This document shows positions 1 through 64,000 of a stretch of DNA of 64,000 nucleotides, piece by piece (position 1 is the first letter of the stretch; each line of letters opens with the position of its first letter). This DNA comes from Corynebacterium sp. TAE3-ERU12. GTDB taxonomy: Bacteria; Actinomycetota; Actinomycetes; Mycobacteriales; Mycobacteriaceae. The stretch covers positions 1,240,001-1,304,000 of the forward strand of contig NZ_JAHUTM010000001.1 of assembly GCF_019209905.1 (NCBI RefSeq), written 5' to 3'. Made by a program: the position numbers and the translations under genes. The notes below the pieces were generated by a model, which did not search any database, was not told the DNA's origin, and saw nothing but the letters and a program-made list of their open reading frames with translations.

Positions 1-2
1 GG

Positions 3-548
3 CGTTCATCGTCACTGGAGGTCACCTGCCCGTGCCCGGAGGCGGCGTTGGCGTTGGTGGGCTGTGCCCGACGGCTTGGTTTGACCGCGAAGAGCCGGGA
101 GACCAAGACGGGGGACCGGGTGGTGATCCGGGACGCGGAATCCATTGGTGCCTTGTTGACCCGGATGGGGGCGCAGAAGACGCGCCTGCAGTGGGAGGAG
201 CACCGGATGCGTCGGGAGGTTCGCAATACCGCGAACCGGTTGGCGAATTTCGATGATGCGAATATGCGGCGCAGTGCCGACGCTGCCGCCCGCGCTGCGG
301 CCCGGGTGGAGCGGGCCCTGGAGATCCTGGGTGATGATGTGCCCGAGCACCTGGTGACTGCCGGGCGGCTGCGGGTGGAACACACCCAGGCGTCGCTGGA
401 GGAGCTGGGCCAGTTGGCCACCCCGCCGATGACCAAAGACGCGGTGGCGGGCCGTATTCGGCGGCTGTTGTCGATGGCGGATCGGCGGGCTGCTGAGCTT
501 GGGGTGGCCAACACTCATGCCGCGGTGGATGGCAACTCTGGCAGTTAG
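3..548 (+). CDS. whiA: WhiA-type DNA-binding regulator, C-terminal part (5' end outside window)
   Basis: The frame is open from the left edge and ends with TAG at 546-548, giving about 181 residues. The start of the visible part ([17 protein letters not shown]) and the later stretch [11 protein letters not shown]...[26 protein letters not shown] are characteristic of WhiA. WhiA combines a LAGLIDADG-like N-terminal half with a C-terminal helix-turn-helix; only the end of the first and the whole HTH region are visible here ([36 protein letters not shown]). In actinobacteria WhiA is a DNA-binding protein involved in cell division, and it commonly lies just upstream of gap, as here. No truncation is visible apart from the window edge. 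Confidence 0.93.
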
Positions 549-626
549 TGGGCAAGTTCACCCGCTGGTGGCTAATTCGTCTGCGGACGCCGGTGCTCAG
601 CGGCTGCAGCGCCCCTTAAATGTCGG

Positions 627-632
627 TAGGAT
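627..632 (+). promoter_or_regulatory. Putative -10 box of gap
   Basis: TAGGAT fits the corynebacterial TANNNT -10 pattern and lies 72 bases before the GTG start of gap, in the 156-base whiA-gap gap. No convincing -35 is visible. An RNA starting near 640 would have a leader of about 65 bases ending in the AAGGAG ribosome-binding site at 693-698. Confidence 0.45.
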
Positions 633-638
633 CTATAG

Positions 639-1709
<1,071 letters not shown>

Positions 1710-1763
1710 TAACCCCGCGATGCTCAGCACCGGCTAGGTAGGTCGTTGCTAGCACTACGCCCC

Positions 1764-1797
1764 GGGCCGGGGTGCGCCTCGGCGCGCACCCCGGCCC
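1764..1797 (+). terminator. Hairpin between gap and pgk
   Basis: A perfect 14-bp inverted repeat (arms 1764-1777 and 1784-1797, six-base loop) lies between gap and pgk. No T-run follows, so it may be a leaky terminator or an mRNA-processing and stabilising hairpin rather than a full stop. It would let gap accumulate separately from pgk-tpiA. Confidence 0.6.
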
Positions 1798-1836
1798 GAC
1801 CCATATCTACACAACACCCGCAGCAAAGGAATCTTC

Positions 1837-3045
1837 ATGACCGTGCACACTCTGGATAACCTCATCGACGAAGGCGTCGACGGCCGCTACGTCCTGGTCC
1901 GTTCTGACCTCAACGTCCCGCTCAAGGACGGCGCTATTACCGACTTCGGCCGCGTGGATGCCTCCGTGCCGACGCTGAAGAAGCTTTCCGAGGCAGGTGC
2001 GAAGGTTGTGGTCACCGCCCACCTGGGCCGGCCGAAGGGTGAGGTTAAGCCCGAACTGTCGCTCGCACCTGTGGCCGAGGCCCTCTCCGAGCGCCTCGAC
2101 CGCTACGTCGCCGTTGCCGCCGATGTCTCCGGTGAGGACGCCCATGAGCGCGCCAATGGCCTCACCGAAGGCGATGTGCTGCTCGTGGAGAACGTGCGCT
2201 TCGACCCCCGGGAGACCTCCAAAGACGAAGCCGAGCGCGAGGCTTTCGCCGCCGAGTTGGCCGCCCTGGTGCCCGAAGGTGCCTTCGTCTCTGATGGTTT
2301 CGGTGTGGTCCACCGCGCCCAGGCATCTGTCTACGACGTCGCCAAGAAGCTGCCGGCCTACGCCGGTGGCCTGGTCCAGTCCGAGCTTGAGGTGTTGCGC
2401 ACCGTGGCTAAGGAACCCAAGCAGCCCTACGCGGTGGTCCTGGGTGGCTCCAAGGTCTCCGACAAGCTCGGTGTGATTGAGGCCCTGGCCCCGAAGGTGG
2501 ACAACCTCATCATCGGCGGCGGCATGTGCTTCACCTTCCTCAAGGCCAAGGGCTATGAGGTCGGCGATTCGCTGCTGCAGGATGAGATGATCGACACCTG
2601 TAAGGACCTGCTGGAGCGCTACGGCGAAAAGATCGTGCTGCCTTCTGACGTTGTTGTTGCTGATAAGTTCGCCGCCGACGCCGACCACAAGATCGTTGCC
2701 GTCGACGCCATCGACAATGGCTGGATGGGCCTGGATATCGGCACCGAGTCCGCCAAGGCCTTCGGCACCAAGCTGGCTGAGGCGAAGACGGTGTTCTGGA
2801 ACGGCCCGATGGGTGTGTTCGAGATGGACAACTTCGCCAACGGCACCCGCCACGTCGCCCAGGCCATTATCGACTCCACCAAGGACGGCTGCTTCTCCGT
2901 CGTCGGTGGCGGCGACTCCGCTGCTGCGGTGCGCGCCCTGGGCCTCGACGAGGACGGGTTTAGCCATATCTCCACCGGTGGCGGCGCTTCCCTGGAGTTC
3001 CTTGAGGGCAAGGACCTGCCGGGCGTGGAAGTCCTCGACCGCTAG
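1837..3045 (+). CDS. pgk: Phosphoglycerate kinase
   Basis: Transfers phosphate from 1,3-bisphosphoglycerate to ADP, the first ATP-yielding step of lower glycolysis. The 402-residue product has the family landmarks in order: the substrate-binding N-terminal domain ([29 protein letters not shown]), the [13 protein letters not shown] hinge region, and the nucleotide-binding C-terminal domain ([57 protein letters not shown]). ATG at 1837 has an AAAGGA ribosome-binding site 9 bases upstream. It lies 127 bases after gap and 144 bases before tpiA, with a hairpin in each gap. No oddities. Confidence 0.98.
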
Positions 3046-3083
3046 TTCACTCACAACGGGGTCAGGTATCTGATCCCAGGTGT

Positions 3084-3120
3084 CGCGGGCCGGCCGTACG
3101 ATAGCAACGGTCGGCCCGCG
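3084..3120 (+). terminator. Hairpin between pgk and tpiA
   Basis: Arms 3084-3097 and 3107-3120 pair over 14 positions with one G-T pair around a nine-base loop. As in the gap-pgk space there is no T-run, so partial termination or transcript processing is more likely than a hard stop. Confidence 0.55.
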
Positions 3121-3189
3121 CCGCTGCACCGCTTCATCCGCACTGCATAAATTTCCTAAAAACACTTTTCGAAAGGACCTATACCTCTT

Positions 3190-3975
3190 ATGGCACGCAA
3201 GCTTCTTATTGCCGGTAACTGGAAAATGAACCTCAACCACCTGGAGGCCATCGGCGTCGTCCAGAAGCTGGCCTTCGCGCTGGATAAGGACGTCTACAAC
3301 GACGTTGATGTGGCCGTCATCCCGCCGTTTACCGACCTGCGTTCGGTACAGACCCTGGTGGAGGGCGATAAGCTGCGCGTCACCTACGGCGCCCAGGACA
3401 TCTCCATGTATGACTCCGGCGCCTACACCGGTGAGATCTCCGCTGGCATGTTGTCCAAGCTGGGCTGCGACTGGGTTGTGGTCGGCCACTCTGAGCGCCG
3501 CGAGATGCACAACGAGACCGACGAGATCGTCGCCAAGAAGGCCAAGGCCGCGCTGAAGGCCGATATGAAGCCCATTGTGTGCGTCGGCGAGCCGCTGGAG
3601 GTCCGTGAGGCCGGCGAGCACGTCAACCATGTGGTCACCCAGGTGGAAAACTCGCTGTCCGGCCTGACCGAAACCGATCTGGAAAACACGGTTATTGCCT
3701 ACGAGCCGGTGTGGGCTATCGGTACCGGCAAGGTCGCCTCGGCTGCTGACGCGCAGGAAGTCTGCGCCGCGATTCGCGATAAGGTCCGCGAGATCGCCGG
3801 CGATAATGTCGCTGATTCCATGCGCATCCTCTACGGCGGCTCCATGAAGATCGATAACGTCGCTGAGCTGGTCTCGCGTGACGACGTCGACGGCGGCTTG
3901 GTCGGTGGCGCTTCCCTGGATGGGGAGGACTTCGCCAAGCTGGCTGCCCTGGCTGTGGACGCGGTGAACAACTAG
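3190..3975 (+). CDS. tpiA: Triosephosphate isomerase
   Basis: Interconverts dihydroxyacetone phosphate and glyceraldehyde-3-phosphate in the cytosol. The 261-residue TIM barrel shows the N-terminal AGNWKMN motif (catalytic Lys), the catalytic His in VVGHSERR, the catalytic Glu in the signature [12 protein letters not shown] with its mobile loop, and the phosphate-binding YGGSMK and GLVGGASL segments. The ATG at 3190 gives [14 protein letters not shown]; a GAAAGGA ribosome-binding site lies 12 bases upstream, slightly far. It is downstream of pgk and followed 52 bases later by ppc, from which it is insulated by a G+C-rich hairpin. Confidence 0.98.
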
Positions 3976-3982
3976 TTAGACC

Positions 3983-4014
3983 CCGCCCCGTCGGCATATT
4001 CACCGGCGGGGCGG
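3983..4014 (+). terminator. Hairpin between tpiA and ppc
   Basis: A 12-bp stem with one G-T pair (arms 3983-3994 and 4003-4014) follows tpiA by 7 bases. There is no T-run because the ppc -10 box begins at the next base, so terminator and promoter abut. Confidence 0.6.
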
Positions 4015-4020
4015 TAGCAT
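4015..4020 (+). promoter_or_regulatory. Putative -10 box of ppc (leaderless)
   Basis: TAGCAT is followed by exactly 7 bases and then the ATG of ppc. No Shine-Dalgarno sequence lies before the ATG. This spacing places the transcription start at or next to the A of the start codon. Confidence 0.55.
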
Positions 4021-4027
4021 CCCGGGC

Positions 4028-6817
4028 ATGCATTCACGCGATACCAATTCCGCTATCCCGGGACCGAGCGACACCCTGCTCCGTGACGATATCCGTCACC
4101 TCGGCCGAATCCTCGGCGACGTCATCCGGGAACAAGAAGGCGAAGATGTTTTCCAGCTGGTGGAAACTGCTCGCCAGACCGCTTTCCGCCTACACCGGGG
4201 TGAGGAAAGCATTGCTGAGCTCACCGGGCTGTTCCGCGATATCGACGCCGATGACGCCAGCCCGGTAGTGCGGGCTTTCACCCACTTCGCGCTGCTCGCC
4301 AATTTGGCTGAGGATCTGCACGAAGAACGCATCATCGAAAATCACCTTGATGCCGGCTACCCGCCGTTTGATTCTTCGCTCGACGCGACGTGGGGCAAGC
4401 TTGCCGACGCTGGCATCGAGAAGGCCGATGCCGCCGATATGCTGCTCAATGGTGAGGTCACCCCGGTGCTGACCGCGCACCCCACCGAAACCCGCCGCCG
4501 AACTGTTTTTGACGTGCAGAAGCATATTGCTGCGGCGATGCGGCTGCGCCACGAAATCGCCGGTGCGAAGGAAAATGCCCGCACTCAGCAGCGCATTGAG
4601 GCCATTGATCTGGAGATCCGGCGCCGTATCACCACGTTGTGGCAGACCGCGCTGATCCGCGTCAACCGCCCCGATATCCGCGATGAGATTGAGGTTGGCC
4701 TGCGCTACTACCAGCTGTCCCTGCTGGAGACCGTGCCGCAGCTCAATGCCGATATCCAGCGTGAGTTGCGTCGCTTCGCTGACGCCGAGGTGCCCTCATT
4801 GCCGATGGTGCGGATGGGTTCGTGGATTGGTGGCGACCATGACGGCAACCCGTACGTCACCGCAGAAACCGTGCGCTACGCCTCGGACCGGGCGGCTGCA
4901 GTCATCCTGCGTCACTATTTGAAGCAGCTGCACGCCCTGGAGCGGGAACTGTCCCTGTCGGACCGGCTCTCACATGTCTCAGTGGACCTGATGAGCCTGG
5001 CCAAGGCTGGGCATAACGATATTCCCAGCCGTGTTGATGAGCCGTACCGGCGTGCCGTGCACGGTATCCGTGGCCGCGTCGCCGCCACCGCCATCACCCG
5101 CCTGGGCGATAACGTCATCGAGGGCGACTGGTCCGAGTACGAGCCCTATGGGGATGTCAGCGAACTCCAAGGTGACCTGCGTGTGGTGGAGGAGTCGTTG
5201 CGCAGCAACCACGACGACATCATCGCCGACCACCGCCTGGCCGCCATCCAGTTGTCCGTGGAGACCTTCGGCTTCCACCTGTACTCGCTGGATTTGCGCC
5301 AGAACTCGGAGTCCTTCGAGGACGTGCTCACTGAAATGTTCGCGCTTGCCGGGGTCACTGATGACTACCGCTCGCTGAGTGAGGACGACAAGGTCAACCT
5401 GCTGGTGCAGGAATTGTCCTCGGCCCGCCCGCTGGTTCCCACCACCGCCACCCTTGGTGAGGTCGCCGAACGTGAACTGGGCATTATGCGTGCCGCCGCT
5501 GAGGCCGTGCAGGCCTATGGCCAACAGATGGTGCCGCGCTGCATCATTTCGATGTGCACCAGTGTCTCTGACCTGCTCGAGCCGATGATCCTGCTGAAGG
5601 AAACCGGCCTGATCACCATCGGCACCGACGGGCCCATCGCTGGCCCTGATGTGGTGCCGCTGTTTGAAACCATTGAGGATTTGCAGGCCGGGGCTGGGGT
5701 GCTGCGTGATGCGTGGGCCTTGCCGTTCTACCGCGCCTACGTCGGCATGCGCCATGACCTTCAGGAGGTCATGCTGGGCTACTCGGATTCGAATAAGGAC
5801 GGCGGCTATTTCGCCGCGAACTGGGCGCTATACGACGCTGAATTGCAGCTGACTGAGGTCTCCCGGGACCATGAGATTCGCTTACGCCTCTTCCACGGCC
5901 GTGGCGGCACCGTCGGCCGTGGCGGCGGGCCGTCCTATGACGCGATCCTGGCCCAGCCCACCGGGGCGGTGCAGGGCCAGGTGCGGGTGACTGAGCAGGG
6001 CGAGATTATTTCCGCCAAGTACGGTCACCCCGAGGCGGCCCGACGCAACCTGGAGGCGCTGGTGTCTGCGACGATCGAGTCGACGCTGTTGACCATCGGG
6101 CAGCCGCCGACGCCGCCGCGGGCGCATAAGATCATGTCGGAGATCGCGGAGCTGTCCCGCACTGCTTATGCGGAGTTGATGCACGAGGACCCGGGTTTCA
6201 TCGAGTTCTTTGAAACCTCCACGCCGCTGGCGGAGATCGGCAGCCTCAATATTGGTTCCCGCCCGTCCTCGCGTAAGCAGACCACGTCCATTTCTGACCT
6301 GCGTGCTATCCCGTGGGTGTTGTCCTGGTCGCAGCAGCGCTCCATGGTGCCTGGTTGGTTCGGTGTGGGTTCGGCTGTGTCGCAGTGGATCGGCGAGGAC
6401 CCCGACGGGGCGCGCCTGCAGGAGCTGCGTGAGCTGTACCGTGAGTGGCCGTTCTTCGCCTCGGTGCTGTCCAATATGGCGCAGGTGATGGCCAAGGCCG
6501 ATATGGATCTTGCGCGGCTCTACGCTGATTTGCTTGATGACCAGGATATTGCGGACCGCATTCACGGCCGGATCACTGACGAGTTCGAGCTGACGAAGCA
6601 GATCTTCTTCGATATCACCGGCCAAGAAGGCCTGCTGGACGATAACCCGTTGCTGGCGCGTTCGGTGGATATGCGTTTCCCGTACTTGATGCCGCTCAAC
6701 GTCATCCAGTTGGAGATGCTGCGCCGCTACCGCGCCGGCGATGAGCGCGACCGGGTGCGCCGCACGATCCAGTTGACGATGAATGGTCTGGCCACGGCGT
6801 TGCGTAACTCCGGTTAG
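4028..6817 (+). CDS. ppc: Phosphoenolpyruvate carboxylase
   Basis: Carboxylates PEP with bicarbonate to oxaloacetate, feeding the TCA cycle and aspartate-family amino acids. The 929-residue length is normal for bacterial PEPC. Catalytic signatures are clear: the first His motif VLTAHPTETRRRT (residues near 152), GSWIGGDHDGNP, the loop MLGYSDSNKDGGYF, and the glycine-rich FHGRGGTVGRGGGP. The C-terminus ends NGLATALRNSG, where family members carry the terminal effector-site residues. The start is ATG 4028; there is no ribosome-binding site, but a TAGCAT box sits 7 bases upstream, suggesting a leaderless mRNA. The gene follows tpiA, separated by a terminator-like hairpin. Confidence 0.98.
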   Translation: MHSRDTNSAIPGPSDTLLRDDIRHLGRILGDVIREQEGEDVFQLVETARQTAFRLHRGEESIAELTGLFRDIDADDASPVVRAFTHFALLANLAEDLHEERIIENHLDAGYPPFDSSLDATWGKLADAGIEKADAADMLLNGEVTPVLTAHPTETRRRTVFDVQKHIAAAMRLRHEIAGAKENARTQQRIEAIDLEIRRRITTLWQTALIRVNRPDIRDEIEVGLRYYQLSLLETVPQLNADIQRELRRFADAEVPSLPMVRMGSWIGGDHDGNPYVTAETVRYASDRAAAVILRHYLKQLHALERELSLSDRLSHVSVDLMSLAKAGHNDIPSRVDEPYRRAVHGIRGRVAATAITRLGDNVIEGDWSEYEPYGDVSELQGDLRVVEESLRSNHDDIIADHRLAAIQLSVETFGFHLYSLDLRQNSESFEDVLTEMFALAGVTDDYRSLSEDDKVNLLVQELSSARPLVPTTATLGEVAERELGIMRAAAEAVQAYGQQMVPRCIISMCTSVSDLLEPMILLKETGLITIGTDGPIAGPDVVPLFETIEDLQAGAGVLRDAWALPFYRAYVGMRHDLQEVMLGYSDSNKDGGYFAANWALYDAELQLTEVSRDHEIRLRLFHGRGGTVGRGGGPSYDAILAQPTGAVQGQVRVTEQGEIISAKYGHPEAARRNLEALVSATIESTLLTIGQPPTPPRAHKIMSEIAELSRTAYAELMHEDPGFIEFFETSTPLAEIGSLNIGSRPSSRKQTTSISDLRAIPWVLSWSQQRSMVPGWFGVGSAVSQWIGEDPDGARLQELRELYREWPFFASVLSNMAQVMAKADMDLARLYADLLDDQDIADRIHGRITDEFELTKQIFFDITGQEGLLDDNPLLARSVDMRFPYLMPLNVIQLEMLRRYRAGDERDRVRRTIQLTMNGLATALRNSG

Positions 6818-6935
6818 GCCACGCCGCTGGGGGCGCGCGCTGGTTTCACTGCCCGCGTGCGCTATCCTGGTGCAGAATTAACCACCCGGTTTGTGAAGAC
6901 CGGACGTTCCCGATTTTCGCAGAGGAAAGACCCGC

Positions 6936-7178
6936 GTGTACCTCGCACTTCAGATTATCTTGGTCATCACCTCATTCCTGATGGCCCTGTTTATCCTGCT
7001 GCATAAGGGTAAGGGCGGCGGCCTGTCCAGCCTGTTCGGCGGCGGCATGCAGTCGAACCTGTCCGGTTCCACCGTGGTGGAGAAAAACTTGGACCGGATT
7101 ACGGTGATCACCGCGATTTTGTGGGTGGCCTGCATTGTCCTGCTGGGCCTGTACCAGGCCTTCGGCTGGAATACCTAA
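6936..7178 (+). CDS. secG: SecG, preprotein translocase subunit
   Basis: SecG is the small membrane subunit of the SecYEG protein-export channel. The 80-residue protein has two hydrophobic helices (about residues 3-21 and 55-76) joined by the typical loop GKGGGLSSLFGGGM. The start is GTG 6936 (MYLALQIILVITSFLMALFIL) with an AGAGGAAAG ribosome-binding site just upstream. Its place after ppc and next to the convergent pgl matches other corynebacteria. A strong bidirectional terminator follows. Confidence 0.95.
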   Translation: MYLALQIILVITSFLMALFILLHKGKGGGLSSLFGGGMQSNLSGSTVVEKNLDRITVITAILWVACIVLLGLYQAFGWNT

Positions 7179-7200
7179 GACTCCGCCCCCGCGTACACCA

Positions 7201-7236
7201 AGACCGCCGCATCCATACCGGATGCGGCGGTCTTTT
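7201..7236. terminator. Bidirectional Rho-independent terminator between secG and pgl
   Basis: A perfect 14-bp stem (7201-7214 with 7220-7233, five-base loop) is followed on the plus strand by a T-run at 7233-7236. It lies between convergent secG and pgl and can serve both strands. Confidence 0.9.
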
Positions 7237-7246
7237 ACGTGTGTGG

Positions 7247-7972
7247 TTAGTCGTCTAACCAGCCGCTGGCGTCGGCGGCGACGAACAGCACGGTTTCTTC
7301 ACTGCCCCTGGCGCCAGCGGCGGGCCACTGCTGCGGGTTAGCACCAGAGGCAGCAGCCGCAGCGGCTTCGGCTTTCGCGCTGCCGGCAACAAGCAGCCAC
7401 ACGTGCTTCGCGGTGGCGATGGCCGGCCAGGTCAGCGACACCCGGGTCGGCGGGGGCTTCGGGCAGTCCCGCACTGCCACCACAGTGCCGGTGGCCGCCA
7501 GATGCTCAGTATGGGGGAACAGGGAATTGATATGCCCCTCCGGGCCCATGCCCAGCAGGTGAATATCGAAACCATCGGGCGCGTGTTCGGCAAGTACTCG
7601 GGCATAGGCCGCAGCGGCAGCCTCCGGGTCGGCACCGAATTGCCCATCACTGGCGGCGATGGGAAAGATATTCTGCGCCGGGATGTCGATATGGTCCAAC
7701 AGCGCCTGGCGGGCCTGCAGTTCATTGCGTTCGGCATCATCGGCAGGCACAAAACGCTCATCGCCGAAGAACACAAGCACCCGGGAGAAATCAATATCCC
7801 CGTAGTCGGCACGCAATGCTCGGAGCAGCCCTATGCCGGCGCCACCACCGGTGAGCACGACGCGGGCAATGCCACCATCGCGTTGGGCGGCGCTTACCTG
7901 CGCCACGAACCGGGCGCGGGCGGCTTCGATGAGGCCGTCTTGGTCGTCGTGGCGGGAAACAGTAATGCTCAT
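7247..7972 (-). CDS. pgl: 6-phosphogluconolactonase
   Basis: Hydrolyses 6-phosphogluconolactone, the product of Zwf, to 6-phosphogluconate. The 241-residue protein belongs to the DevB/Pgl family, related to glucosamine-6-phosphate isomerase: LTGGGAGIGLLRAL near residue 40, FFGDERFVPADDAERN near 70, and the signature GMGPEGHINSLFPHT carrying the catalytic His near 150. ATG 7972 lies 3 bases after the opcA stop, with GGAG at the end of opcA serving as ribosome-binding site, so the two are translationally linked. It is the last gene of tkt-tal-zwf-opcA-pgl. Confidence 0.96.
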   Translation of the reverse strand: MSITVSRHDDQDGLIEAARARFVAQVSAAQRDGGIARVVLTGGGAGIGLLRALRADYGDIDFSRVLVFFGDERFVPADDAERNELQARQALLDHIDIPAQNIFPIAASDGQFGADPEAAAAAYARVLAEHAPDGFDIHLLGMGPEGHINSLFPHTEHLAATGTVVAVRDCPKPPPTRVSLTWPAIATAKHVWLLVAGSAKAEAAAAAASGANPQQWPAAGARGSEETVLFVAADASGWLDD

Positions 7973-7975
7973 TGG

Positions 7976-8926
7976 TTATTTCACTCCGGTGCTGCGGTCT
8001 ACGCGGGACAGGCCGCGCAGGGCGCGGGCGTAGGCCTGGTCGGGGTCCAGGTGGCGTAGTTCTTCGGCCAGGCAGTCAACTTCCGGGCGGGCCGATACCG
8101 CAACCCGGAACGGCGGGCGGTCACCGATGCACACCTGGGCGGTTTCTTCATCGACGGTTTCCACGACGATATCCCTGGTCGGGCGCTGCAGGTGTACCCG
8201 GGTCACCGGCACCCGGTGTGGATCATTGGCGGCCGGGTCCTCGGAAATGGTGCGCCGCACCCGCAGGCTTAACCGGTCGGCGAGCCAACCGGCGGCCAGG
8301 TCAACTGACGGGTTATCGGCGGCACCAGTAATGGTGACCCCCGTGATCGGCTCATGGGGCGGCAGGTCCAGCACAGAGGCCAGCACACCACGCCATGCGG
8401 TCAGCCGGGACCAGCACAGGTCCGAATCACCCGGCCGGTAGGCATTGCGCCGCACCTCAAGGGGGTTATGCCGCTTCGAGGCGCGCATATCGGTGATGCG
8501 GCGCTGGGCTAGGGCACCGATCTCGGTCTCTGAGGGGGTCACTGGGGGAGTTGTGGGCCACCAGGCCACCACCGGGGTGTCAGGCAGCAGCAGCGGCATG
8601 ACAACGGCCTCAGGGTGGTCGCCTATTTTGCCGGCCAAGTGCATGACGATGATCTCGCCGACGCCGGCATCACCGCCGAGGCGGATTTCCGCATCGAGGC
8701 GGTTGTCCCCATCGCGGGATTCAGAGACCAGCATCAGCACGCGGGCGGGGTGCTCGCGGGAGACTTCATTGGCGGTGGCGATGATGGATTCCAGGTCGTC
8801 GTCGCCGTCGGCAAGCACGACCAAAGTGAGCACTCGGCCGGTGGTGACCATGCCGCCGTCATCGCGGCGGCGGACCAGTTCGCGGGCGATATCGCGAGTG
8901 TCGGAGTCAGTCAGAGTAATGATCAT
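7976..8926 (-). CDS. opcA: OpcA, glucose-6-phosphate dehydrogenase assembly protein
   Basis: In actinobacteria and cyanobacteria OpcA is needed for assembly or activity of glucose-6-phosphate dehydrogenase. This 316-residue protein starts MIITLTDSDTRDIARELVRRRDDGGMVTTGRVLTLVV and contains PVVAWWPTTPPVTPSETEIGALAQRRITD, the hallmark region of the family. The ATG at 8926 has a GGAG site upstream. It sits 30 bases after zwf and 3 bases before pgl, as expected for a partner of Zwf. No catalytic motif is known for the family. Confidence 0.95.
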   Translation of the reverse strand: MIITLTDSDTRDIARELVRRRDDGGMVTTGRVLTLVVLADGDDDLESIIATANEVSREHPARVLMLVSESRDGDNRLDAEIRLGGDAGVGEIIVMHLAGKIGDHPEAVVMPLLLPDTPVVAWWPTTPPVTPSETEIGALAQRRITDMRASKRHNPLEVRRNAYRPGDSDLCWSRLTAWRGVLASVLDLPPHEPITGVTITGAADNPSVDLAAGWLADRLSLRVRRTISEDPAANDPHRVPVTRVHLQRPTRDIVVETVDEETAQVCIGDRPPFRVAVSARPEVDCLAEELRHLDPDQAYARALRGLSRVDRSTGVK

Positions 8927-8956
8927 CGGGTTTCTCCGGGGTACGTGATGCGCGGT

Positions 8957-10507
8957 CTAGGGGCGTCGCCAAGCGCGACCGGTGCGGGCCAGCATCCGAT
9001 CCGCGGATGCCGGGCCCCAGGTGCCAGCCGGGTAATCGTCCGGCCGGCCGCGTTGCGCCCAGAAATTGATAATCGGGTCCAGGATGCGCCAGGACAATTC
9101 GACCTCTTCATTGGTGGGGAAGAGGCTGGCCTCATCAAGCAAGGCATCCAGGATGAGGCGCTCATAGGCCTCCGGGGACTGTTCGGTAAACGACTCCGAG
9201 TAGGAGAAGTCCATATTGACGTCGCGGACTTCCATCGTCGAACCCGGCACCTTCGAACCGAAGCGCAACAGCACGCCCTCATCAGGCTGCACCCGGATGA
9301 CCATGGCATTAGCGCCAAGGGCTTGGGTCATAGTGTCCGCGAACGGCAGGTGCGGCGCGGTCTTAAACACCAAAGCAATCTCGGTGACACGCCGGCCCAG
9401 ACGCTTACCGGTGCGCAAGTAGAACGGCACCCCAGCCCACCGCCGGGAATTGATCTGCAGGGTGCAGGCGGCGAAAGTTTCGGTGGTAGAGGCCGGGTCG
9501 AAACCTTCCTCATCACGCAGTCCGACGCAGGGGTGTGAGCCCTGCCAGCCGGCTGCGTACTGGCCGCGGGCGGTAGTTTTCGACAGCGGCGTGACCGGCT
9601 CAGTAGCGCGCAGCACCTTGACTTTCTCCGACTGCAACTGCTCCGGGGTGAAGTCGATCGGCTCTTCCATCGCCACCAGGGCCAGCAACTGCAGCAGGTG
9701 GTTTTGGATAACGTCGCGGGCAGCGCCGATACCGTCGTAATAGCCAGCGCGGCCACCAAGGCCAATATCCTCGGCCATGGTGATCTGCACATGGTCGATG
9801 TAGTGGGAGTTCCACAGCGGGTCGAATAGTTGGTTCGCGAACCGCATCGCCAGGATGTTCTGCACGGTTTCTTTACCGAGGTAGTGGTCGATGCGGAATA
9901 CCGACTCCTCGGGGAAAACCGAGTTCACAATCCGGTTGAGTTCCTGCGCCGAGGCGAGGTCGTGGCCGAAGGGTTTTTCAATAATGACCCGGCGCCAGTT
10001 CTCCGCCCCAGGGCGGGCCAGGCCGGCCCGGTCAAGCTGGTGGCACACGTCGGGGAAATTATCCGGCGGAATCGACAGGTAGTACGCCCAGTTGCCGGCG
10101 GTGCCGCGGGAAGCATCAAGCTCGGCGAGGCGCCCGGCAAGGCGGTCGAATGCCTCATCGTCATCGAAGGTGCCCTGGACGAAGTGGATGCCCTCGGCCA
10201 GGCGACGCCACACGTGTTCACGCAGCGGGGTGCGGGCACCGGCGGCGACAGCCTCGTAGACGTAGTTTTCGAAGTATTCCTTCGACCACTCCCTGCGCCC
10301 ATAGCCCACCAGGGCAAAGGATGCGGGCAGCAGGCCACGGTTGGCCAGGTCATAAATGGCCGGCAAGAGTTTTTTGCGGGCCAGGTCACCGGTGACACCG
10401 AAGATCACCATGCCACCGGGGCCAGCGATGCGCGGCAGCCGCTTATCGCGGGGGTCGCGCAGGGGGTTGGTCCAACCGGTGGGATTGCCGAGGGCGTCGT
10501 TACTCAT
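8957..10507 (-). CDS. zwf: Glucose-6-phosphate 1-dehydrogenase
   Basis: Oxidises glucose-6-phosphate to 6-phosphogluconolactone with reduction of NADP, the entry to the pentose-phosphate pathway. The 516-residue protein carries the nucleotide fold motif IFGVTGDLARKKLLPA (about residues 35-50), the EKPFGHDLASA motif, and the substrate and catalytic motif RIDHYLGKETVQN with the active-site His. Length is typical. ATG 10507 is preceded by GAAAG. It is the third gene of the tkt operon, with opcA and pgl following; the three directly cooperate. Confidence 0.98.
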   Translation of the reverse strand: MSNDALGNPTGWTNPLRDPRDKRLPRIAGPGGMVIFGVTGDLARKKLLPAIYDLANRGLLPASFALVGYGRREWSKEYFENYVYEAVAAGARTPLREHVWRRLAEGIHFVQGTFDDDEAFDRLAGRLAELDASRGTAGNWAYYLSIPPDNFPDVCHQLDRAGLARPGAENWRRVIIEKPFGHDLASAQELNRIVNSVFPEESVFRIDHYLGKETVQNILAMRFANQLFDPLWNSHYIDHVQITMAEDIGLGGRAGYYDGIGAARDVIQNHLLQLLALVAMEEPIDFTPEQLQSEKVKVLRATEPVTPLSKTTARGQYAAGWQGSHPCVGLRDEEGFDPASTTETFAACTLQINSRRWAGVPFYLRTGKRLGRRVTEIALVFKTAPHLPFADTMTQALGANAMVIRVQPDEGVLLRFGSKVPGSTMEVRDVNMDFSYSESFTEQSPEAYERLILDALLDEASLFPTNEEVELSWRILDPIINFWAQRGRPDDYPAGTWGPASADRMLARTGRAWRRP

Positions 10508-10536
10508 GGGAACTTTCGCAGTAGGCGCGGGTGGGT

Positions 10537-11655
10537 TTAGCGGCGCTCGTCGAGCTGGCCGCCGATAGCGTCAAGCAGCTCATTCCAGCTGGCGACGAAC
10601 TTATCGACACCCTGCTTTTCCAGGAGGGTGAACACATCGTCAATATCGACCCCAACAGCGGCGATCTGGGCCATAGTCTGCTTGGCCGCAGCACCAGTGC
10701 CGCTGAGCGTATCGGGCACCTGGTCAATATCGGCAGCAGCAGTGGCCTCCAGGGTGGCCTCAGGCATGGTGTTGACGGTGTGCGGGCCAGCCAGGCCGGT
10801 GACGTACATGGTGGCGGGGTAGTCCGGGTTCTTCACACCCGTCGATGCCCACAGTGGGCGCTGCACATTCGCCCCGGCAGCAGCCAGCTCAGCCCAGCGT
10901 TCATTGCTGTTGGTGAAGGTGTTCTCGAAGTGGTCGTAGGCCAGGCGGGCATTGGCCACACCGGCCGCGCCGCGCAGCTTCAGGGCTTCGTCGGTGCCGA
11001 TGGCCTCCAGGCGACCATCGACCTCAGAATCGACGCGGGAGACGAAGAAGGACGCCACAGAGTAAATCTGGGAGATATCCAGGCCGGCTTGCTTCGCACG
11101 GCTGATGCCATCGATATAGGCGTCAACGACCTGCTGGTAGCGCTGCAGGGAGAAAATGAGGGTCACATTGACGGCGATGCCTTCGGCCAGGGCGTCGGAA
11201 ATAGCCGGCAGGGATTCGTCGGTGGCCGGGATTTTGATCATCGCATTGGGCTTGCCGACGCGGGACCACAGTTCGCGGGCCTGGGCGATGGTCTGCTCAT
11301 AATCGGCGGCGTAGCGGGGGTCGACCTCAATGGAGACCCGGCCGTCTTCGCCATTGGTTTCCTCATAGACCGGTTCCAGCACATCGCAGGCGTTGCGCAC
11401 GTCCTCGATAGCCATGGTGAACACCGCCTCGGCGGCGTCGGCGCCAGCGTCGGCAAGCTGATCGAGCTGGGTGTTGTAGGCATCACCGACGGTCATGGCC
11501 GTGTGGAAAATAGCCGGGTTGGTGGTGACACCGACGACGTCGCGCTCAGTCATCAGCTCAGTGAGGTTGCCGGACTGCAGGCGGCCACGGGAGAGATCGT
11601 CGAGCCAAGTGGACGTGCCGGTCTGGGCGAGCTGGGTCAGCGGGGTATTCGCCAT
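10537..11655 (-). CDS. tal: Transaldolase
   Basis: Moves a dihydroxyacetone unit from sedoheptulose-7-phosphate to glyceraldehyde-3-phosphate via a lysine Schiff base. At 372 residues it matches the long actinobacterial transaldolases. Visible signatures are the N-terminal QTGTSTWLDDLSRGRLQSG, VVGVTTNPAIFHTAM, and MIKIPATDESLPAISDALAEGI, which contains the Schiff-base Lys in KIPAT, followed by VNVTLIFSLQRY. ATG 11655 has GGAAAGG upstream. It follows tkt by 145 bases with a hairpin between, so tal may be transcribed at a different level from tkt. Confidence 0.97.
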   Translation of the reverse strand: MANTPLTQLAQTGTSTWLDDLSRGRLQSGNLTELMTERDVVGVTTNPAIFHTAMTVGDAYNTQLDQLADAGADAAEAVFTMAIEDVRNACDVLEPVYEETNGEDGRVSIEVDPRYAADYEQTIAQARELWSRVGKPNAMIKIPATDESLPAISDALAEGIAVNVTLIFSLQRYQQVVDAYIDGISRAKQAGLDISQIYSVASFFVSRVDSEVDGRLEAIGTDEALKLRGAAGVANARLAYDHFENTFTNSNERWAELAAAGANVQRPLWASTGVKNPDYPATMYVTGLAGPHTVNTMPEATLEATAAADIDQVPDTLSGTGAAAKQTMAQIAAVGVDIDDVFTLLEKQGVDKFVASWNELLDAIGGQLDERR

Positions 11656-11754
11656 AAGAAGAGGTGACCTTTCCGATTGATACGTGGTGTCGAGTATGCG
11701 CTACCGACGCCCATGGCGCACATGAGATCGGTAGAAGACGCGCGGTAACGCGAA

Positions 11755-11782
11755 CATCCCGCCCACGCGGGTGGACGGGATG
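11755..11782 (-). terminator. Hairpin between tkt and tal
   Basis: Arms 11755-11766 and 11771-11782 pair over 12 positions with one mismatch around a four-base loop, just after the tkt stop. There is no T-run on the minus strand, so attenuation or RNA processing inside the operon is more likely than full termination. Confidence 0.5.
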
Positions 11783-11800
11783 CTGCGGTTGTTCCTGCTG

Positions 11801-13897
11801 TTAGTTCGCCGCGGCCAGGGACTCGCGGGCGGCAGCAACCACAGACTCAGTGGTCATGCCGAATTCCTCGAACAGCTTCTGGTAGGGGGCAGAGGCACCA
11901 AAGTGCTCCAGGGACACCGCGCGACCAGCATCACCGAGGTACTTATGCCAGCTCATGGCGATACCGGCCTCAACGGAGACGCGGGCGCGGACCTCGCGGG
12001 GCAGCACCTGCTCGCGGTAGTCAGCGTCCTGCTCATCGAACCAGTCCAGGCACGGGGCGGAGACAACCCGGGCTGCCACGCCGTCCTTGGCGAGCACATC
12101 AGCGGCCTCGATGGCCATCTGCACCTCAGAGCCGGTGGCCATAAGGATGATGTCCGGGGTGCCATCGGTATCGCGCAGGATGTAGGCGCCACGGCGCACA
12201 CCCTCGGCGGCCTTGTCCTTGGTGCCCTCAAGCACCGGCACGTTCTGGCGGGTCAACGCCAGCGCCTTCGGGCCGGGGGCAGCCTCGAGGGCGGCGGTCC
12301 AGGCAGCGGCGGTCTCATTGGCGTCGGCCGGGCGCAGGGTGGCCATGCCCGGGATGGCGCGCAAGGTGGCCAGCTGCTCGATGGGCTGGTGCGTCGGGCC
12401 GTCCTCACCCAGGCCAATGGAGTCGTGGGTCCACACGTACAGCGGGGAAATGCCCATCAGGGCGGCCAGGCGCACTGCGGGGCGCATGTAGTCGCTGAAG
12501 ATGAGGAAGGTGCCGCCGTAGACGCGGGTGCCGCCGTGCAGGGTGATGCCATTGAGGATGGCGCCCATGGCGTGCTCGCGGATACCGAAGTGCAGATTGC
12601 GGCCGTAGGGGGAGGTGGTCCAGGTGTCGGTGGTGATCTCTTCCGGGCCGAAGGACGGGTCGGACTTGATCACGGTGTTATTAGAACCGGCCAGGTCGGC
12701 GGAGCCGCCCCAGAGTTCCGGCAGGGTCTTGCCGAGGGCCTGCAGCACTTCCTGGGAGGCCTTACGGGTGGCCACCCCCTTGGCGTCGGCGTCCCAGCTG
12801 GGCAGCTCGGCGGCGTAGCCCTCGGGCAGCTCACCGGCTTCGAGACGGGTGAACAGGTCGTGGGCTTCCGGGTTGGCCTTGGCCCAGGCGTCGAAGCTTT
12901 CCTGCCAGGTGGCGTGGGCGGCCTTGCCGCGCTCGATGGCGCCGCGGGTGTGCTCGATGACCTCATCGGCCACGGCGAAGCTCTGGTTCGGGTCGAAGCC
13001 GAGTTCTTCCTTAATGAGGGCGACTTCGTCATCACCCAGGGCGGCGCCGTGGGAGGCGCCGGTGTTCATGGCATTGGGCGCGGGGTAGGCGATGACGGAG
13101 CGCACCCGGATGAAGGTGGGGCGCTCAGTTTCGGCCTTGGCCTCGGCAACAGCCTTTTCCAGGGCAGCGACGTCCTCACCGCCGTTGACCTCAATGACCT
13201 GCCAGCCGTAGGCGCTGTAGCGGGCGGCGACGTCTTCAGTGAAGGCGATGGTGGTGTCGTCTTCGATGGAGATGCCGTTGTCATCCCAGAACACAATCAG
13301 GTTGCCCAGTTTCTGGGTGCCGGCTAAGGAGCAGGCCTCGGCGGTGACGCCTTCCTGGATATCTCCGTCGGAGGCGATGACGTAGACGTGGTGGTCGAAG
13401 GGGGACTGGCCAGCGGCGGCCTGGGGGTCGAATAGGCCACGCTCGCGGCGGGCGGCCATAGCCATGCCCACAGCGGAGGCCAGGCCCTGGCCGAGGGGGC
13501 CGGTGGTGATTTCGACACCGTCGGTGTGGCCGTATTCGGGGTGGCCTGGGGTCAGGGCGCCCCAGGTGCGCAGTGCTTTGAGGTCATCGAGTTCGACGCC
13601 GAAGCCGGCGAGGTAGAGCTGGATGTACTGGGTCAGTGAGCTGTGGCCGCAGGAGAGGATGAAGCGGTCGCGGCCAACCCAGGTGGGGTCGGTCGGGTCG
13701 TGGCGCAGTACGCGCTGGTAGAGCAGGTAGGCCAGGGGAGCGAGGCTCATGGCGGTGCCGGGGTGGCCGGAGCCGCAGTTTTGCACGGCGTCGGCGGCGA
13801 GCACGCGGGCGGTATCCACGGCTTTGGTATCCAGCTCGGCCCAGTCGTCGGGGTAATTGCGTCGGACTCGGGGCTGCAGCTCGGGGGATAACGTCAC
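11801..13897 (-). CDS. tkt: Transketolase
   Basis: Thiamine-diphosphate enzyme that transfers two-carbon ketol units between sugar phosphates in the non-oxidative pentose-phosphate pathway. The visible motifs are [22 protein letters not shown] near the N-terminus, the ThDP/Mg motif beginning [21 protein letters not shown] and ending [15 protein letters not shown], and the pyrimidine-domain motif [16 protein letters not shown] place the start at GTG 13897 (698 residues, MTLSPELQP...) because it matches the family N-terminus and has AGGAG about 8 bases upstream; the ATG at 13954 would add 19 residues without a ribosome-binding site. It heads the pentose-phosphate operon, divergent from ctaB. 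Confidence 0.97.
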
Positions 13898-13940
13898 GGG
13901 AAGGGCTCCTACCGGTTGGTGTCGTCGTGTTGTCCGGGCC

Positions 13941-13946
13941 ATTCTA
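13941..13946 (-). promoter_or_regulatory. Putative -10 box of the tkt operon
   Basis: TAGAAT on the minus strand lies 43 bases before the tkt GTG, within the 181-base divergent tkt/ctaB space. A possible ctaB box, TACGAT, lies on the plus strand at 14016-14021. Neither has an obvious -35. Confidence 0.4.
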
Positions 13947-14078
13947 TCCCGCACGGTAAGGGTTGGGGCACACCGCGCCGACCAGCCCGGTGGGGGTGTG
14001 GGGTACGGTCAAGGCTACGATTGAGCCGCTAGGCTCTTTGTGCGTTGCCTGCTAGCCCTAACCTGTCTGGGAGGACCA

Positions 14079-14999
14079 TTGCTGGATACCGTCAAGGCGT
14101 ATATCGCGCTGACGAAGCCTCGCGTGATTGAGCTGCTGCTCGTCGCGGCGATTCCGGCGATGCTGCAGGCCGATCGTGGCGAGGTCCACGTGGGCTTCAT
14201 TCTGGCTACCCTCGCCGGTGGCTGGATGGGCGCTGCGGCTGCCAATACCTTCAATATGGTTGCCGATTCTGATATCGACAAGATGATGAAGCGCACCCGG
14301 AAGCGCCCCTTGGCCCTGGAGAGCGTGTCGAATCGCAATGCCATGATCTTTGCCACCACCTTGATGGTGGCGTCGTTTTTGTGGCTGTGGTTGCTGTGTA
14401 ACTCGCTGCTAGCGGCTGTTTTTATCCTGATGACGATCGCGTTTTACGTGTTCGTCTACACCATGTGGCTCAAGCGTCGCACGGACCAGAATGTGGTCTG
14501 GGGCGGCGCTGCTGGCTGTATGCCGGTCTTTGTGGGCTGGGCGGTTATTACCGACAACACCACCAATGTCGATGGCATTTGGCACTGGTGGCAGGCACTG
14601 GTGCTGTTCATGGTGATTTTCTTCTGGACCCCGCCGCATACCTGGGCGCTGGGGCTTCGTTACCGCGAGGATTATGAGGCCGCTGGGGTGCCGATGATGC
14701 CGGTGGTGCATGAGCCGATTTACGTCACCAAGCGCATCATTGCCTATACCGCCGCGACTGCGGTGACCACGTTCTTGCTGATTCCGGCCGCTGGTTGGAT
14801 TTACGCGGTGGTGTCGGTAGCCGCCGGTGCGTGGTTCCTCTACGGCTCCATTGTGTTACATCGCGACGTCAAGGCGGGCGGCAGCATCAGGCCGATGAAG
14901 CTGTTCTTGATGTCGAATAACTACCTGTCGCTGGTGTGCGTGGGCCTGTCTGTGGATGCCGTGCTGGGCCTGCAGACCATCGGCTCACTGGTGTCCTAG
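14079..14999 (+). CDS. ctaB: Protoheme IX farnesyltransferase (heme O synthase)
   Basis: Adds a farnesyl chain to heme B, making heme O for cytochrome aa3 oxidase; an integral membrane UbiA-family prenyltransferase. The motifs [19 protein letters not shown], the Asp-rich [23 protein letters not shown] (NxxxDxxxD type) and [16 protein letters not shown], plus multiple hydrophobic helices, are diagnostic. I chose TTG 14079 (306 residues, [15 protein letters not shown]) because GGGAGG lies just upstream and this matches the family start; GTG 14040 would add 13 residues. It is divergent from tkt. Its normal neighbour in relatives, ctaA, is displaced about 8.5 kb downstream by inserted DNA. Confidence 0.96.
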
Positions 15000-15064
15000 T
15001 TTTCGCTTGCCGACGGTGAGGGCTGGCTGTTTCGCCTTATGTTTAGGCGCACGAAAAGGAACGC

Positions 15065-15991
15065 ATGAGTACAGACAACACACCAACAACTGACCAATTC
15101 CGCCCCATTGTGCTGCGAGTGCTCGGCGACGGCCACGAGCGCGCGGGCCGTGATATCTGCGAGCTGGTGGCCGACTATCTCCAGCTGTCCGACGATGTCC
15201 GTGCAGAGACGATTTCTTCTGGCCAGAGCCGATACGTGAATCGAATCCAGTGGGCTTTCTCCGGGCTTACCATTGCAGGTCTGCTGGATCGTCCTAAGCG
15301 TGGCCGGTACCGGATCACTGAGGACGGTCGTGCCGTCGATAGCCGCGATCTGACTGAGTACACCGAAAAAGACATGCTGGAGTGGCCGGCGTGGCGGGAG
15401 TATCAGGAGGAAGTTGCGGCCCGCAAAAAGGCTTCTCCGAATACCAGCGATGTAGAAGCCACGGACCAATCGGACCCCATCGAAACGATGGCTGATGCTG
15501 AGGCGGCGTTTAACGCCCAGACGGAGACTGAGCTGCGCCGGAAGCTGCAGCAGGCCTCTCCTGGGTTTTTCGAAGATGCTGTCATTGATGTGTTGTGGGC
15601 GATGGGTTACGGCGGTTCCCATGGCGAGAAGAAACGTGTGGGCCGTTCCGGTGACGGTGGGGTAGACGGGATTATCAGTCAGGATGCTCTTGGCCTGACC
15701 AATATCTATATCCAGGCGAAGCGTTATGCCGATACCAATAAGGTGGGCGACCCGGAGATCCGCAACTTCATTGGTGCACTGGATTCCCGCAGGGCGAACC
15801 TGGGTGTTTTCATTACGACGTCGAGCTTCCAGCCTGCTGCTGTGCGTACTGCTGAACGGTACCGCCACGGCAAAATTATTCTCATTGACGGCCTGAAGCT
15901 CACGAGTTTGATGCTGTCTTACGGCGTTGCTGTGCATAAGAAGCGCGAGTTCACTCTTTACGAAGTCGATGAAGACTTCTTCGAGGAGTAA
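15065..15991 (+). CDS. mrr: Mrr-type restriction endonuclease (modification-dependent, type IV)
   Basis: Mrr enzymes cut DNA carrying foreign methylation. The 308-residue protein has an N-terminal winged-helix Mrr_N-like region (about 10-105; SRYVNRIQWAFSGLTIAGLLDRPKRGRYRITEDG) and a C-terminal PD-(D/E)xK catalytic domain of the Mrr QxK type: D201 in GDGGVDGII, then Q217-A-K219 in IYIQAKRY. The closing part (FIGALDSRRANLGVFITTSSFQPAA) is also typical. ATG 15065 has AAAAGGA upstream. It starts 66 bases after ctaB without a clear terminator between, so readthrough from ctaB is possible. It is the first gene of the accessory block. The methylation it recognises cannot be told from sequence. Confidence 0.88.
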   Translation: MSTDNTPTTDQFRPIVLRVLGDGHERAGRDICELVADYLQLSDDVRAETISSGQSRYVNRIQWAFSGLTIAGLLDRPKRGRYRITEDGRAVDSRDLTEYTEKDMLEWPAWREYQEEVAARKKASPNTSDVEATDQSDPIETMADAEAAFNAQTETELRRKLQQASPGFFEDAVIDVLWAMGYGGSHGEKKRVGRSGDGGVDGIISQDALGLTNIYIQAKRYADTNKVGDPEIRNFIGALDSRRANLGVFITTSSFQPAAVRTAERYRHGKIILIDGLKLTSLMLSYGVAVHKKREFTLYEVDEDFFEE

Positions 15992-16116
15992 CGCTCCGCT
16001 ACGCTACGGATGATGTCCCAGTAAGAGGGGCCTATTGCTCGTCTGTACGAGCCTTCCGACGCACCGAGCCCCTGGTTGCCACCCGGGGTTTTCCTTTTGC
16101 TGTCATACTGAATAGC

Positions 16117-19100
16117 ATGTCGTCTTTTGCTGAAGCATTGGTCCAACTTCGTGAAAATCAGCCTGCCGGGAAGTATGGCTTGGCTTTTGAGAAGTTGATG
16201 GTCAATTACTTCAAGAATGACCCGGTGCTCAGCACTGAGTATGACGAGGTCTGCCGGTGGGTGGATTGGAAGTATAACGGCGGCAAGGCCGACGCTGGTA
16301 TCGACTTGGTTGCCCGGCGTAGTGAGGATCAGCGGTGGGTGGCTATCCAGTGCAAGTTCTATAAGCCCACCACGACGGTGAGCAAGGCGAATCTGGACTC
16401 GTTCTTTGAGGCTTCTGGCCGTACTTTCCAGACCGATAATGGCACTGAGACCTTCGCCCAGCGGATGATTATTTCCACCACGGACCGGTGGAGTTCTAAT
16501 GCTGAGGCGATGCTGGAGAGCCAGCTCATCCCGACTAACCGCATCGGCACCGAGCATATTGCGAGCTCCCCGTTGGATTGGGATCTGACGTTCCCCGGTT
16601 CGGAGCTGAATATTCACCTGTCTCAGAAGGAGACCTTTGAGCCGCGTCCGCATCAGTCTGCGGCTATTGATGCGACCTTGAAGGGGTTTGCCGCCCATGA
16701 TCGCGGCAAGCTCATCATGGCGTGCGGTACGGGTAAGACTTTTACGTCTTTGCGGCTGGCGGAGCAGTTCGCCGAGGCCAATGGTGGTCGGGCGCGGGTG
16801 TTGTTCCTGGTGCCGTCGATTTCCTTGTTGTCGCAGACCTTGAAGGAGTGGACCGCCCAGGCGCGCCTGGACATGAAGGTCTACGCAGTGTGCTCGGATT
16901 CTAAGGTCTCGAAGAAGGCCGAGGATATCGCCGCATACGACTTGGAAGTGCCGGTGTCTACTGATGGTGCTGATATCGCCGAGCGATTCTCACACGGCAA
17001 GCGCGCTAAGGGCCTCCAGGTGGTGTTTTCCACCTACCAATCTTTGCCGGCTATCCATGATGCCCAGCAGCGTGGCCTTGAGGATTTCGATCTGGTTATT
17101 TGCGATGAGGCGCACCGCACCACAGGTGTGACCATTGCCGGCGAGGATGCGTCGAACTTCGTGCGGATTCATGACGCTGACTACATCAAGGCGGCAAAGC
17201 GGCTGTATATGACGGCGACTCCGAAGCTGTTCGACGATGAGGTTAAGGGCAAAGCTGAGGAGCATTCCGCCGAGGTGGCCTCGATGGACGATGAGGACAT
17301 CTACGGGCCGGAGTTCCATCGGCTTGGGTTCGGAGATGCCGTCGAGCAGGGCCTGTTGACCGATTACAAAGTCTTGGTCATGACTGTTGACGAATCTGTG
17401 GCAGCTGAGGCTCTGTCCCGGGGCGATGCTGGCGGCGTCAATCTGAGCTTGGCGTCTGCGATGATCGGCACCTGGAATGGTCTTGCGAAGCGTTCAGGTT
17501 CTGAGCAGGGTACGTCCGCAGGTTTCGATGAGGGTGCTGCCGCGATGCAGCGCACGGTTGCCTTCGCCAAGGACATTAAGACGTCGAAGTCGATTGTTGA
17601 GTCTTACCCGGCGCTGATTGACAACTATCAGCAGTCGCTGCGGGAGAGCGCGGCACTCAATGATGTGAGCCTGCACAATATTGATGTCCGGGTGAGGGCT
17701 CAGCATGTCGATGGGTCGATGAATGCGATGGAACGCAACTCCCGGCTGGGTTGGCTTGAAGCTGACGTCCCGGATAACGAAACCCGCATTCTTACTAATG
17801 CCCGGTGCTTGTCTGAGGGGGTGGATGTACCGGCCTTGGATGCGGTGGTGTTTTTCAACCCGCGCAATTCGATGGTGGATGTGGTCCAGTCAGTCGGGCG
17901 TGTCATGCGTAAGAGCAAAGGCAAGGATTATGGCTACATCATCCTTCCGGTCGCGGTTCCGCCGGGCAAGTCCCCTTCGGAAGCGTTGAACGATAACACC
18001 CGGTTCAAGGTTGTCTGGCAGATCCTCAATGCGCTTCGTGCCCATGATGATCGGTTCAATGCCAAGGTCAACTCCATTAGCCTCAACGAGTCCACACCAG
18101 ATGAGCTGCCGATCAAGCATGATCACACTGCAGATCCTCGTGAGCGTCTGCGGAAGGCTGAGGAGGATAGCGCCAACCACGCCTACGATCCAGATGACGT
18201 CACAGCGAAAACCCTCGCCCTGTTCTCTCTGGAGAAGTGGCAGGAGGCGATGTACGTCAAACTCGTCGACAAAGTTGGCGACCGCACGTACTGGGAAGAC
18301 TGGGCAGATGATGTCGCCGATATCGCCGCCGCCCAGGTAGAGCGCATCAAAACCCTCGTCGACGGGGCTGACCCGAAACTCCGCACAGAGTTTGAAGAGT
18401 TCGTTGAGGGCCTGCGCGGCAACCTCAATGACTCGATTTCCGAGGATGAGGCCATCGGCATGCTCTCACAGCACCTCATCACCGCGCCTGTGTTTAATGC
18501 CCTGTTCAGTGATTATGACTTCGCCCAGCACAACCCGGTATCCCGGGTGATGCAGCGCATGGTGGATGCTCTTGCCGATAAGCAGCTAGAAACTGAGACC
18601 GAGGGGCTAGAGAAGTTCTACAAGTCTGTGCGCGTGCGGGCCTCTGGTGTCACCAGTGCCTCGGGCAAGCAACAGGTCGTCAAAGACCTCTACGAACGGT
18701 TCTTCCGTAAAGCGTTCAAGAAGCAAGCAGATGCCCTGGGCATTGTCTACACCCCGGTAGAGATTGTCGACTTCATTATCCGGGCCGCCGATGACCTCAT
18801 GCAGGAACACTTCGGTAGGGGACTGACCGACGAAGGCGTACATATCCTCGACCCGTTCACTGGTACGGGCACATTCATGGTGCGCCTGCTGCAATCAGGA
18901 CGCATTAAGCCAGAAGATATGGCCCGCAAGTACGCCAACGAACTCCATGCCACAGAGATCATGCTCTTGGCGTACTACGTCGCAGCGGTCAATATCGAGA
19001 CCACCTACAACGCTTTAATCCGGGAACAGCAGAAGGCCGAGAACCCCGAAAGTGACTTAGACGTTCCGTACGTCACCTTTGACGGCATCGCCCTGGCAGA

Positions 19101-21108
19101 TACCTTCCAGATCCATGAAGACGACGACACCTTGGACATGGATGTCTTCGTGGAAAACAACGATGCCATCGAACGGCAAAAGAATTCACCCATCAACGTC
19201 ATCGTGGGCAACCCGCCGTACTCGGTCGGACAGGGCAGCGCCAACGACAATAACCAGAACCTCAAGTACCCGACGCTAGATAAGCGGATTGAACAGACCT
19301 ACGCAGCCCAGTCGACTGCTACGAATAAGAATTCGCTGTACGACTCCTATTTGCGTGCATTCCGATGGGCCACTGACCGCATTGGAAACGAAGGTGTCGT
19401 CGCCTTCGTATCCAACGGCGGCTGGATTGACGGTAACACCGCAGATGGAGTTCGCCTGTCCTTTGCCGAAGACTTCAGCGACATCTATGTCTTTAACCTA
19501 CGCGGAAATCAACGCACCGCAGGTGAGCTATCCCGCAAAGAGGGCGGGAAGGTTTTCGGATCGGGCAGCCGCAATACCGTTGCTATCACTATTGGCGTCA
19601 AACGAAGCAACAGTGCAGGATGCACAATCCATTATAAGGACATTGGCGACTATCTATCCGCCGACGAAAAACTCAAAATCGTCGACAACAGCCAGGTAAG
19701 CGAGATGGACTGGCGCGGCATTGATCCTAACTCCTACGGAGACTGGATTAGCCAAAGAGCAGAAGACTTCTTAACCTTCCCCGCCCTAGGAATAAAACGG
19801 GGGGATAACAGCCAACCAATTTTTGGCGTCTTTTCTCGCGGTGTTGCCACAGCTAGGGACGCTTGGGTAGTGAACTTCAGCAAGAAAAAACTAACCCACA
19901 ATGTCGAAGATATGGTCAGTTATTACAACGAAACTCTTCAATTACTAAATAGCGATCGAGGCAATAACAGAACCTTCAATGAAATACTTTACCGCAACAA
20001 GTCGCGCTTCAGTTGGAATAGAACCAACAAGAAAGACATCGAACGTGGCGTGAGTGTAAGCATCGATACCACAGGATTTCGAGAACTAAGTTATCGCCCT
20101 TTCATGCGGAGCCACCTATATCTTGACTTTTCCGCTAAACTTAACGATCAAATTTATCAAATAAGACATATTTTCCCCACACCACGCCACGATAACTACG
20201 GTATATCCATAAATTCTCGAGGATCGAGCGCTCCTTTTACCGCTTTTTCAACGAATTTAGTCCCGGATTTGCAAAGCGTTGCTGGCGCAGGTAACCCCGT
20301 TCAATTCTTCCCACGCTGGATTTGGGAACCGATAGAGGCAGAAGAGGGCGAACTCGATTTCGGCCTAGACCAAGCCTCCAGCGGTCCTGTCGGTACTGAG
20401 GGAGAGATCCGGGACGGATACCGCCGCGTTGACAACATCACCGACGAAATCCTGACTGAATACGAGCAGGCGTTGGGGGAGGTGTCTAAAGATGACATCT
20501 TCTACTTTGTCTACGCGCAGCTCCACGACCCGGAGTACCGCACCAAATACGCAGCAGATCTAAAGAAGATGCTGCCGCATATTGAGACCCCAACCGACCG
20601 CGCCAGGTTCGACAAACTCAGTGCTGCCGGCCGGGAATTGATGGATCTCCACATCAACTACGAGTCGATTGAGCCGTACCCAGTCACTGTGGATCTAAAG
20701 AAGACTGCTGATCCGGATGACCGGGAGACTTGGCGTGTCACCAAAATGAAGTGGGCCAAGACCACGGATGAGGAGACCGGCAAGAAGGTCAACGATGTGA
20801 CCACGCTTATCTACAACAAGCAGGTCACCATCCGGGACATCCCCGCAGAAGCTGACGAGTACATGCTCGGTTCCCGCTCAGCTATCGCCTGGCTCATTGA
20901 CCGCTACCAGGTGAAAAAGGACAAGAAGTCCGGGATCGTCAACGACCCCAACGACTGGGCAGACGAAGTCGGGAATCCGCGCTATATCGTCGACCTCATC
21001 GCCAAAGTCACCAGCGTCGCCTTGGAAACGGTCCGTATCGTTAACTCCCTTGAAGACAACAAGGTGGCCACTACAAACGCCCGAACCAGATCGTGCGGTG
21101 AAAGGTGA
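16117..21108 (+). CDS. Type ISP single-polypeptide restriction-modification enzyme (LlaGI/LlaBIII-like)
   Basis: Combines nuclease, DNA translocase, methyltransferase and specificity in one chain that methylates its site and cleaves unmethylated DNA after translocation. In the 1663 residues I see, in order: a Mrr-like nuclease (D63 in AGIDLVA, Q78-C79-K80); an SF2 helicase with Walker A GTGKT at 204-208, DEAH at 330-333, MTATP, and a second RecA-like domain (VQSVGRVMR); a gamma-class N6-adenine methyltransferase with motif I DPFTGTG at 912-918 and motif IV NPPY at 1032-1035; then a target-recognition region, about 1160-1390. That last region is strikingly AT-rich (20 G+C of 60 bases at 19921-19980, against 37 of 60 at 18301-18360). 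There is no ribosome-binding site; CATACT 7 bases before ATG suggests leaderless transcription. The frame is intact. Confidence 0.93.
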   Translation: MSSFAEALVQLRENQPAGKYGLAFEKLMVNYFKNDPVLSTEYDEVCRWVDWKYNGGKADAGIDLVARRSEDQRWVAIQCKFYKPTTTVSKANLDSFFEASGRTFQTDNGTETFAQRMIISTTDRWSSNAEAMLESQLIPTNRIGTEHIASSPLDWDLTFPGSELNIHLSQKETFEPRPHQSAAIDATLKGFAAHDRGKLIMACGTGKTFTSLRLAEQFAEANGGRARVLFLVPSISLLSQTLKEWTAQARLDMKVYAVCSDSKVSKKAEDIAAYDLEVPVSTDGADIAERFSHGKRAKGLQVVFSTYQSLPAIHDAQQRGLEDFDLVICDEAHRTTGVTIAGEDASNFVRIHDADYIKAAKRLYMTATPKLFDDEVKGKAEEHSAEVASMDDEDIYGPEFHRLGFGDAVEQGLLTDYKVLVMTVDESVAAEALSRGDAGGVNLSLASAMIGTWNGLAKRSGSEQGTSAGFDEGAAAMQRTVAFAKDIKTSKSIVESYPALIDNYQQSLRESAALNDVSLHNIDVRVRAQHVDGSMNAMERNSRLGWLEADVPDNETRILTNARCLSEGVDVPALDAVVFFNPRNSMVDVVQSVGRVMRKSKGKDYGYIILPVAVPPGKSPSEALNDNTRFKVVWQILNALRAHDDRFNAKVNSISLNESTPDELPIKHDHTADPRERLRKAEEDSANHAYDPDDVTAKTLALFSLEKWQEAMYVKLVDKVGDRTYWEDWADDVADIAAAQVERIKTLVDGADPKLRTEFEEFVEGLRGNLNDSISEDEAIGMLSQHLITAPVFNALFSDYDFAQHNPVSRVMQRMVDALADKQLETETEGLEKFYKSVRVRASGVTSASGKQQVVKDLYERFFRKAFKKQADALGIVYTPVEIVDFIIRAADDLMQEHFGRGLTDEGVHILDPFTGTGTFMVRLLQSGRIKPEDMARKYANELHATEIMLLAYYVAAVNIETTYNALIREQQKAENPESDLDVPYVTFDGIALADTFQIHEDDDTLDMDVFVENNDAIERQKNSPINVIVGNPPYSVGQGSANDNNQNLKYPTLDKRIEQTYAAQSTATNKNSLYDSYLRAFRWATDRIGNEGVVAFVSNGGWIDGNTADGVRLSFAEDFSDIYVFNLRGNQRTAGELSRKEGGKVFGSGSRNTVAITIGVKRSNSAGCTIHYKDIGDYLSADEKLKIVDNSQVSEMDWRGIDPNSYGDWISQRAEDFLTFPALGIKRGDNSQPIFGVFSRGVATARDAWVVNFSKKKLTHNVEDMVSYYNETLQLLNSDRGNNRTFNEILYRNKSRFSWNRTNKKDIERGVSVSIDTTGFRELSYRPFMRSHLYLDFSAKLNDQIYQIRHIFPTPRHDNYGISINSRGSSAPFTAFSTNLVPDLQSVAGAGNPVQFFPRWIWEPIEAEEGELDFGLDQASSGPVGTEGEIRDGYRRVDNITDEILTEYEQALGEVSKDDIFYFVYAQLHDPEYRTKYAADLKKMLPHIETPTDRARFDKLSAAGRELMDLHINYESIEPYPVTVDLKKTADPDDRETWRVTKMKWAKTTDEETGKKVNDVTTLIYNKQVTIRDIPAEADEYMLGSRSAIAWLIDRYQVKKDKKSGIVNDPNDWADEVGNPRYIVDLIAKVTSVALETVRIVNSLEDNKVATTNARTRSCGER

Positions 21109-21539
21109 GGCATGAAGCGCGGCCCATTGTCTCCGAGCTGGAGCTATGGTTGCATCTCGCCGGCTGACCCGGGCTTCCCAGCAACCAACGAGTCGAAAGC
21201 AGGGCCATCTCACGCAATAGGATCCGAAACAACGCAGTAGATAAACGGTGGCGACCAATTCATCGGTGTCGATACGGCATACCTAGCCGAAATTTACTCA
21301 ACCTGATCGAGATCTGAGGTGACCGACTGCTACCTATGTCTAACCATCGACCTGTCGCAGCTTGTGGTAGTAGATTATTTTTAAAACTCTAAGCTTAGGT
21401 TGTGACCTGGTTCTTTACACATCTCGGGGTCAGCGAGAAATTAATTTTCCCTAAGCTGACGACACTCACCAGGACCGGAGGCATCGACACTGATGACGCC
21501 ACGCTGTGCGCAAGCCCCGGGGGGGGGCACCCATGACGG
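21109..21539 (+). other. Intergenic region between the Type ISP gene and the small minus-strand gene
   Basis: About 430 bases between convergent genes. Base composition falls from genome-like at the left to AT-richer around 21290-21460. I find no supportable gene; a 43-codon plus-strand frame at 21113 has no ribosome-binding site and no recognisable product. A run of nine G (21519-21527) sits near the end of the small gene. No insertion sequence or integrase remnant could be recognised. Confidence 0.6.
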
Positions 21540-21710
21540 CTAGTTACGTTGATTGCGCCGTCGACGAGCAGCCCGTTCGTTGTCAGTGTAGTTAGAAAAC
21601 CCAAAGGTCAAACGCGGTGCGTCACGGAAGTATAGCGCGGGATTTTCCTGGAGCAAACGGATCCGATCTTGACGGTGAGCATCGTAAAGATCGCCCTTAC
21701 CACTCATCAT
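21540..21710 (-). CDS. Small basic protein of unknown function, second gene of the GAF operon
   Basis: A 56-codon frame overlaps the 3' end of the GAF-protein gene by 14 bases in another frame, the arrangement of translationally coupled partners. GAGGGA lies upstream of the tandem ATGATG; I use the first ATG (21710), the second (21707) being possible. The product begins MMSGKGDLYDAHRQDRIRLLQ, continues with NPALYFRDAPRLTFGFSNYTDNE, and ends in an Arg-rich tail (RAARRRRNQRN). It has no membrane segment and no Cys. I do not recognise a family. Reasons to believe it is real are the overlap, the ribosome-binding site and a non-random composition with an amphipathic middle and basic end. It could modulate or bind the GAF protein, or bind nucleic acid through the tail; both are inference. 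Confidence 0.6.
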   Translation of the reverse strand: MMSGKGDLYDAHRQDRIRLLQENPALYFRDAPRLTFGFSNYTDNERAARRRRNQRN

Positions 21711-22695
21711 CGGCACTTCCCTCTAGTCGTTCAGATGTTTCGAGTTGATCTTGACCCATGTTAGAAGCCGGGACGCCGATTCCGCCGTCACGGTCGTCGG
21801 CGGCGTGTTGCCCGGCGTCAGCTCCTAGCGGACCTATGGGAACAGCGTCGTTCTCAGCGTTTTTTCCAACATAAGTCAAGGATAGCAAAGAAGCAAACTG
21901 ATTCAAGAGAGCGGTTCCGTGGAACTCATCGATGTCTCCGGCGTTTTTTGAATCGACAGTCAAAAGACCAAATAGCTCGTCGCCCGTACTAACCGGCATG
22001 ACAGCAAAACAGTCGTAGTCTAATGCTTTCTCAGAAGTCTCTTCTAATTCACTCGTATCCTTTATATATCGACCTTGGTTATTTTCGATCGCGACACGAA
22101 GAGTTCTATCGTTCACTGTAAAAATGCGCTTAGAGTGATGATTTAATCGACCATCATGACCATATTTCGAAGCACTAAGCTCAACTGGAGACGTATTACT
22201 GACTTCAAAAAGATTTGCTCGAACACCTTCAGGTGGACCAATACGTTCTCTAACGGACGCTAGAATCGCTCGGCGGGCAGCGGCAATCTCTGTGTCCCGC
22301 TCTACTTTCTTATTAGTGTGTAAGGCGTGACTAATTGCCTGAGTAGTGTCGGTAAGCGCGAAAATGATTGACCTTACAGCTTCTTCCTGAATCTCGCTTC
22401 GCTCTTCCTCAACGTCTCTATCGCGACGTTCACTGAGCATATTAAGGCCAAAGCAAATTGCTATAAGAATAAAAATTAATGCAACTATCCATATCCTGCC
22501 ATTGCTAATTTGTGCACCAGCAAAACAAGATAGAACTACGATAATGAAATTGAGAACGTTGGGGTGGACACTAGCAATATATCTCGCCCATGTGGGCTCC
22601 CGAAGAATGGGCTCATTCTGCCCGCCCCCTTTTAGTGCATGGCTTAGAAGACTTCTGAGCTTTTGACCGATAACGCCAAATTTCGATTCATTCAT
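21697..22695 (-). CDS. Membrane-anchored GAF-domain protein of unknown function
   Basis: A 332-residue protein with two membrane helices (about 46-63 and 67-88) separated by a very short loop, a charged helical linker likely to be coiled (RRDRDVEEERSEIQEEAVRS, about 90-130), a GAF-like domain (about 140-290; best seen in DYDCFAVMPVSTGDELFGLLTVDSKNAGDID...FASLLSLTYVG) and a polar, probably disordered tail. GAF domains bind small ligands such as cyclic nucleotides, hemes or redox cofactors; no ligand can be assigned and no output domain is visible. ATG 22695 has AGGAG 6 bases upstream. The gene is AT-rich (19 G+C of 60 at 22441-22500), unlike the backbone, indicating transfer. Next to two restriction genes, a defence role is a reasonable guess but unproven. 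Confidence 0.8.
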   Translation of the reverse strand: MNESKFGVIGQKLRSLLSHALKGGGQNEPILREPTWARYIASVHPNVLNFIIVVLSCFAGAQISNGRIWIVALIFILIAICFGLNMLSERRDRDVEEERSEIQEEAVRSIIFALTDTTQAISHALHTNKKVERDTEIAAARRAILASVRERIGPPEGVRANLFEVSNTSPVELSASKYGHDGRLNHHSKRIFTVNDRTLRVAIENNQGRYIKDTSELEETSEKALDYDCFAVMPVSTGDELFGLLTVDSKNAGDIDEFHGTALLNQFASLLSLTYVGKNAENDAVPIGPLGADAGQHAADDRDGGIGVPASNMGQDQLETSERLEGSADDEW

Positions 22696-23429
22696 TCTAT
22701 GCTCCTATTCCCGCTATTGCGCTTCATCAAAGATTTATTTAATTGCATTTCACATTTCTTTAACCCTTTGCAACGAAGATAGTACTGGTGACTACAATAA
22801 TGCTCGTCATGTCGACCGATTTTTACAACATAGCGAGGTTTTTGGGATTAACTTAAGTCCACTAAAAACATTTTACCAAGTGCTGTGATTGATACGCGAA
22901 AGATGAAAATACATAACCGATACTTATTGCCGTCGAAAGTACTAAGAACTTTAGCAAGATCCATCAGCCAACAAAAGTAGAATTCGTTTTCTAGCAGAGC
23001 AAAATGAGGTTTTCAGTTACTTTTTACGCCATCCGAAAAACTTTTTTGACTCTTTGACTATTTCCGACATGAATCACAGTCAGGCTAAATCTTTCGGGCC
23101 ATCCAAAACTTTGCAATGAGTCGATTCGAAATATTTTCGTATAGAGACTGAATTTCCTAAGGACCAATTCTTATTTATGGAATAACCGGCTTCTCTACAC
23201 ATCTTTAAACTCGTGATTTTCTAAGGCTTAGCGTAACACTCTCCCGTAGTAGACCTATCTTAACTGCACTAACAGACTTGGAAACCGACAATCTAAAATA
23301 AACAATAAGTAATGTTCGCTAAGCCGCTCCTGATCGTTCCTCCGGTAGATACATTCTATACTTCTTTTGTTGTTTGTCTCATCTACGCCTCACTTACTGA
23401 GGCGGTGCAGCAACCTTACGAGTACACCA
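22696..23429. other. AT-rich region without genes
   Basis: About 730 bases of AT-rich sequence (20 G+C of 60 at 22861-22920) with stops in all frames. It must hold the promoter of the minus-strand GAF operon, but I cannot pick a convincing -35/-10 pair among many AT-rich matches. No tRNA, integrase or CRISPR repeat is visible. A short frame at 23312-23515 runs through a terminator hairpin and is rejected as a gene. The region may contain decayed or regulatory DNA brought in with the island. Confidence 0.6.
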
Positions 23430-23430
23430 A

Positions 23431-23464
23431 CCCCGCCCCGAGAAATCTCGGAGCGGGCTTTTCA
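23431..23464 (+). terminator. Plus-strand terminator upstream of the ctaA 3' end
   Basis: An 11-position stem with one mismatch (cccgccccgag with ctcggagcggg, arms 23431-23441 and 23447-23457) and a short loop is followed by CTTTTC on the plus strand. No plus-strand gene lies directly before it. In the ancestral order it would have been the terminator of ctaB, now separated by the inserted block. Confidence 0.6.
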
Positions 23465-23524
23465 GGATTCACGCCAACCAGCAACCACCGTCGGCAAGCA
23501 GGTCGGCGAGGCTAGCTCACCGGG

Positions 23525-24541
23525 TTAGGCCTTCGCCTTCGCTTTCGGGTCCTGCTCGGCAGCCAGCGAACCGTAATTCGTGGCGGTACCGCCCACCCGA
23601 TCACGACCAAAGGCGTACAGCATGCCGGCAAGACCGGTCACCGCACCAGAACCAGCGATATGCACCGGAACCAGGGCCGCTGGGGTACCAGTCCAGTACT
23701 GCACCATGCCGACCACGGCCTGCGAGATAATCACCGCAATCAAAGCCCAGCCGACAATCAACACGCGGCGCTCCACCTTCAGGGCAATCAACGCCATCGT
23801 CAGACCAACCACCAGGCCCAGCAGCAAGTACATGAAACCGGCGTGGACATGGGTGAGTTCCACAATCGGCAGGTTCAAACGTTCCTCAGGGGTGACATCG
23901 GCATCACCGGCGTGCGGGCCAGCGCCGGTCACCATCGTGCCGGAGACCAACGTCAGGCTCACCGCAACACCCATCAGCACACTCAGCCACCGCAGGGCGG
24001 TAGGGTAGCGGCGCTCCAGCTGGCCATCATCAGGCTGGCCCACCTGGACCCAAATCACACCAGCGATCCACACCAGAACCATCGACGGCAAGAAGTGGAA
24101 CGCCACCCAAATCCAGTTCAGGTCCACGTGCACAGAAATGCCGCCAATCACGGCCTGCACAATGATGCCGAAACCTTCAATGAAGCTCAGCACAATAATG
24201 GACTTACGGCGGCCTGCGCGCACCACCGCAAGGAACAACACCAACGTGATCACAATCAGCACGAAGGTCAACAGTCGGTTGCCGAACTCAATGGCCTGGT
24301 GCAACGCCGGGGCGGCGCCGGGGACCGGGGTGAAACTACCCGGATGACACTGCGGCCAGGTATCGCAACCAAGACCAGAACCCGTCACGCGGACAATCGA
24401 GCCGGTAACGGCGATACCTGCTTGGGCCAGCAACACCAATAAGGCGAAAAGTTTCTGCTTGCCGACGCTAGGAAGCGGCAAAAACGACAACGGCAGCTGG
24501 CGTTCGGACACGGGCTGGGAGGGCTGGGCAGAAGTGCTCAC
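23525..24541 (-). CDS. ctaA: Heme A synthase
   Basis: Oxidises heme O to heme A for cytochrome aa3 oxidase; an eight-helix membrane protein of the COX15/CtaA family. The 338-residue product has the conserved GSIVRVTGSGLGCDTWPQCHPGS with its Cys pair, heme-ligand His in PALHQAIEFGNRLL and WVAFHFLPSM, and the second-half counterparts ELTHVHAGFMY and LVPVHIAGSGAVTG. The gene converges on ctaB, with which it acts, but is now 8.5 kb away. The C-terminus is a short Lys/Ala tail. The start ATG 24541 is the only reasonable one before the first helix; its ribosome-binding site is weak. Confidence 0.95.
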   Translation of the reverse strand: MSTSAQPSQPVSERQLPLSFLPLPSVGKQKLFALLVLLAQAGIAVTGSIVRVTGSGLGCDTWPQCHPGSFTPVPGAAPALHQAIEFGNRLLTFVLIVITLVLFLAVVRAGRRKSIIVLSFIEGFGIIVQAVIGGISVHVDLNWIWVAFHFLPSMVLVWIAGVIWVQVGQPDDGQLERRYPTALRWLSVLMGVAVSLTLVSGTMVTGAGPHAGDADVTPEERLNLPIVELTHVHAGFMYLLLGLVVGLTMALIALKVERRVLIVGWALIAVIISQAVVGMVQYWTGTPAALVPVHIAGSGAVTGLAGMLYAFGRDRVGGTATNYGSLAAEQDPKAKAKA

Positions 24542-24585
24542 AAACGCACAGTCTACCTGGTGCCTACCCGCTACCGGCCTGGGGT

Positions 24586-25380
24586 TTAGTCCTGGGGAGA
24601 GTCAAACGAAAACAGCTTCGTGGCCAGCACCGCGCACAGCGCACCCCACGCCACCATCACCAATAAGTATGGCCAGACCACACCATCACCAAGCACCCCA
24701 ATAAGCGCCTGGGTCAGTGCCACCGACGGCAATAAGGACAACGCGGTCGTCGCAGCGTCGGGAAGCTCCGGGCCCACCGCAACCAGAGTCGCCGCGCCCA
24801 ACAGCACAAACCAGATCAAGTTCGCCAAAGCCAAGATGAGCTCAGCAGCAAGCGTGCCGCCCATTAGCAAACCCATCGCGGCGAACGCCGCAGCGCCCAA
24901 TAAGGTCACCACAAAGGCCAGCAGGACCAGGCCGACGTGCTCGCGGTAGCCCAACGCAATCGCGGTAGCAGTCATCAACCCGAACTGGATGGTGACCACC
25001 CCGGCAACCGCCAACGTCTTCCCCGCAATAATCGCCCACCTGGGCAGCCCCGAGGCGCCCACACGTTTCAGCGCCCCATAACGGCGGTCAAACCCCACCG
25101 CAATCGCCAAACCAGTAAAACCGGCTGACATCGCAGACACCGCCAGCACCATCGGGTAGACGGTGGCCAAGGGGTCATCCATCTCCAGCACCGGCACGAC
25201 AGTAAAGCCCACCAGCATCGCCAGCGGAATCACCATCGACAGCAAAGCCTGCTCGCCGTGGCGCAGAATCAGCGCCAACTCCATCCGCGTCTGGGCGATC
25301 AGCACCTTCAGCATCGGGGCCGAACCGGGGTTCGGGGCAAACGTGCCCTCGGGGAAACGAGTCGATGACGGAGTGCTCAT
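24586..25380 (-). CDS. ABC-2 type transporter, membrane subunit
   Basis: A 264-residue permease with six predicted membrane helices (among them QALLSMVIPLAMLVGFTVVPV, VYPMVLAVSAMSAGFTGLAIAVG and ELILALANLIWFVLLGAATLVAV) and the FDRRYGALKRVGASGLPRW cytoplasmic loop typical of ABC-2 exporters of the drug or polyketide class. ATG 25380 lies 1 base after the stop of the ATPase gene, so the pair forms one transporter operon. It corresponds by position to Rv1457c of M. tuberculosis. The substrate is unknown; the neighbouring mannosyltransferase hints at envelope material but proves nothing. Confidence 0.9.
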   Translation of the reverse strand: MSTPSSTRFPEGTFAPNPGSAPMLKVLIAQTRMELALILRHGEQALLSMVIPLAMLVGFTVVPVLEMDDPLATVYPMVLAVSAMSAGFTGLAIAVGFDRRYGALKRVGASGLPRWAIIAGKTLAVAGVVTIQFGLMTATAIALGYREHVGLVLLAFVVTLLGAAAFAAMGLLMGGTLAAELILALANLIWFVLLGAATLVAVGPELPDAATTALSLLPSVALTQALIGVLGDGVVWPYLLVMVAWGALCAVLATKLFSFDSPQD

Positions 25381-25381
25381 A

Positions 25382-26335
25382 TCAATTCCTCATCTCTCGG
25401 CCAGTGATGTCGAGGAAAACATCCTCAAGGCTGCGATGCGCCATCCGAAGATCGGTGATCAGCACATCCCGATCCGCGCACCACCGAGCAACTAAGGCAA
25501 TATCCTCCGGCTCGGCGGCACCATCAACGCGATACCGCCCCGGCGCCATCGAACGCACCTCAATGGAACGCGTGGGTTTTTGCAGGTAATGCTGCAAATC
25601 GCGGGTATCAATATCGTCGGTGACACTGATATCAATACCCCGGGTAGAAGCTAGCCCGGTCAGTTCATCGGTCGTGCCGCCAGCGACCAGCCGGCCATGA
25701 TCAATGATCAGCACCTTGTCCGCCAGCGACTCCGCCTCATCCATCAAGTGCGTGGTCAACACAACAGTGACACCATCACGGCGCAACGAGGTCACCAAAT
25801 CCCACACCGCAATACGCGACTGGGCATCCAAACCGGCGGTGGGCTCATCCAAAAACACCAACTCCGGCCGGCCCACCAGGGCACACGCCAAAGACAGCCG
25901 CTGCTGCTGGCCACCAGACAACCGCCGGTAACCGGTATTGCGGTGCTTCGACAAGCCCACCACGTCGAGAAGCCACTGCGTATCCAAAGGATTGTCCGCA
26001 TATGAGGCGACCAGCTCTAACATCTCGCCCACGCGCACACCGGGATAGCCGCCACCGCCTTGCAGCATGATGCCGATCCGGCGGCGCAGCGCGTCGGACT
26101 GCTTTAGCGGATTCATGCCGAGCACGCGCACGCTGCCCTCGTCGGGACGCACAAAGCCCTCGCACATCTCCACCGTCGTGGTCTTGCCGGCACCATTAGG
26201 GCCCAGCAGGGCCAACACCTGGCCACGCGCCAGATCAAAGCTCAGGGAATCAACGGCAGTGACATCGCCATAGCGTTTCGTCACCCCGTCGAGTTCAAGC
26301 GCGAGCTCAAAGCTAGCTGAAGATGCGTGGTTCAC
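25382..26335 (-). CDS. ABC transporter ATP-binding protein
   Basis: A 317-residue ATPase of the daunorubicin-resistance/ABC-2 class. Walker A is GPNGAGKTT (near residue 44), the signature is LSGGQQQRLSLA, Walker B is LVFLDEPTAGLD, and the switch His lies in VVLTTHLMDEAE. The domain after about residue 220 resembles the C-terminal extension of DrrA-like ATPases. The start is GTG 26335, without a ribosome-binding site but with TAGACT 7 bases upstream. It pairs with the permease that begins 1 base after its stop and corresponds to Rv1458c in position. Confidence 0.93.
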   Translation of the reverse strand: MNHASSASFELALELDGVTKRYGDVTAVDSLSFDLARGQVLALLGPNGAGKTTTVEMCEGFVRPDEGSVRVLGMNPLKQSDALRRRIGIMLQGGGGYPGVRVGEMLELVASYADNPLDTQWLLDVVGLSKHRNTGYRRLSGGQQQRLSLACALVGRPELVFLDEPTAGLDAQSRIAVWDLVTSLRRDGVTVVLTTHLMDEAESLADKVLIIDHGRLVAGGTTDELTGLASTRGIDISVTDDIDTRDLQHYLQKPTRSIEVRSMAPGRYRVDGAAEPEDIALVARWCADRDVLITDLRMAHRSLEDVFLDITGREMRN

Positions 26336-26342
26336 GTCGGCA

Positions 26343-26348
26343 AGTCTA
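26343..26348 (-). promoter_or_regulatory. Putative -10 box of the ABC transporter operon (leaderless)
   Basis: TAGACT on the minus strand is followed by 7 bases and the GTG start at 26335. The seven-base spacer together with the start codon forms a copy of the dispersed word CTTGCCGACG. Confidence 0.5.
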
Positions 26349-26396
26349 GGACAGCCAGCCGCCCGGATTGTGCAATGGGCCGCCTAAGTCCCCGAT

Positions 26397-28028
26397 TTAG
26401 CGCACCCGGAAAGCCCGAGTGCGGGCGCCCACCATCAAAATCAACGCCATACAGATGACAAATGCGGCCACCGCACCCAGATACGCCTGCAGCACCGTGA
26501 TCGGCGGCAACCCCAAACCACGCGGCAACACCGTGAAACTGAAAATCGTGGAATACACCACCACCGCGATCCGGAAACCCGGGCGGTCCGCCCACCCCGA
26601 CAGCGGCACCAACGCCCACAGCAAATACCACGGGTGCACCACTGGGAACAGCAACACCAGCACAAACATCGACAGGCCATAACCACCCAAGGGGTGCACA
26701 CGGCCCTGGAAAGTGGCCCACAACATACGCAATAACCAGATCGCGGCAACCACAATGCCTGCCCCACGAGTCATCACCAAGGCCGCCTCAGTGACATCAC
26801 CAACACCAAGCAACCGACCAATCAGGCCCGAGCACATCCCAATAAGCGTGGACACACTCATCCAACTCCGCACCGTCGCAGCCCCGCCCTGACTAGAAAT
26901 CCAGCCAAAACCCAAACCAGACGCCACGGAAATCAGCACCGTCGTAGCAGCAGTAATAACACCAGTAACAACAGCCGCCCCGGCAACAGCGCGCAGACCC
27001 GCACCGAAACGCCGCGCCAAAGCCATCCCCGCAAAACCAAGCGCCACAAAACCGGTGACCTTCACCATGCCCGCCATCGCGATAAGCACCACCCCGGCAC
27101 CAAAAACCAGCCACGCCCGACGAGACAATAAAGGCCTCCCGGCGGCCACAGCAGGGTCGGGGGAACCAGGATCAGGCCGCCCATGCAAAGCACGCTGGGT
27201 CAGCTCCAAACCGGAAAGCAACAACGCCAATAACAAGGCCTCGTTATGCACGCCGCCAACCAAATGCAGCAACGTCAACGGGTTGAGCACACCAAGCCAC
27301 AGGGCGAACTGTGGGGACACCCCGCACCGCTGCGCCAGGCACACCAACGCCCAGGCCACCACGTAAAGCGAGACAATAGCCACCGCCCGGTGCAGCAACA
27401 CAGACATCAAGACCCCATCAGCGGTGATCTTGGCGATAGCCGCAGCAACCAACATCGCCACCGGCCCATAAGGGCTAGGGGAGTGCGACCAAATAAGCGG
27501 CACCGAGCGGGCCAATGGGTCGGCCGCGCCCAACAGATCCACCGGGCCTGCGGCGTAGGGGTCCATTCCGCGCACCACCACCGCGCCCTGGGCTAGATAG
27601 GAATAAATATCCTGGGTGAACAGGGGAGCGGTGAAGAGCAGCGGCAAAACCCACCCGGCGAATGTGCGCACCAGCATTCCGGTATCGACTGCGGTGACGC
27701 GGGTGCGCGCCCCGGAATAGACGAAGGCACCCACGCCCAGCCAGGCGACCACCAGCATGGCGATGCCGGTGAAGGTCATGATGGTGGTGGCAAGCAGCAT
27801 CCGGCCCAGCAGCGAACCGATGGGGTTGGCCCAGAACGGGTTGGACAGCACCGGGGTGGCCCCGGCACCAATGCCGCCGACCATGATCAAAATGGCGCCC
27901 AGGGTGCCCAGCCAGCGCAGCGCGGTGAAGCGGCGCAGTTCGCGGTGATCGGTGCGGAAAGCCAGCGGGGATTCCACGCCGGAGTGCAGTTGGGCGGAGC
28001 GGGAGCCAGCAAGGCCGAATCGTGGCAT
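26397..28028 (-). CDS. mptB: Alpha-1,6-mannopyranosyltransferase of the MptB type (GT-C, polyprenol-phosphate-mannose dependent)
   Basis: A polytopic membrane glycosyltransferase that extends the alpha-1,6-mannan core of lipomannan at the outer face of the membrane in corynebacteria. About 543 residues with a dozen or more hydrophobic helices. The segment FTQDIYSYLAQGAVVVRGMDPYAAGP contains the early-loop Asp expected of GT-C enzymes, and LNPLTLLHLVGGVHNEALLLALLLSG is a family landmark. I prefer ATG 28028 (MPRFGLAGSRSA); ATG 28100 would add 24 residues. Neither has a good ribosome-binding site. It lies between the ABC exporter and the divergent sufR, as Rv1459c does in M. tuberculosis. Confidence 0.87.
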   Translation of the reverse strand: MPRFGLAGSRSAQLHSGVESPLAFRTDHRELRRFTALRWLGTLGAILIMVGGIGAGATPVLSNPFWANPIGSLLGRMLLATTIMTFTGIAMLVVAWLGVGAFVYSGARTRVTAVDTGMLVRTFAGWVLPLLFTAPLFTQDIYSYLAQGAVVVRGMDPYAAGPVDLLGAADPLARSVPLIWSHSPSPYGPVAMLVAAAIAKITADGVLMSVLLHRAVAIVSLYVVAWALVCLAQRCGVSPQFALWLGVLNPLTLLHLVGGVHNEALLLALLLSGLELTQRALHGRPDPGSPDPAVAAGRPLLSRRAWLVFGAGVVLIAMAGMVKVTGFVALGFAGMALARRFGAGLRAVAGAAVVTGVITAATTVLISVASGLGFGWISSQGGAATVRSWMSVSTLIGMCSGLIGRLLGVGDVTEAALVMTRGAGIVVAAIWLLRMLWATFQGRVHPLGGYGLSMFVLVLLFPVVHPWYLLWALVPLSGWADRPGFRIAVVVYSTIFSFTVLPRGLGLPPITVLQAYLGAVAAFVICMALILMVGARTRAFRVR

Positions 28029-28162
28029 TGCTTCGCGCAGCCAGTAGGTCCTGGGGTGGTGGCGCGTGGTCCCGGTACTCACGTGGATAAGGATAGTCAC
28101 CCGCGTCCGTGTAGCAGCGATTGTGCTTTCCGTCTTTATTGCGCGGCGCTGACCTGCTCGTC

Positions 28163-28244
28163 TTTACAGTGGGTGGGAATTACGTAAGATTTGTTTTGTC
28201 TAATCCATCAGGGCGTTCATAACGGTTCGACTAATGGATCGGAC
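28163..28244 (+). promoter_or_regulatory. suf operon promoter and candidate SufR operator
   Basis: TTTACA (28163-28168) and TAAGAT (28185-28190), 16 bases apart, make the best-looking -35/-10 pair in the window. The predicted start near 28197 touches an interrupted inverted repeat whose 11-base arms, 28198-28208 (gtctaATCCAT) and 28234-28244 (ATGGATcggac), match at 9 of 11 positions. This is where an autorepressing SufR would bind, but the site is inferred. Confidence 0.55.
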
Positions 28245-28341
28245 ACTGCCCGCAATTCGGACCCTGTCCCCACGCGGCCCAGCCCACAATATTCAACCCA
28301 GCAACCCGGCACCCGCGCCGGCACCAGGAGGTGGATGCCAC

Positions 28342-29031
28342 GTGACGTCAACACATGACGGCGACACCCGCAATCACATCCTGCACCGCCTTCTCGAAGG
28401 CAATCCGGCCTCAGCGTCGGTTATCGCTTCCGAACTTGGCTTGTCGGCAGCGGCAGTACGCCGCCACCTGGACATTTTGGTCACCGATGGGCTGGCTGAA
28501 CCCGCACCGGCACCAGCTACTGGGCCACGCGGCAGGGGACGGCCCGCGAAGACGTTCCGGCTTACCGACGCTGGCCGCTCTCAATTTGGTCATGGCTATG
28601 ACGAACTTGCCGCAGCAGCACTTACTGCACTGCGCCAAGCCGGTGGACAAGAAGCAGTCACTGCTTTCGCCCACCAGCGGGTAGCCAAGATCCTTGAGGG
28701 CGTGGAACCGGTCAGTGACGACCATGACCTCCCCCAGGTGGTCGATGAAGTCGCTTCGGCTTTCCGACGCCACGGTTATTCCGCACACGTCCATGAAAAC
28801 CGGGGCAATGTGCAGCTTTGCCAGCGGCATTGCCCAATCAGCCACGTCGCCGGGGAGTTCCCCGAACTCTGCGAAGCAGAGCAGGCAGTGGTGAGCACCC
28901 TGTTGGGCCAGCACACCCAGCGGCTCGCTACCATCGCCGATGGCAATGGCGTGTGCACAACAAATATCCCAATTGCGCCGGCAGCCCGCCCAAAGGCCAC
29001 CGAAGCACCCACAGAAAGGAGCGGACAATGA
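28342..29031 (+). CDS. sufR: SufR, iron-sulfur-responsive repressor of the suf operon
   Basis: SufR senses cluster status through a bound iron-sulfur cluster and represses suf. The 229-residue protein has an N-terminal winged helix ([40 protein letters not shown], about 12-52), the basic [18 protein letters not shown] hinge and a C-terminal Cys cluster C-x3-C-x12-C in [21 protein letters not shown], as in SufR. I use GTG 28342 because AGGAGG lies 10 bases upstream; ATG 28234 would put the proposed operator inside the gene. Its stop overlaps the sufB start (ATGA), so it is the first gene of the operon. Confidence 0.93.
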
Positions 29032-30476
29032 CCCTCACCCAGGATGAATCCGCAAAGGTGCACACTCCGTCCACCGACGAGGAGATTATCGACTCGATCG
29101 GCGCGTACCAGTACGGCTGGCACGACGCCGACGCTGCAGGCTCCGCAGCCCAGCGCGGCCTGTCCGAAGCCGTCGTGCGCGATATCTCCGCGAAGAAGAA
29201 CGAGCCGGAGTGGATGCTCAATAACCGCTTGAAGGCTCTGAAGATTTTCGACCGCAAGCCGCTACCCACCTGGGGCGCGGACCTGTCGGATATTGACTTC
29301 GACAACATCAAATACTTCGTCCGCTCCACCGAGCAGCAAGCCCAGACCTGGGATGACCTGCCCGATGACATTAAGCAGACCTACGACAAGCTCGGCATCC
29401 CCGAGGCAGAAAAGCAGCGCCTGGTCGCCGGTGTGGCCGCCCAGTACGAGTCCGAGGTGGTCTACCACCAGATTCGTGAGGATCTTGAAGCCCAGGGCGT
29501 CATCTTCCTCGACACCGACACCGCTTTGAAGGAGCACCCGGAACTGTTCGAGGAGTACTTCGGCACCGTCATTCCCGCCGGTGACAATAAGTTCTCCGCG
29601 TTGAACACCGCCGTGTGGTCCGGTGGCTCCTTCATCTACGTGCCCAAGGGTGTCCACGTCGACATCCCGCTGCAGGCCTACTTCCGCATCAATACGGAAA
29701 ATATGGGCCAGTTCGAGCGCACCCTCATCATCGTCGATGAAGACGCCTACGTGCACTACGTCGAGGGCTGCACCGCCCCGATCTACAAGTCGGATTCCCT
29801 GCACTCCGCCGTGGTGGAGATCATCGTGAAGAAGGGCGGCCGCTGCCGCTACACCACGATCCAGAACTGGTCGAATAACGTCTACAACCTCGTCACCAAG
29901 CGCACCAAGTGCGAAGAGGGCGCCACCATGGAGTGGATCGACGGCAATATCGGCTCCAAGGTCACCATGAAGTACCCCGCGGTGTGGATGACCGGCCCGC
30001 ACGCCCGCGGTGAGGTGCTCTCCGTCGCCTTCGCCGGTGAGGGCCAGTTCCAGGACACCGGCGCCAAGATGGTGCATATGGCGCCGCACACCAGCTCCAA
30101 TATTGTCTCCAAGTCCGTTGCCCGCGCCGGCGGCCGCGCCGCATACCGTGGCCTGGTGCAGGTCAATAAAGGCGCCAAGCACTCCTCGTCCTCCGTGGAG
30201 TGTGACGCGCTGCTGGTCGACACCATCTCGCGGTCGGATACATACCCCTACGTCGACGTGCGTGAAGACGACGTCACCTTGGGACATGAGGCAACTGTGT
30301 CCCAGGTCTCCGATGACCAGCTGTTCTACCTGATGAGCCGCGGTATCGAAGAAGACGAAGCAATGGCAATGGTGGTTCGTGGCTTCGTTGAGCCGATCGC
30401 CAAGGAGCTGCCGATGGAATACGCCCTCGAGCTCAACCGCCTCATCGAACTGCAAATGGAAGGGTCGGTGGGTTAA
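29028..30476 (+). CDS. sufB: SufB, Fe-S cluster assembly scaffold subunit
   Basis: SufB forms the SufBCD complex with SufC and SufD and carries the nascent cluster. The 482-residue protein has the family core with [19 protein letters not shown], the beta-helix region ([50 protein letters not shown], with the conserved Cys) and the SufB/D C-terminal block ([30 protein letters not shown]...[21 protein letters not shown]). ATG 29028 overlaps the sufR stop and is served by GAAAGGAG. No intein is present, unlike some mycobacterial SufB proteins. Confidence 0.97.
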
Positions 30477-30481
30477 CCCCA

Positions 30482-31678
30482 ATGGCTGAGACCACTACCG
30501 CACAAGCACCGAAGTCCTCCAGCTGGCGCGACCGCGTCCTGGAGAATAAGGGCGATATTTTCTCCTCCTTCAATGTGGAGGACTTCGCCGTGCCCAAGGG
30601 CCGCGACGAAGAGTGGCGCTTCGCACCGCTGCGTCGCCTCGGCGGCCTGCACGACGGCACCGCAGGTGAGCCCGTCCCCGTAGACATCACCGTCGATAAT
30701 GCCGACGACCACGTCAGCATCGACCGCGTCACCCGCGGCGATGAGCGACTTGGCCGCGCCGGCAAGCCCGTCGACCGAGTCGCCGCCCAGGCGTTCTCCA
30801 GCTTCGATAAGGCCACCGTCGTCACCGTCGGCAAGAACGCCCCGGCCACCGAGGAACCGTTACGGATCACCGTGCACGGCCCCGGCGAAGGCAAAGTCGG
30901 CTACGGCCATATCGTCATTGATGTGGAAGACGGCGCCGAAGCTGTCGCCATCATCGACTACCAAGGCTCAGGCACCTACGCCGATAACGTCGAATTCGTC
31001 CTTGGCGACGCCGCTCGCCTGTCCGTGGTCACCATGGCCAACTGGGCCGATGATGCAGTGCACCTCTCCGGCCACCACATCACCGTCGGCCGCGACGCCA
31101 CCCTGCGCCACGCCGTGGCCACCTTCGGTGGTTCCGTGGTGCGCGTCATCCCGCGGTTGAAGTTCACCGCCCCCGGTGCTGATGCCGAACTACTTGGCGT
31201 CTACTTCGCCGACGACGGCCAGTACTTCGAGCAGCGCATGCTCGTCGACCACGCAGTGCCCAACTGCCGCTCCAATGTGATGTACAAGGGCGCGCTGCAG
31301 GGCGACCCGAACTCCGATAAGCCCGATACCCGCACCGCCTGGGTGGGGGATGTGCTCATCCGCGCCGACGCTGGTGGCACCGACACCTACGAGCTCAACC
31401 GCAACCTGATCCTCACCGACGCCGCCCGCGCCGACGCGGTGCCGAACCTGGAGATCGAAACCGGTGAGATCGCCGGGGCCGGCCACGCCGCAACCGTCGG
31501 CCGCTTCGACGATGACCAGCTGTTCTACCTGATGTCGCGTGGCATCCCGGAGAAAATCGCCCGCCGCCTGGTGGTGCGTGGTTTCTTCGGCGAGGTCATC
31601 AACCGCATCCCGGTCGAATCCGCCCGCAAGCAGCTCAGCGCGCTGATTGACGAAGAACTCGACACCGTCGAGCTCTAA
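30482..31678 (+). CDS. sufD: SufD, Fe-S cluster assembly subunit
   Basis: SufB paralogue and partner in SufBCD. The 398-residue protein shares the C-terminal block ([70 protein letters not shown]) and has a divergent beta-helix middle. The N-terminal VPKGRDEEWRFAPLRRL motif is typical of SufD. ATG 30482 lies 5 bases after the sufB stop. The overall length is normal. Confidence 0.96.
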   Translation: MAETTTAQAPKSSSWRDRVLENKGDIFSSFNVEDFAVPKGRDEEWRFAPLRRLGGLHDGTAGEPVPVDITVDNADDHVSIDRVTRGDERLGRAGKPVDRVAAQAFSSFDKATVVTVGKNAPATEEPLRITVHGPGEGKVGYGHIVIDVEDGAEAVAIIDYQGSGTYADNVEFVLGDAARLSVVTMANWADDAVHLSGHHITVGRDATLRHAVATFGGSVVRVIPRLKFTAPGADAELLGVYFADDGQYFEQRMLVDHAVPNCRSNVMYKGALQGDPNSDKPDTRTAWVGDVLIRADAGGTDTYELNRNLILTDAARADAVPNLEIETGEIAGAGHAATVGRFDDDQLFYLMSRGIPEKIARRLVVRGFFGEVINRIPVESARKQLSALIDEELDTVEL

Positions 31679-31727
31679 CCCACTGGCACCTCACCCACAT
31701 ACTTTTACGAAGGAAACGCGACAAACG

Positions 31728-33714
<1,987 letters not shown>

Positions 33715-33747
33715 TGCCACTATGGGTTTACGGCGAACGGAGCAATA

Positions 33748-34212
33748 ATGAAACTTGAGTCGATGTACCAGGAAGTCATCCTGGATCATTACAAACACCC
33801 CCAGCACGCTGGCCTGCGCGAACCCTTCGGCGGTCAGGTTCACCACGTCAACCCCTCCTGCGGCGATGAACTGACCCTGCGAGTAAAGCTTTCCGACGAT
33901 GGCAGCACCGTCGAGGACGTCTCCTATGAAGCCATTGGGTGCTCCATTTCCCAGGCCTCAACGTCGGTGATGGCCGAAGAAATCGTCGGCAAGCCGGTGG
34001 ATGAAGCAATGGCCAAGCTCGCCGAATTCGAGAAGATGGTGACCTCCCGGGGCACTATTGAAGGCGACGAAGACCTCATCGGCGACGGCATCGCTTTTGC
34101 CGGTGTGTCCAAATACCCCGCCCGAGTCAAGTGCGCTTTGCTGGGCTGGAAAGCATTCCAAGCCGCTGCTGCCGAAGCCATGGGTGGCACAACCAAGCAA
34201 CCGGAGGCCTAA
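33748..34212 (+). CDS. sufU: SufU, zinc-dependent sulfurtransferase/scaffold
   Basis: Accepts persulfide sulfur from SufS. The 154-residue protein has the three conserved Cys in context: NPSCGDELTLRV, AIGCSISQASTSVM and YPARVKCALLGWKAF, with Asp43-type residues of the zinc site. It has the SufU insertion between the first and second Cys. ATG 33748 is preceded by CGGAGC. It lies 33 bases after sufS and 3 bases before sufT. Confidence 0.96.
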   Translation: MKLESMYQEVILDHYKHPQHAGLREPFGGQVHHVNPSCGDELTLRVKLSDDGSTVEDVSYEAIGCSISQASTSVMAEEIVGKPVDEAMAKLAEFEKMVTSRGTIEGDEDLIGDGIAFAGVSKYPARVKCALLGWKAFQAAAAEAMGGTTKQPEA

Positions 34213-34215
34213 ACC

Positions 34216-34632
34216 ATGAGCGACGACAACCCCACCAACGCTGAAGACTACGACCCGATCGAAGTCGAAGAAAACACTCTCGGCGTGCCCCCACGCCCCG
34301 ACCAAACCCCAGAAGACGACCAGTTGGCGATCAAGGTCGAAGAAGCCATGTTCGACGTGGTCGATCCCGAGATCGGCATCAATGTGGTCGACCTGGGCCT
34401 GGTCTACGACCTGTGGATCGAAAACGGCTCCACCGCCGTTATCCACATGACCCTGACCTCACCGGCATGCCCCTTAACTGACCTGCTCACCAGCCAGACC
34501 GAAACCCTGGTGATGGATGTCGACGGCATCGAGGACTTCCGGATCAACTGGGTATGGTCGCCGCCGTGGGGACCGCAGTTCATTACCGAAGACGGCCGCG
34601 ACCAGATGCGCGCCCTCGGCTTCTCCGTCTAG
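34216..34632 (+). CDS. sufT: SufT, MIP18/DUF59-family Fe-S maturation factor
   Basis: SufT helps mature Fe-S proteins under high demand. The 138-residue protein has an acidic N-terminal extension of about 35 residues and then the DUF59 core (VEEAMFDVVDPEIGINVVDLGLVYDLWIENG, the DPE motif, then MTLTSPACPLTDLL with the conserved Cys, and a VWSPPWGPQFITEDGR ending). ATG 34216 follows sufU by 3 bases. It is the last gene of the operon; a strong terminator follows 10 bases later. Confidence 0.94.
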   Translation: MSDDNPTNAEDYDPIEVEENTLGVPPRPDQTPEDDQLAIKVEEAMFDVVDPEIGINVVDLGLVYDLWIENGSTAVIHMTLTSPACPLTDLLTSQTETLVMDVDGIEDFRINWVWSPPWGPQFITEDGRDQMRALGFSV

Positions 34633-34641
34633 CCACACAGC

Positions 34642-34680
34642 AATACCGCCCCTCGTGACACAACGAGGGGCGGTATTTGT
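34642..34680. terminator. Terminator of the suf operon, probably bidirectional
   Basis: A perfect 15-bp stem (34642-34656 with 34663-34677) with a six-base loop sits between convergent sufT and the permease gene. T residues border both sides, so it can stop both transcripts. Confidence 0.9.
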
Positions 34681-34694
34681 GTACCAGGGCCGGC

Positions 34695-36230
34695 CTATTT
34701 CGAGGCGGCCTCGATATCTTCCACCGAATCAAACGGGCCCACAACATAGCTGGCATCCCGGGACAGATCAGCCTGTGCCGGGTCCACCGCCTGCGAACCG
34801 GTGATGAACTTATGGCCAAACCACAGCGCCAAAAACACCGGGATACCCAGGTACGGCGCCAAGATGGCGAACACATTCTCACCGGTCGTTGCCGGGCCAT
34901 ACGCCTGGCCAATGACGACACCAAAGCACATCAGCAGCGCCACAACAGCACCAGCCGGGAAGAACGGGGACTTATAGGGCAACTCAGCTAACTCGTGGCC
35001 CTGGGCCTTTAAGGCTTTACGGAAGCAGTAATGGGACCACGAAATACCCATCCAGGTGATAAAACCAGCCAGGGCGGACAGGGTCAGCAAGAAGGTGTAG
35101 GCCACACCATCACCAACAAGGCTGGTGATGAAACCGGCCATGCCGATAACCGTGGTGGCTACCAGTGCCCGCATCGGCACCTGGTGGCTGGACAGCTTGC
35201 CGAAAAACTTCGGGGCCAGGCCCTGCCGGGACAAGGCGAAAAGCATACGAGTGGAGGCAAACAAACCCGAGTTACCGGCAGAAAGCACCGAGGTCAGGAT
35301 GACCGCGTTCATCAAACCGGCGGCAATGGCCACGCCAGCGCGGTCGAAAACAAGAGTGAACGGGGAAATCGAGATATTCTCCGTCGACGCGTTCAGCAGG
35401 TTCGGGTCGGTGTAGGGGATAAGGAAACCGATAATGGCGATCGCACCGATATAGAACAGCATGATGCGCCAGAAAATAGTGCGGATCGCCCTCGGGATGG
35501 TCTTCGAAGGATTCTCCGCTTCACCTGCGGCAACACCGACGAGCTCAGTGCCCTGGAAGGAATAACCAGCCGCGATGAACACAGCCAAGACGCCAAGGCC
35601 ACCATCAACAAATGGGGCGTCATCTCGGGTCCAGTTCTCAAAACCGGGGGACTGGCCGGACATAATGCCCAGGATCATTGCCACACCAATGATCAAAAAC
35701 ACAATAACGGTCATGACCTTAATCGCGGCGAACCAGAACTCGGACTCACCATAAGCACGCGCCGAAAGGGCATTAAGCCCAAAAAGTATCGCCAGGAATA
35801 ACGCCGACCACACAATGGCGGGGACATCGGGCAGCCAGTATTTCATCACCAAAGCCGCAGCCACGAGCTCCGCGGCAACAGTAATGGCCCAGTTAAACCA
35901 GTAATTCCAGCCCATCGCGAAACCGAAGGACGGGGAGACAAACCGCGAACCGTATTCCTGGAAAGAACCAGCCACCGGCATATACGCAGCCATCTCACCA
36001 AGCGACTGCATCACCAGGTACACCATGACGCCGATCAGGGCATAGGCCAACAGCGCGCCGCCAGGGCCCGCCTCAGAAATAGTGGCGCCGGAGGCGACGA
36101 AAAGACCGGTGCCGATAGCGCCGCCAATGGCGATCATATTGAGGTGGCGAGCACGCAAACTGCGCCGGAGCGTCCCCGGATGCTGCGTGTTTGAACTATC
36201 CGCTGCTGCGGTATTCGCAGAAACGCTCAC
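34695..36230 (-). CDS. LysP-like amino acid permease (APC superfamily)
   Basis: A 511-residue transporter with about twelve membrane helices. The N-terminal LRARHLNMIAIGGAIGTGLFVASGATISEAGPGGALLAY, then SLGEMAAYMPVAGSFQEYGSRFV, and later SFQGTELVGVAAGEAENPSKTIPRAIR and VLSAGNSGLFASTRMLFALSRQG, resemble E. coli LysP throughout, so a cationic amino acid such as lysine is the likely substrate; this is family inference. The start is GTG 36230 with a GGAAAGAGAG stretch upstream. It shares a terminator with the suf operon but no functional link is visible. Confidence 0.88.
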   Translation of the reverse strand: MSVSANTAAADSSNTQHPGTLRRSLRARHLNMIAIGGAIGTGLFVASGATISEAGPGGALLAYALIGVMVYLVMQSLGEMAAYMPVAGSFQEYGSRFVSPSFGFAMGWNYWFNWAITVAAELVAAALVMKYWLPDVPAIVWSALFLAILFGLNALSARAYGESEFWFAAIKVMTVIVFLIIGVAMILGIMSGQSPGFENWTRDDAPFVDGGLGVLAVFIAAGYSFQGTELVGVAAGEAENPSKTIPRAIRTIFWRIMLFYIGAIAIIGFLIPYTDPNLLNASTENISISPFTLVFDRAGVAIAAGLMNAVILTSVLSAGNSGLFASTRMLFALSRQGLAPKFFGKLSSHQVPMRALVATTVIGMAGFITSLVGDGVAYTFLLTLSALAGFITWMGISWSHYCFRKALKAQGHELAELPYKSPFFPAGAVVALLMCFGVVIGQAYGPATTGENVFAILAPYLGIPVFLALWFGHKFITGSQAVDPAQADLSRDASYVVGPFDSVEDIEAASK

Positions 36231-36288
36231 GGTGGCTCTCTTTCCTCACGGCAAGGCCGCGCACGTGCGGCACGAAACGTCGCTAAGC

Positions 36289-37722
36289 CTAGTTCATCAC
36301 TCGCCGTTGTCTAGAGATTTTAGTGCGGAAGGGGACAACTGCCGACACAGCCGTCACCAGCAACCGAGATAATGTTTCCCGGTGCGGCACAAGATGCGGC
36401 AACAGCGACACCATCGTCAGGGCGGTACCGCGCAGACTCGACCCCGTCAGGTAGGCGAAAATCCGCCTATCCGAAAGCCGGAAGAAGGCATCAAAAAATA
36501 CTCGCGTCTGATCCGGGCTGAAACTCAACAACACCGCCAACCCCAACCGGCGCAATCGACCCAGCCGCACACCACCTGGGGGATTCGTGTTCTTGCCGGC
36601 TAGGCCACGATCCAGGACGCGGTCAACGTCGGCAAGCACCGCACCCACCGAATACCCAGTAGCCGGGTGCATCCACCCACCAGCGGCACCGAAATGAACC
36701 TCACCTGGAGCGTTATTCCCGCTGAACGGAACCAACCAGGACAAGTCCAGCGCGGCTTTGCTGCCCACCGGAATATTGCGGAGTTTATCGGCAATAGCAC
36801 GGCGGGGCCTTTGATCCTGCAGCTTCCAGGGGCCAAGCGGGAAATCCACCACCTCCTCATCCACAGCACACCCGGCATCAATGCCAAGCGCCTCAAGCCG
36901 GGCGCGTTGTTGCTCACGCAGGTAGGCGTGCAGCGCCTCAGCATGGCCCCGGTCACCCACAGTGGTGGCCAGGATCGTTTCCTCCACCAGCCAGCGCCCA
37001 TCACCAAGCGGGATGCGGTACGAAAAGGTGGCTGGCATCTCCGGGTGCGGCTGGCCGGCCACCGTGAAATCCATCAGCACTAACCGACGGTGCGTAACGG
37101 GCAGGTCAGCCTCCTCAAAAACCTGGCCAAAAGCCAACTGGCGGGCCAGCAGGGGAGAAACCGGGATGGTGTCAACGAGCAGGTCCGGCTGCGCAAACGA
37201 CTCCAACGACCCGCCGGGGCCAAGCGGGTCAACGAAATCCTCCGGCCAGTGGCGCGGATCAACGCGGAAATACTCATGCATCACAGCGGCGCCGGCGAAA
37301 GCGTCCTCAACATCGAATAACCCCCGAAGCTTGCTCCACCAGCGGGCCACAACCGACCGCTGCGAGGAGGCATCCGAGAAGGAGAACTGGAAACCTGTGG
37401 TGTGGATGGCACGCTGCCGAAGCACCTCGAAAGTATCCGCACCCAGGCGCCCCAGAGCATCCACATCGAACACCACGTAGTCATCGCCGAGCTGGCGCTC
37501 CCGGCCGGTCGAGGTAATCACCAACGCCGGGGCGCAGGCGGCGACAACGTCGGCAGGCAACCACTGCGGCAGCTGACCCGCCCAAGCACCAATCGTCGAG
37601 GGCATCCTGCCGCCGGTGGGATCGATAGCGCACACCGACCACCCCCGAGCAGCAGCCCGATACGCGGCGATACGACCAGCCGGGCCTAGTCCCAACACCA
37701 AGGCAGAAGGAGAACAACGCAT
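36289..37722 (-). CDS. Lycopene-cyclase-family FAD/NAD(P)-dependent protein
   Basis: A 477-residue flavoprotein-like product. It begins with a dinucleotide-binding fold (LVLGLGPAGRIAAYRAAARGW followed by VCAIDPTGG) and contains LVLMDFTVAGQPHPEMPATFSYRIPLGDGRWLVEETILATTV and FGAAGGWMHPATGYSVGAVLADVDRVL, which match CrtL/CrtY-type lycopene cyclases (the GxxxxxxxPATGY segment near the cofactor). No other carotenoid gene is in the window, so lycopene as substrate is unproven. ATG 37722 has no ribosome-binding site but has TAATTT 7 bases upstream. It is divergent from the ABC-F gene. Confidence 0.82.
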   Translation of the reverse strand: MRCSPSALVLGLGPAGRIAAYRAAARGWSVCAIDPTGGRMPSTIGAWAGQLPQWLPADVVAACAPALVITSTGRERQLGDDYVVFDVDALGRLGADTFEVLRQRAIHTTGFQFSFSDASSQRSVVARWWSKLRGLFDVEDAFAGAAVMHEYFRVDPRHWPEDFVDPLGPGGSLESFAQPDLLVDTIPVSPLLARQLAFGQVFEEADLPVTHRRLVLMDFTVAGQPHPEMPATFSYRIPLGDGRWLVEETILATTVGDRGHAEALHAYLREQQRARLEALGIDAGCAVDEEVVDFPLGPWKLQDQRPRRAIADKLRNIPVGSKAALDLSWLVPFSGNNAPGEVHFGAAGGWMHPATGYSVGAVLADVDRVLDRGLAGKNTNPPGGVRLGRLRRLGLAVLLSFSPDQTRVFFDAFFRLSDRRIFAYLTGSSLRGTALTMVSLLPHLVPHRETLSRLLVTAVSAVVPFRTKISRQRRVMN

Positions 37723-37729
37723 AGCCCCA

Positions 37730-37761
37730 AAATTAGCGAAACGCCACATGCTTGATAGCCT
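37730..37761. promoter_or_regulatory. Divergent leaderless -10 boxes between the lycopene-cyclase-like gene and the ABC-F gene
   Basis: TAATTT (37730-37735, minus) lies 7 bases from ATG 37722, and TAGCCT (37756-37761, plus) lies 7 bases from GTG 37769. Only 46 bases separate the two start codons, so the two promoters must interfere sterically. Confidence 0.5.
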
Positions 37762-37768
37762 TCCAGCC

Positions 37769-39400
37769 GTGATTGTCACCCAAGACCTCGAAGTCCGCGT
37801 CGGCGCCCGGACTCTGCTCGAAGCACCCGGCGAACACCTGCGGGTCCAGCCCGGCGACCGGATCGGCCTCGTCGGCCGCAACGGTGCGGGCAAAACCACC
37901 ACCATGCGCATCCTCGCTGGTGAAGGTGAACCCTACGGCGGTTCGGTGACAACCTCCGGGCCAGTCGGCTACCTGCCGCAGGACCCCAAAGAAGGCGATA
38001 TCACCCAAACCGCACGCGACCGGGTGCTCTCCGCCCGCGGCCTGGATGCCATCCGCCGCAATATGGACCGCCAGCAAGAGCTGATGGGATCCGAGCTCTC
38101 CGACACCAAACGCGATGCGGCGATCGGCAAATACTCCCGCCTCGAGGAGCGCTACCACGACCTCGGCGGCTACGAGGCCGACAGTGAAGCAGCCCGCATC
38201 TGCGACGCCCTGGGCCTGCCCGAACGCATCCTCGACCAGCAACTATCCACTCTCTCCGGTGGCCAACGCCGCCGCGTGGAACTGTCCCGCATCCTCTTCG
38301 CCGCATCGGAGGGGGCCGGTAAATCCACGACGACACTGCTGCTCGACGAGCCAACCAACCACTTAGACGCCGACTCCATCACCTGGCTGCGCGACTTCCT
38401 CAAACAACACGACGGCGGCCTGGTGATGATCAGCCACGACGTGGACCTGCTCGGCGCAGTGTGCAATAAGGTCTGGTTCCTCGACGCGGTACGCGCTGAA
38501 GCCGACGTGTACAACATGAGCTGGCGCAAATACCTCGACGCCCGCGCCACCGACGAAGCCCGCCGCCGACGCGAACGGGCCAATGCCGAAAAGAAAGCCA
38601 GCCAGCTGAAAAAGCAGGCCGATAAGCTCGGCGCCAAAGCCACCAAAGCCAAGGCCGCTAAGCAGATGGTTGCCCGCGCCGAACGGATGATGGACAACCT
38701 CGACGAAGAGCACGTCGCCGATAAGGTCGCCCATATTTCTTTCCCGGAACCGGCCCCATGCGGCAAAACGCCGCTCAACGCCACCGGGCTGACCAAAATG
38801 TACGGCTCCCTGGAGGTCTTCGCCGGGGTGGACCTGGCCATCGATAAAGGCTCACGGGTGGTCGTACTGGGCTTCAACGGTGCAGGTAAAACAACATTAT
38901 TGAAGCTGCTGGCCGGGGTGGAGCGTACCGACGGCGAAGGCGGCATCGTCTCCGGGCATGGGCTAAAGATCGGTTATTTCGCCCAGGAGCACGACACAAT
39001 CGACCCCGATAAATCCGTCTGGGAGAACACTGTCGAAGCCTGCCCCAATGTCAATGAGCAGGAACTGCGCTCGCTGCTGGGGGCGTTCATGTTCTCCGGG
39101 GCGCAGCTGGAACAACCCGCCGGGACTCTCTCCGGTGGTGAAAAAACCCGCCTCGCGCTGGCTTCCTTGGTCAGCTCCCGGGCCAATGTGTTGCTGCTTG
39201 ACGAGCCGACAAACAACCTGGACCCGATCTCTCGTGAACAGGTGCTCGACGCACTACGCACTTACACTGGGGCAGTGGTGCTTGTCACCCACGACCCCGG
39301 TGCGGTCAAAGCCCTAGAGCCAGAGCGCGTCATTGTGCTTCCCGACGGCACCGAGGACTTGTGGAGCGAAGACTATATGGACATCGTCGAGCTGGCTTAG
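37769..39400 (+). CDS. ABC-F family ATPase
   Basis: A cytosolic tandem ABC ATPase without membrane domains; the family acts on ribosomes in translation or antibiotic protection. The 543-residue protein has two cassettes: Walker A GRNGAGKTT and signature LSGGQRRRVELSR in the first, then Walker A GFNGAGKTT and LSGGEKTRLALA in the second, with Walker B motifs LLLDEPTNHLD and LLLDEPTNNLD. The Lys/Arg-rich inter-domain linker (EARRRRERANAEKKASQLKKQADKLG) is typical. I choose GTG 37769 (MIVTQDLEVRVGARTLL) over ATG 37748 because TAGCCT is 7 bases upstream and the sequence fits the family. It corresponds to Rv1473 by position. Its 3' end overlaps the convergent amidotransferase gene by 4 bases. Confidence 0.92.
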   Translation: MIVTQDLEVRVGARTLLEAPGEHLRVQPGDRIGLVGRNGAGKTTTMRILAGEGEPYGGSVTTSGPVGYLPQDPKEGDITQTARDRVLSARGLDAIRRNMDRQQELMGSELSDTKRDAAIGKYSRLEERYHDLGGYEADSEAARICDALGLPERILDQQLSTLSGGQRRRVELSRILFAASEGAGKSTTTLLLDEPTNHLDADSITWLRDFLKQHDGGLVMISHDVDLLGAVCNKVWFLDAVRAEADVYNMSWRKYLDARATDEARRRRERANAEKKASQLKKQADKLGAKATKAKAAKQMVARAERMMDNLDEEHVADKVAHISFPEPAPCGKTPLNATGLTKMYGSLEVFAGVDLAIDKGSRVVVLGFNGAGKTTLLKLLAGVERTDGEGGIVSGHGLKIGYFAQEHDTIDPDKSVWENTVEACPNVNEQELRSLLGAFMFSGAQLEQPAGTLSGGEKTRLALASLVSSRANVLLLDEPTNNLDPISREQVLDALRTYTGAVVLVTHDPGAVKALEPERVIVLPDGTEDLWSEDYMDIVELA

Positions 39401-40170
39401 CTCGCCCGGGGCGTGGCATGCGCCGAGACGAAATTGCGCAGCATTTGGCTAGACGCCCCCACGTCGTACTTCTTCGAATCCGCGATTGCCTGGGCCTCAG
39501 CGCCGGGCTGGTAATAGCCCTGGCCGGCGTAGATCCGCAGTCGCTTCTCGAAGCTGACTGCATCAAGCTCGGGGTGGAACTGGGTGGCGTAGGCATTCTT
39601 ACCCAGGCGGAACATCTGCGTCGGGCAGGCCTCACCGCGAGCTAGCAGCACCGCGCCGTCGGGAAGCTCCTCGATGGCTTCCTTATGGCCAACAATGGCG
39701 TGGAAATTCGGGTCAACGTCGGCAAGCACCGGGTCGGCCACACCTTCGTCGGTAAGCGCCACGGGGATGACCGCAGCCTGTTCACCATAGGTGCGGGAGA
39801 CCCGGCCGTGGGCGGCGGCGCTGAGCAGGCCGACGCCATAGCAGGCGCCGAAGAAGGGGAAGTCGCGCTGCAGAATATTGGCGAGCTGGTCTTTGAACCA
39901 GGCCTCGATATTGCGCTGGGTGCGGCTTTTATTCTCGTCGGTGTAGTTGAAGGGACCGCCGCCGACGATGACGGCAGAATACCGGTCTAAGTCAAGGTCT
40001 CCGGGTAGACCACGTTCGAGCCGCATCTGGTGCAGGTGTACGGGGGCGAGGCCGGTGGCGCGGGCGAAGGAGAGTTGTTCCTCGTGCGCGGCGGCGTTTT
40101 CACCTCGGGTGGACAGCAGCAGGAACGGCTTGGCATCGGCGCTGTGTGCGCTACCAATGGCGTGGTTCAT
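39397..40170 (-). CDS. Class I glutamine amidotransferase-like protein
   Basis: A 257-residue protein with a class I amidotransferase triad: nucleophile Cys in FFGACYGVGLLS (near residue 110) and the His-x-Glu of YATQFHPELD (near 200). Such stand-alone domains hydrolyse glutamine or gamma-glutamyl compounds; the acceptor is unknown. It lies downstream of acnA-acnR on the same strand, as the corresponding gene does in C. glutamicum, but a terminator separates them. No clear ribosome-binding site precedes ATG 40170, and a later start is possible. Confidence 0.85.
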   Translation of the reverse strand: MNHAIGSAHSADAKPFLLLSTRGENAAAHEEQLSFARATGLAPVHLHQMRLERGLPGDLDLDRYSAVIVGGGPFNYTDENKSRTQRNIEAWFKDQLANILQRDFPFFGACYGVGLLSAAAHGRVSRTYGEQAAVIPVALTDEGVADPVLADVDPNFHAIVGHKEAIEELPDGAVLLARGEACPTQMFRLGKNAYATQFHPELDAVSFEKRLRIYAGQGYYQPGAEAQAIADSKKYDVGASSQMLRNFVSAHATPRAS

Positions 40171-40265
40171 AATCAGCGACCTGCTCTCGGCGTGGTGGAT
40201 CGGGGATAAGGGGCGGTCGGTTCCAACGACAGATAGACAGCTTAGTCCATCGTTGGTTCAGGGCA

Positions 40266-40314
40266 TAGAAAAGGGGCCGCACTTGCCGGACCAATGTCCA
40301 CACAAGCGCGGCCC
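40266..40314 (-). terminator. Terminator of acnA-acnR
   Basis: A 12-position stem with one mismatch (arms 40274-40285 and 40303-40314), with a small inner hairpin in the loop, is followed on the minus strand by CCTTTTCT. It lies 25 bases after the acnR stop. Confidence 0.8.
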
Positions 40315-40339
40315 ACAAAGGCTAGGTGCGCTCACCCGA

Positions 40340-40903
40340 CTAACGACTTCGCACGGAGGCTTCCACACGATCCAGCACATCGGACACGCCATCGGTAGGC
40401 TGCCCCGTCGCAATCCTGGTGATAAGCCCATCAAGCAAAAGCTCAAGGAGAAGTCGCAAGGATTCCGGCGGAATATCGCTACGCAAGGCGCCGGCTTCTG
40501 CACTTGCAGAAAGACGCTCCCGCACGGCGTGATCGAGGTGTTCTTGATGCTGGAACCACTGCTGGCGGAACTCAGCGTCGGTACGCAACCGACGCACCAC
40601 CTCAAGGCGCGTACCCAACCAGGCATGCTGGTCAGGATTGGCAATGAGATCCCGCATGACCTCCACCAACCCGGATTCCTCAGTCAACTCCGCCATCTGG
40701 CGGGAATCTTCTTCAGCAAGGGCTAAAAACAGCCCTTCCTTGGAACCGAAGTGGTGGAAGATAGCGCCCCGAGATTTACCCGTGGCTGCTTCCAGTCGTG
40801 CAACGGTTGCTCCGCCGTAGCCGAACTCGGTGAAACACCGGCGCGCACCTTCCAGGATGTCCTGACGGCGTTGCGCCAAATCTTCAACGCTTACCTTCGG
40901 CAT
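40340..40903 (-). CDS. acnR: AcnR, TetR-family repressor of aconitase
   Basis: A 187-residue TetR-family protein. The HTH lies near residues 12-58 (RRQDILEGARRCFTEFGYGGATVARLEAATGKSRGAIFHHFGSKEGLFLAL) and a helical ligand domain follows. The sequence resembles C. glutamicum AcnR, which represses acn in response to citrate and magnesium. I choose ATG 40903 with GGGGAG upstream; ATG 40927 would add 8 residues. It lies 89 bases after acnA. An operator resembling the AcnR box is present upstream of acnA. Confidence 0.93.
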   Translation of the reverse strand: MPKVSVEDLAQRRQDILEGARRCFTEFGYGGATVARLEAATGKSRGAIFHHFGSKEGLFLALAEEDSRQMAELTEESGLVEVMRDLIANPDQHAWLGTRLEVVRRLRTDAEFRQQWFQHQEHLDHAVRERLSASAEAGALRSDIPPESLRLLLELLLDGLITRIATGQPTDGVSDVLDRVEASVRSR

Positions 40904-40930
40904 AGGCTGCTCCCCGCAGTTGTGCACTGA

Positions 40931-40963
40931 TCCGCCCCGGACCCTGGATGGGACCGGGGCGGA
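40931..40963 (-). repeat. Hairpin between acnA and acnR
   Basis: A 14-position inverted repeat with one mismatch (arms 40931-40944 and 40950-40963, five-base loop) fills the acnA-acnR space. On the minus strand no T-run follows, so it is more likely an mRNA 3'-end stabiliser or attenuator than a true terminator. Confidence 0.7.
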
Positions 40964-40992
40964 CTATTAAGGGGCCTCAACGGGCAGTGAAA

Positions 40993-43779
40993 CTAGCCGT
41001 TGATCATATTGCGCAGCACGTACTGCAGGATGCCGCCGTGACGGTAGTAGTCAGCCTCACCGGGGGTGTCGATGCGGGTGACAGCGTCGAACTCAATGAC
41101 GTCACCATTTTCCTTGGTGGCCTTGACGTGCACCGTCTTCGGAGTGGTGCCGTTATTGAGCTCCTCGATACCGGAGATATCGAAGGTCTCAGTGCCTTCC
41201 AAGCCCAGGGACTTCCAGGACTCGCCTTCGGGGAACTGCAGCGGGATGACGCCCATGCCGATGAGGTTCGAGCGGTGAATACGCTCGAAGGACTCGGCGA
41301 TGACGGCGCGCACGCCCAGCAGCAGGGTGCCCTTAGCGGCCCAGTCACGGGAGGAACCGGTGCCGTACTCCTTACCACCGAGCACCACAAGGGGAGTGTT
41401 TTCCTTCTTGTAGTTCTGGGCGGCGTCGTAGATGAAGGACTGCGGTCCACCTTCCTGGGTGAAGTCGCGGGTGTAGCCACCCGAGACGCCATCGAGCAGC
41501 TGGTTCTGCAGGCGGATATTGGCGAAGGTACCGCGCACCATCACCTCGTGGTTACCACGGCGGGCGCCCAAGGAGTTGTAGTCCTTGCGCTCCACACCCA
41601 TGGAGTCGAGGTACTGGGCAGCCGGGGTGCCCGGCTTAATCGACGATGCCGGGGAGATGTGGTCAGTGGTGACCGAGTCGCCCAGCAAGCACAGCACGCG
41701 AGCGCCGTCGATGTCGGTGACATCGGAGGGCTCCATGTCCATCTCGTCGAAGTACGGTGCCTTGCGGATGTAGGAGGAGGCGTCGTCCCACGCGAAGGTC
41801 TTGCCCTCCGGGGTGGGCAGGGACTGCCAGCGCTCATCACCGGCGAAGACGTCAGCGTAGTCCTCGTCGTACAGCTCGGAGGTGATGCACTCCTCGATGA
41901 CGGACTCGATCTCTTCGGTGGTCGGCCAGATATCGCGCAGGAAGACGTCATTGCCGTCCTGGTCCTGACCCAGCGGATCGGTCTCGAAATCGAAGTCCAT
42001 GGTGCCGGCGATGGCGTAGGCGATAACCAGGATCGGCGACGCAAGATAGTTCATCTTGATGTCGGGGTTAATACGACCCTCGAAGTTACGGTTACCGGAC
42101 AGCACCGCGGTAGCAGCCAGGTCGCCCTCGTTGATGCCGTCGGAGATTTCCTGCGGCAGGGGACCGGAGTTACCAATACAGGTGGTGCAGCCGTAGCCGA
42201 CGAGGTAGAAGCCCATGGCCTCCAGGGAGGACCACAGGCCCGCCTTCTCGTAGTAGCCGGTGACAACCTGGGAGCCCGGAGCCATGGAGGTCTTCACCCA
42301 CGGCTTGGACTTCAGGCCCTTATCCGCGGCGTTGCGCGCCAGCAGGGCGGCACCGACCATGACGGACGGGTTGGAGGTGTTGGTGCAGGAGGTGATGGAG
42401 GCGATACCGACCATGCCGTGGTCGAGCTCGATCTTCTCACCCTTGTACTCAACAACAGTCGGGTTGGAGGGACGACCCTCAGCCGATGCGGCAGCGGAGG
42501 GCATATTGCCCTTGGCGTCGGCAGCATTGGCCGGGGTGCCGGCAGCAGCAGCGCCGCCCTCATCGGCCATATCGCCCATATCTTCGCCGACGGAGACGTA
42601 GTTGTGCAGGTCCTTGCGGAACTGGCTCTTAGCGTCGGTGAGCTCGATGCGGTCCTGGGGACGCTTCGGGCCGGCGATGGAGGGAACGACAGTGGACAGG
42701 TCGAGCTCGAGGTACTCGGAGTACTCGGCCTCGGGGGTGTTCTCGTCGAGCCACATGCCCTGAGCCTTGGCGTACTCCTCGACCAGAGCCAGGGACTCCT
42801 TGGAGCGGCCGGTGAGCTCGAGGTACTTGATGGTCTCCTCGTCGATCGGGAAGATCGCGGCGGTGGAGCCGAACTCGGGGGACATATTGCCGATGGTGGC
42901 GCGGTTGGCCAGCGGCAGCTTGGAGACGCCAGCGCCGTAGAACTCGACGAACTTGCCGACCACACCGTGCTGACGAAGCATGTCGGTGATGGTGAGCACG
43001 ACGTCGGTGGCGGTGCAGCCCACCGGCATATCGCCGGTCAGCTTGAAGCCAACAACGCGCGGGATGAGCATGGAGATCGGCTGGCCCAGCATGGCAGCCT
43101 CGGCCTCAATGCCGCCAACACCCCAGCCCAGGATGCCCAGGCCGTTTTCCATGGTGGTGTGGGAGTCAGTACCGACACAGGTATCGGGGTAGGCCAGGCC
43201 GTCCTTGTCGAAGACGGTGCGGGCCAGGTACTCGATGTTGACCTGGTGCACAATGCCGGTTCCCGGGGGAACGACACGGAAGTTGTCGAAGGCACCGGTG
43301 CCCCAACGCAGGAAGCGGTAACGCTCATCATTGCGCTGGTACTCGATGTCCACGTTGGTCTCGAGGGACTGCGAGTCACCGAAAGCTTCGATGATGACGG
43401 AGTGGTCGATGACCATCTCGGCCGGGTTGAGCGGGTTAACCGCGTCCGGGTCACCGCCGAGGGTCTTGACCGCTTCACGCATGGTGGCCAGGTCAACCAC
43501 ACAGGCAACACCGGTGAAGTCCTGCATGATCACACGGGCTGGGGTGAACTGGATCTCAATCGACGGGTCTGCGCTGGGGTCCCAGTTAGCAACCGCGTTG
43601 ATGTGCTCTTCGGTAATGTTCGCGCCGTCTTCATTGCGCAGCAGGTTCTCGCCGAGAACCTTCAGCGCGTAGGGCAGCTTCTCCATGCCGGGCACGGCGT
43701 CAATGCGGTAGTAGTCGTAGGACTTGCCATTGACGTCAAGAGTGCTCTTGGCATCGAAGGAGTTTTTGCTGTCAGTCAC
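40993..43779 (-). CDS. acnA: Aconitate hydratase
   Basis: Interconverts citrate and isocitrate with a [4Fe-4S] cluster. The 928-residue protein has the cluster Cys in [13 protein letters not shown] and [14 protein letters not shown], the early motifs [27 protein letters not shown] and [15 protein letters not shown], and the swivel-domain motif [17 protein letters not shown] low-complexity Ala/Gly/Pro-rich insert (about 415-450) lies between domains, at a place that also varies in C. glutamicum. The start is GTG 43779 ([12 protein letters not shown]) with GGAG 6 bases upstream. It is co-oriented with acnR and preceded by a promoter carrying a probable AcnR operator. Confidence 0.98.
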
Positions 43780-43911
43780 AGTCAGCTCCAATTCTTTAAT
43801 TCGGGTGAGTGCGCACCGTGGCCCCGCACACGAACGGGCCCTAGGCGCGTAGCTCGAGCGTCTAGTGAAGCCGGCAACGCAGACCACACAAATAGTGCTC
43901 GACCTCAAACA

Positions 43912-43934
43912 ATCTTAACAGTACGGGCGTTCTG
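43912..43934 (-). promoter_or_regulatory. acnA promoter with AcnR-type operator
   Basis: Read on the minus strand, CAGAACGCCCGTACTG (43919-43934) fits the AcnR motif I recall for C. glutamicum, CAGNACNNNCGTACTG, at every fixed position. One base further comes TAAGAT (43912-43917), a good -10 box, so a bound AcnR would cover the -35/-10 spacer. The leader to GTG 43779 would be about 125 bases. The remaining 43935-44075 shows no other clear signal. Confidence 0.75.
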
Positions 43935-44075
43935 TTCCATAAATGAGCCTCCCGCGTGCCGCTTTGCTTAACCCCGGCGCAGCTGGGTGAACCACACCCC
44001 CGCGCGCCATCACTGATTCGCCGTCACTAACGGGCACAATGGCCACACCCAAATGAAACCCCCAGGAGTGACGCG

Positions 44076-44573
44076 ATGACGACCGAGGTGCAGACCGCGA
44101 GCGAATACTTCGACATCGACGCTATCCGCGCCGAGCTGGCCGAGGATCGCATCGTAACGACGAATGCGCAGCTTGACGACGCATTGCAACCGATCGTCGA
44201 TGATGCGGGCAGCCGTGGCATGCCCGATCTTCAGGTTGTCGTATTAGATAAGACACCTGAGACAGACACCCTGGTGCGGGATTTGGCGACCACCATTGGC
44301 CAGGAGACCGGCGGCACCGTTGTGGTGCGTAGCCCCATGATGAGCGGTTCTTATTCGGAAAGCTTTTCTCGTTCTGCTTTGGAGTCGGGGGAGTTGGCGA
44401 TGATGGATGAGATTCGCTACCCCGAAGGCCTTGACGCGTTTATTCATACGACTACGACGCATTTCATTCCGTGGTCTGAGATCAACTACATCGCCCTCGG
44501 GGTGGTCATGGTCTTGGCCGTGACCCTGCCTCTGGTGTGGTGGTTGCGGGCGCGCAGGGCTTACAGCCGGTGA
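44076..44573 (+). CDS. Conserved small membrane protein (Rv1476-like, DUF6676)
   Basis: A 165-residue protein with a soluble N-terminal domain (about 1-130, including LQVVVLDKTPETDTLVRDLATTIGQETGGTVVVRSP) and one C-terminal helix (about 136-158) followed by a basic tail, so probably anchored with its bulk outside. Its place between acn and the NlpC/P60 gene matches Rv1476 in M. tuberculosis. Function is unknown. ATG 44076 has an AGGAG site upstream. A strong terminator follows, separating it from the hydrolase gene. Confidence 0.85.
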   Translation: MTTEVQTASEYFDIDAIRAELAEDRIVTTNAQLDDALQPIVDDAGSRGMPDLQVVVLDKTPETDTLVRDLATTIGQETGGTVVVRSPMMSGSYSESFSRSALESGELAMMDEIRYPEGLDAFIHTTTTHFIPWSEINYIALGVVMVLAVTLPLVWWLRARRAYSR

Positions 44574-44613
44574 CGACGACCGGATAGTGTGTAGCGCCCT
44601 TTTGGGTCGGTGC

Positions 44614-44653
44614 AGCCTTGACTCGCCTTAGCGGTAGTCAAGGCTTTATTCTT
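44614..44653 (+). terminator. Rho-independent terminator
   Basis: A 10-bp stem (AGCCTTGACT 44614-44623 with AGTCAAGGCT 44636-44645) is followed by TTTATTCTT. It ends the transcript of the Rv1476-like gene. Confidence 0.88.
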
Positions 44654-45008
44654 GACCAAATGACGGCCTCGTAGTCGCTTTTGCGTATCCCCAGCTCATG
44701 ACACACCGCACAAAACCCAAAATGAGACGAAGGTCACACTAGAAATTTTTGCCGACAAGCCTGCAGGTTAGACGCGGTTACGAACGCATAACAGCCATGA
44801 GATGAGTTTATTCTTATGTGACTGCTGTGTTTTTAGGGGCGCGAGTGCCGTAGCGTGCCTGTTGTTCGGCAGTTAGACCTATGTTGCCCTATGAGGCGCA
44901 GGGTCATCTGCTGGTAACGCCGGTATATACGGAGCGGCGCACGGTAAGAGCAATGGGGAAGTTGTTTCTGCCTAGACGCTCCGGCAGTCAACAAACCAAG
45001 GAGCACAG
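44654..45008 (+). other. Long upstream region of the NlpC/P60 hydrolase gene
   Basis: About 355 bases with no supportable gene. Possible hairpins include TGCCG/CGGCA around 44855-44880 and CTGCC/GGCAG around 44970-44990, and AAGGAG ends the region. Promoter candidates (for example TATATA near 44926) lack a good -35. I looked for the c-di-AMP (ydaO) riboswitch found before some actinobacterial wall hydrolases and did not see its conserved core. Confidence 0.5.
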
Positions 45009-46796
45009 GTGGCCCACGCTCGACCCTTCAGCGACCAGCGCTGGATTACGCGCCCAGTCGCAGGCCTAGCCATGGCCGCGATGTTTGCTGCGCAGATTCC
45101 TGCCGCAGCAGCTGAACCGCGCCCTGTCAGTCAGACCGAAATCAATAACGCCAAAGCAGAGCTGAATACCTCTGCCCAGGTCGTCCAGAACCTCGTTGCT
45201 GAGGCATCCGCCAGCGAACGCGAAGTCGCCGCGCTGGAACTGCAGTTAGGTTCCATCCGCGAAAGCGTCAACCGCGCCATGGTCGACCTCGAAGTCGCCC
45301 GTGAGGAAGCCGAACGCAACCGCGCCGCCGCCGCCGAAGCCCGCGCCAAGCTCGATGACGCCCGCGAGGTGCTGCGCCAGGAGCAGGCTGACTTCAACAA
45401 GCTGGCCCGCTCGATCATGCGCCAGGGCAAGTCCACCGGCAGCAGCCTGCAGGGCGCCAATGACGCCAATGAGGCCCTGGAGCGTTCCGCACTGCTGCGC
45501 CGCAAGGTCGAAGAGCAGCAGGCCGAGCTTGAAGAGCTCGTCCGCGCCCGTACCCGCGACGCCAACTCTGAGGCCTCCCTGCGCGTAGCCAAGCGCGAAG
45601 CGGAGCAGTCGGAGCTCGTCGCCGAGACCCGCAAGACCGAGGCCGAGCAGTCCATGGTCACTGCCACCGAGAAGCTTGAGGTCAAGCAGACCGAGTACCG
45701 CCAGGTTCTCGCTGAGCGCCGTGGCGCCGATGCTGCACTTGAGGCTGCCCGCACGGTAGTCCAGGAACTCAACCGCGCCCGGGAAGCCTACGAAAACAGC
45801 GAAGAGCGCAAGCGTGCGGAAAAGGCACTGGCTGAGGCCGCGCAGCGCGCTGCCGATGAGGCACGTGCGCGCATCAAGGCCGAGATTGAGGACGAGGAAA
45901 ACCAGGCCCGCGTCCGCGATGCTGCCAAGGGCATTGCTGCCTTGGGTGCTCGTGCCGCCGCCGAGGCTATCCGCGCCGCCCAGGAGCGTGCCGACGAGAA
46001 TAACGGCGCCGATAACGGCTCCAATGAGCCCACTCCGCTGCCCATCCCGGATGTGCCGTCCACCGAGCCCACCCCAGAGCCCTCGCAGCCCTCGGAAGAG
46101 CCGACCCCGGACACCGACGCCAGCACCGACAACGGCACCGACAATGGCACTGGTACCGGTGATGCCAATACCGGCACAGCCGATGCGATCGCTGAGGCAG
46201 CCGATGCGGTCGAGGACGTCGTAGACGAGGTCCAGGAGAAGGCCGAGGAAGATAGCAACTCTGAGGCTGGCGCCTCCGATTCCGGCACCAGTGATTCCGG
46301 CACCACCGGCTCCGGTTCGACTGTAGAGACCGCCCCCAGCGGCGCTGAGGGCACCGCGTCTTCTGCTAGCTCCCGCGCCGCCAAGATTGAAACCGTGATC
46401 TCCCGCGCCAAGGCCTACCTGGGCACCCCGTACGCCTGGGGTGGCGGCAATGCCAACGGCCCGACTCGCGGCATCCGCGATGGTGGCGTGGCTGACGCCC
46501 ACGGCGATTACAACAAGGTCGGCTTCGACTGCTCCGGGCTTACTCTGTACGCCTACGCCGGTGTCGGCATCTCCCTGCCGCACTACACCGGGTACCAGTA
46601 CCAGCGCGGCACCCACTACCCGAAGTCCCAGATGCAGCGCGGCGACCTGCTGTTCTGGGGACCCAACGGCCACGGCCACGTCGCCATCTACCTCGGTGAT
46701 GGCACCATGATTGAGGCCCCGCAGTCCGGTGACGTCGTCAAGATTTCCCCGGTCCGCTACAACAGCATGACCCCGAATGTGGTCCGTCTGCTCTAA
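45009..46796 (+). CDS. Secreted NlpC/P60 peptidoglycan endopeptidase (RipA-like)
   Basis: Cleaves stem-peptide bonds in septal peptidoglycan during cell separation. The 595-residue protein has a signal peptide ending at PAAAAEP (about 1-35), a long Ala/Glu/Arg-rich coiled coil (about 40-320), a Pro/Thr/Gly/Asp-rich linker (about 325-455), and a C-terminal NlpC/P60 domain with Cys in GFDCSGLTLYAYAG, His in GHGHVAIYLGDG and the closing VVKISPVR. The coiled coil is typical for RipA-type proteins controlled by FtsEX-like partners. GTG 45009 has AAGGAG upstream. Unlike M. tuberculosis, only one such gene is here (no ripB follows). Confidence 0.93.
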   Translation: MAHARPFSDQRWITRPVAGLAMAAMFAAQIPAAAAEPRPVSQTEINNAKAELNTSAQVVQNLVAEASASEREVAALELQLGSIRESVNRAMVDLEVAREEAERNRAAAAEARAKLDDAREVLRQEQADFNKLARSIMRQGKSTGSSLQGANDANEALERSALLRRKVEEQQAELEELVRARTRDANSEASLRVAKREAEQSELVAETRKTEAEQSMVTATEKLEVKQTEYRQVLAERRGADAALEAARTVVQELNRAREAYENSEERKRAEKALAEAAQRAADEARARIKAEIEDEENQARVRDAAKGIAALGARAAAEAIRAAQERADENNGADNGSNEPTPLPIPDVPSTEPTPEPSQPSEEPTPDTDASTDNGTDNGTGTGDANTGTADAIAEAADAVEDVVDEVQEKAEEDSNSEAGASDSGTSDSGTTGSGSTVETAPSGAEGTASSASSRAAKIETVISRAKAYLGTPYAWGGGNANGPTRGIRDGGVADAHGDYNKVGFDCSGLTLYAYAGVGISLPHYTGYQYQRGTHYPKSQMQRGDLLFWGPNGHGHVAIYLGDGTMIEAPQSGDVVKISPVRYNSMTPNVVRLL

Positions 46797-46832
46797 AGTC
46801 AGGGCTACCGCGCCCGACTAAAAACCCTCGGC

Positions 46833-46859
46833 GCCCCGCAACCTGTACTGGTGCGGGGC
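46833..46859 (+). terminator. Hairpin after the NlpC/P60 gene
   Basis: An 8-bp G+C stem (46833-46840 with 46852-46859) lies 36 bases after the hydrolase stop and 34 bases before moxR. No T-run follows, so termination is doubtful; it may only attenuate. Confidence 0.4.
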
Positions 46860-46892
46860 CCTTGGACTGTTATCGATGAGGAGCCCTCCCAG

Positions 46893-47876
46893 GTGAACCA
46901 GCACGCGCAGAGCATAGAGTCCCACTCGGATATATCCCGTGTGCTCGCCGAGATGCAGACCGTGGTGGTCGGCCAGGAAAAACTGTGCCACCGCCTCGCT
47001 GTGGCCATGCTCGCCGGCGGCCATGTGCTCGTCGAAGGTGTGCCCGGTGTGGCGAAAACCTTGGCGGTGTCCACCTTCGCCACCGTGATCGGCGGTACTT
47101 TCCGCCGTATCCAGTTCACCCCGGACCTGGTTCCCTCCGATATTGTCGGCACCCGCATTTTCCGGCAGGACACCTCGACATTCAGCATTGAGCAGGGCCC
47201 AGTGATGGCCAATGTGGTGCTTGCCGACGAGATCAACCGCGCCCCGGCTAAGGTCCAGTCCGCTTTGTTGGAGGTCATGGCCGAGCGGCAGGTCTCGATC
47301 GGCAATGAAACCTTGCCGGTGCCGGACCCATTTTTGGTGCTGGCCACCCAGAACCCGATCGAAAACCAGGGCGTCTACCAGCTTCCCGAAGCGCAGCGGG
47401 ACCGTTTCTTATTCAAGGTCCTGGTGGGCTACCCAACACCTGCTGAGGAACGCGAGATTGTGTACCGGATGGGGTCGACCCCGCCGCGGGCGCACCAGAT
47501 CCTGGACCCGTTCCGGATTCGGGAGTTACAGCAGCACACCCGTGAGGTTTTCGTCCACCACAGTCTTATTGACTACGTTGTCGCGGTTATTGAACTGACC
47601 CGGAATCCGATGCGCGCGAATCTGGTTGATGTCAATCGTCAGCTTTCCTATGGCGCTTCGCCGCGTGCGACGCTGGGCACGATTGCTGCTGCCCGCGCCA
47701 CTGCGGTGTTGGCGGGCCGGGATTATGTTGTGCCGGAGGATATCGTCGAGGTGCTTCCCGACGTGCTGCGCCACCGCCTGGTGCTCAGCTATGAGGGCGT
47801 TGCTGAGGAAGTGACCCCGGACGTCATCATTGACCAGTTATTGGCTTCGGTGCGGCTGCCGGAGCCGGGGGTCTAG
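46893..47876 (+). CDS. MoxR-family AAA+ ATPase
   Basis: MoxR ATPases act as chaperones for partner VWA proteins. The 327-residue protein has Walker A GVPGVAKT, Walker B VVLADEINRAP, sensor motif LATQNPIENQGVYQLPEAQRDRF and the C-terminal lid. I prefer GTG 46893 (GGAG 9 bases upstream) over the frame start at 46851, which lies inside a hairpin. It is directly joined to the DUF58 and VWA genes: no spacing to the next start codon, the usual MoxR/DUF58/VWA operon, corresponding to moxR1-Rv1480-Rv1481. Confidence 0.93.
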   Translation: MNQHAQSIESHSDISRVLAEMQTVVVGQEKLCHRLAVAMLAGGHVLVEGVPGVAKTLAVSTFATVIGGTFRRIQFTPDLVPSDIVGTRIFRQDTSTFSIEQGPVMANVVLADEINRAPAKVQSALLEVMAERQVSIGNETLPVPDPFLVLATQNPIENQGVYQLPEAQRDRFLFKVLVGYPTPAEEREIVYRMGSTPPRAHQILDPFRIRELQQHTREVFVHHSLIDYVVAVIELTRNPMRANLVDVNRQLSYGASPRATLGTIAAARATAVLAGRDYVVPEDIVEVLPDVLRHRLVLSYEGVAEEVTPDVIIDQLLASVRLPEPGV

Positions 47877-48734
47877 ATGGCCCGCGGCGGCAAAGATCTG
47901 GAGCGCCTGCTGCGCCATGTGGAGTTAACGGTCACGCGGCGCCTCGATGGGATGTTGCGCGGTTCGTTTCCTTCTGCGCTGCCTGGCCCGGGCAGTGAGC
48001 CGGATGCTTCCCGGGAGTACACCCCAGGTGATGATGTGCGCCGGATGGACTGGGCGGTTACTGCGCGCACCGGTGTGCCGCATGTGCGCGATCCGGAGGC
48101 AGAGCGTGAGCTGGAGGCCTGGATTGTGATCGACGCCGCGCAGCGTCTCAACGCCGGTACCGGCGCGATCACGAAGCGGCACCTGCTCGTAGATGCCTGC
48201 GCTGCGGTGGCCTTGCTGAATTCGGGCCCGGGGGATCGCACTGCTTTGCTTGCCGACGGCCAGCTTGTGCCGCCGGCGCGGGGGCGGGCCGCGATGCTGC
48301 GGATTATGGATACCGCTGCTCGTCATGAGGGCGGTGGGGGTCTTGCTGCGGATTTGATGTCGCTTCCGGCGCGCGCCCCACATGCTGGCCTGATTGTGGT
48401 GATCTCCGATTTCCTCGGTGATTTCAGCTGGTCAGAGCCGCTGCGTGTGCTTGCTGCGCGTACTGATGTCATGGCCATTCACTTAGTCGATCCCGCCGAT
48501 GTGGAACTTCCCGGGGAAGGCCCGGTGGTGCTTTCCGACGCTGATTCCGGGCAGCGGTTATCCTTCACCGTCACAGAACGACTCCGGCGGGATTATGCTG
48601 CTCAGGCCGCCCAGCACCGGGAGCAGGTACATGCGGAATTGCGCCGCTGCCGGGCTGAGACCATTGAGTTGCGGACGGACCGGGATTGGGTGACTGATAT
48701 GGCCCGCCAGCTTTCTCGGAAGGCAGGACGTTAG
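47877..48734 (+). CDS. DUF58-domain protein
   Basis: A 285-residue protein with the DUF58 signature GPGSEPDASREYTPGDDVRRMDWAVTARTGVPHVRDPEAERELEAWIVIDAA, in a von Willebrand-like fold. It is the middle partner of MoxR and VWA genes and is probably cytosolic and membrane-associated through them. ATG 47877 immediately follows the moxR stop. Molecular function is not established; in mycobacteria this locus is linked to stress and envelope processes. Confidence 0.92.
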   Translation: MARGGKDLERLLRHVELTVTRRLDGMLRGSFPSALPGPGSEPDASREYTPGDDVRRMDWAVTARTGVPHVRDPEAERELEAWIVIDAAQRLNAGTGAITKRHLLVDACAAVALLNSGPGDRTALLADGQLVPPARGRAAMLRIMDTAARHEGGGGLAADLMSLPARAPHAGLIVVISDFLGDFSWSEPLRVLAARTDVMAIHLVDPADVELPGEGPVVLSDADSGQRLSFTVTERLRRDYAAQAAQHREQVHAELRRCRAETIELRTDRDWVTDMARQLSRKAGR

Positions 48735-49709
48735 ATGTTCGCGCATCCTTATTGGCTTGTCGCTGCTGTTATTCCGCTTATCGCGGCGGCTGTCTATGCG
48801 GTGGTGGTGCGGCGTTCGCGGCGCCGAGCGATCGCGTTTTCTAATACCTTCGCGTTGCAGCAGGTGTTGCAGTCCACAACGAATTGGACCCGGCATATCC
48901 CGGTTATTGCGATGGTGGTGGCCTTGGTGTTGGCCTGTATCGCCTTAGCGGAGCCGATTACAGAGAAGAAGGTCGCCCGCAATCGCGCCACGGTCATTCT
49001 TGTCGTGGATGTGTCGTTGTCCATGGGGGCAAAGGATGTTGCTCCGTCCCGTGTGGTTGCGGCGAAGGAGGCGGGGAAGAAGTTCATTGAGACCATGCCC
49101 GATGATCTCAACCTGGGTTTGGTGACTTTTGCGGGTTCTACGCGAACCCCGGTGTCGCCGACGACTGATCATGGCCGGGTTGCTCGTGCTTTGGACGCGG
49201 CTACCTTGGCTAATGCCACTGCCACTGGTGATGCGATTATGGCTGCCCTAGATGCGGTTGCCGAGGTTGAGGACACGATTGGTGGGGCAGAGGGCCCGCC
49301 GCCGGCGGCGATTATTTTGCTTTCCGACGGGGAGCAGACCATTCCGGCTGAACTCGATGATCCGCGGGGTGCTTATACCGCCGCTGAGGAGGCCGCCGAG
49401 CGGGGCGTGCCGGTGAATACTATTTCTTTCGGTACTCCCGACGGTGCTGTTGAAGTCCAGGGGGAACGAATCCCGGTGCCCACTGATGATGTGTCTTTGC
49501 AGCAGATCGCTGAGCGCACCGACGGCACGTTCAATAAGGCGGAGTCGCTCGATGAGCTCAATGATGCCTACGGCGAGTTGGCTGATGATATTGGTTATGA
49601 GATGCGCCAGGAGCCTAATCCGCGCCCGTGGTTATTGGCGGCTTTTTGGGTCCTTGTGATTGCGGTGGGCGCTGAGGTTTTCGAGTCGCGGCGCAGCCCT
49701 GGCCATTGA
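48735..49709 (+). CDS. Membrane VWA-domain protein (BatA-like)
   Basis: A 324-residue protein with two N-terminal helices (about 5-24 and 55-76), an extracytoplasmic or cytoplasmic VWA domain with an intact MIDAS start DVSLSMG (near residue 95) and LLSDGEQT later, and a final helix (about 297-315). ATG 48735 immediately follows the DUF58 stop. It is the likely client or partner of MoxR. A corynebacterial equivalent of Rv1481. Confidence 0.92.
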   Translation: MFAHPYWLVAAVIPLIAAAVYAVVVRRSRRRAIAFSNTFALQQVLQSTTNWTRHIPVIAMVVALVLACIALAEPITEKKVARNRATVILVVDVSLSMGAKDVAPSRVVAAKEAGKKFIETMPDDLNLGLVTFAGSTRTPVSPTTDHGRVARALDAATLANATATGDAIMAALDAVAEVEDTIGGAEGPPPAAIILLSDGEQTIPAELDDPRGAYTAAEEAAERGVPVNTISFGTPDGAVEVQGERIPVPTDDVSLQQIAERTDGTFNKAESLDELNDAYGELADDIGYEMRQEPNPRPWLLAAFWVLVIAVGAEVFESRRSPGH

Positions 49710-49745
49710 GGTGATGCTTAGCGGCATTTCGCCGTGGCGCCCGGT

Positions 49746-49751
49746 TAGACT
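49746..49751 (+). promoter_or_regulatory. Putative -10 box of hemH (leaderless)
   Basis: TAGACT is followed by 6 bases and the ATG of hemH at 49758. No ribosome-binding site is present. Confidence 0.5.
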
Positions 49752-49757
49752 GGCGGC

Positions 49758-50885
49758 ATGACAGCAGCCGATTACGATGCTCTGCTCTTCCTTTCCTTCG
49801 GTGGCCCGGAGAAGATGGAAGATGTCCGGCCTTTTTTGGAAAACGTCACTCGTGGTCGCGGTATCCCGCCCGAGCGACTCGATGAGGTCGGCGAGCATTA
49901 CAAGAACTTCAATGGCCGTTCGCCGCTTAATGATCTCAACCGCGAGATCATTGATCACGTGCGCGCTGAGCTTGCCGACGAGGGGATCGACCTGCCGGTT
50001 TATTTCGGTAACCGCAACTGGCACCCCATGATCGAAGACACCGTCGAAGAGATGGTGGGCGACGGGGTGCGTTCCGCGCTAGTCTTCGCCACCAGCGCCT
50101 GGGCCGGGTACTCGGGGTGCCGCCAGTACCACGAGGACATCGCCCGAGCCCGCCAGCACCTCGCGGATAAGGGGCTGCCGCAGCTCCACTTGCAGCGTCT
50201 TCGTGGTTTCCACGACCACCCGCTGTTCATTGCGGAGTTCGCCGGCACCATCCAGGATGCTTTTGACCGGCTTCCCGCCGATCGCCGCGATGAGGCCCGC
50301 TTGATCTTCACCGCGCACTCGATCCCGGAGTCGGCGGATAAGGCCGCCGGCCCGGCCGCAGGGGAGGGGCACCTGTATTCCCGGCAGGTTGCCGAAGCCT
50401 CCCAGCTCATCGCAGACAAGCTTGGCATCGAAGACTTTGATGTGGTGTGGCAGTCACGCTCCGGCCCGCCGCAGATCCCGTGGCTTGAGCCCGATATCGT
50501 CGACCACGTCGAGGACCTCACCGAGAATGAGGACTTAAAGGCTGCGGTGGTGTGCCCGGTCGGGTTTATTTCTGACCATATTGAGGTCGCCTGGGACTTG
50601 GACTCCGAGCTTCAGGATGAGATGGAGCACCACGACATCGTCATTGAGCGCGCCGGCACCCCGGGACCGACCGCTGGGTTCGCCACGATGATTGTTGAGC
50701 TCATCCGGGAGCAAACGGAGCAGGCACCGGTGCGTCGGCTTGGCACACTGCCCCAGTTTGGGCAGGCCAGCGATGGCAATACCTGTAACCAGAATTGCTG
50801 TGTGCAGCCCAAACGCCGCCCCCACGGGGCCGGCCACGGCCACGGTGCCGGCCACGGCACAGCTCATGGCGCCAACGCTAGTTAG
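49758..50885 (+). CDS. hemH: Ferrochelatase (probably coproporphyrin III ferrochelatase, CpfC/HemH)
   Basis: Inserts iron into a porphyrin; in actinobacteria the substrate is coproporphyrin III. The 375-residue protein has [29 protein letters not shown] at the N-terminus, [23 protein letters not shown], the catalytic-His segment [12 protein letters not shown], and [18 protein letters not shown]. Near the C-terminus CNQNCC supplies Cys for the [2Fe-2S] cluster seen in actinobacterial ferrochelatases. Beyond this is a His/Gly/Ala-rich tail ([17 protein letters not shown]). The ATG has no ribosome-binding site. The 3' end overlaps the convergent next gene by 4 bases. Confidence 0.95.
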
Positions 50886-51715
50886 GCAAACTCCGCCGCC
50901 TGCGCAGACCACTCCCGTACCGCATATTCCACGGCCGTGGTCCGTGCTTGGCGGACAGTGCGCCACAGCGGAATAAGTTCCGGGTCCACCTCTGACCCGC
51001 CCGGCCCGGACTGGGCCACCGCCAGCACCGCGGCCACATTATCCGCCCGCGCGATGAGCCCACCGGCCCGATTCGGCATCGCCGGTGGGGTTGCCACCAG
51101 ATCAAAATGATCCGTTAACGCGCCCACCCGAAGTCGCGGATTCGGCACCGTCGAACCGGCACCGCCGTGGTGGCGGGCCTGCACCTGTGCCGCAGCGGCG
51201 CGGGTAGCGTCGGCAAGCTGCAGATCAGCCTCACCAGGGGACAGGTGCGCCGACGGCGGCAACGGTTGGTCCAGCGAAAACCACTGCCAGACCAAGCCGG
51301 CATCACCGGCGGCAGGAACAACGACGTGATGCCACTGGGGATCAGCGTCGGCAAGCACCACCGCAGAACCTGCCTGCCGGGTCGCCTCCGCCGCCGCGGA
51401 CTGGGCGGGCAGCGCCGGAACATCACCCGGCCCGGCAAGCACAAGCCGCACCGGGGGCTCGGCGGTCACCCCACGCGGGCCGTCGGCAGTAACTGCGCGA
51501 ACCAGGCGTAAAAACTCCGGCGTGTGCAGCGGCGCGTCGAGGTCGACCACCTCGGGCACATATGCGTCGACAAGATCAACCTGGTGGGTAGGCCCGAGGC
51601 TCGCCAAGGCTTCTGAACAATGATCAAAACCTGCGTGACCGGTCGCCCACGCCCCCAACCACAGCGCTATGTGCTGGGTGGGATTCCACACCTGCTCCAG
51701 AATCGGCCGTTCCAT
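50882..51715 (-). CDS. Conserved hypothetical protein (Rv1486c-like)
   Basis: A 277-residue protein found between hemH and nfeD/SPFH in M. tuberculosis (Rv1486c) and here. It contains [24 protein letters not shown] near the N-terminus and [34 protein letters not shown] in the middle, rich in Ala, Pro and Val. I see no signal peptide, membrane helix, or known catalytic motif. Function unknown. ATG 51715 has TATCGT 7 bases upstream, so it is probably leaderless; it is divergent from the DUF3097 gene with only 24 bases between start codons. Confidence 0.82.
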
Positions 51716-51722
51716 GGGGGCA

Positions 51723-51732
51723 ACGATATCTT
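51723..51732. promoter_or_regulatory. Overlapping divergent leaderless -10 boxes
   Basis: TATCGT on the minus strand (51723-51728) and TATCTT on the plus strand (51727-51732) share two base pairs. Each is exactly 7 bases from its start codon (51715 and 51740). Each -35 region would lie inside the opposite gene. Confidence 0.55.
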
Positions 51733-51739
51733 GGACCCC

Positions 51740-52588
51740 ATGGGCTTCTCCGATATGTACTCAGGCCAAGACGTCTTCGCTGGCCGACGCGGCCACCAGC
51801 GCCGAAACCGACCGGCGCCACCGAAGGTGCCAGCAACACCTGATGTTGTCGCCGAGGACCCCGAATCCGGGTTCGTTGGCCTCGTCGTCGGATTCGAGAA
51901 AAACCGGCCCTATGACCTGGTGCAACTCGAGGACCGGCGCGGCAAAGTGCGCCTTTTCGAGATGCGCCCCGGGGCTTTTCTCATCGACGGCCAAGAAGTC
52001 ACCCTGGTGCGGCCAAAGAAAACCCCACCGGACCCGCGCAAACAACGCACCGCCTCCGGCTCCCGGGCGGTCGCTAACGCAACCGCGAAAATCGCCCTGC
52101 CCAGCCGAATCTGGGTAGAAGGCATCCACGACGCCGAGATCGTCGAACGCGTCTGGGGCGATGACCTGCGCGTCGAAGGTGTAGTAGTCGAACACCTCGA
52201 AGGCCTCGATAACCTCGCCGAACGACTAGCTGAGTTCCAGCCCGGGCCGGGCCGTCGGGTCGGGGTGCTCGCCGACCACCTCGTCACCGGGTCCAAAGAG
52301 ATGCGCATGACCCAGCACCTAGGCCCGCATGTGATGGTCACCGGACACCCCTATATCGATATCTGGGAAGCGGTGAAGCCCGCCGCGGTCGGCATTAAAG
52401 CCTGGCCGAAGGTACCCAAAGGCCAGGACTGGAAAACCGGCGTGTGCGCACAGTTGGGCTGGGCAGACCCCACCGATGGCTGGCGTAAAGTGCGCTCCTC
52501 AGTGCATAGTTTCCGCGACTTAGAACCGACGTTATTGCAGGCAGTAGAGCAACTTATTGACTTTGTGACCGTGCCACCCAACCAATAA
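51740..52588 (+). CDS. DUF3097-family protein with Toprim-like motif
   Basis: A 282-residue actinobacterial protein. After a basic, Pro-rich N-terminus and a small beta domain (GFVGLVVGFEKNRPYDLVQLEDRRGKVRLFEMRPGAFLIDG), it has WVEGIHDAEIVERVWGDDLRVEGVVVEHLEGLDNL, which resembles the Glu and acidic motifs of Toprim nucleic-acid enzymes, followed by VGVLADHLVTGSKE. The biochemical role is not established. I use ATG 51740 (MGFSDMYSGQDVF) because TATCTT lies 7 bases upstream; ATG 51755 is an alternative. Divergent from the Rv1486c-like gene. Confidence 0.87.
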   Translation: MGFSDMYSGQDVFAGRRGHQRRNRPAPPKVPATPDVVAEDPESGFVGLVVGFEKNRPYDLVQLEDRRGKVRLFEMRPGAFLIDGQEVTLVRPKKTPPDPRKQRTASGSRAVANATAKIALPSRIWVEGIHDAEIVERVWGDDLRVEGVVVEHLEGLDNLAERLAEFQPGPGRRVGVLADHLVTGSKEMRMTQHLGPHVMVTGHPYIDIWEAVKPAAVGIKAWPKVPKGQDWKTGVCAQLGWADPTDGWRKVRSSVHSFRDLEPTLLQAVEQLIDFVTVPPNQ

Positions 52589-52594
52589 GGCGGG

Positions 52595-52600
52595 TAGAGT
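52595..52600 (+). promoter_or_regulatory. Putative -10 box of the nfeD-SPFH operon (leaderless)
   Basis: TAGAGT is followed by exactly 7 bases and GTG 52608, with no ribosome-binding site. Confidence 0.5.
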
Positions 52601-52607
52601 CGACGGC

Positions 52608-53054
52608 GTGTCCGCAGCAATAGTTTGGGTTGTCCTTGCATTAGCACTCATCGCCGGGGAATTGCTCCTCGGCGATTTATCGCTGCTCATGCTCGGAGGC
52701 GGCGCGCTGGTCGCCGCCGGTATGAGTGGGCTGGGGATGCCGCTATGGGCCACTGTGGCGGCATTCGTGGTCGTGACCGCGCTGCTGTTGATGCTGGTCC
52801 GGCCTGCATTGCGGAAGCGTATGGCCACCCCCGACCGCGCCTTGGACTTCGCCGGCGGTCCCCGCTCGCTTCCCGGGCGGGGTGGGGTGGTCGTAGAAAG
52901 CGTCGATGCCGATGCCGGGGTGGTGCGTGTTGCCGGCCAATTATGGTCGGCGCGCACGTTGGTCACCGGCACCGAATTCGCCGCAGGTGACCGCGTCACA
53001 GTTATTAGTGTTGACGGCAATACCGTTGTGATAGACGAAGAGGTCTCCCATTGA
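52608..53054 (+). CDS. NfeD-like membrane protein
   Basis: A 148-residue protein with two to three N-terminal helices (about 4-50 and 52-66) and a C-terminal OB-fold domain (GRGGVVVESVDADAGVVRVAGQLWSAR...GDRVTVISVDGNTVVIDEE), the short NfeD form that partners SPFH/stomatin proteins in membrane microdomains. GTG 52608 is probably leaderless. Its stop overlaps the SPFH start by 4 bases, indicating coupled synthesis. Corresponds to Rv1487. Confidence 0.93.
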   Translation: MSAAIVWVVLALALIAGELLLGDLSLLMLGGGALVAAGMSGLGMPLWATVAAFVVVTALLLMLVRPALRKRMATPDRALDFAGGPRSLPGRGGVVVESVDADAGVVRVAGQLWSARTLVTGTEFAAGDRVTVISVDGNTVVIDEEVSH

Positions 53055-54349
53055 CAGGCATTATTGTGGGCGCAATTATCGTCGCCCTGTTCATCGTCAT
53101 TATTTCCCGGTCGATGGTGCTGGTACGCCAGGGTGAATCCGCCATCGTGGAGCGTCTGGGCCGCTATACCCGCACCCTCGATTCGGGTTTGGCCTTCGTT
53201 GTTCCATTCATTGATTCGGTGCGCGAGAAGGTCGACACCCGTGAGCGGATGGTGACTTTCCCACCCCAGGCGGTCATTACCGAAGACAACCTCACCGTAG
53301 CCATTGACACGGTGGTGACCTTCCAGGTCAATGAACCCGCCCGCGCTATTTACGGCGTCTCGGACTACATCTTCGGCATCGAACAGATCACCACCGCCAC
53401 CCTGCGTGACGTTGTCGGCGGCCTGACCCTGGAACAGACCCTGACCAGCCGCGAATACATCAACCGCCGGCTGCGTGGCTCCCTGGATGAAGCCACCGCC
53501 AACTGGGGCTTGCGGATTGCCCGCGTGGAATTGAAGGCCATTGACCCGCCGCCGTCGATTCAGCAGTCGATGGAGAAGCAGATGAAGGCCGACCGTGAGA
53601 AGCGCGCCATGATTCTGACCGCAGAAGGCACCCGCGAGGCCGATATCAAAACCGCCGAGGGCCGCAAGCAGGCCCAAATCCTGGCCGCTGAGGGCGATAA
53701 GCACGCCAAAATCCTCGCCGCGGAGGCGGAACGCCAGGCCACCATCCTCGAAGCCGAGGGTGAACGCGCCGCGCAGTACCTGATTGCCCAAGGTGAGGCC
53801 GCTGCGGTGCGCAAGGTCAACGCTGCGGTCAAGGCCGCTGAGCTTACCCCTGAGGTTCTGGCCTGGCAGTACCTGCAGACGCTGCCCGAACTAGCCGCTA
53901 AGGACGGCAACTCGGTGTGGATGGTGCCCAGCCAGTTCGGGGATTCCCTGGAATCCTTCGCCAAGGCCTTCGGCAAACAAGACGACGATGGGGTCTTCCG
54001 CTACGAAGCCCCGCCGGTACCCGACCGGGTGCGTGAGGAAGTAGCCGCCGACGACAACCAGGATTGGTTCGATATGTCGACCAACCCGGAGATTGCGCGT
54101 GCCGTCGCCGCTGCCAATGAGGTCGCCAACCGCCCAGTCGATGACCCACTAGCTGCCGCTGCCTCCGCAAAGGTCACCGGCGACGAGCAAAGTCCAGCTA
54201 AGCCCGAACAGGCCCCGCCGGTACGCGAACTCGGCCAGTCGCAAGCAGCTGGTGCCGCCCCCGGTACAACAGAGCCGGGTGTGCCACCAACCAAGCAGCA
54301 ACCACACCCGATACCACGCGAGGGTGATTCGACCCCATCGGATACCTAA
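53051..54349 (+). CDS. SPFH/stomatin-family membrane protein
   Basis: A 432-residue protein with one N-terminal helix (about 3-22), an SPFH/band 7 domain (about 25-190: VRQGESAIVERLGRYTRTLDSGLAFVVPFID to ELKAIDPPPSIQQSMEKQMKA), a long Ala/Glu-rich coiled coil with repeated AEGxxxAxILxAE units (about 190-265), a conserved segment (LAWQYLQTLPELA) and a Pro/Ala/Gln-rich tail. The start is TTG 53051, overlapping the nfeD stop. The family forms large membrane rings with NfeD. Corresponds to Rv1488. Confidence 0.93.
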   Translation: MTGIIVGAIIVALFIVIISRSMVLVRQGESAIVERLGRYTRTLDSGLAFVVPFIDSVREKVDTRERMVTFPPQAVITEDNLTVAIDTVVTFQVNEPARAIYGVSDYIFGIEQITTATLRDVVGGLTLEQTLTSREYINRRLRGSLDEATANWGLRIARVELKAIDPPPSIQQSMEKQMKADREKRAMILTAEGTREADIKTAEGRKQAQILAAEGDKHAKILAAEAERQATILEAEGERAAQYLIAQGEAAAVRKVNAAVKAAELTPEVLAWQYLQTLPELAAKDGNSVWMVPSQFGDSLESFAKAFGKQDDDGVFRYEAPPVPDRVREEVAADDNQDWFDMSTNPEIARAVAAANEVANRPVDDPLAAAASAKVTGDEQSPAKPEQAPPVRELGQSQAAGAAPGTTEPGVPPTKQQPHPIPREGDSTPSDT

Positions 54350-54370
54350 TCCGCAATACCGCCGAGCACA

Positions 54371-54424
54371 TGCGGCCCCGACGCAGACTCACAAGCCTGC
54401 GTCGGGGCCGCATCGGTATTTTTT
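54371..54424 (+). terminator. Strong Rho-independent terminator
   Basis: A perfect 16-bp stem (54371-54386 with 54397-54412) is followed by TATTTTTT at 54417-54424. It ends the nfeD-SPFH transcript and faces the convergent HTH gene. Confidence 0.93.
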
Positions 54425-54436
54425 ACAGCTGCGCTT

Positions 54437-55042
54437 TTACAGCTGCGCTGCGCGTTCGAGCAGATGTACCGCCAGGGTCCAGCCGGCCTCTTCGGCATGC
54501 CAACCAGCCGCGTTGAGCCGCTGATTGACCGCCTGCTTACTCACCCCAAGTTCGGCGGCGGCCTCCACCTGAGACCACCCTGCGCGCATGAGCCCCGTTG
54601 CCTGGCGCCCCTGCGCGGAGCGCCGCGAAATCACGTGCTGCAGCAACGTAAAAGCCGCAGCGATATCATCACTGGCATCACCGACGGCTGTGGTCTCACC
54701 GATCACGCGGACCTGGACCTGCCCCGCGCGCCCACCGCGCCCAAGAGCGGCAGTAGCAGCATCCGAGGCTGCACTAGCCCGGGCAGCAGCACTCATTCCA
54801 GCACCAGCGCCGGCATGTGGGGGACACACGGCAATAGCCACCGCCCAGTCACCGGCGGCAAGCAATGCCAACACCAAAGTGGTCACCCCGACCGGTCCTT
54901 GCGGGGTGGCGTGGATATCTTCGACGCCGGCGGTGGTGACCTCACCAACGGCCTCCAGGCGCGACAGTGCTGCGGCGGAGGCGACTACGTGGTCAGCGCG
55001 GCGGCTAGCCCGACCACGGTAGCGAGCATGAACAGCAAACAT
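54437..55042 (-). CDS. Uncharacterised HTH protein, possibly SatD-like
   Basis: A 201-residue protein. Its start MFAVHARYRGRASRRADHVV loosely resembles the SatD family, the middle is Ala-rich (GDWAVAIAVCPP), and the C-terminus has a clear helix-turn-helix (GWSQVEAAAELGVSKQAVNQRLNAAGW, about 163-189). I choose ATG 55042 because TAGACT lies 7 bases upstream (leaderless); ATG 55048 would add 2 residues. The start codon is inside a palindrome (see the operator entry), suggesting autoregulation. It follows the TVP38 gene on the same strand by 43 bases. Its targets are unknown. Confidence 0.72.
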   Translation of the reverse strand: MFAVHARYRGRASRRADHVVASAAALSRLEAVGEVTTAGVEDIHATPQGPVGVTTLVLALLAAGDWAVAIAVCPPHAGAGAGMSAAARASAASDAATAALGRGGRAGQVQVRVIGETTAVGDASDDIAAAFTLLQHVISRRSAQGRQATGLMRAGWSQVEAAAELGVSKQAVNQRLNAAGWHAEEAGWTLAVHLLERAAQL

Positions 55043-55067
55043 AGGCATAAGTCTATGCCTAAGACTT
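55042..55067 (-). promoter_or_regulatory. Palindromic operator over the promoter and start codon of the HTH gene
   Basis: TAGGCATA (55042-55049) and TATGCCTA (55054-55061) form perfect 8-base arms around a four-base spacer. A second overlapping inverted repeat, AAGTCT (55049-55054) with AGACTT (55062-55067), lies alongside. The minus-strand -10 box TAGACT (55050-55055) and the ATG at 55042 are both covered. Confidence 0.6.
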
Positions 55068-55085
55068 GACTTTTGGGGGACCGTA

Positions 55086-55796
55086 TTAGTCCGCGCCGCC
55101 CTCCACGTCGGAAAGCCCACCTGCCTGAGACTTCGGCGCAGGCAGCCGCGACTCCACAAAAAGCCCCACCAACCCCAGCACCACAAGCCCACCGGCAATC
55201 ATCATCAGCCGCGGATCGACCGAACCAGTCAAGGCATCACCCAACACCACCAACGCAATCGTGCCCGGGGCAGAGCCCACCACCGTGCCCAACAAAAAGG
55301 GCCCCAAAGGGATAGCAGTCATCGCACACGCGTAATTAAGAATGGAAAACGGCACCCCGGCAACCATGCGCAAAGACCCCACTGCAAGCCAACCCCGCCG
55401 CGCCAAACGCCGATCCACCTCGGCGAAAATAGGGCCATCGACACGGCGGCGCACCCAATCCCGGCCAAGAGTACGCACCACAGTCAACGACACGGCCGCG
55501 GCAATCGCAGTGCTCACCAGCGCCACCACAGAACCCACCACCGGGCCGAATAACAACCCGGTACTGACCGTGAACACCGTGCGCGGAATCGGCAACTGCG
55601 TAAACACCACATAAATGCCCACAAACAGCACCGGGAACCACGGGCCGGCCGCATCCGCCCACTGTCGAATAGCCGACAAATCCGGGATACCCACAACAGC
55701 GACCACCACCGCAGACATCACTAACACCGCAGCAGCGATGAACACTCGGCGGCGCTGCTGACGGGCAGACACAGTAGAGGCGCGATTGACAGACAT
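55086..55796 (-). CDS. TVP38/TMEM64-family membrane protein (DedA-like fold)
   Basis: A 236-residue membrane protein with an N-terminal helix, and the VTT-domain hallmarks: FPVLFVGIYVVFTQLPIPRTVFTVSTGLLFGPVVGS and LRMVAGVPFSILNYACAMTAIPLGPFLLGTVVGSAPGT, with the two re-entrant Gly/Pro motifs. Proteins with this domain are linked to lipid transport or scrambling; no substrate can be assigned. ATG 55796 has TACGCT 7 bases upstream and no ribosome-binding site. The HTH gene lies downstream on the same strand. Confidence 0.9.
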   Translation of the reverse strand: MSVNRASTVSARQQRRRVFIAAAVLVMSAVVVAVVGIPDLSAIRQWADAAGPWFPVLFVGIYVVFTQLPIPRTVFTVSTGLLFGPVVGSVVALVSTAIAAAVSLTVVRTLGRDWVRRRVDGPIFAEVDRRLARRGWLAVGSLRMVAGVPFSILNYACAMTAIPLGPFLLGTVVGSAPGTIALVVLGDALTGSVDPRLMMIAGGLVVLGLVGLFVESRLPAPKSQAGGLSDVEGGAD

Positions 55797-55803
55797 CGCT
55801 ACG

Positions 55804-55809
55804 AGCGTA
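55804..55809 (-). promoter_or_regulatory. Putative -10 box of the TVP38 gene (leaderless)
   Basis: TACGCT on the minus strand is followed by 7 bases and ATG 55796. A plus-strand TACGAT near 55849 could serve the divergent cupin gene, giving a leader of about 65 bases. Confidence 0.45.
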
Positions 55810-55923
55810 CTCGCGCCCGCAGCAGGTCGACGCCACCACCAACCGGCGTACGATTGCGAACATCAGCGGCCGCTGCGGCTGCTGAGAAAAGCAGTATCAG
55901 ATGCAACCCGTGAAGGAGCGCAC

Positions 55924-56352
55924 ATGTCCGATCTTCGAACCGATCATGGCCCGAACCCCTACGTCCTCGATATCGAAAAGGCCACCCTGGACAACGAGAA
56001 CTTCCGGGACACCCTGTGGACCGGCAAGCACATCCAGATGACCGTCATGGCTATCCCGGTCAACGGTGAAATTGGCGCCGAAGTTCACGACTCCAACGAC
56101 CAGTTCCTCCGCATTGAACAGGGCAAAGCCCACGTCAAGATCGGCCCGTCGGAGGACAACCTCGATATCGACGAAGTTGTCGAAGATGACTGGTCGGCCT
56201 TCGTGCCCGCTGGCTCCTGGCATAACGTCCTCAACGCCGGGGATGAGCCGCTGAAGCTGTACTCCATCTACGGCCCGGCCGACCATGTCCAGGGCACCAT
56301 CCACGAAACCTTCGAGGATGCCGAAAACGATCCCAACGAACAGCACGACTAA
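55924..56352 (+). CDS. Cupin-domain protein
   Basis: A 142-residue single-domain cupin. The first metal motif is GEIGAEVHDSNDQFLRIEQGKAHVKIG (His and Glu at the usual spacing, GxxxxxH with downstream E), the second is FVPAGSWHNVLNAGDEPLKLYSIY. Such small cupins include isomerases, mannose-6-phosphate isomerase-like proteins and dioxygenases; no substrate can be assigned. ATG 55924 has GAAGGAG 6 bases upstream, one of the few conventional ribosome-binding sites in this part of the window. The C-terminus is acidic. Confidence 0.9.
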   Translation: MSDLRTDHGPNPYVLDIEKATLDNENFRDTLWTGKHIQMTVMAIPVNGEIGAEVHDSNDQFLRIEQGKAHVKIGPSEDNLDIDEVVEDDWSAFVPAGSWHNVLNAGDEPLKLYSIYGPADHVQGTIHETFEDAENDPNEQHD

Positions 56353-56378
56353 TCACCGTCGGCTCGCCCAGCGAGCGC

Positions 56379-56384
56379 TAGGCT
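56379..56384 (+). promoter_or_regulatory. Putative -10 box of cls (leaderless)
   Basis: TAGGCT is followed by 6 bases and ATG 56391, with no ribosome-binding site. Confidence 0.45.
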
Positions 56385-56390
56385 GAGGCG

Positions 56391-57905
56391 ATGGAGTGGT
56401 TACTGGATCTCTGGCCAAACATGGCCAATGTGCAATGGTGGCAAATCGCGATTTTCGTCGCCGACTACACAATTAAGTTCTTTGCCATTGGCACGGTGCC
56501 AGAAAACCGTAACCCCTCCTCGTCGACAGCCTGGCTGCTGATTATCCTGCTGCTGCCGTTCGTCGGCCTGCCGCTGTTCTTACTCCTTGGCTCGCAGACC
56601 ATCACAGGTCGCCGCCACCGGATTCAGGCACACGCAAATAAAGAAATTGTGCGCCGCACCGCGCACCTTCCCGATATTCCCGCCGATGCTCAGATCGACA
56701 CGCGCGGGCCGGGACTATCGGGCCAACTCATCGCCACGGTAAAACTTATTCGCCAGCTCACCGGGCCACCGGCGGTCAAAGGCCGCTGCCGTGCGGTGCA
56801 TTCGGACTACGCCGCGTCCATCGCAGCGATGACCGCCGCAGTCGAGCACGCCAAGCACACCGTGCACGTGCAGATGTATATCTTCGCGCTCGACCCAACA
56901 ACCCGCCCTTTCGTCAATGCACTCATTGCGGCAAAAAACAGGGGAGTGGACGTCAAAGTCCTCGTCGACCCCATTGGTTCGCGCAAATACCCCGGGTATA
57001 AGAAACTGAAAAAACTGCTCAACGCCACCGGGGTGCAGTGGCACGCCATGCTGCCGATTAGTCCCTTTCGGTTGCGCAGCCGACGCCCGGATCTTCGTAA
57101 TCACCGCAAAATCCTTGTCGTTGATGGCAGCCATGCCTTCGTCGGTAGCCAAAATATGATTGAGGCGGAATACCAGTCAGAGGCCAATCACCGTGATGGC
57201 AGGCGGTGGCATGACGTCATGGTCGAACTTGAGGGCGATATCGCCGCCCACCTGGATGCGGTTTTCGCCGTCGACTGGACCAGTGAGGGAGCCGAAGCGC
57301 CGCAGCCCAGCGCCACGATGAAGATCGAAGAACCAATCGCCGATGACCCGGATATTAATCTCGTCCAGGTTTTACCGTCCGGGCCTGGCTACACCACAGA
57401 ACCGAACCTGCGGGTCTTCAATGACCTCATCTATGCCGCACGGCACCGGATCACCGTCGTGAGTCCTTATTTAGTGCCTGATGAGTCCCTGCTTATGGCA
57501 CTGACCACCGCCGCCTATTCGGGCATTGAGGTGCGCCTGCATGTCAATGAGGAAGCTGACCAGTTCATGGTGGGACACGCCCAACAGTCCTACTACCAGG
57601 CGTTGCTGGAGGCGGGGGTGAAGATTCGTCGTTTCCCCGCCCCGAATGTGCTGCACGCGAAGTTCCTCATCATTGATGATGAGATTGCCGTGGTCGGCTC
57701 GTCGAACCTGGATATGCGCTCCTTTGGCCTCAACTACGAGGTCACCATTGTCACCGCCTGCGGCACGCTCGTGGACCGGCTCGTAGCGCTTGCCGACGAA
57801 TACGACGCGGCCTCTTCTGCGCTGACGGAAAAGATGTGGCAGGACCGGCCGTGGCGGCAACGCTATTTGGATAACGTGTTCCGGCTGACGTCGTCGCTGC
57901 AGTAG
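56391..57905 (+). CDS. cls: Cardiolipin synthase
   Basis: Phospholipase D-type enzyme that joins two phosphatidylglycerol molecules into cardiolipin at the membrane. The 504-residue protein has two N-terminal helices (about 14-35 and 43-66) and two HKD motifs: HRKILVVDGSHAFVGSQNM (near residue 237) and HAKFLIIDDEIAVVGSSNLDMRS (near 420). Ends with the family-type region WRQRYLDNVFRLTSSLQ. ATG 56391 probably leaderless. It lies 38 bases after the cupin gene and is followed by a bidirectional terminator shared with the tRNA. Confidence 0.95.
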   Translation: MEWLLDLWPNMANVQWWQIAIFVADYTIKFFAIGTVPENRNPSSSTAWLLIILLLPFVGLPLFLLLGSQTITGRRHRIQAHANKEIVRRTAHLPDIPADAQIDTRGPGLSGQLIATVKLIRQLTGPPAVKGRCRAVHSDYAASIAAMTAAVEHAKHTVHVQMYIFALDPTTRPFVNALIAAKNRGVDVKVLVDPIGSRKYPGYKKLKKLLNATGVQWHAMLPISPFRLRSRRPDLRNHRKILVVDGSHAFVGSQNMIEAEYQSEANHRDGRRWHDVMVELEGDIAAHLDAVFAVDWTSEGAEAPQPSATMKIEEPIADDPDINLVQVLPSGPGYTTEPNLRVFNDLIYAARHRITVVSPYLVPDESLLMALTTAAYSGIEVRLHVNEEADQFMVGHAQQSYYQALLEAGVKIRRFPAPNVLHAKFLIIDDEIAVVGSSNLDMRSFGLNYEVTIVTACGTLVDRLVALADEYDAASSALTEKMWQDRPWRQRYLDNVFRLTSSLQ

Positions 57906-57930
57906 TCAGACGGGGCGCGGTGCGCATGAC

Positions 57931-57965
57931 AAAGGCCGGGTCAGTGCTGACCCGGCCTTTATTTT
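57931..57965. terminator. Bidirectional terminator between cls and tRNA-Leu
   Basis: A perfect 13-bp stem (57931-57943 with 57948-57960), loop GTGC, is followed by ATTTT on the plus strand and begins with AAA, giving T residues on the minus strand. It lies between cls (+) and tRNA-Leu (-). Confidence 0.9.
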
Positions 57966-57966
57966 G

Positions 57967-58052
57967 TGTCCGGAGGGGGACTTGAACCCCCACGTCCGTT
58001 AATAGGACACTAGCACCTCAAGCTAGCGCGTCTGCCATTCCGCCACCCGGAC
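57967..58052 (-). tRNA. tRNA-Leu, anticodon GAG
   Basis: Read on the minus strand, the 86-base cloverleaf has an acceptor stem GTCCGGG paired with TCCGGAC (one G-T pair), discriminator A, an anticodon stem CTAGC/GCTAG with loop TTGAGGT (anticodon GAG, reading CTC and CTT), a long variable arm (GTGTCCTATTAACGGACG) typical of tRNA-Leu, and a T arm GGGGG-TTCAAGT-CCCCC. CCA is not encoded. Confidence 0.96.
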
Positions 58053-58180
58053 TGGTGGTGACCGCAACTCGTGGTCGCGGCAACGGACGATACTGTACCC
58101 CGGCGCGGGATTGACGGACAAATCAGCTGGTAGAACGCCTAAAACTGGCATCAAAAGTCATAGCTGGGCACACTGGTTGC

Positions 58181-58717
58181 ATGACAACTCCGACGAACTT
58201 CCCCGGACCTGACCCCTATGCGCCACTGAAAGACCTGCCGTCATTCACGCTGACCTCGCCCGATATCACCGATGGCGAGCCGATCCCCGAGGCCAACCGC
58301 GCACCGTCGAATGTCTCCCCAGAGTTGAACTGGTCCAACCTGCCCGAGGGCACCAAGTCCCTCGCGGTGACCTGCTTCGACCCCGACGCGCCAACCGCTG
58401 CCGGCTTCTGGCACTGGGCTGTGTTCAATATTCCGGCAACTGCTACTGGCCTAGAGCGCGACGCCGGCCAGGAAAACTCCACCACCTTGCCTAAAGGGGC
58501 CATTCAGCTCGCCGGCGACTCCGGTATCCGCGGCCACTACGGCGCGAACCCACCGGCCAACCACGCACCCCACCGCTATATGTACGCAGTGCACGCCGTG
58601 GACGTCGACACGCTCGACGTACCCGCCGACGCCACCCCGACGGTGCTGGGCTTCAACCTGTACTTCCACAGCATCGGCCGTGCCATCATCACGCCGTGGT
58701 GGGAAACGACGGAGTAA
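58181..58717 (+). CDS. PEBP/YbhB-family protein
   Basis: A 178-residue phosphatidylethanolamine-binding-protein homologue. It has the signature ligand-site segments SPELNWSNLPEGTKSLAVTCFDPDAPTAAGFWHWAVFNIP and IRGHYGANPPANHAPHRYMYAVHAVD (DPDAP and GxHxY-type regions). No signal peptide. Homologous to Rv2140c, also next to pyrD. ATG 58181 has no ribosome-binding site; CACACT lies 6 bases upstream, a weak -10 candidate. Its stop lies 4 bases from the convergent pyrD stop. Cellular role uncertain. Confidence 0.92.
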   Translation: MTTPTNFPGPDPYAPLKDLPSFTLTSPDITDGEPIPEANRAPSNVSPELNWSNLPEGTKSLAVTCFDPDAPTAAGFWHWAVFNIPATATGLERDAGQENSTTLPKGAIQLAGDSGIRGHYGANPPANHAPHRYMYAVHAVDVDTLDVPADATPTVLGFNLYFHSIGRAIITPWWETTE

Positions 58718-58721
58718 TCAG

Positions 58722-59834
58722 CTAGTCCCGCCAGGCAAGTCCCGCGCCTACGGCCGCACTGATCGAGTTCAGGCCGTGGGCGCGTACCTGTGCGGCCAGG
58801 CCGAGGTGGATATCGCGGATCCAGTCCGGGCCGCCATAAATCAGGCCGGTATAGCCCTGCAATAAGGTAGCGCCAGCATTAATCCGCGCCCAGGCCTGGC
58901 GTGGGGTTTCGATACCGCCCACACCAATGAGCACCAACTGGTTGCCCACCCGCCCATAGAGGCGGCGCAGCACCTCTTCGGCACGCTCGGCCACCGGGCG
59001 GCCAGAAATACCACCAGCACCCATCTGAGCGACCTGATCGGCGGCGGTGGTTAAACCCTGCCGGGAAATCGTCGTATTCGTCGCCACAATGCCGGCCAAG
59101 CCCAATTCCACAGCCAGGTCCGCAACAGCATCCACATCACTGTCGTTGAGATCCGGGGCAATCTTCACCAACACCGGAATATCGGACTCTTCCTGCACCG
59201 CCGCCAAAATCGGGCGCAGTGACTCCACCGCCTGCAGATCCCGCAAACCCGGGGTATTCGGCGATGACACATTGACCACCATGTAGTCGGCCACACCAGA
59301 CAAGGTCCGGGCGCTGGCCCGGTAGTCCGCAACCGCACCGTCCAGCGGCACCTTCTTCGTTTTGCCGATATTGATCCCGATCACCCCGTCGCCGCGCCTG
59401 CGCTGCAAGGTCGAGGCCACCGCCGCGGCACCGGGGTTATTGAAACCCATCCGGTTCAGCACAGCATGATCGGCCGGCAAGCGGAATAACCGCGGCTTAG
59501 GGTTACCCGGCTGCGGCTGGGCAGTAACCGTGCCAAGTTCAGCGAAACCAAACCCCAGCGGGGCCCACGCATCGGCAGCACCAGCCGACTTATCAAAACC
59601 AGCAGCCAGGCCCAGCGGGGCGGGGAAGTCCACCCCAAACACCCGCTGCTGCAACACCGGGTCAGTTACCGGCAAAACCCGGCCCAGGCCACGCTGGGCC
59701 ACAGTGCTGGCACTGACCCCGGCCAGAGCCTTATTCATCCAGGTGTGGATGGTCTCCGGGTCGAGCTGGAACATGGCTTTGAGCGCTGCCTGGTAGGCGA
59801 CGCCGCGCACAGATCGGAAATCAGGGATCGACAT
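58722..59834 (-). CDS. pyrD: Dihydroorotate dehydrogenase, class 2 (quinone-dependent)
   Basis: Oxidises dihydroorotate to orotate with FMN and passes electrons to quinone, at the inner face of the membrane. The 370-residue protein has the class 2 N-terminal helical extension (about 1-45, membrane contact), then [43 protein letters not shown], the catalytic Ser loop [23 protein letters not shown], and [35 protein letters not shown] 59834 has GAGGAG upstream; a small hairpin (CGCCCC/GGGGCG) lies just before it. It follows the lipoprotein gene by 39 bases. Confidence 0.97.
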
Positions 59835-59873
59835 GGGGCTCCTCAGTGCGCCCCACGCGGGGGCGGGGCAGGG

Positions 59874-61025
59874 TTAATTCTCGTCGAGCGGGGCGGGGGT
59901 TGTCGTCTCAGTCGCACCCGTGGGCAAACGGTCCTTCGCCGGGCCCGGGGCAAGCAATTCGCGCTCCTGGTCGGCGGTATCAGCCATTGCGGCAATGGCC
60001 TCATTCAACTCAGTCGCCGAAATGCGCTGCACCCCGTCGCCAGCGGCGGAATACACCACCAGGCCACCGTCGGACAGCACCATCGCACGCGGGTCGGTCA
60101 CCGCTTCCAATTCGGCTACCTTCACGCCCTGACCAGACGAAATATCCCAACCGGTGATAATGCCCTCGGCTGTAGAGCTCACCCACACCAGATTGCGCTG
60201 ATTGTCCACCACAACAGCCCACGGGCTCTGGGGCACCGGGAACGATTGGTGCAGCCGAATCACATCGGTGGCGGTATAAATCATCAACTGGCTGCCGGTG
60301 GCATCTGTCACCGCAATAGTGCCGTCATCGCCCACAGCGGCCTCAGCGACACCAAGGCCCACCCGGAGACTCGAACCCAAACGGTCCTCGGCGATCTCCA
60401 ACTCATGGATGGACGTCTCCGGGCTATTGATCTCCAACACCAGATCCTTATCGCCAGGAACCGGCACAAGCTGGGAACCCACCCGAGAAGCCTTAAAATC
60501 AGTATCGAGCTCCCCACCGGGGCCATAAACATCGAGGCGCTCAGAATCAGCGCGGTGCCCCAAAATGCGGCCATCATCAAGACCAACCGCCGAAGAATAG
60601 GCAGTACCACGGCCCACAAGCGCGGCGGTGCTGCCATCGTCGGCAAGCACATGAATGCCATCAGGGCAGGGGAGCACCGCAACCCCACCAGCAGGGGCCA
60701 AATCGCCACACGCCGGGTCAATATCAGTGGTATTCACCGCAGGCTTGGTGGGAGTGCCGGAAATAACCTTATCGCCCGCACGGGCAAGAATCCGGTCATC
60801 AATCTGCACGGCATTGGTGACCTCATAATCGAGATCCACAACCTTGCCTGCAGGCGAAGTGGAGGGGGCAGAAGGCGGCGCCGCAGTGGCATTGCCCATC
60901 ATGGGGCCGATGTCCTCATCTGACCCACCGCAGGCAGTCAGGGTGCTTGCCGCAGCAAGAAGACAGCTAGCCGCGGCGATACGGTGACGGATATGGCTGC
61001 TCACGCCTCCCGACGCTACCATCAC
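59874..61025 (-). CDS. LppL-like lipoprotein
   Basis: A secreted lipoprotein of about 383 residues. A basic start (SSHIRHR) and hydrophobic stretch lead to the lipobox LTACGG, with lipidated Cys near residue 32. The rest is beta-rich, with repeated strands such as VVDNQRNLVWVSSTAEGIITGWDIS and ALVGRGTAYSSAVGLDDGRILG, suggesting a beta-propeller. Homologous by position and type to LppL (Rv2138), next to pyrD. The start is uncertain: GTG 61025, ATG 61022 and GTG 61004 are all in frame and none has a well-spaced ribosome-binding site. Confidence 0.83.
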   Translation of the reverse strand: MMVASGGVSSHIRHRIAAASCLLAAASTLTACGGSDEDIGPMMGNATAAPPSAPSTSPAGKVVDLDYEVTNAVQIDDRILARAGDKVISGTPTKPAVNTTDIDPACGDLAPAGGVAVLPCPDGIHVLADDGSTAALVGRGTAYSSAVGLDDGRILGHRADSERLDVYGPGGELDTDFKASRVGSQLVPVPGDKDLVLEINSPETSIHELEIAEDRLGSSLRVGLGVAEAAVGDDGTIAVTDATGSQLMIYTATDVIRLHQSFPVPQSPWAVVVDNQRNLVWVSSTAEGIITGWDISSGQGVKVAELEAVTDPRAMVLSDGGLVVYSAAGDGVQRISATELNEAIAAMADTADQERELLAPGPAKDRLPTGATETTTPAPLDEN

Positions 61026-61057
61026 GGCGCATTGACACAGAGCAGGCCCAAACCTGG

Positions 61058-61993
61058 CTACAACGACACGTCATCCAGGGCACTACAAATAGCGCCCGGC
61101 AACACCACTTCGTCGGAAAGCAATAACTCCCGCAACTGCTGCCTGGTGCGCGCACACACCAACGCCGAACTCACCCCAGGACGATCCCGCACCCAGGCCA
61201 AGGCCGCCGCCGGCGCCGACACACCAAGCCCCTCCGCCGCAGTACACAACGCGCCCACAATCGTCGCGCCGCGCTCATCCAGATAGTCCTGCACCTCAGC
61301 GTCGGCATACTCCGAGGCACCACGCGAATCACTGGGAATAGTGGTGCGGTACTTCCCGGTCAACACACCCTGGGCCAGGGGAGCGCCGGCAATAAACCCC
61401 ACCCCCAGGTGCTCCCCAGCAGGCAGCAACTCATGCTCCGGGCCACGGCGCAGCAAGTTGTACTCATCCTGGGCAGCAATCGGACGCACCGCACCAGAAG
61501 CGGCATGGGTGACCGCCAACTGCCAACCGCTATAACCACGCACCCCGACATAGCGGACCTTGCCGGTACGCACCGCATGCTCCAGGGTGTCCGCAACCTC
61601 CTCCGGCGGGGTATGGCCATCCCAATAGCCCACGCTCCACAAATCAATATGCTCAGTGCGCAGCCTCGATAGCGCCTCATCTAGCTCACCAAGCAACGCC
61701 CGGCGCGAACAATCCACCCGCCGACCCACCGGGCGGGCCGGGTCCACCCCGGAGGCAACAGAAAGAATCACCTCATCGCGCATACCCCGGCGCCGCAGCG
61801 TGTCACCGAGCACCTGGGCAGCAGCCACCCCACCTTGGACCGGGGTGGCGTCAACAAGATTGCCGCCGGCATCAATGAACTCCCCGAGAATCGCCGCGGC
61901 CTCATCAGGTTCGGTGCTTGCACCCCAGGTGGCTGTGCCAAGGCCCAGCGCAGAAACACGTAACCCGCTTGCTCCCAAAATCCGTCGTCGCAC
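61058..61993 (-). CDS. Aldo-keto-reductase homologue lacking catalytic residues
   Basis: The fold is recognisable over the whole length ([19 protein letters not shown] at the start, [57 protein letters not shown]), so it is an aldo-keto reductase barrel of about 311 residues. Of the catalytic tetrad only Asp48 remains: the Tyr position is Gln53, the Lys position is Ala80 (LSVASG instead of the usual ATK-type strand) and the His position is Gly122 (WSVGYWD). Reductase activity is therefore unlikely, though cofactor-binding Gln of AAQDEYN is kept. GTG 61993 has TAGAGT 7 bases upstream (leaderless), divergent from uppP. Role unknown. Confidence 0.85.
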
Positions 61994-62000
61994 GGTTACG

Positions 62001-62027
62001 ACTCTACGTGCCAAGAACGAGTAGCCT
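62001..62027. promoter_or_regulatory. Divergent leaderless -10 boxes between the AKR-like gene and uppP
   Basis: TAGAGT (62001-62006, minus) is 7 bases from GTG 61993, and TAGCCT (62022-62027, plus) is 7 bases from GTG 62035. The start codons are separated by 41 bases. Confidence 0.5.
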
Positions 62028-62034
62028 TAGCCGC

Positions 62035-62880
62035 GTGATTGAACCCACCACTATGAGCTGGTCTCAGACCATCGGTTTGTCCATCGTGCAGGGCCTCACC
62101 GAATTTCTTCCGGTGAGCTCCTCCGGCCACCTGCGTATTGTCTCGGAATTGTTCTGGGGTGCTGATGCTGGCGCCTCGTTCACCGCCGTCATTCAACTCG
62201 GCACCGAGGCCGCGGTGCTGGTCTACTTCGCCCGCGATATCTGGAATATCGCCTCTGGTTGGGTGCGGGGCTTATTTAATAAGTCCGCCCGTGGGGACCA
62301 GTGGCGGATGGGGTGGATGGTTATCGCCGGCACCATCCCCGTCGGTGTTGTTGGCTTCCTGGGGAAGGACCTAATCCGCGATAATCTGCGCAACCTGTGG
62401 ATCACCGCCGCCGTGCTGGCTGGTTTCTCCCTGGTATTCATCTGGGCAGAACGCCGCTCGAAGCGTAATCGCGGTTTCGGTTCGCTGCGCATGCGCGACG
62501 CGCTCATTATGGGTGGCGCCCAGTGCCTGGCGCTGATCCCTGGTGTGTCACGTTCTGGTGGCACCATCTCGGCGGGCCTGCTGCTGAACCTAGAGCGCGA
62601 AGTAGCTACCCGGTTCTCCTTCCTGCTGGCAATCCCGGCCGTGTTGGCCTCGGGCTTATTCTCGCTTCCCGACGCTTTCGACCCGCAGGCTGGCCAATCC
62701 GCCACTGCCGCCCAGTTGGGTGTGGGCACGCTGATCGCCTTCGTTGTGGGCTACGCCTCCATTGCCTGGTTGCTGCGTTTCGTGTCGAACCACTCCTTCG
62801 CGTGGTTCGCTGCCTACCGCATCCCGGTTGGTCTCGCCGTGATGGGTCTGCTTGGTGCCGGGGTGCTCTCCGCTACCTAG
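62035..62880 (+). CDS. uppP: Undecaprenyl-diphosphate phosphatase
   Basis: Recycles the lipid carrier of wall synthesis by removing a phosphate from undecaprenyl diphosphate; overproduction gives bacitracin resistance. The 281-residue membrane protein has the family motifs [16 protein letters not shown] (with the Glu and Ser/His) and [22 protein letters not shown], plus about eight helices. I use GTG 62035 because TAGCCT lies 7 bases upstream; ATG 62053 in frame is an alternative. It is followed 27 bases later by mshC, as in relatives. Confidence 0.95.
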
Positions 62881-62894
62881 TGACCCCGGGGCGG

Positions 62895-62900
62895 TAGTGT
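62895..62900 (+). promoter_or_regulatory. Putative -10 box of mshC (leaderless)
   Basis: TAGTGT is followed by exactly 7 bases and ATG 62908, with no ribosome-binding site. Confidence 0.5.
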
Positions 62901-62907
62901 TTGCCCC

Positions 62908-64000
62908 ATGCGTTCTTGGCCTACACCCGAGGTGCCCGCTATCCCCGGCGCACCAGTACCGCTGAAGCTGTACGACACCGCCCGTGCTGGGGTGCACCTG
63001 GTGACCCCAGGTCCCGTAGCCGGGCTGTATGTCTGTGGCATTACCCCCTATGACGCAACCCACCTTGGCCACGCAGCGACCTATGTGGCATTCGACATCA
63101 TCCACCGGGTGCTGCTCGCGAACGGCCACGACGTGCACTACGTCCAGAACATCACCGATGTTGATGATCCGCTGTTTGAGCGCGCCGAGCGTGACGGGGT
63201 GGACTGGCGTGAACTAGGCGATTCTCAGATCGAACTGTTCCGCTCGGATATGGACAATCTCGACGTCATCCCGCCGCGGGACTATATCGGCGCGATTGAG
63301 GCCGTACCCGAGGTCATCGAGATGGTCTCCCAGCTGCTGGCCAATGGTTCTGCCTACCAGCTAGAGGGCGACGACTACGCCGATATCTATTTCCGCCGCG
63401 ACGCCACAAAGCAGTTCGGCTACGAGTCGAATTATGACGAAGCAACGATGTCGACATTCTTCGCTGAACGCGGCGGCGACCCGGATCGCCCCGGCAAACG
63501 TGACCCGCTCGATGCTTTGCTGTGGCGCGCGGCCCGGCCGGGCGAGCCGTCCTGGGAGGCCCCATTTGGTGCTGGCCGGCCCGGTTGGCATATCGAGTGC
63601 TCGGCTATTGCCCGCAACCGGCTCGGCGTGCCCTTCGATATTCAGGGCGGTGGCAGCGACCTGATTTTCCCGCACCATGAGTTCTCCGCCGCCCATGCCG
63701 AGGCCGCCGCCGACGCCCCGCGCATGGCCTTGCACTATGTGCACACCGGCATGATTTCGCTGGACGGCACAAAGATGAGCAAGTCCCTGGGCAACCTGGT
63801 GTTTGTCTCTAAGCTCACTGCCGCTGGCCACGATCCGGCGGCGATCCGCCTGGGCATTCTGGCCAGTCATTACCGCCAGGACCGGCCGTGGTCCGATCAG
63901 GTGCTTGCTGAGGCAGAACACCGCCTGTCGCGGTGGCGTGAGGCTGTTGCCAACCCAGGCGCCCCGGCCGCCCCGGCTGTAGTGGAGCTGCGCGAGGCCC
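62908..64000 (+). CDS. mshC: L-cysteine:1D-myo-inositol 2-amino-2-deoxy-alpha-D-glucopyranoside ligase (partial, 3' end outside window)
   Basis: Joins cysteine to glucosaminyl-inositol in mycothiol biosynthesis using ATP; evolved from cysteinyl-tRNA synthetase. The frame is open from ATG 62908 to the right edge (about 364 residues visible of roughly 410). It has the zinc and active-site start [24 protein letters not shown] (HIGH-type motif HLGH), [49 protein letters not shown] and the KMSKS loop at [11 protein letters not shown]. The THLGH motif and the sequence around it fit MshC rather than CysS. Its presence supports a mycothiol-making actinobacterium. Confidence 0.95.

What the first reader, a model, noticed from the sequence alone, without database searches (positions are those of the whole stretch)
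21540..22695. Uncharacterised two-gene operon: membrane GAF protein plus 56-residue basic protein
Seen: two minus-strand genes overlap by 14 bases, both with ribosome-binding sites, both AT-rich in a G+C-rich genome. The first encodes two membrane helices, a charged helical linker and a GAF-like domain, with no kinase, cyclase or nuclease output. The second is a small protein with an Arg-rich end. Inference: a sensor and effector or regulator pair; the location beside two restriction systems makes a phage-defence or island-control role worth testing. I do not recognise the pair as a described system.
Basis: partly seen in the sequence, partly recalled or inferred. Interest (0 to 1): 0.66.

Follow-up and report, generated by a model that had tools for sequence, protein, structure and literature searches.

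The report
Membrane GAF protein with small partner
A two-gene cassette scattered through Corynebacterium genomes pairs a membrane-anchored GAF protein with a small basic protein; it most resembles a toxin and its antidote, a reading that still has to be tested at the bench.

Summary
Window 21697-22695 (-) encodes a 332-aa protein (predicted: two membrane helices, long helix, GAF fold) that overlaps by 14 nt a 56-aa basic ORF (21540-21710, -). The small ORF is a real gene: in all 242 held Corynebacterium genomes, 12 of 16 intact GAF genes have it directly downstream; the other four, a similar group, lack it. The two co-vary (Mantel r 0.79); own/G083a dN/dS is 0.20.

At home the pair lies in an 8.5-kb island with two restriction systems, apparently inserted in the ctaB/ctaA terminator. 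Elsewhere it sits in core intergenic sites, 11 of 30 beside a tRNA. Only 5 of 16 intact loci have any defence-type gene I could name within about 5 kb, so location is a weak argument for defence.

Similarly built genes in two other genera are followed by Panacea antitoxins, and a GAF+TM toxin neutralised by Panacea (toxFtsL-D9) is published. I favour a toxin-antitoxin-like cassette with another antitoxin type (0.5).

Against: the four-genome group keeps GAF alone under strong purifying selection; some GAF-less small genes keep a frozen core; no toxicity test; homology to the Panacea-paired proteins was shown only in the GAF domain.

The parts
21697..22695 (-). membrane-hairpin, long-helix, GAF protein, 332 aa; proposed toxin-like partner
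   Evidence: AF2; GAF fold; 16 intact loci in 14 of 242 genus genomes
21540..21710 (-). 56-aa basic protein with conserved core (D, R, LL, P, YF, F.F); proposed antitoxin-like partner; overlaps the GAF gene by 14 nt
   Evidence: dN/dS 0.20 against G083a; co-variation
22696..23470 (.). AT-rich (GC 0.396) stretch upstream of the GAF gene; promoter-like hits at chance level; no ORF over 50 aa on the - strand
16117..21108 (+). type ISP restriction-modification enzyme (island neighbour, convergent)
   Evidence: Pfam, PADLOC
15065..15991 (+). Mrr-type restriction endonuclease (island neighbour)
   Evidence: Pfam
15005..15029 (+). left half of what looks like the split ctaB/ctaA terminator hairpin: left island boundary
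   Evidence: inverted repeat; fold of joined flanks
23475..23499 (+). right half of the split hairpin: right island boundary

Best explanation
A two-gene toxin-antitoxin-like cassette carried as island cargo. The large protein would sit in the membrane by a two-helix hairpin, with a long helix and a GAF domain on the cytoplasmic side. Kept in check it is harmless; released, or when the GAF domain senses a signal, it would harm the membrane or the division machinery, as the published GAF+TM toxin toxFtsL-D9 does to division. The downstream 56-aa basic protein would bind it and hold it off. Shown here: a real, conserved, co-varying gene pair; the GAF fold (by prediction); its spread over many chromosomal sites; Panacea antitoxin genes in the partner position behind two similarly built genes. 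Inferred: membrane topology, toxicity, neutralisation, direct binding, GAF ligand, and any role in phage defence.
For: (1) 12 of 16 intact GAF genes, and 12 of 12 outside one group, have the small gene 3', from a 32-nt overlap to a 93-nt gap depending on the start chosen. G083 has three diverged pairs at three sites, each with its own small gene. (2) Pairwise distances of the two proteins correlate: r 0.79, 0 of 5000 permutations, n = 12; descent as one unit would also give this. (3) Small frame under purifying selection in own/G083a (dN/dS 0.20, one-sided P 3.4e-6). (4) Outside the genus the GAF profile matched 9 genomes at E <= 1e-5: 5 of 225 others in the class sample and, besides G123, 4 of the family sample of 231. 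Seven of the 9 are stand-alone genes of about 260-350 aa with hydrophobic N-terminal stretches and a GAF domain; L171 looks frame-broken; one is a 1483-aa frame. Behind two of the seven (L172, L174) is a SocA_Panacea gene (E 1e-14 and 3e-14). (5) PMC10440598 (passages, and part 1 of 2 of section 11): Gelidibacter mesophilus toxFtsL-D9, 281 aa, GAF plus membrane helices, toxic in E. coli, neutralised by Panacea; the paper predicts new pairs from partner swaps. (6) L174's gene and its Panacea gene are in a viral-contig record beside repressor-like and ImmA-like genes named by eye. (7) Cassette-like placement: many sites, 11 of 30 small-gene loci beside a tRNA 3' end, with a repeated tRNA end beyond the small gene in 4 loci of one lineage (not tested against chance).
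Against: Four of 16 intact GAF genes (G200, G150, G115, G755) have no small-gene match at E <= 0.01 in their genomes, yet evolve under strong purifying selection (dN/dS 0.09 and 0.05 in the two of four compared pairs that were not saturated); three of them follow a flotillin-like gene (by eye). An active toxin without antitoxin should not look so. GAF-less small genes are conserved in G136/G026, so the small protein may have its own job. In the kroppenstedtii group the small gene shows no constraint (G013/G123 0.72, P 0.31; G123/G077 0.83; G013/G077 two nonsynonymous and no synonymous change) while the GAF gene does (0.22). Homology to the Panacea-paired proteins was shown only in the GAF domain. 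More loss of GAF than of the small gene could follow from gene length (about 880 against 160 nt). Simple hydropathy sees two separate N-terminal stretches in 6 of the 11 Corynebacterium proteins tested, one in 4 and none in L017. No toxicity data; toxFtsL-D9's sequence was not at hand. PADLOC has no match.
Confidence: 0.5

Rival explanations
1. A non-toxic membrane sensor and its regulator: the GAF domain binds a small molecule and the basic small protein passes the state on, for instance by binding nucleic acid or a housekeeping protein.
For: The GAF gene is kept without the small gene in four genomes under strong purifying selection, three of them behind a flotillin-like gene. All 12 paired small proteins are basic, net +3 to +9 with the longest start. 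The conserved polar set R141, R159, S188, R190, D213, Y227, D248 (12 to 14 of 14 rows) could line a ligand pocket.
Against: No output domain found. The pair is scattered and often broken, as accessory cargo rather than core signalling. Panacea genes take the partner position in two similarly built relatives.
Confidence: 0.25
2. An abortive-infection phage-defence cassette: the GAF protein senses infection and damages the membrane; the small protein keeps it off.
For: At this locus it shares an island with Mrr and type ISP restriction systems. G041's copy is near a type II restriction-modification pair and G013's near a PDC-S19 candidate gene. A Panacea-paired relative is in a viral-contig record. 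The best viral fold match is a membrane protein of Gordonia phage Finkle (Foldseek E 4.4e-12).
Against: For 11 of 16 intact loci I could name no defence-type gene within about 5 kb (ORFs of 120-1500 aa, one mad2 match untraced, no control loci). No PADLOC match to the pair. No tblastn match of the window protein in phages or plasmids.
Confidence: 0.15
3. The small protein is the functional unit with a GAF-independent target, and the GAF gene is a frequently lost accessory.
For: 12 of 30 small genes have no detectable GAF gene (one, G040, lies at a contig edge) and 6 have a broken one or a remnant. In G136a/G026a a 30-codon core shows 6 synonymous and no amino-acid change, and BLAST did not align the roughly 260 nt before or 180 nt after the small-gene block.
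Against: Co-variation with the GAF protein where both exist. Some GAF-less small genes are themselves broken or eroded (G757, G050, G743, G179). An antitoxin kept against incoming toxins would look the same.
Confidence: 0.1

Closest known systems
toxFtsL-D9:PanA of Gelidibacter mesophilus (PMC10440598; passages and part 1 of 2 of section 11 read)
   Same: Toxin of about 280 aa with a GAF domain and membrane helices (described there as an alpha-helical FtsL-like region predicted to be in the membrane and to dimerise), in a two-gene pair.
   Different: Its antitoxin is a Panacea domain; here the partner is a 56-aa basic protein with no Pfam match. The sequences were not compared: that protein was not in reach of the tools.
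Membrane-GAF plus Panacea pairs in two other genera of the same family (L172, L174, found here)
   Same: N-terminal hydrophobic stretches, C-terminal GAF, gene order, length; GAF profile E 2.2e-7 and 4.4e-6.
   Different: Panacea partner (Pfam E 1e-14 and 3e-14); homology beyond the GAF domain not shown.
PDE6 and its inhibitory gamma subunit (analogy; the role of Pgamma is recalled, not from a call)
   Same: A small basic protein held against a GAF-containing protein; PDE6C-Pgamma structures are among the Foldseek hits.
   Different: No phosphodiesterase here and no shown homology of the small proteins; an analogy of mechanism only.

Membership tests
GAF domain family | GAF fold | tested here: met
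   VIA-align Z up to 16.1 on the AF2 model; the Foldseek PDB hits shown are led by GAF proteins
GAF domain family | Pfam PF01590 at its gathering score | tested here: not met
   14.6 bits against 22.4 for the window protein
GAF domain family, cyclic-nucleotide, bilin or fRMsr subtypes | NKFDE-like motif or a conserved Cys (motifs recalled) | tested here: not met
   no NKFDE-like match in any of the 14 rows of A1; best Cys column 6 of 14
PanAT toxin-antitoxin systems (toxFtsL-D9 kind) | Panacea-domain antitoxin | tested here: not met
   P0002 has no Pfam match at E <= 1
PanAT toxin-antitoxin systems (toxFtsL-D9 kind) | GAF plus membrane-helix toxin architecture | tested here: met
   (helices 45-65 and from 68; GAF 158-273) and hydropathy of the window protein; prediction only
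PanAT toxin-antitoxin systems (toxFtsL-D9 kind) | sequence homology to toxFtsL-D9 | not testable with these tools
   its sequence was not held or reached
Type II toxin-antitoxin system (general) | two adjacent, often overlapping, conserved genes | tested here: met
   12 of 16 intact loci
Type II toxin-antitoxin system (general) | toxicity of one product and neutralisation by the other | not testable with these tools
   needs an experiment
Known anti-phage defence systems (PADLOC-DB 2.0.0) | profile match of either protein | tested here: not met
   no family at E <= 1 for P0001 or P0002
Known anti-phage defence systems (PADLOC-DB 2.0.0) | usual neighbourhood of defence genes | tested here: inconclusive
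   5 of 16 intact loci have some defence-type gene within about 5 kb, two of the five by eye only; no background rate measured

The most novel reading that the evidence does not exclude
The small protein is a new, lineage-restricted antitoxin class whose roughly 30-residue core (a short helix followed by an FGF-type end) is the neutralising part. It moves with membrane GAF toxins as a minimal cassette between tRNA-linked and other intergenic sites, and is kept as stand-alone immunity after the toxin is lost. Across actinobacteria, membrane-GAF toxins would then swap between unrelated antidotes: Panacea in some, small basic proteins in others.
Probability: 0.3. Interest if true: 0.7.

Novelty: new variant of a known kind. 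Interest (0 to 1): 0.52.

Why it matters
If true, it adds an antitoxin type to the GAF/membrane toxins, of which I found one tested example in print (and the passages read). It would give Corynebacterium a compact conflict module whose 56-aa partner is small enough to dissect residue by residue, and the GAF-less small genes with a frozen core would make antitoxin retention directly testable. Even if it is not a toxin, a conserved gene pair that the four family libraries do not name is worth an experiment.

Tried and rejected
Defence by location: not accepted as a general argument (5 of 16 intact loci with any defence-type gene; no control loci). Chance small ORF: rejected by conservation and by dN/dS in most pairs where it could be computed, but the kroppenstedtii group alone shows no constraint on it. 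Asymmetric loss as proof of an antitoxin: not sufficient, since gene length alone could explain it. Enzymatic GAF (fRMsr, bilin, cNMP motif): no conserved Cys, no NKFDE-like motif. Small ORFs behind GAF genes in other actinobacteria: only L171's resembles the family by shuffling (6.5 bits, 0 of 1000), L169's weakly (28 of 1000), L166, L168 and L167 not (245, 70 and 986 of 1000); suggestive at best, and the small-protein profile itself had not found L171's genome. Outside the genus that profile gave one weak hit (G458, E 0.007), not followed up. Solved structures: no match to the small-protein profile at E <= 5. Phages and plasmids: nothing for P0001 or a GAF-less small protein; nothing in phages for L174, L166, L167, L173, L171; nothing in plasmids for L174, L171's small protein or the pair's DNA. 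Genome contigs with P0001: none; with A1: 8 loci, all titled Corynebacterium. Viral contigs with A1 and with L171's small protein: none. AF2 of the small protein is of low confidence (pLDDT 68), so I made no fold search with it. Rfam on 14-25 kb: none at gathering score. The 286-aa ORF in the GAF place of G111: best Pfam E 0.023, below cut-off. PMC8832971 (passages) does not mention GAF.

Full report
What is there. On the minus strand, a 332-aa ORF (21697-22695) overlaps by 14 nt a 56-aa ORF (21540-21710); both have plausible ribosome-binding sites. The AF2 model (9 sequences, mean pLDDT 73.4, pTM 0.58) shows a helical hairpin (45-65, then from 68) whose second helix runs on to residue 125, another helix (130-151) and a GAF domain (158-273); most of the last 30-odd residues are below pLDDT 50. 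Comparison with solved structures supports the GAF fold (Z up to 16.1; Foldseek), although Pfam GAF falls below its cut-off. The family has no NKFDE-like motif and no conserved cysteine (those motifs are recalled). By simple hydropathy, 6 of 11 Corynebacterium proteins tested show two separate N-terminal stretches, 4 show one and L017 none. The small protein is modelled with low confidence as helices over its motif and over its basic tail.

Is the pair real? I searched all 242 held genomes of the genus. It is Corynebacterium: the contigs of G041, G013, G123, G062, G167, G741, G115 and G755 have the lengths of the named Corynebacterium records. The GAF profile matches 19 of 242 genomes at E <= 1e-5: 16 intact genes in 14 genomes and broken ones in 5 (G063, G129, G142, G117, G734). 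The small-protein profile matches 26 of 242 genomes at 30 places at E <= 0.01. Twelve of these follow an intact GAF gene; six follow a broken one or a remnant (the five above plus G090); twelve have no GAF detectable nearby (G040 lies at a contig edge and cannot be judged). The four intact GAF genes without small gene (G200, G150, G115, G755) are close in sequence and share a C-terminal tail; I made no tree. Distances of the two proteins correlate over the 12 pairs (r 0.79, 0 of 5000 permutations), which joint descent also explains. dN/dS of the small gene is 0.20 for own/G083a and 0.11 for G111/G094. Against this, G013/G123 gives 0.72, G123/G077 0.83, and G013/G077 two nonsynonymous and no synonymous change.

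GAF-less small genes. G136 and G026 share two such loci. At the first, a block that holds the small gene is 82% identical, while the roughly 260 nt before and 180 nt after it were not aligned by BLAST. A 30-codon core has 6 synonymous and no amino-acid change; the ends vary (one-sided P 0.006 for an excess of synonymous change, 0.033 at the second locus). Others are eroded or frameshifted (G757, G050, G743, G179). So some are maintained and some decay. That GAF is lost more often than the small gene could follow from its length alone.

Where it lies. At home the pair shares an 8.5-kb island (GC 0.525 against 0.626 for the rest of the window) with an Mrr and a type ISP restriction enzyme. Joining the two edges gives a hairpin with a 14-bp perfect stem (-46.7 kcal/mol for the joined stretch, no shuffled control), so the island apparently sits in the loop of a terminator between the convergent genes ctaB and ctaA. 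Relatives such as L142, L144, L145 and L148 show ctaA and ctaB convergent without an island, and L147, L149, L151, L152 and L154 have a qor-like gene between (names by eye). Elsewhere the pair lies in core intergenic sites named by eye, for example guaB3-guaA, near pncA, near lysC, and GAF-less copies between rplO and secY. Of 30 small-gene loci, 11 have a tRNA whose 3' end faces the small gene or pair within about 1.1 kb. In four of one lineage (G013, G123, G077, G757) 26-39 nt of the tRNA 3' end are repeated just beyond the small gene, like attachment sites. The tRNA excess was not tested against chance.

Defence neighbours. A repeat without G041's methylase and restriction enzyme showed all 11 remaining families. 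Traced: type II restriction-modification at G041; PDC-S19, a candidate defence gene, at G013, 3.5 kb from the GAF gene; Pycsar-cyclase profiles on a 511-aa gene of G123 and G013, whose counterparts also stand by G077, G757 and G142 (by eye), so probably a resident gene. One mad2 match was not traced. By eye: a Panacea-like plus Doc-like pair 4.6 kb from the GAF gene in G083b (PADLOC gives the Doc-like ORF weak PDC-S23 matches), and AbiE-like fragments by G115. With the window itself that is 5 of 16 loci with some defence-type gene. No random-locus control was made.

Relatives elsewhere. Outside the genus the GAF profile matched 9 genomes at E <= 1e-5. Seven carry stand-alone membrane-GAF genes (hydropathy: two separate stretches in L167, L169, L172, L173 and L174, one merged in L166, one in L168). 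L171 looks frame-broken, with a small gene behind it that faintly resembles the family (6.5 bits, 0 of 1000 shuffles), although the small-protein profile had not found that genome. L172 and L174 are followed by Panacea genes; L173 by a different 116-aa ORF. Profile-profile comparison joins the outgroup to the family over the GAF domain only (probability 99.3). L174's pair is also in a viral-contig record. In print, toxFtsL-D9 (GAF plus membrane helices) is a validated toxin neutralised by Panacea that delocalises FtsZ (PMC10440598, passages and part 1 of 2 of section 11). A full-text search for 'toxFtsL' found only that paper. Three searches on GAF domain with Corynebacterium, anti-phage or abortive-infection terms held 87, 3 and 741 papers, of which 15, 3 and 20 were listed; none of those titles or abstract starts describes this pair.

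Reading. The anatomy, the co-varying overlapping pair, its spread over many sites and the Panacea partner of similarly built genes are best explained by a toxin-antitoxin-like module with a different antitoxin. The group that keeps the GAF gene alone under strong constraint is the chief objection: in it the protein must be harmless, or controlled otherwise. No step of toxicity, binding or sensing has been shown.

Noticed in passing
window 15005-15029 and 23475-23499: The two edges of the 8.5-kb island look like the two halves of the ctaB/ctaA terminator hairpin, split by the insertion.
   Followed up: yes
L125, L126, L129, L110: tRNA-Thr 3' end repeated (26-39 nt) just beyond the small gene: att-like repeats enclosing only this cassette or its remnant; no integrase gene seen between them.
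   Followed up: partly
L117, L118, L119, L120: GAF gene without small gene; its C-terminal tail ends LAITDAELVLED, faintly like the start of the small protein's core (TDA...); a fused remnant is conceivable, untested. In three of the four it follows a flotillin-like gene (by eye).
   Followed up: no
L116:2424-3376: A Panacea-like ORF followed by a Doc-like ORF (by eye) 4.6 kb from the G083b GAF pair: an ordinary-looking toxin-antitoxin pair nearby.
   Followed up: partly
L123:8588-9445: In G111 an unrelated 286-aa ORF without a Pfam match at cut-off stands where the GAF gene would be, upstream of an intact small gene.
   Followed up: partly
L121 (G142): GAF gene interrupted by about 2.6 kb that includes transposase-like ORFs (by eye); small gene intact.
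   Followed up: no
window 22696-23470: 775 nt of unusually AT-rich DNA (GC 0.396) without a clear gene between the GAF gene and ctaA.
   Followed up: no
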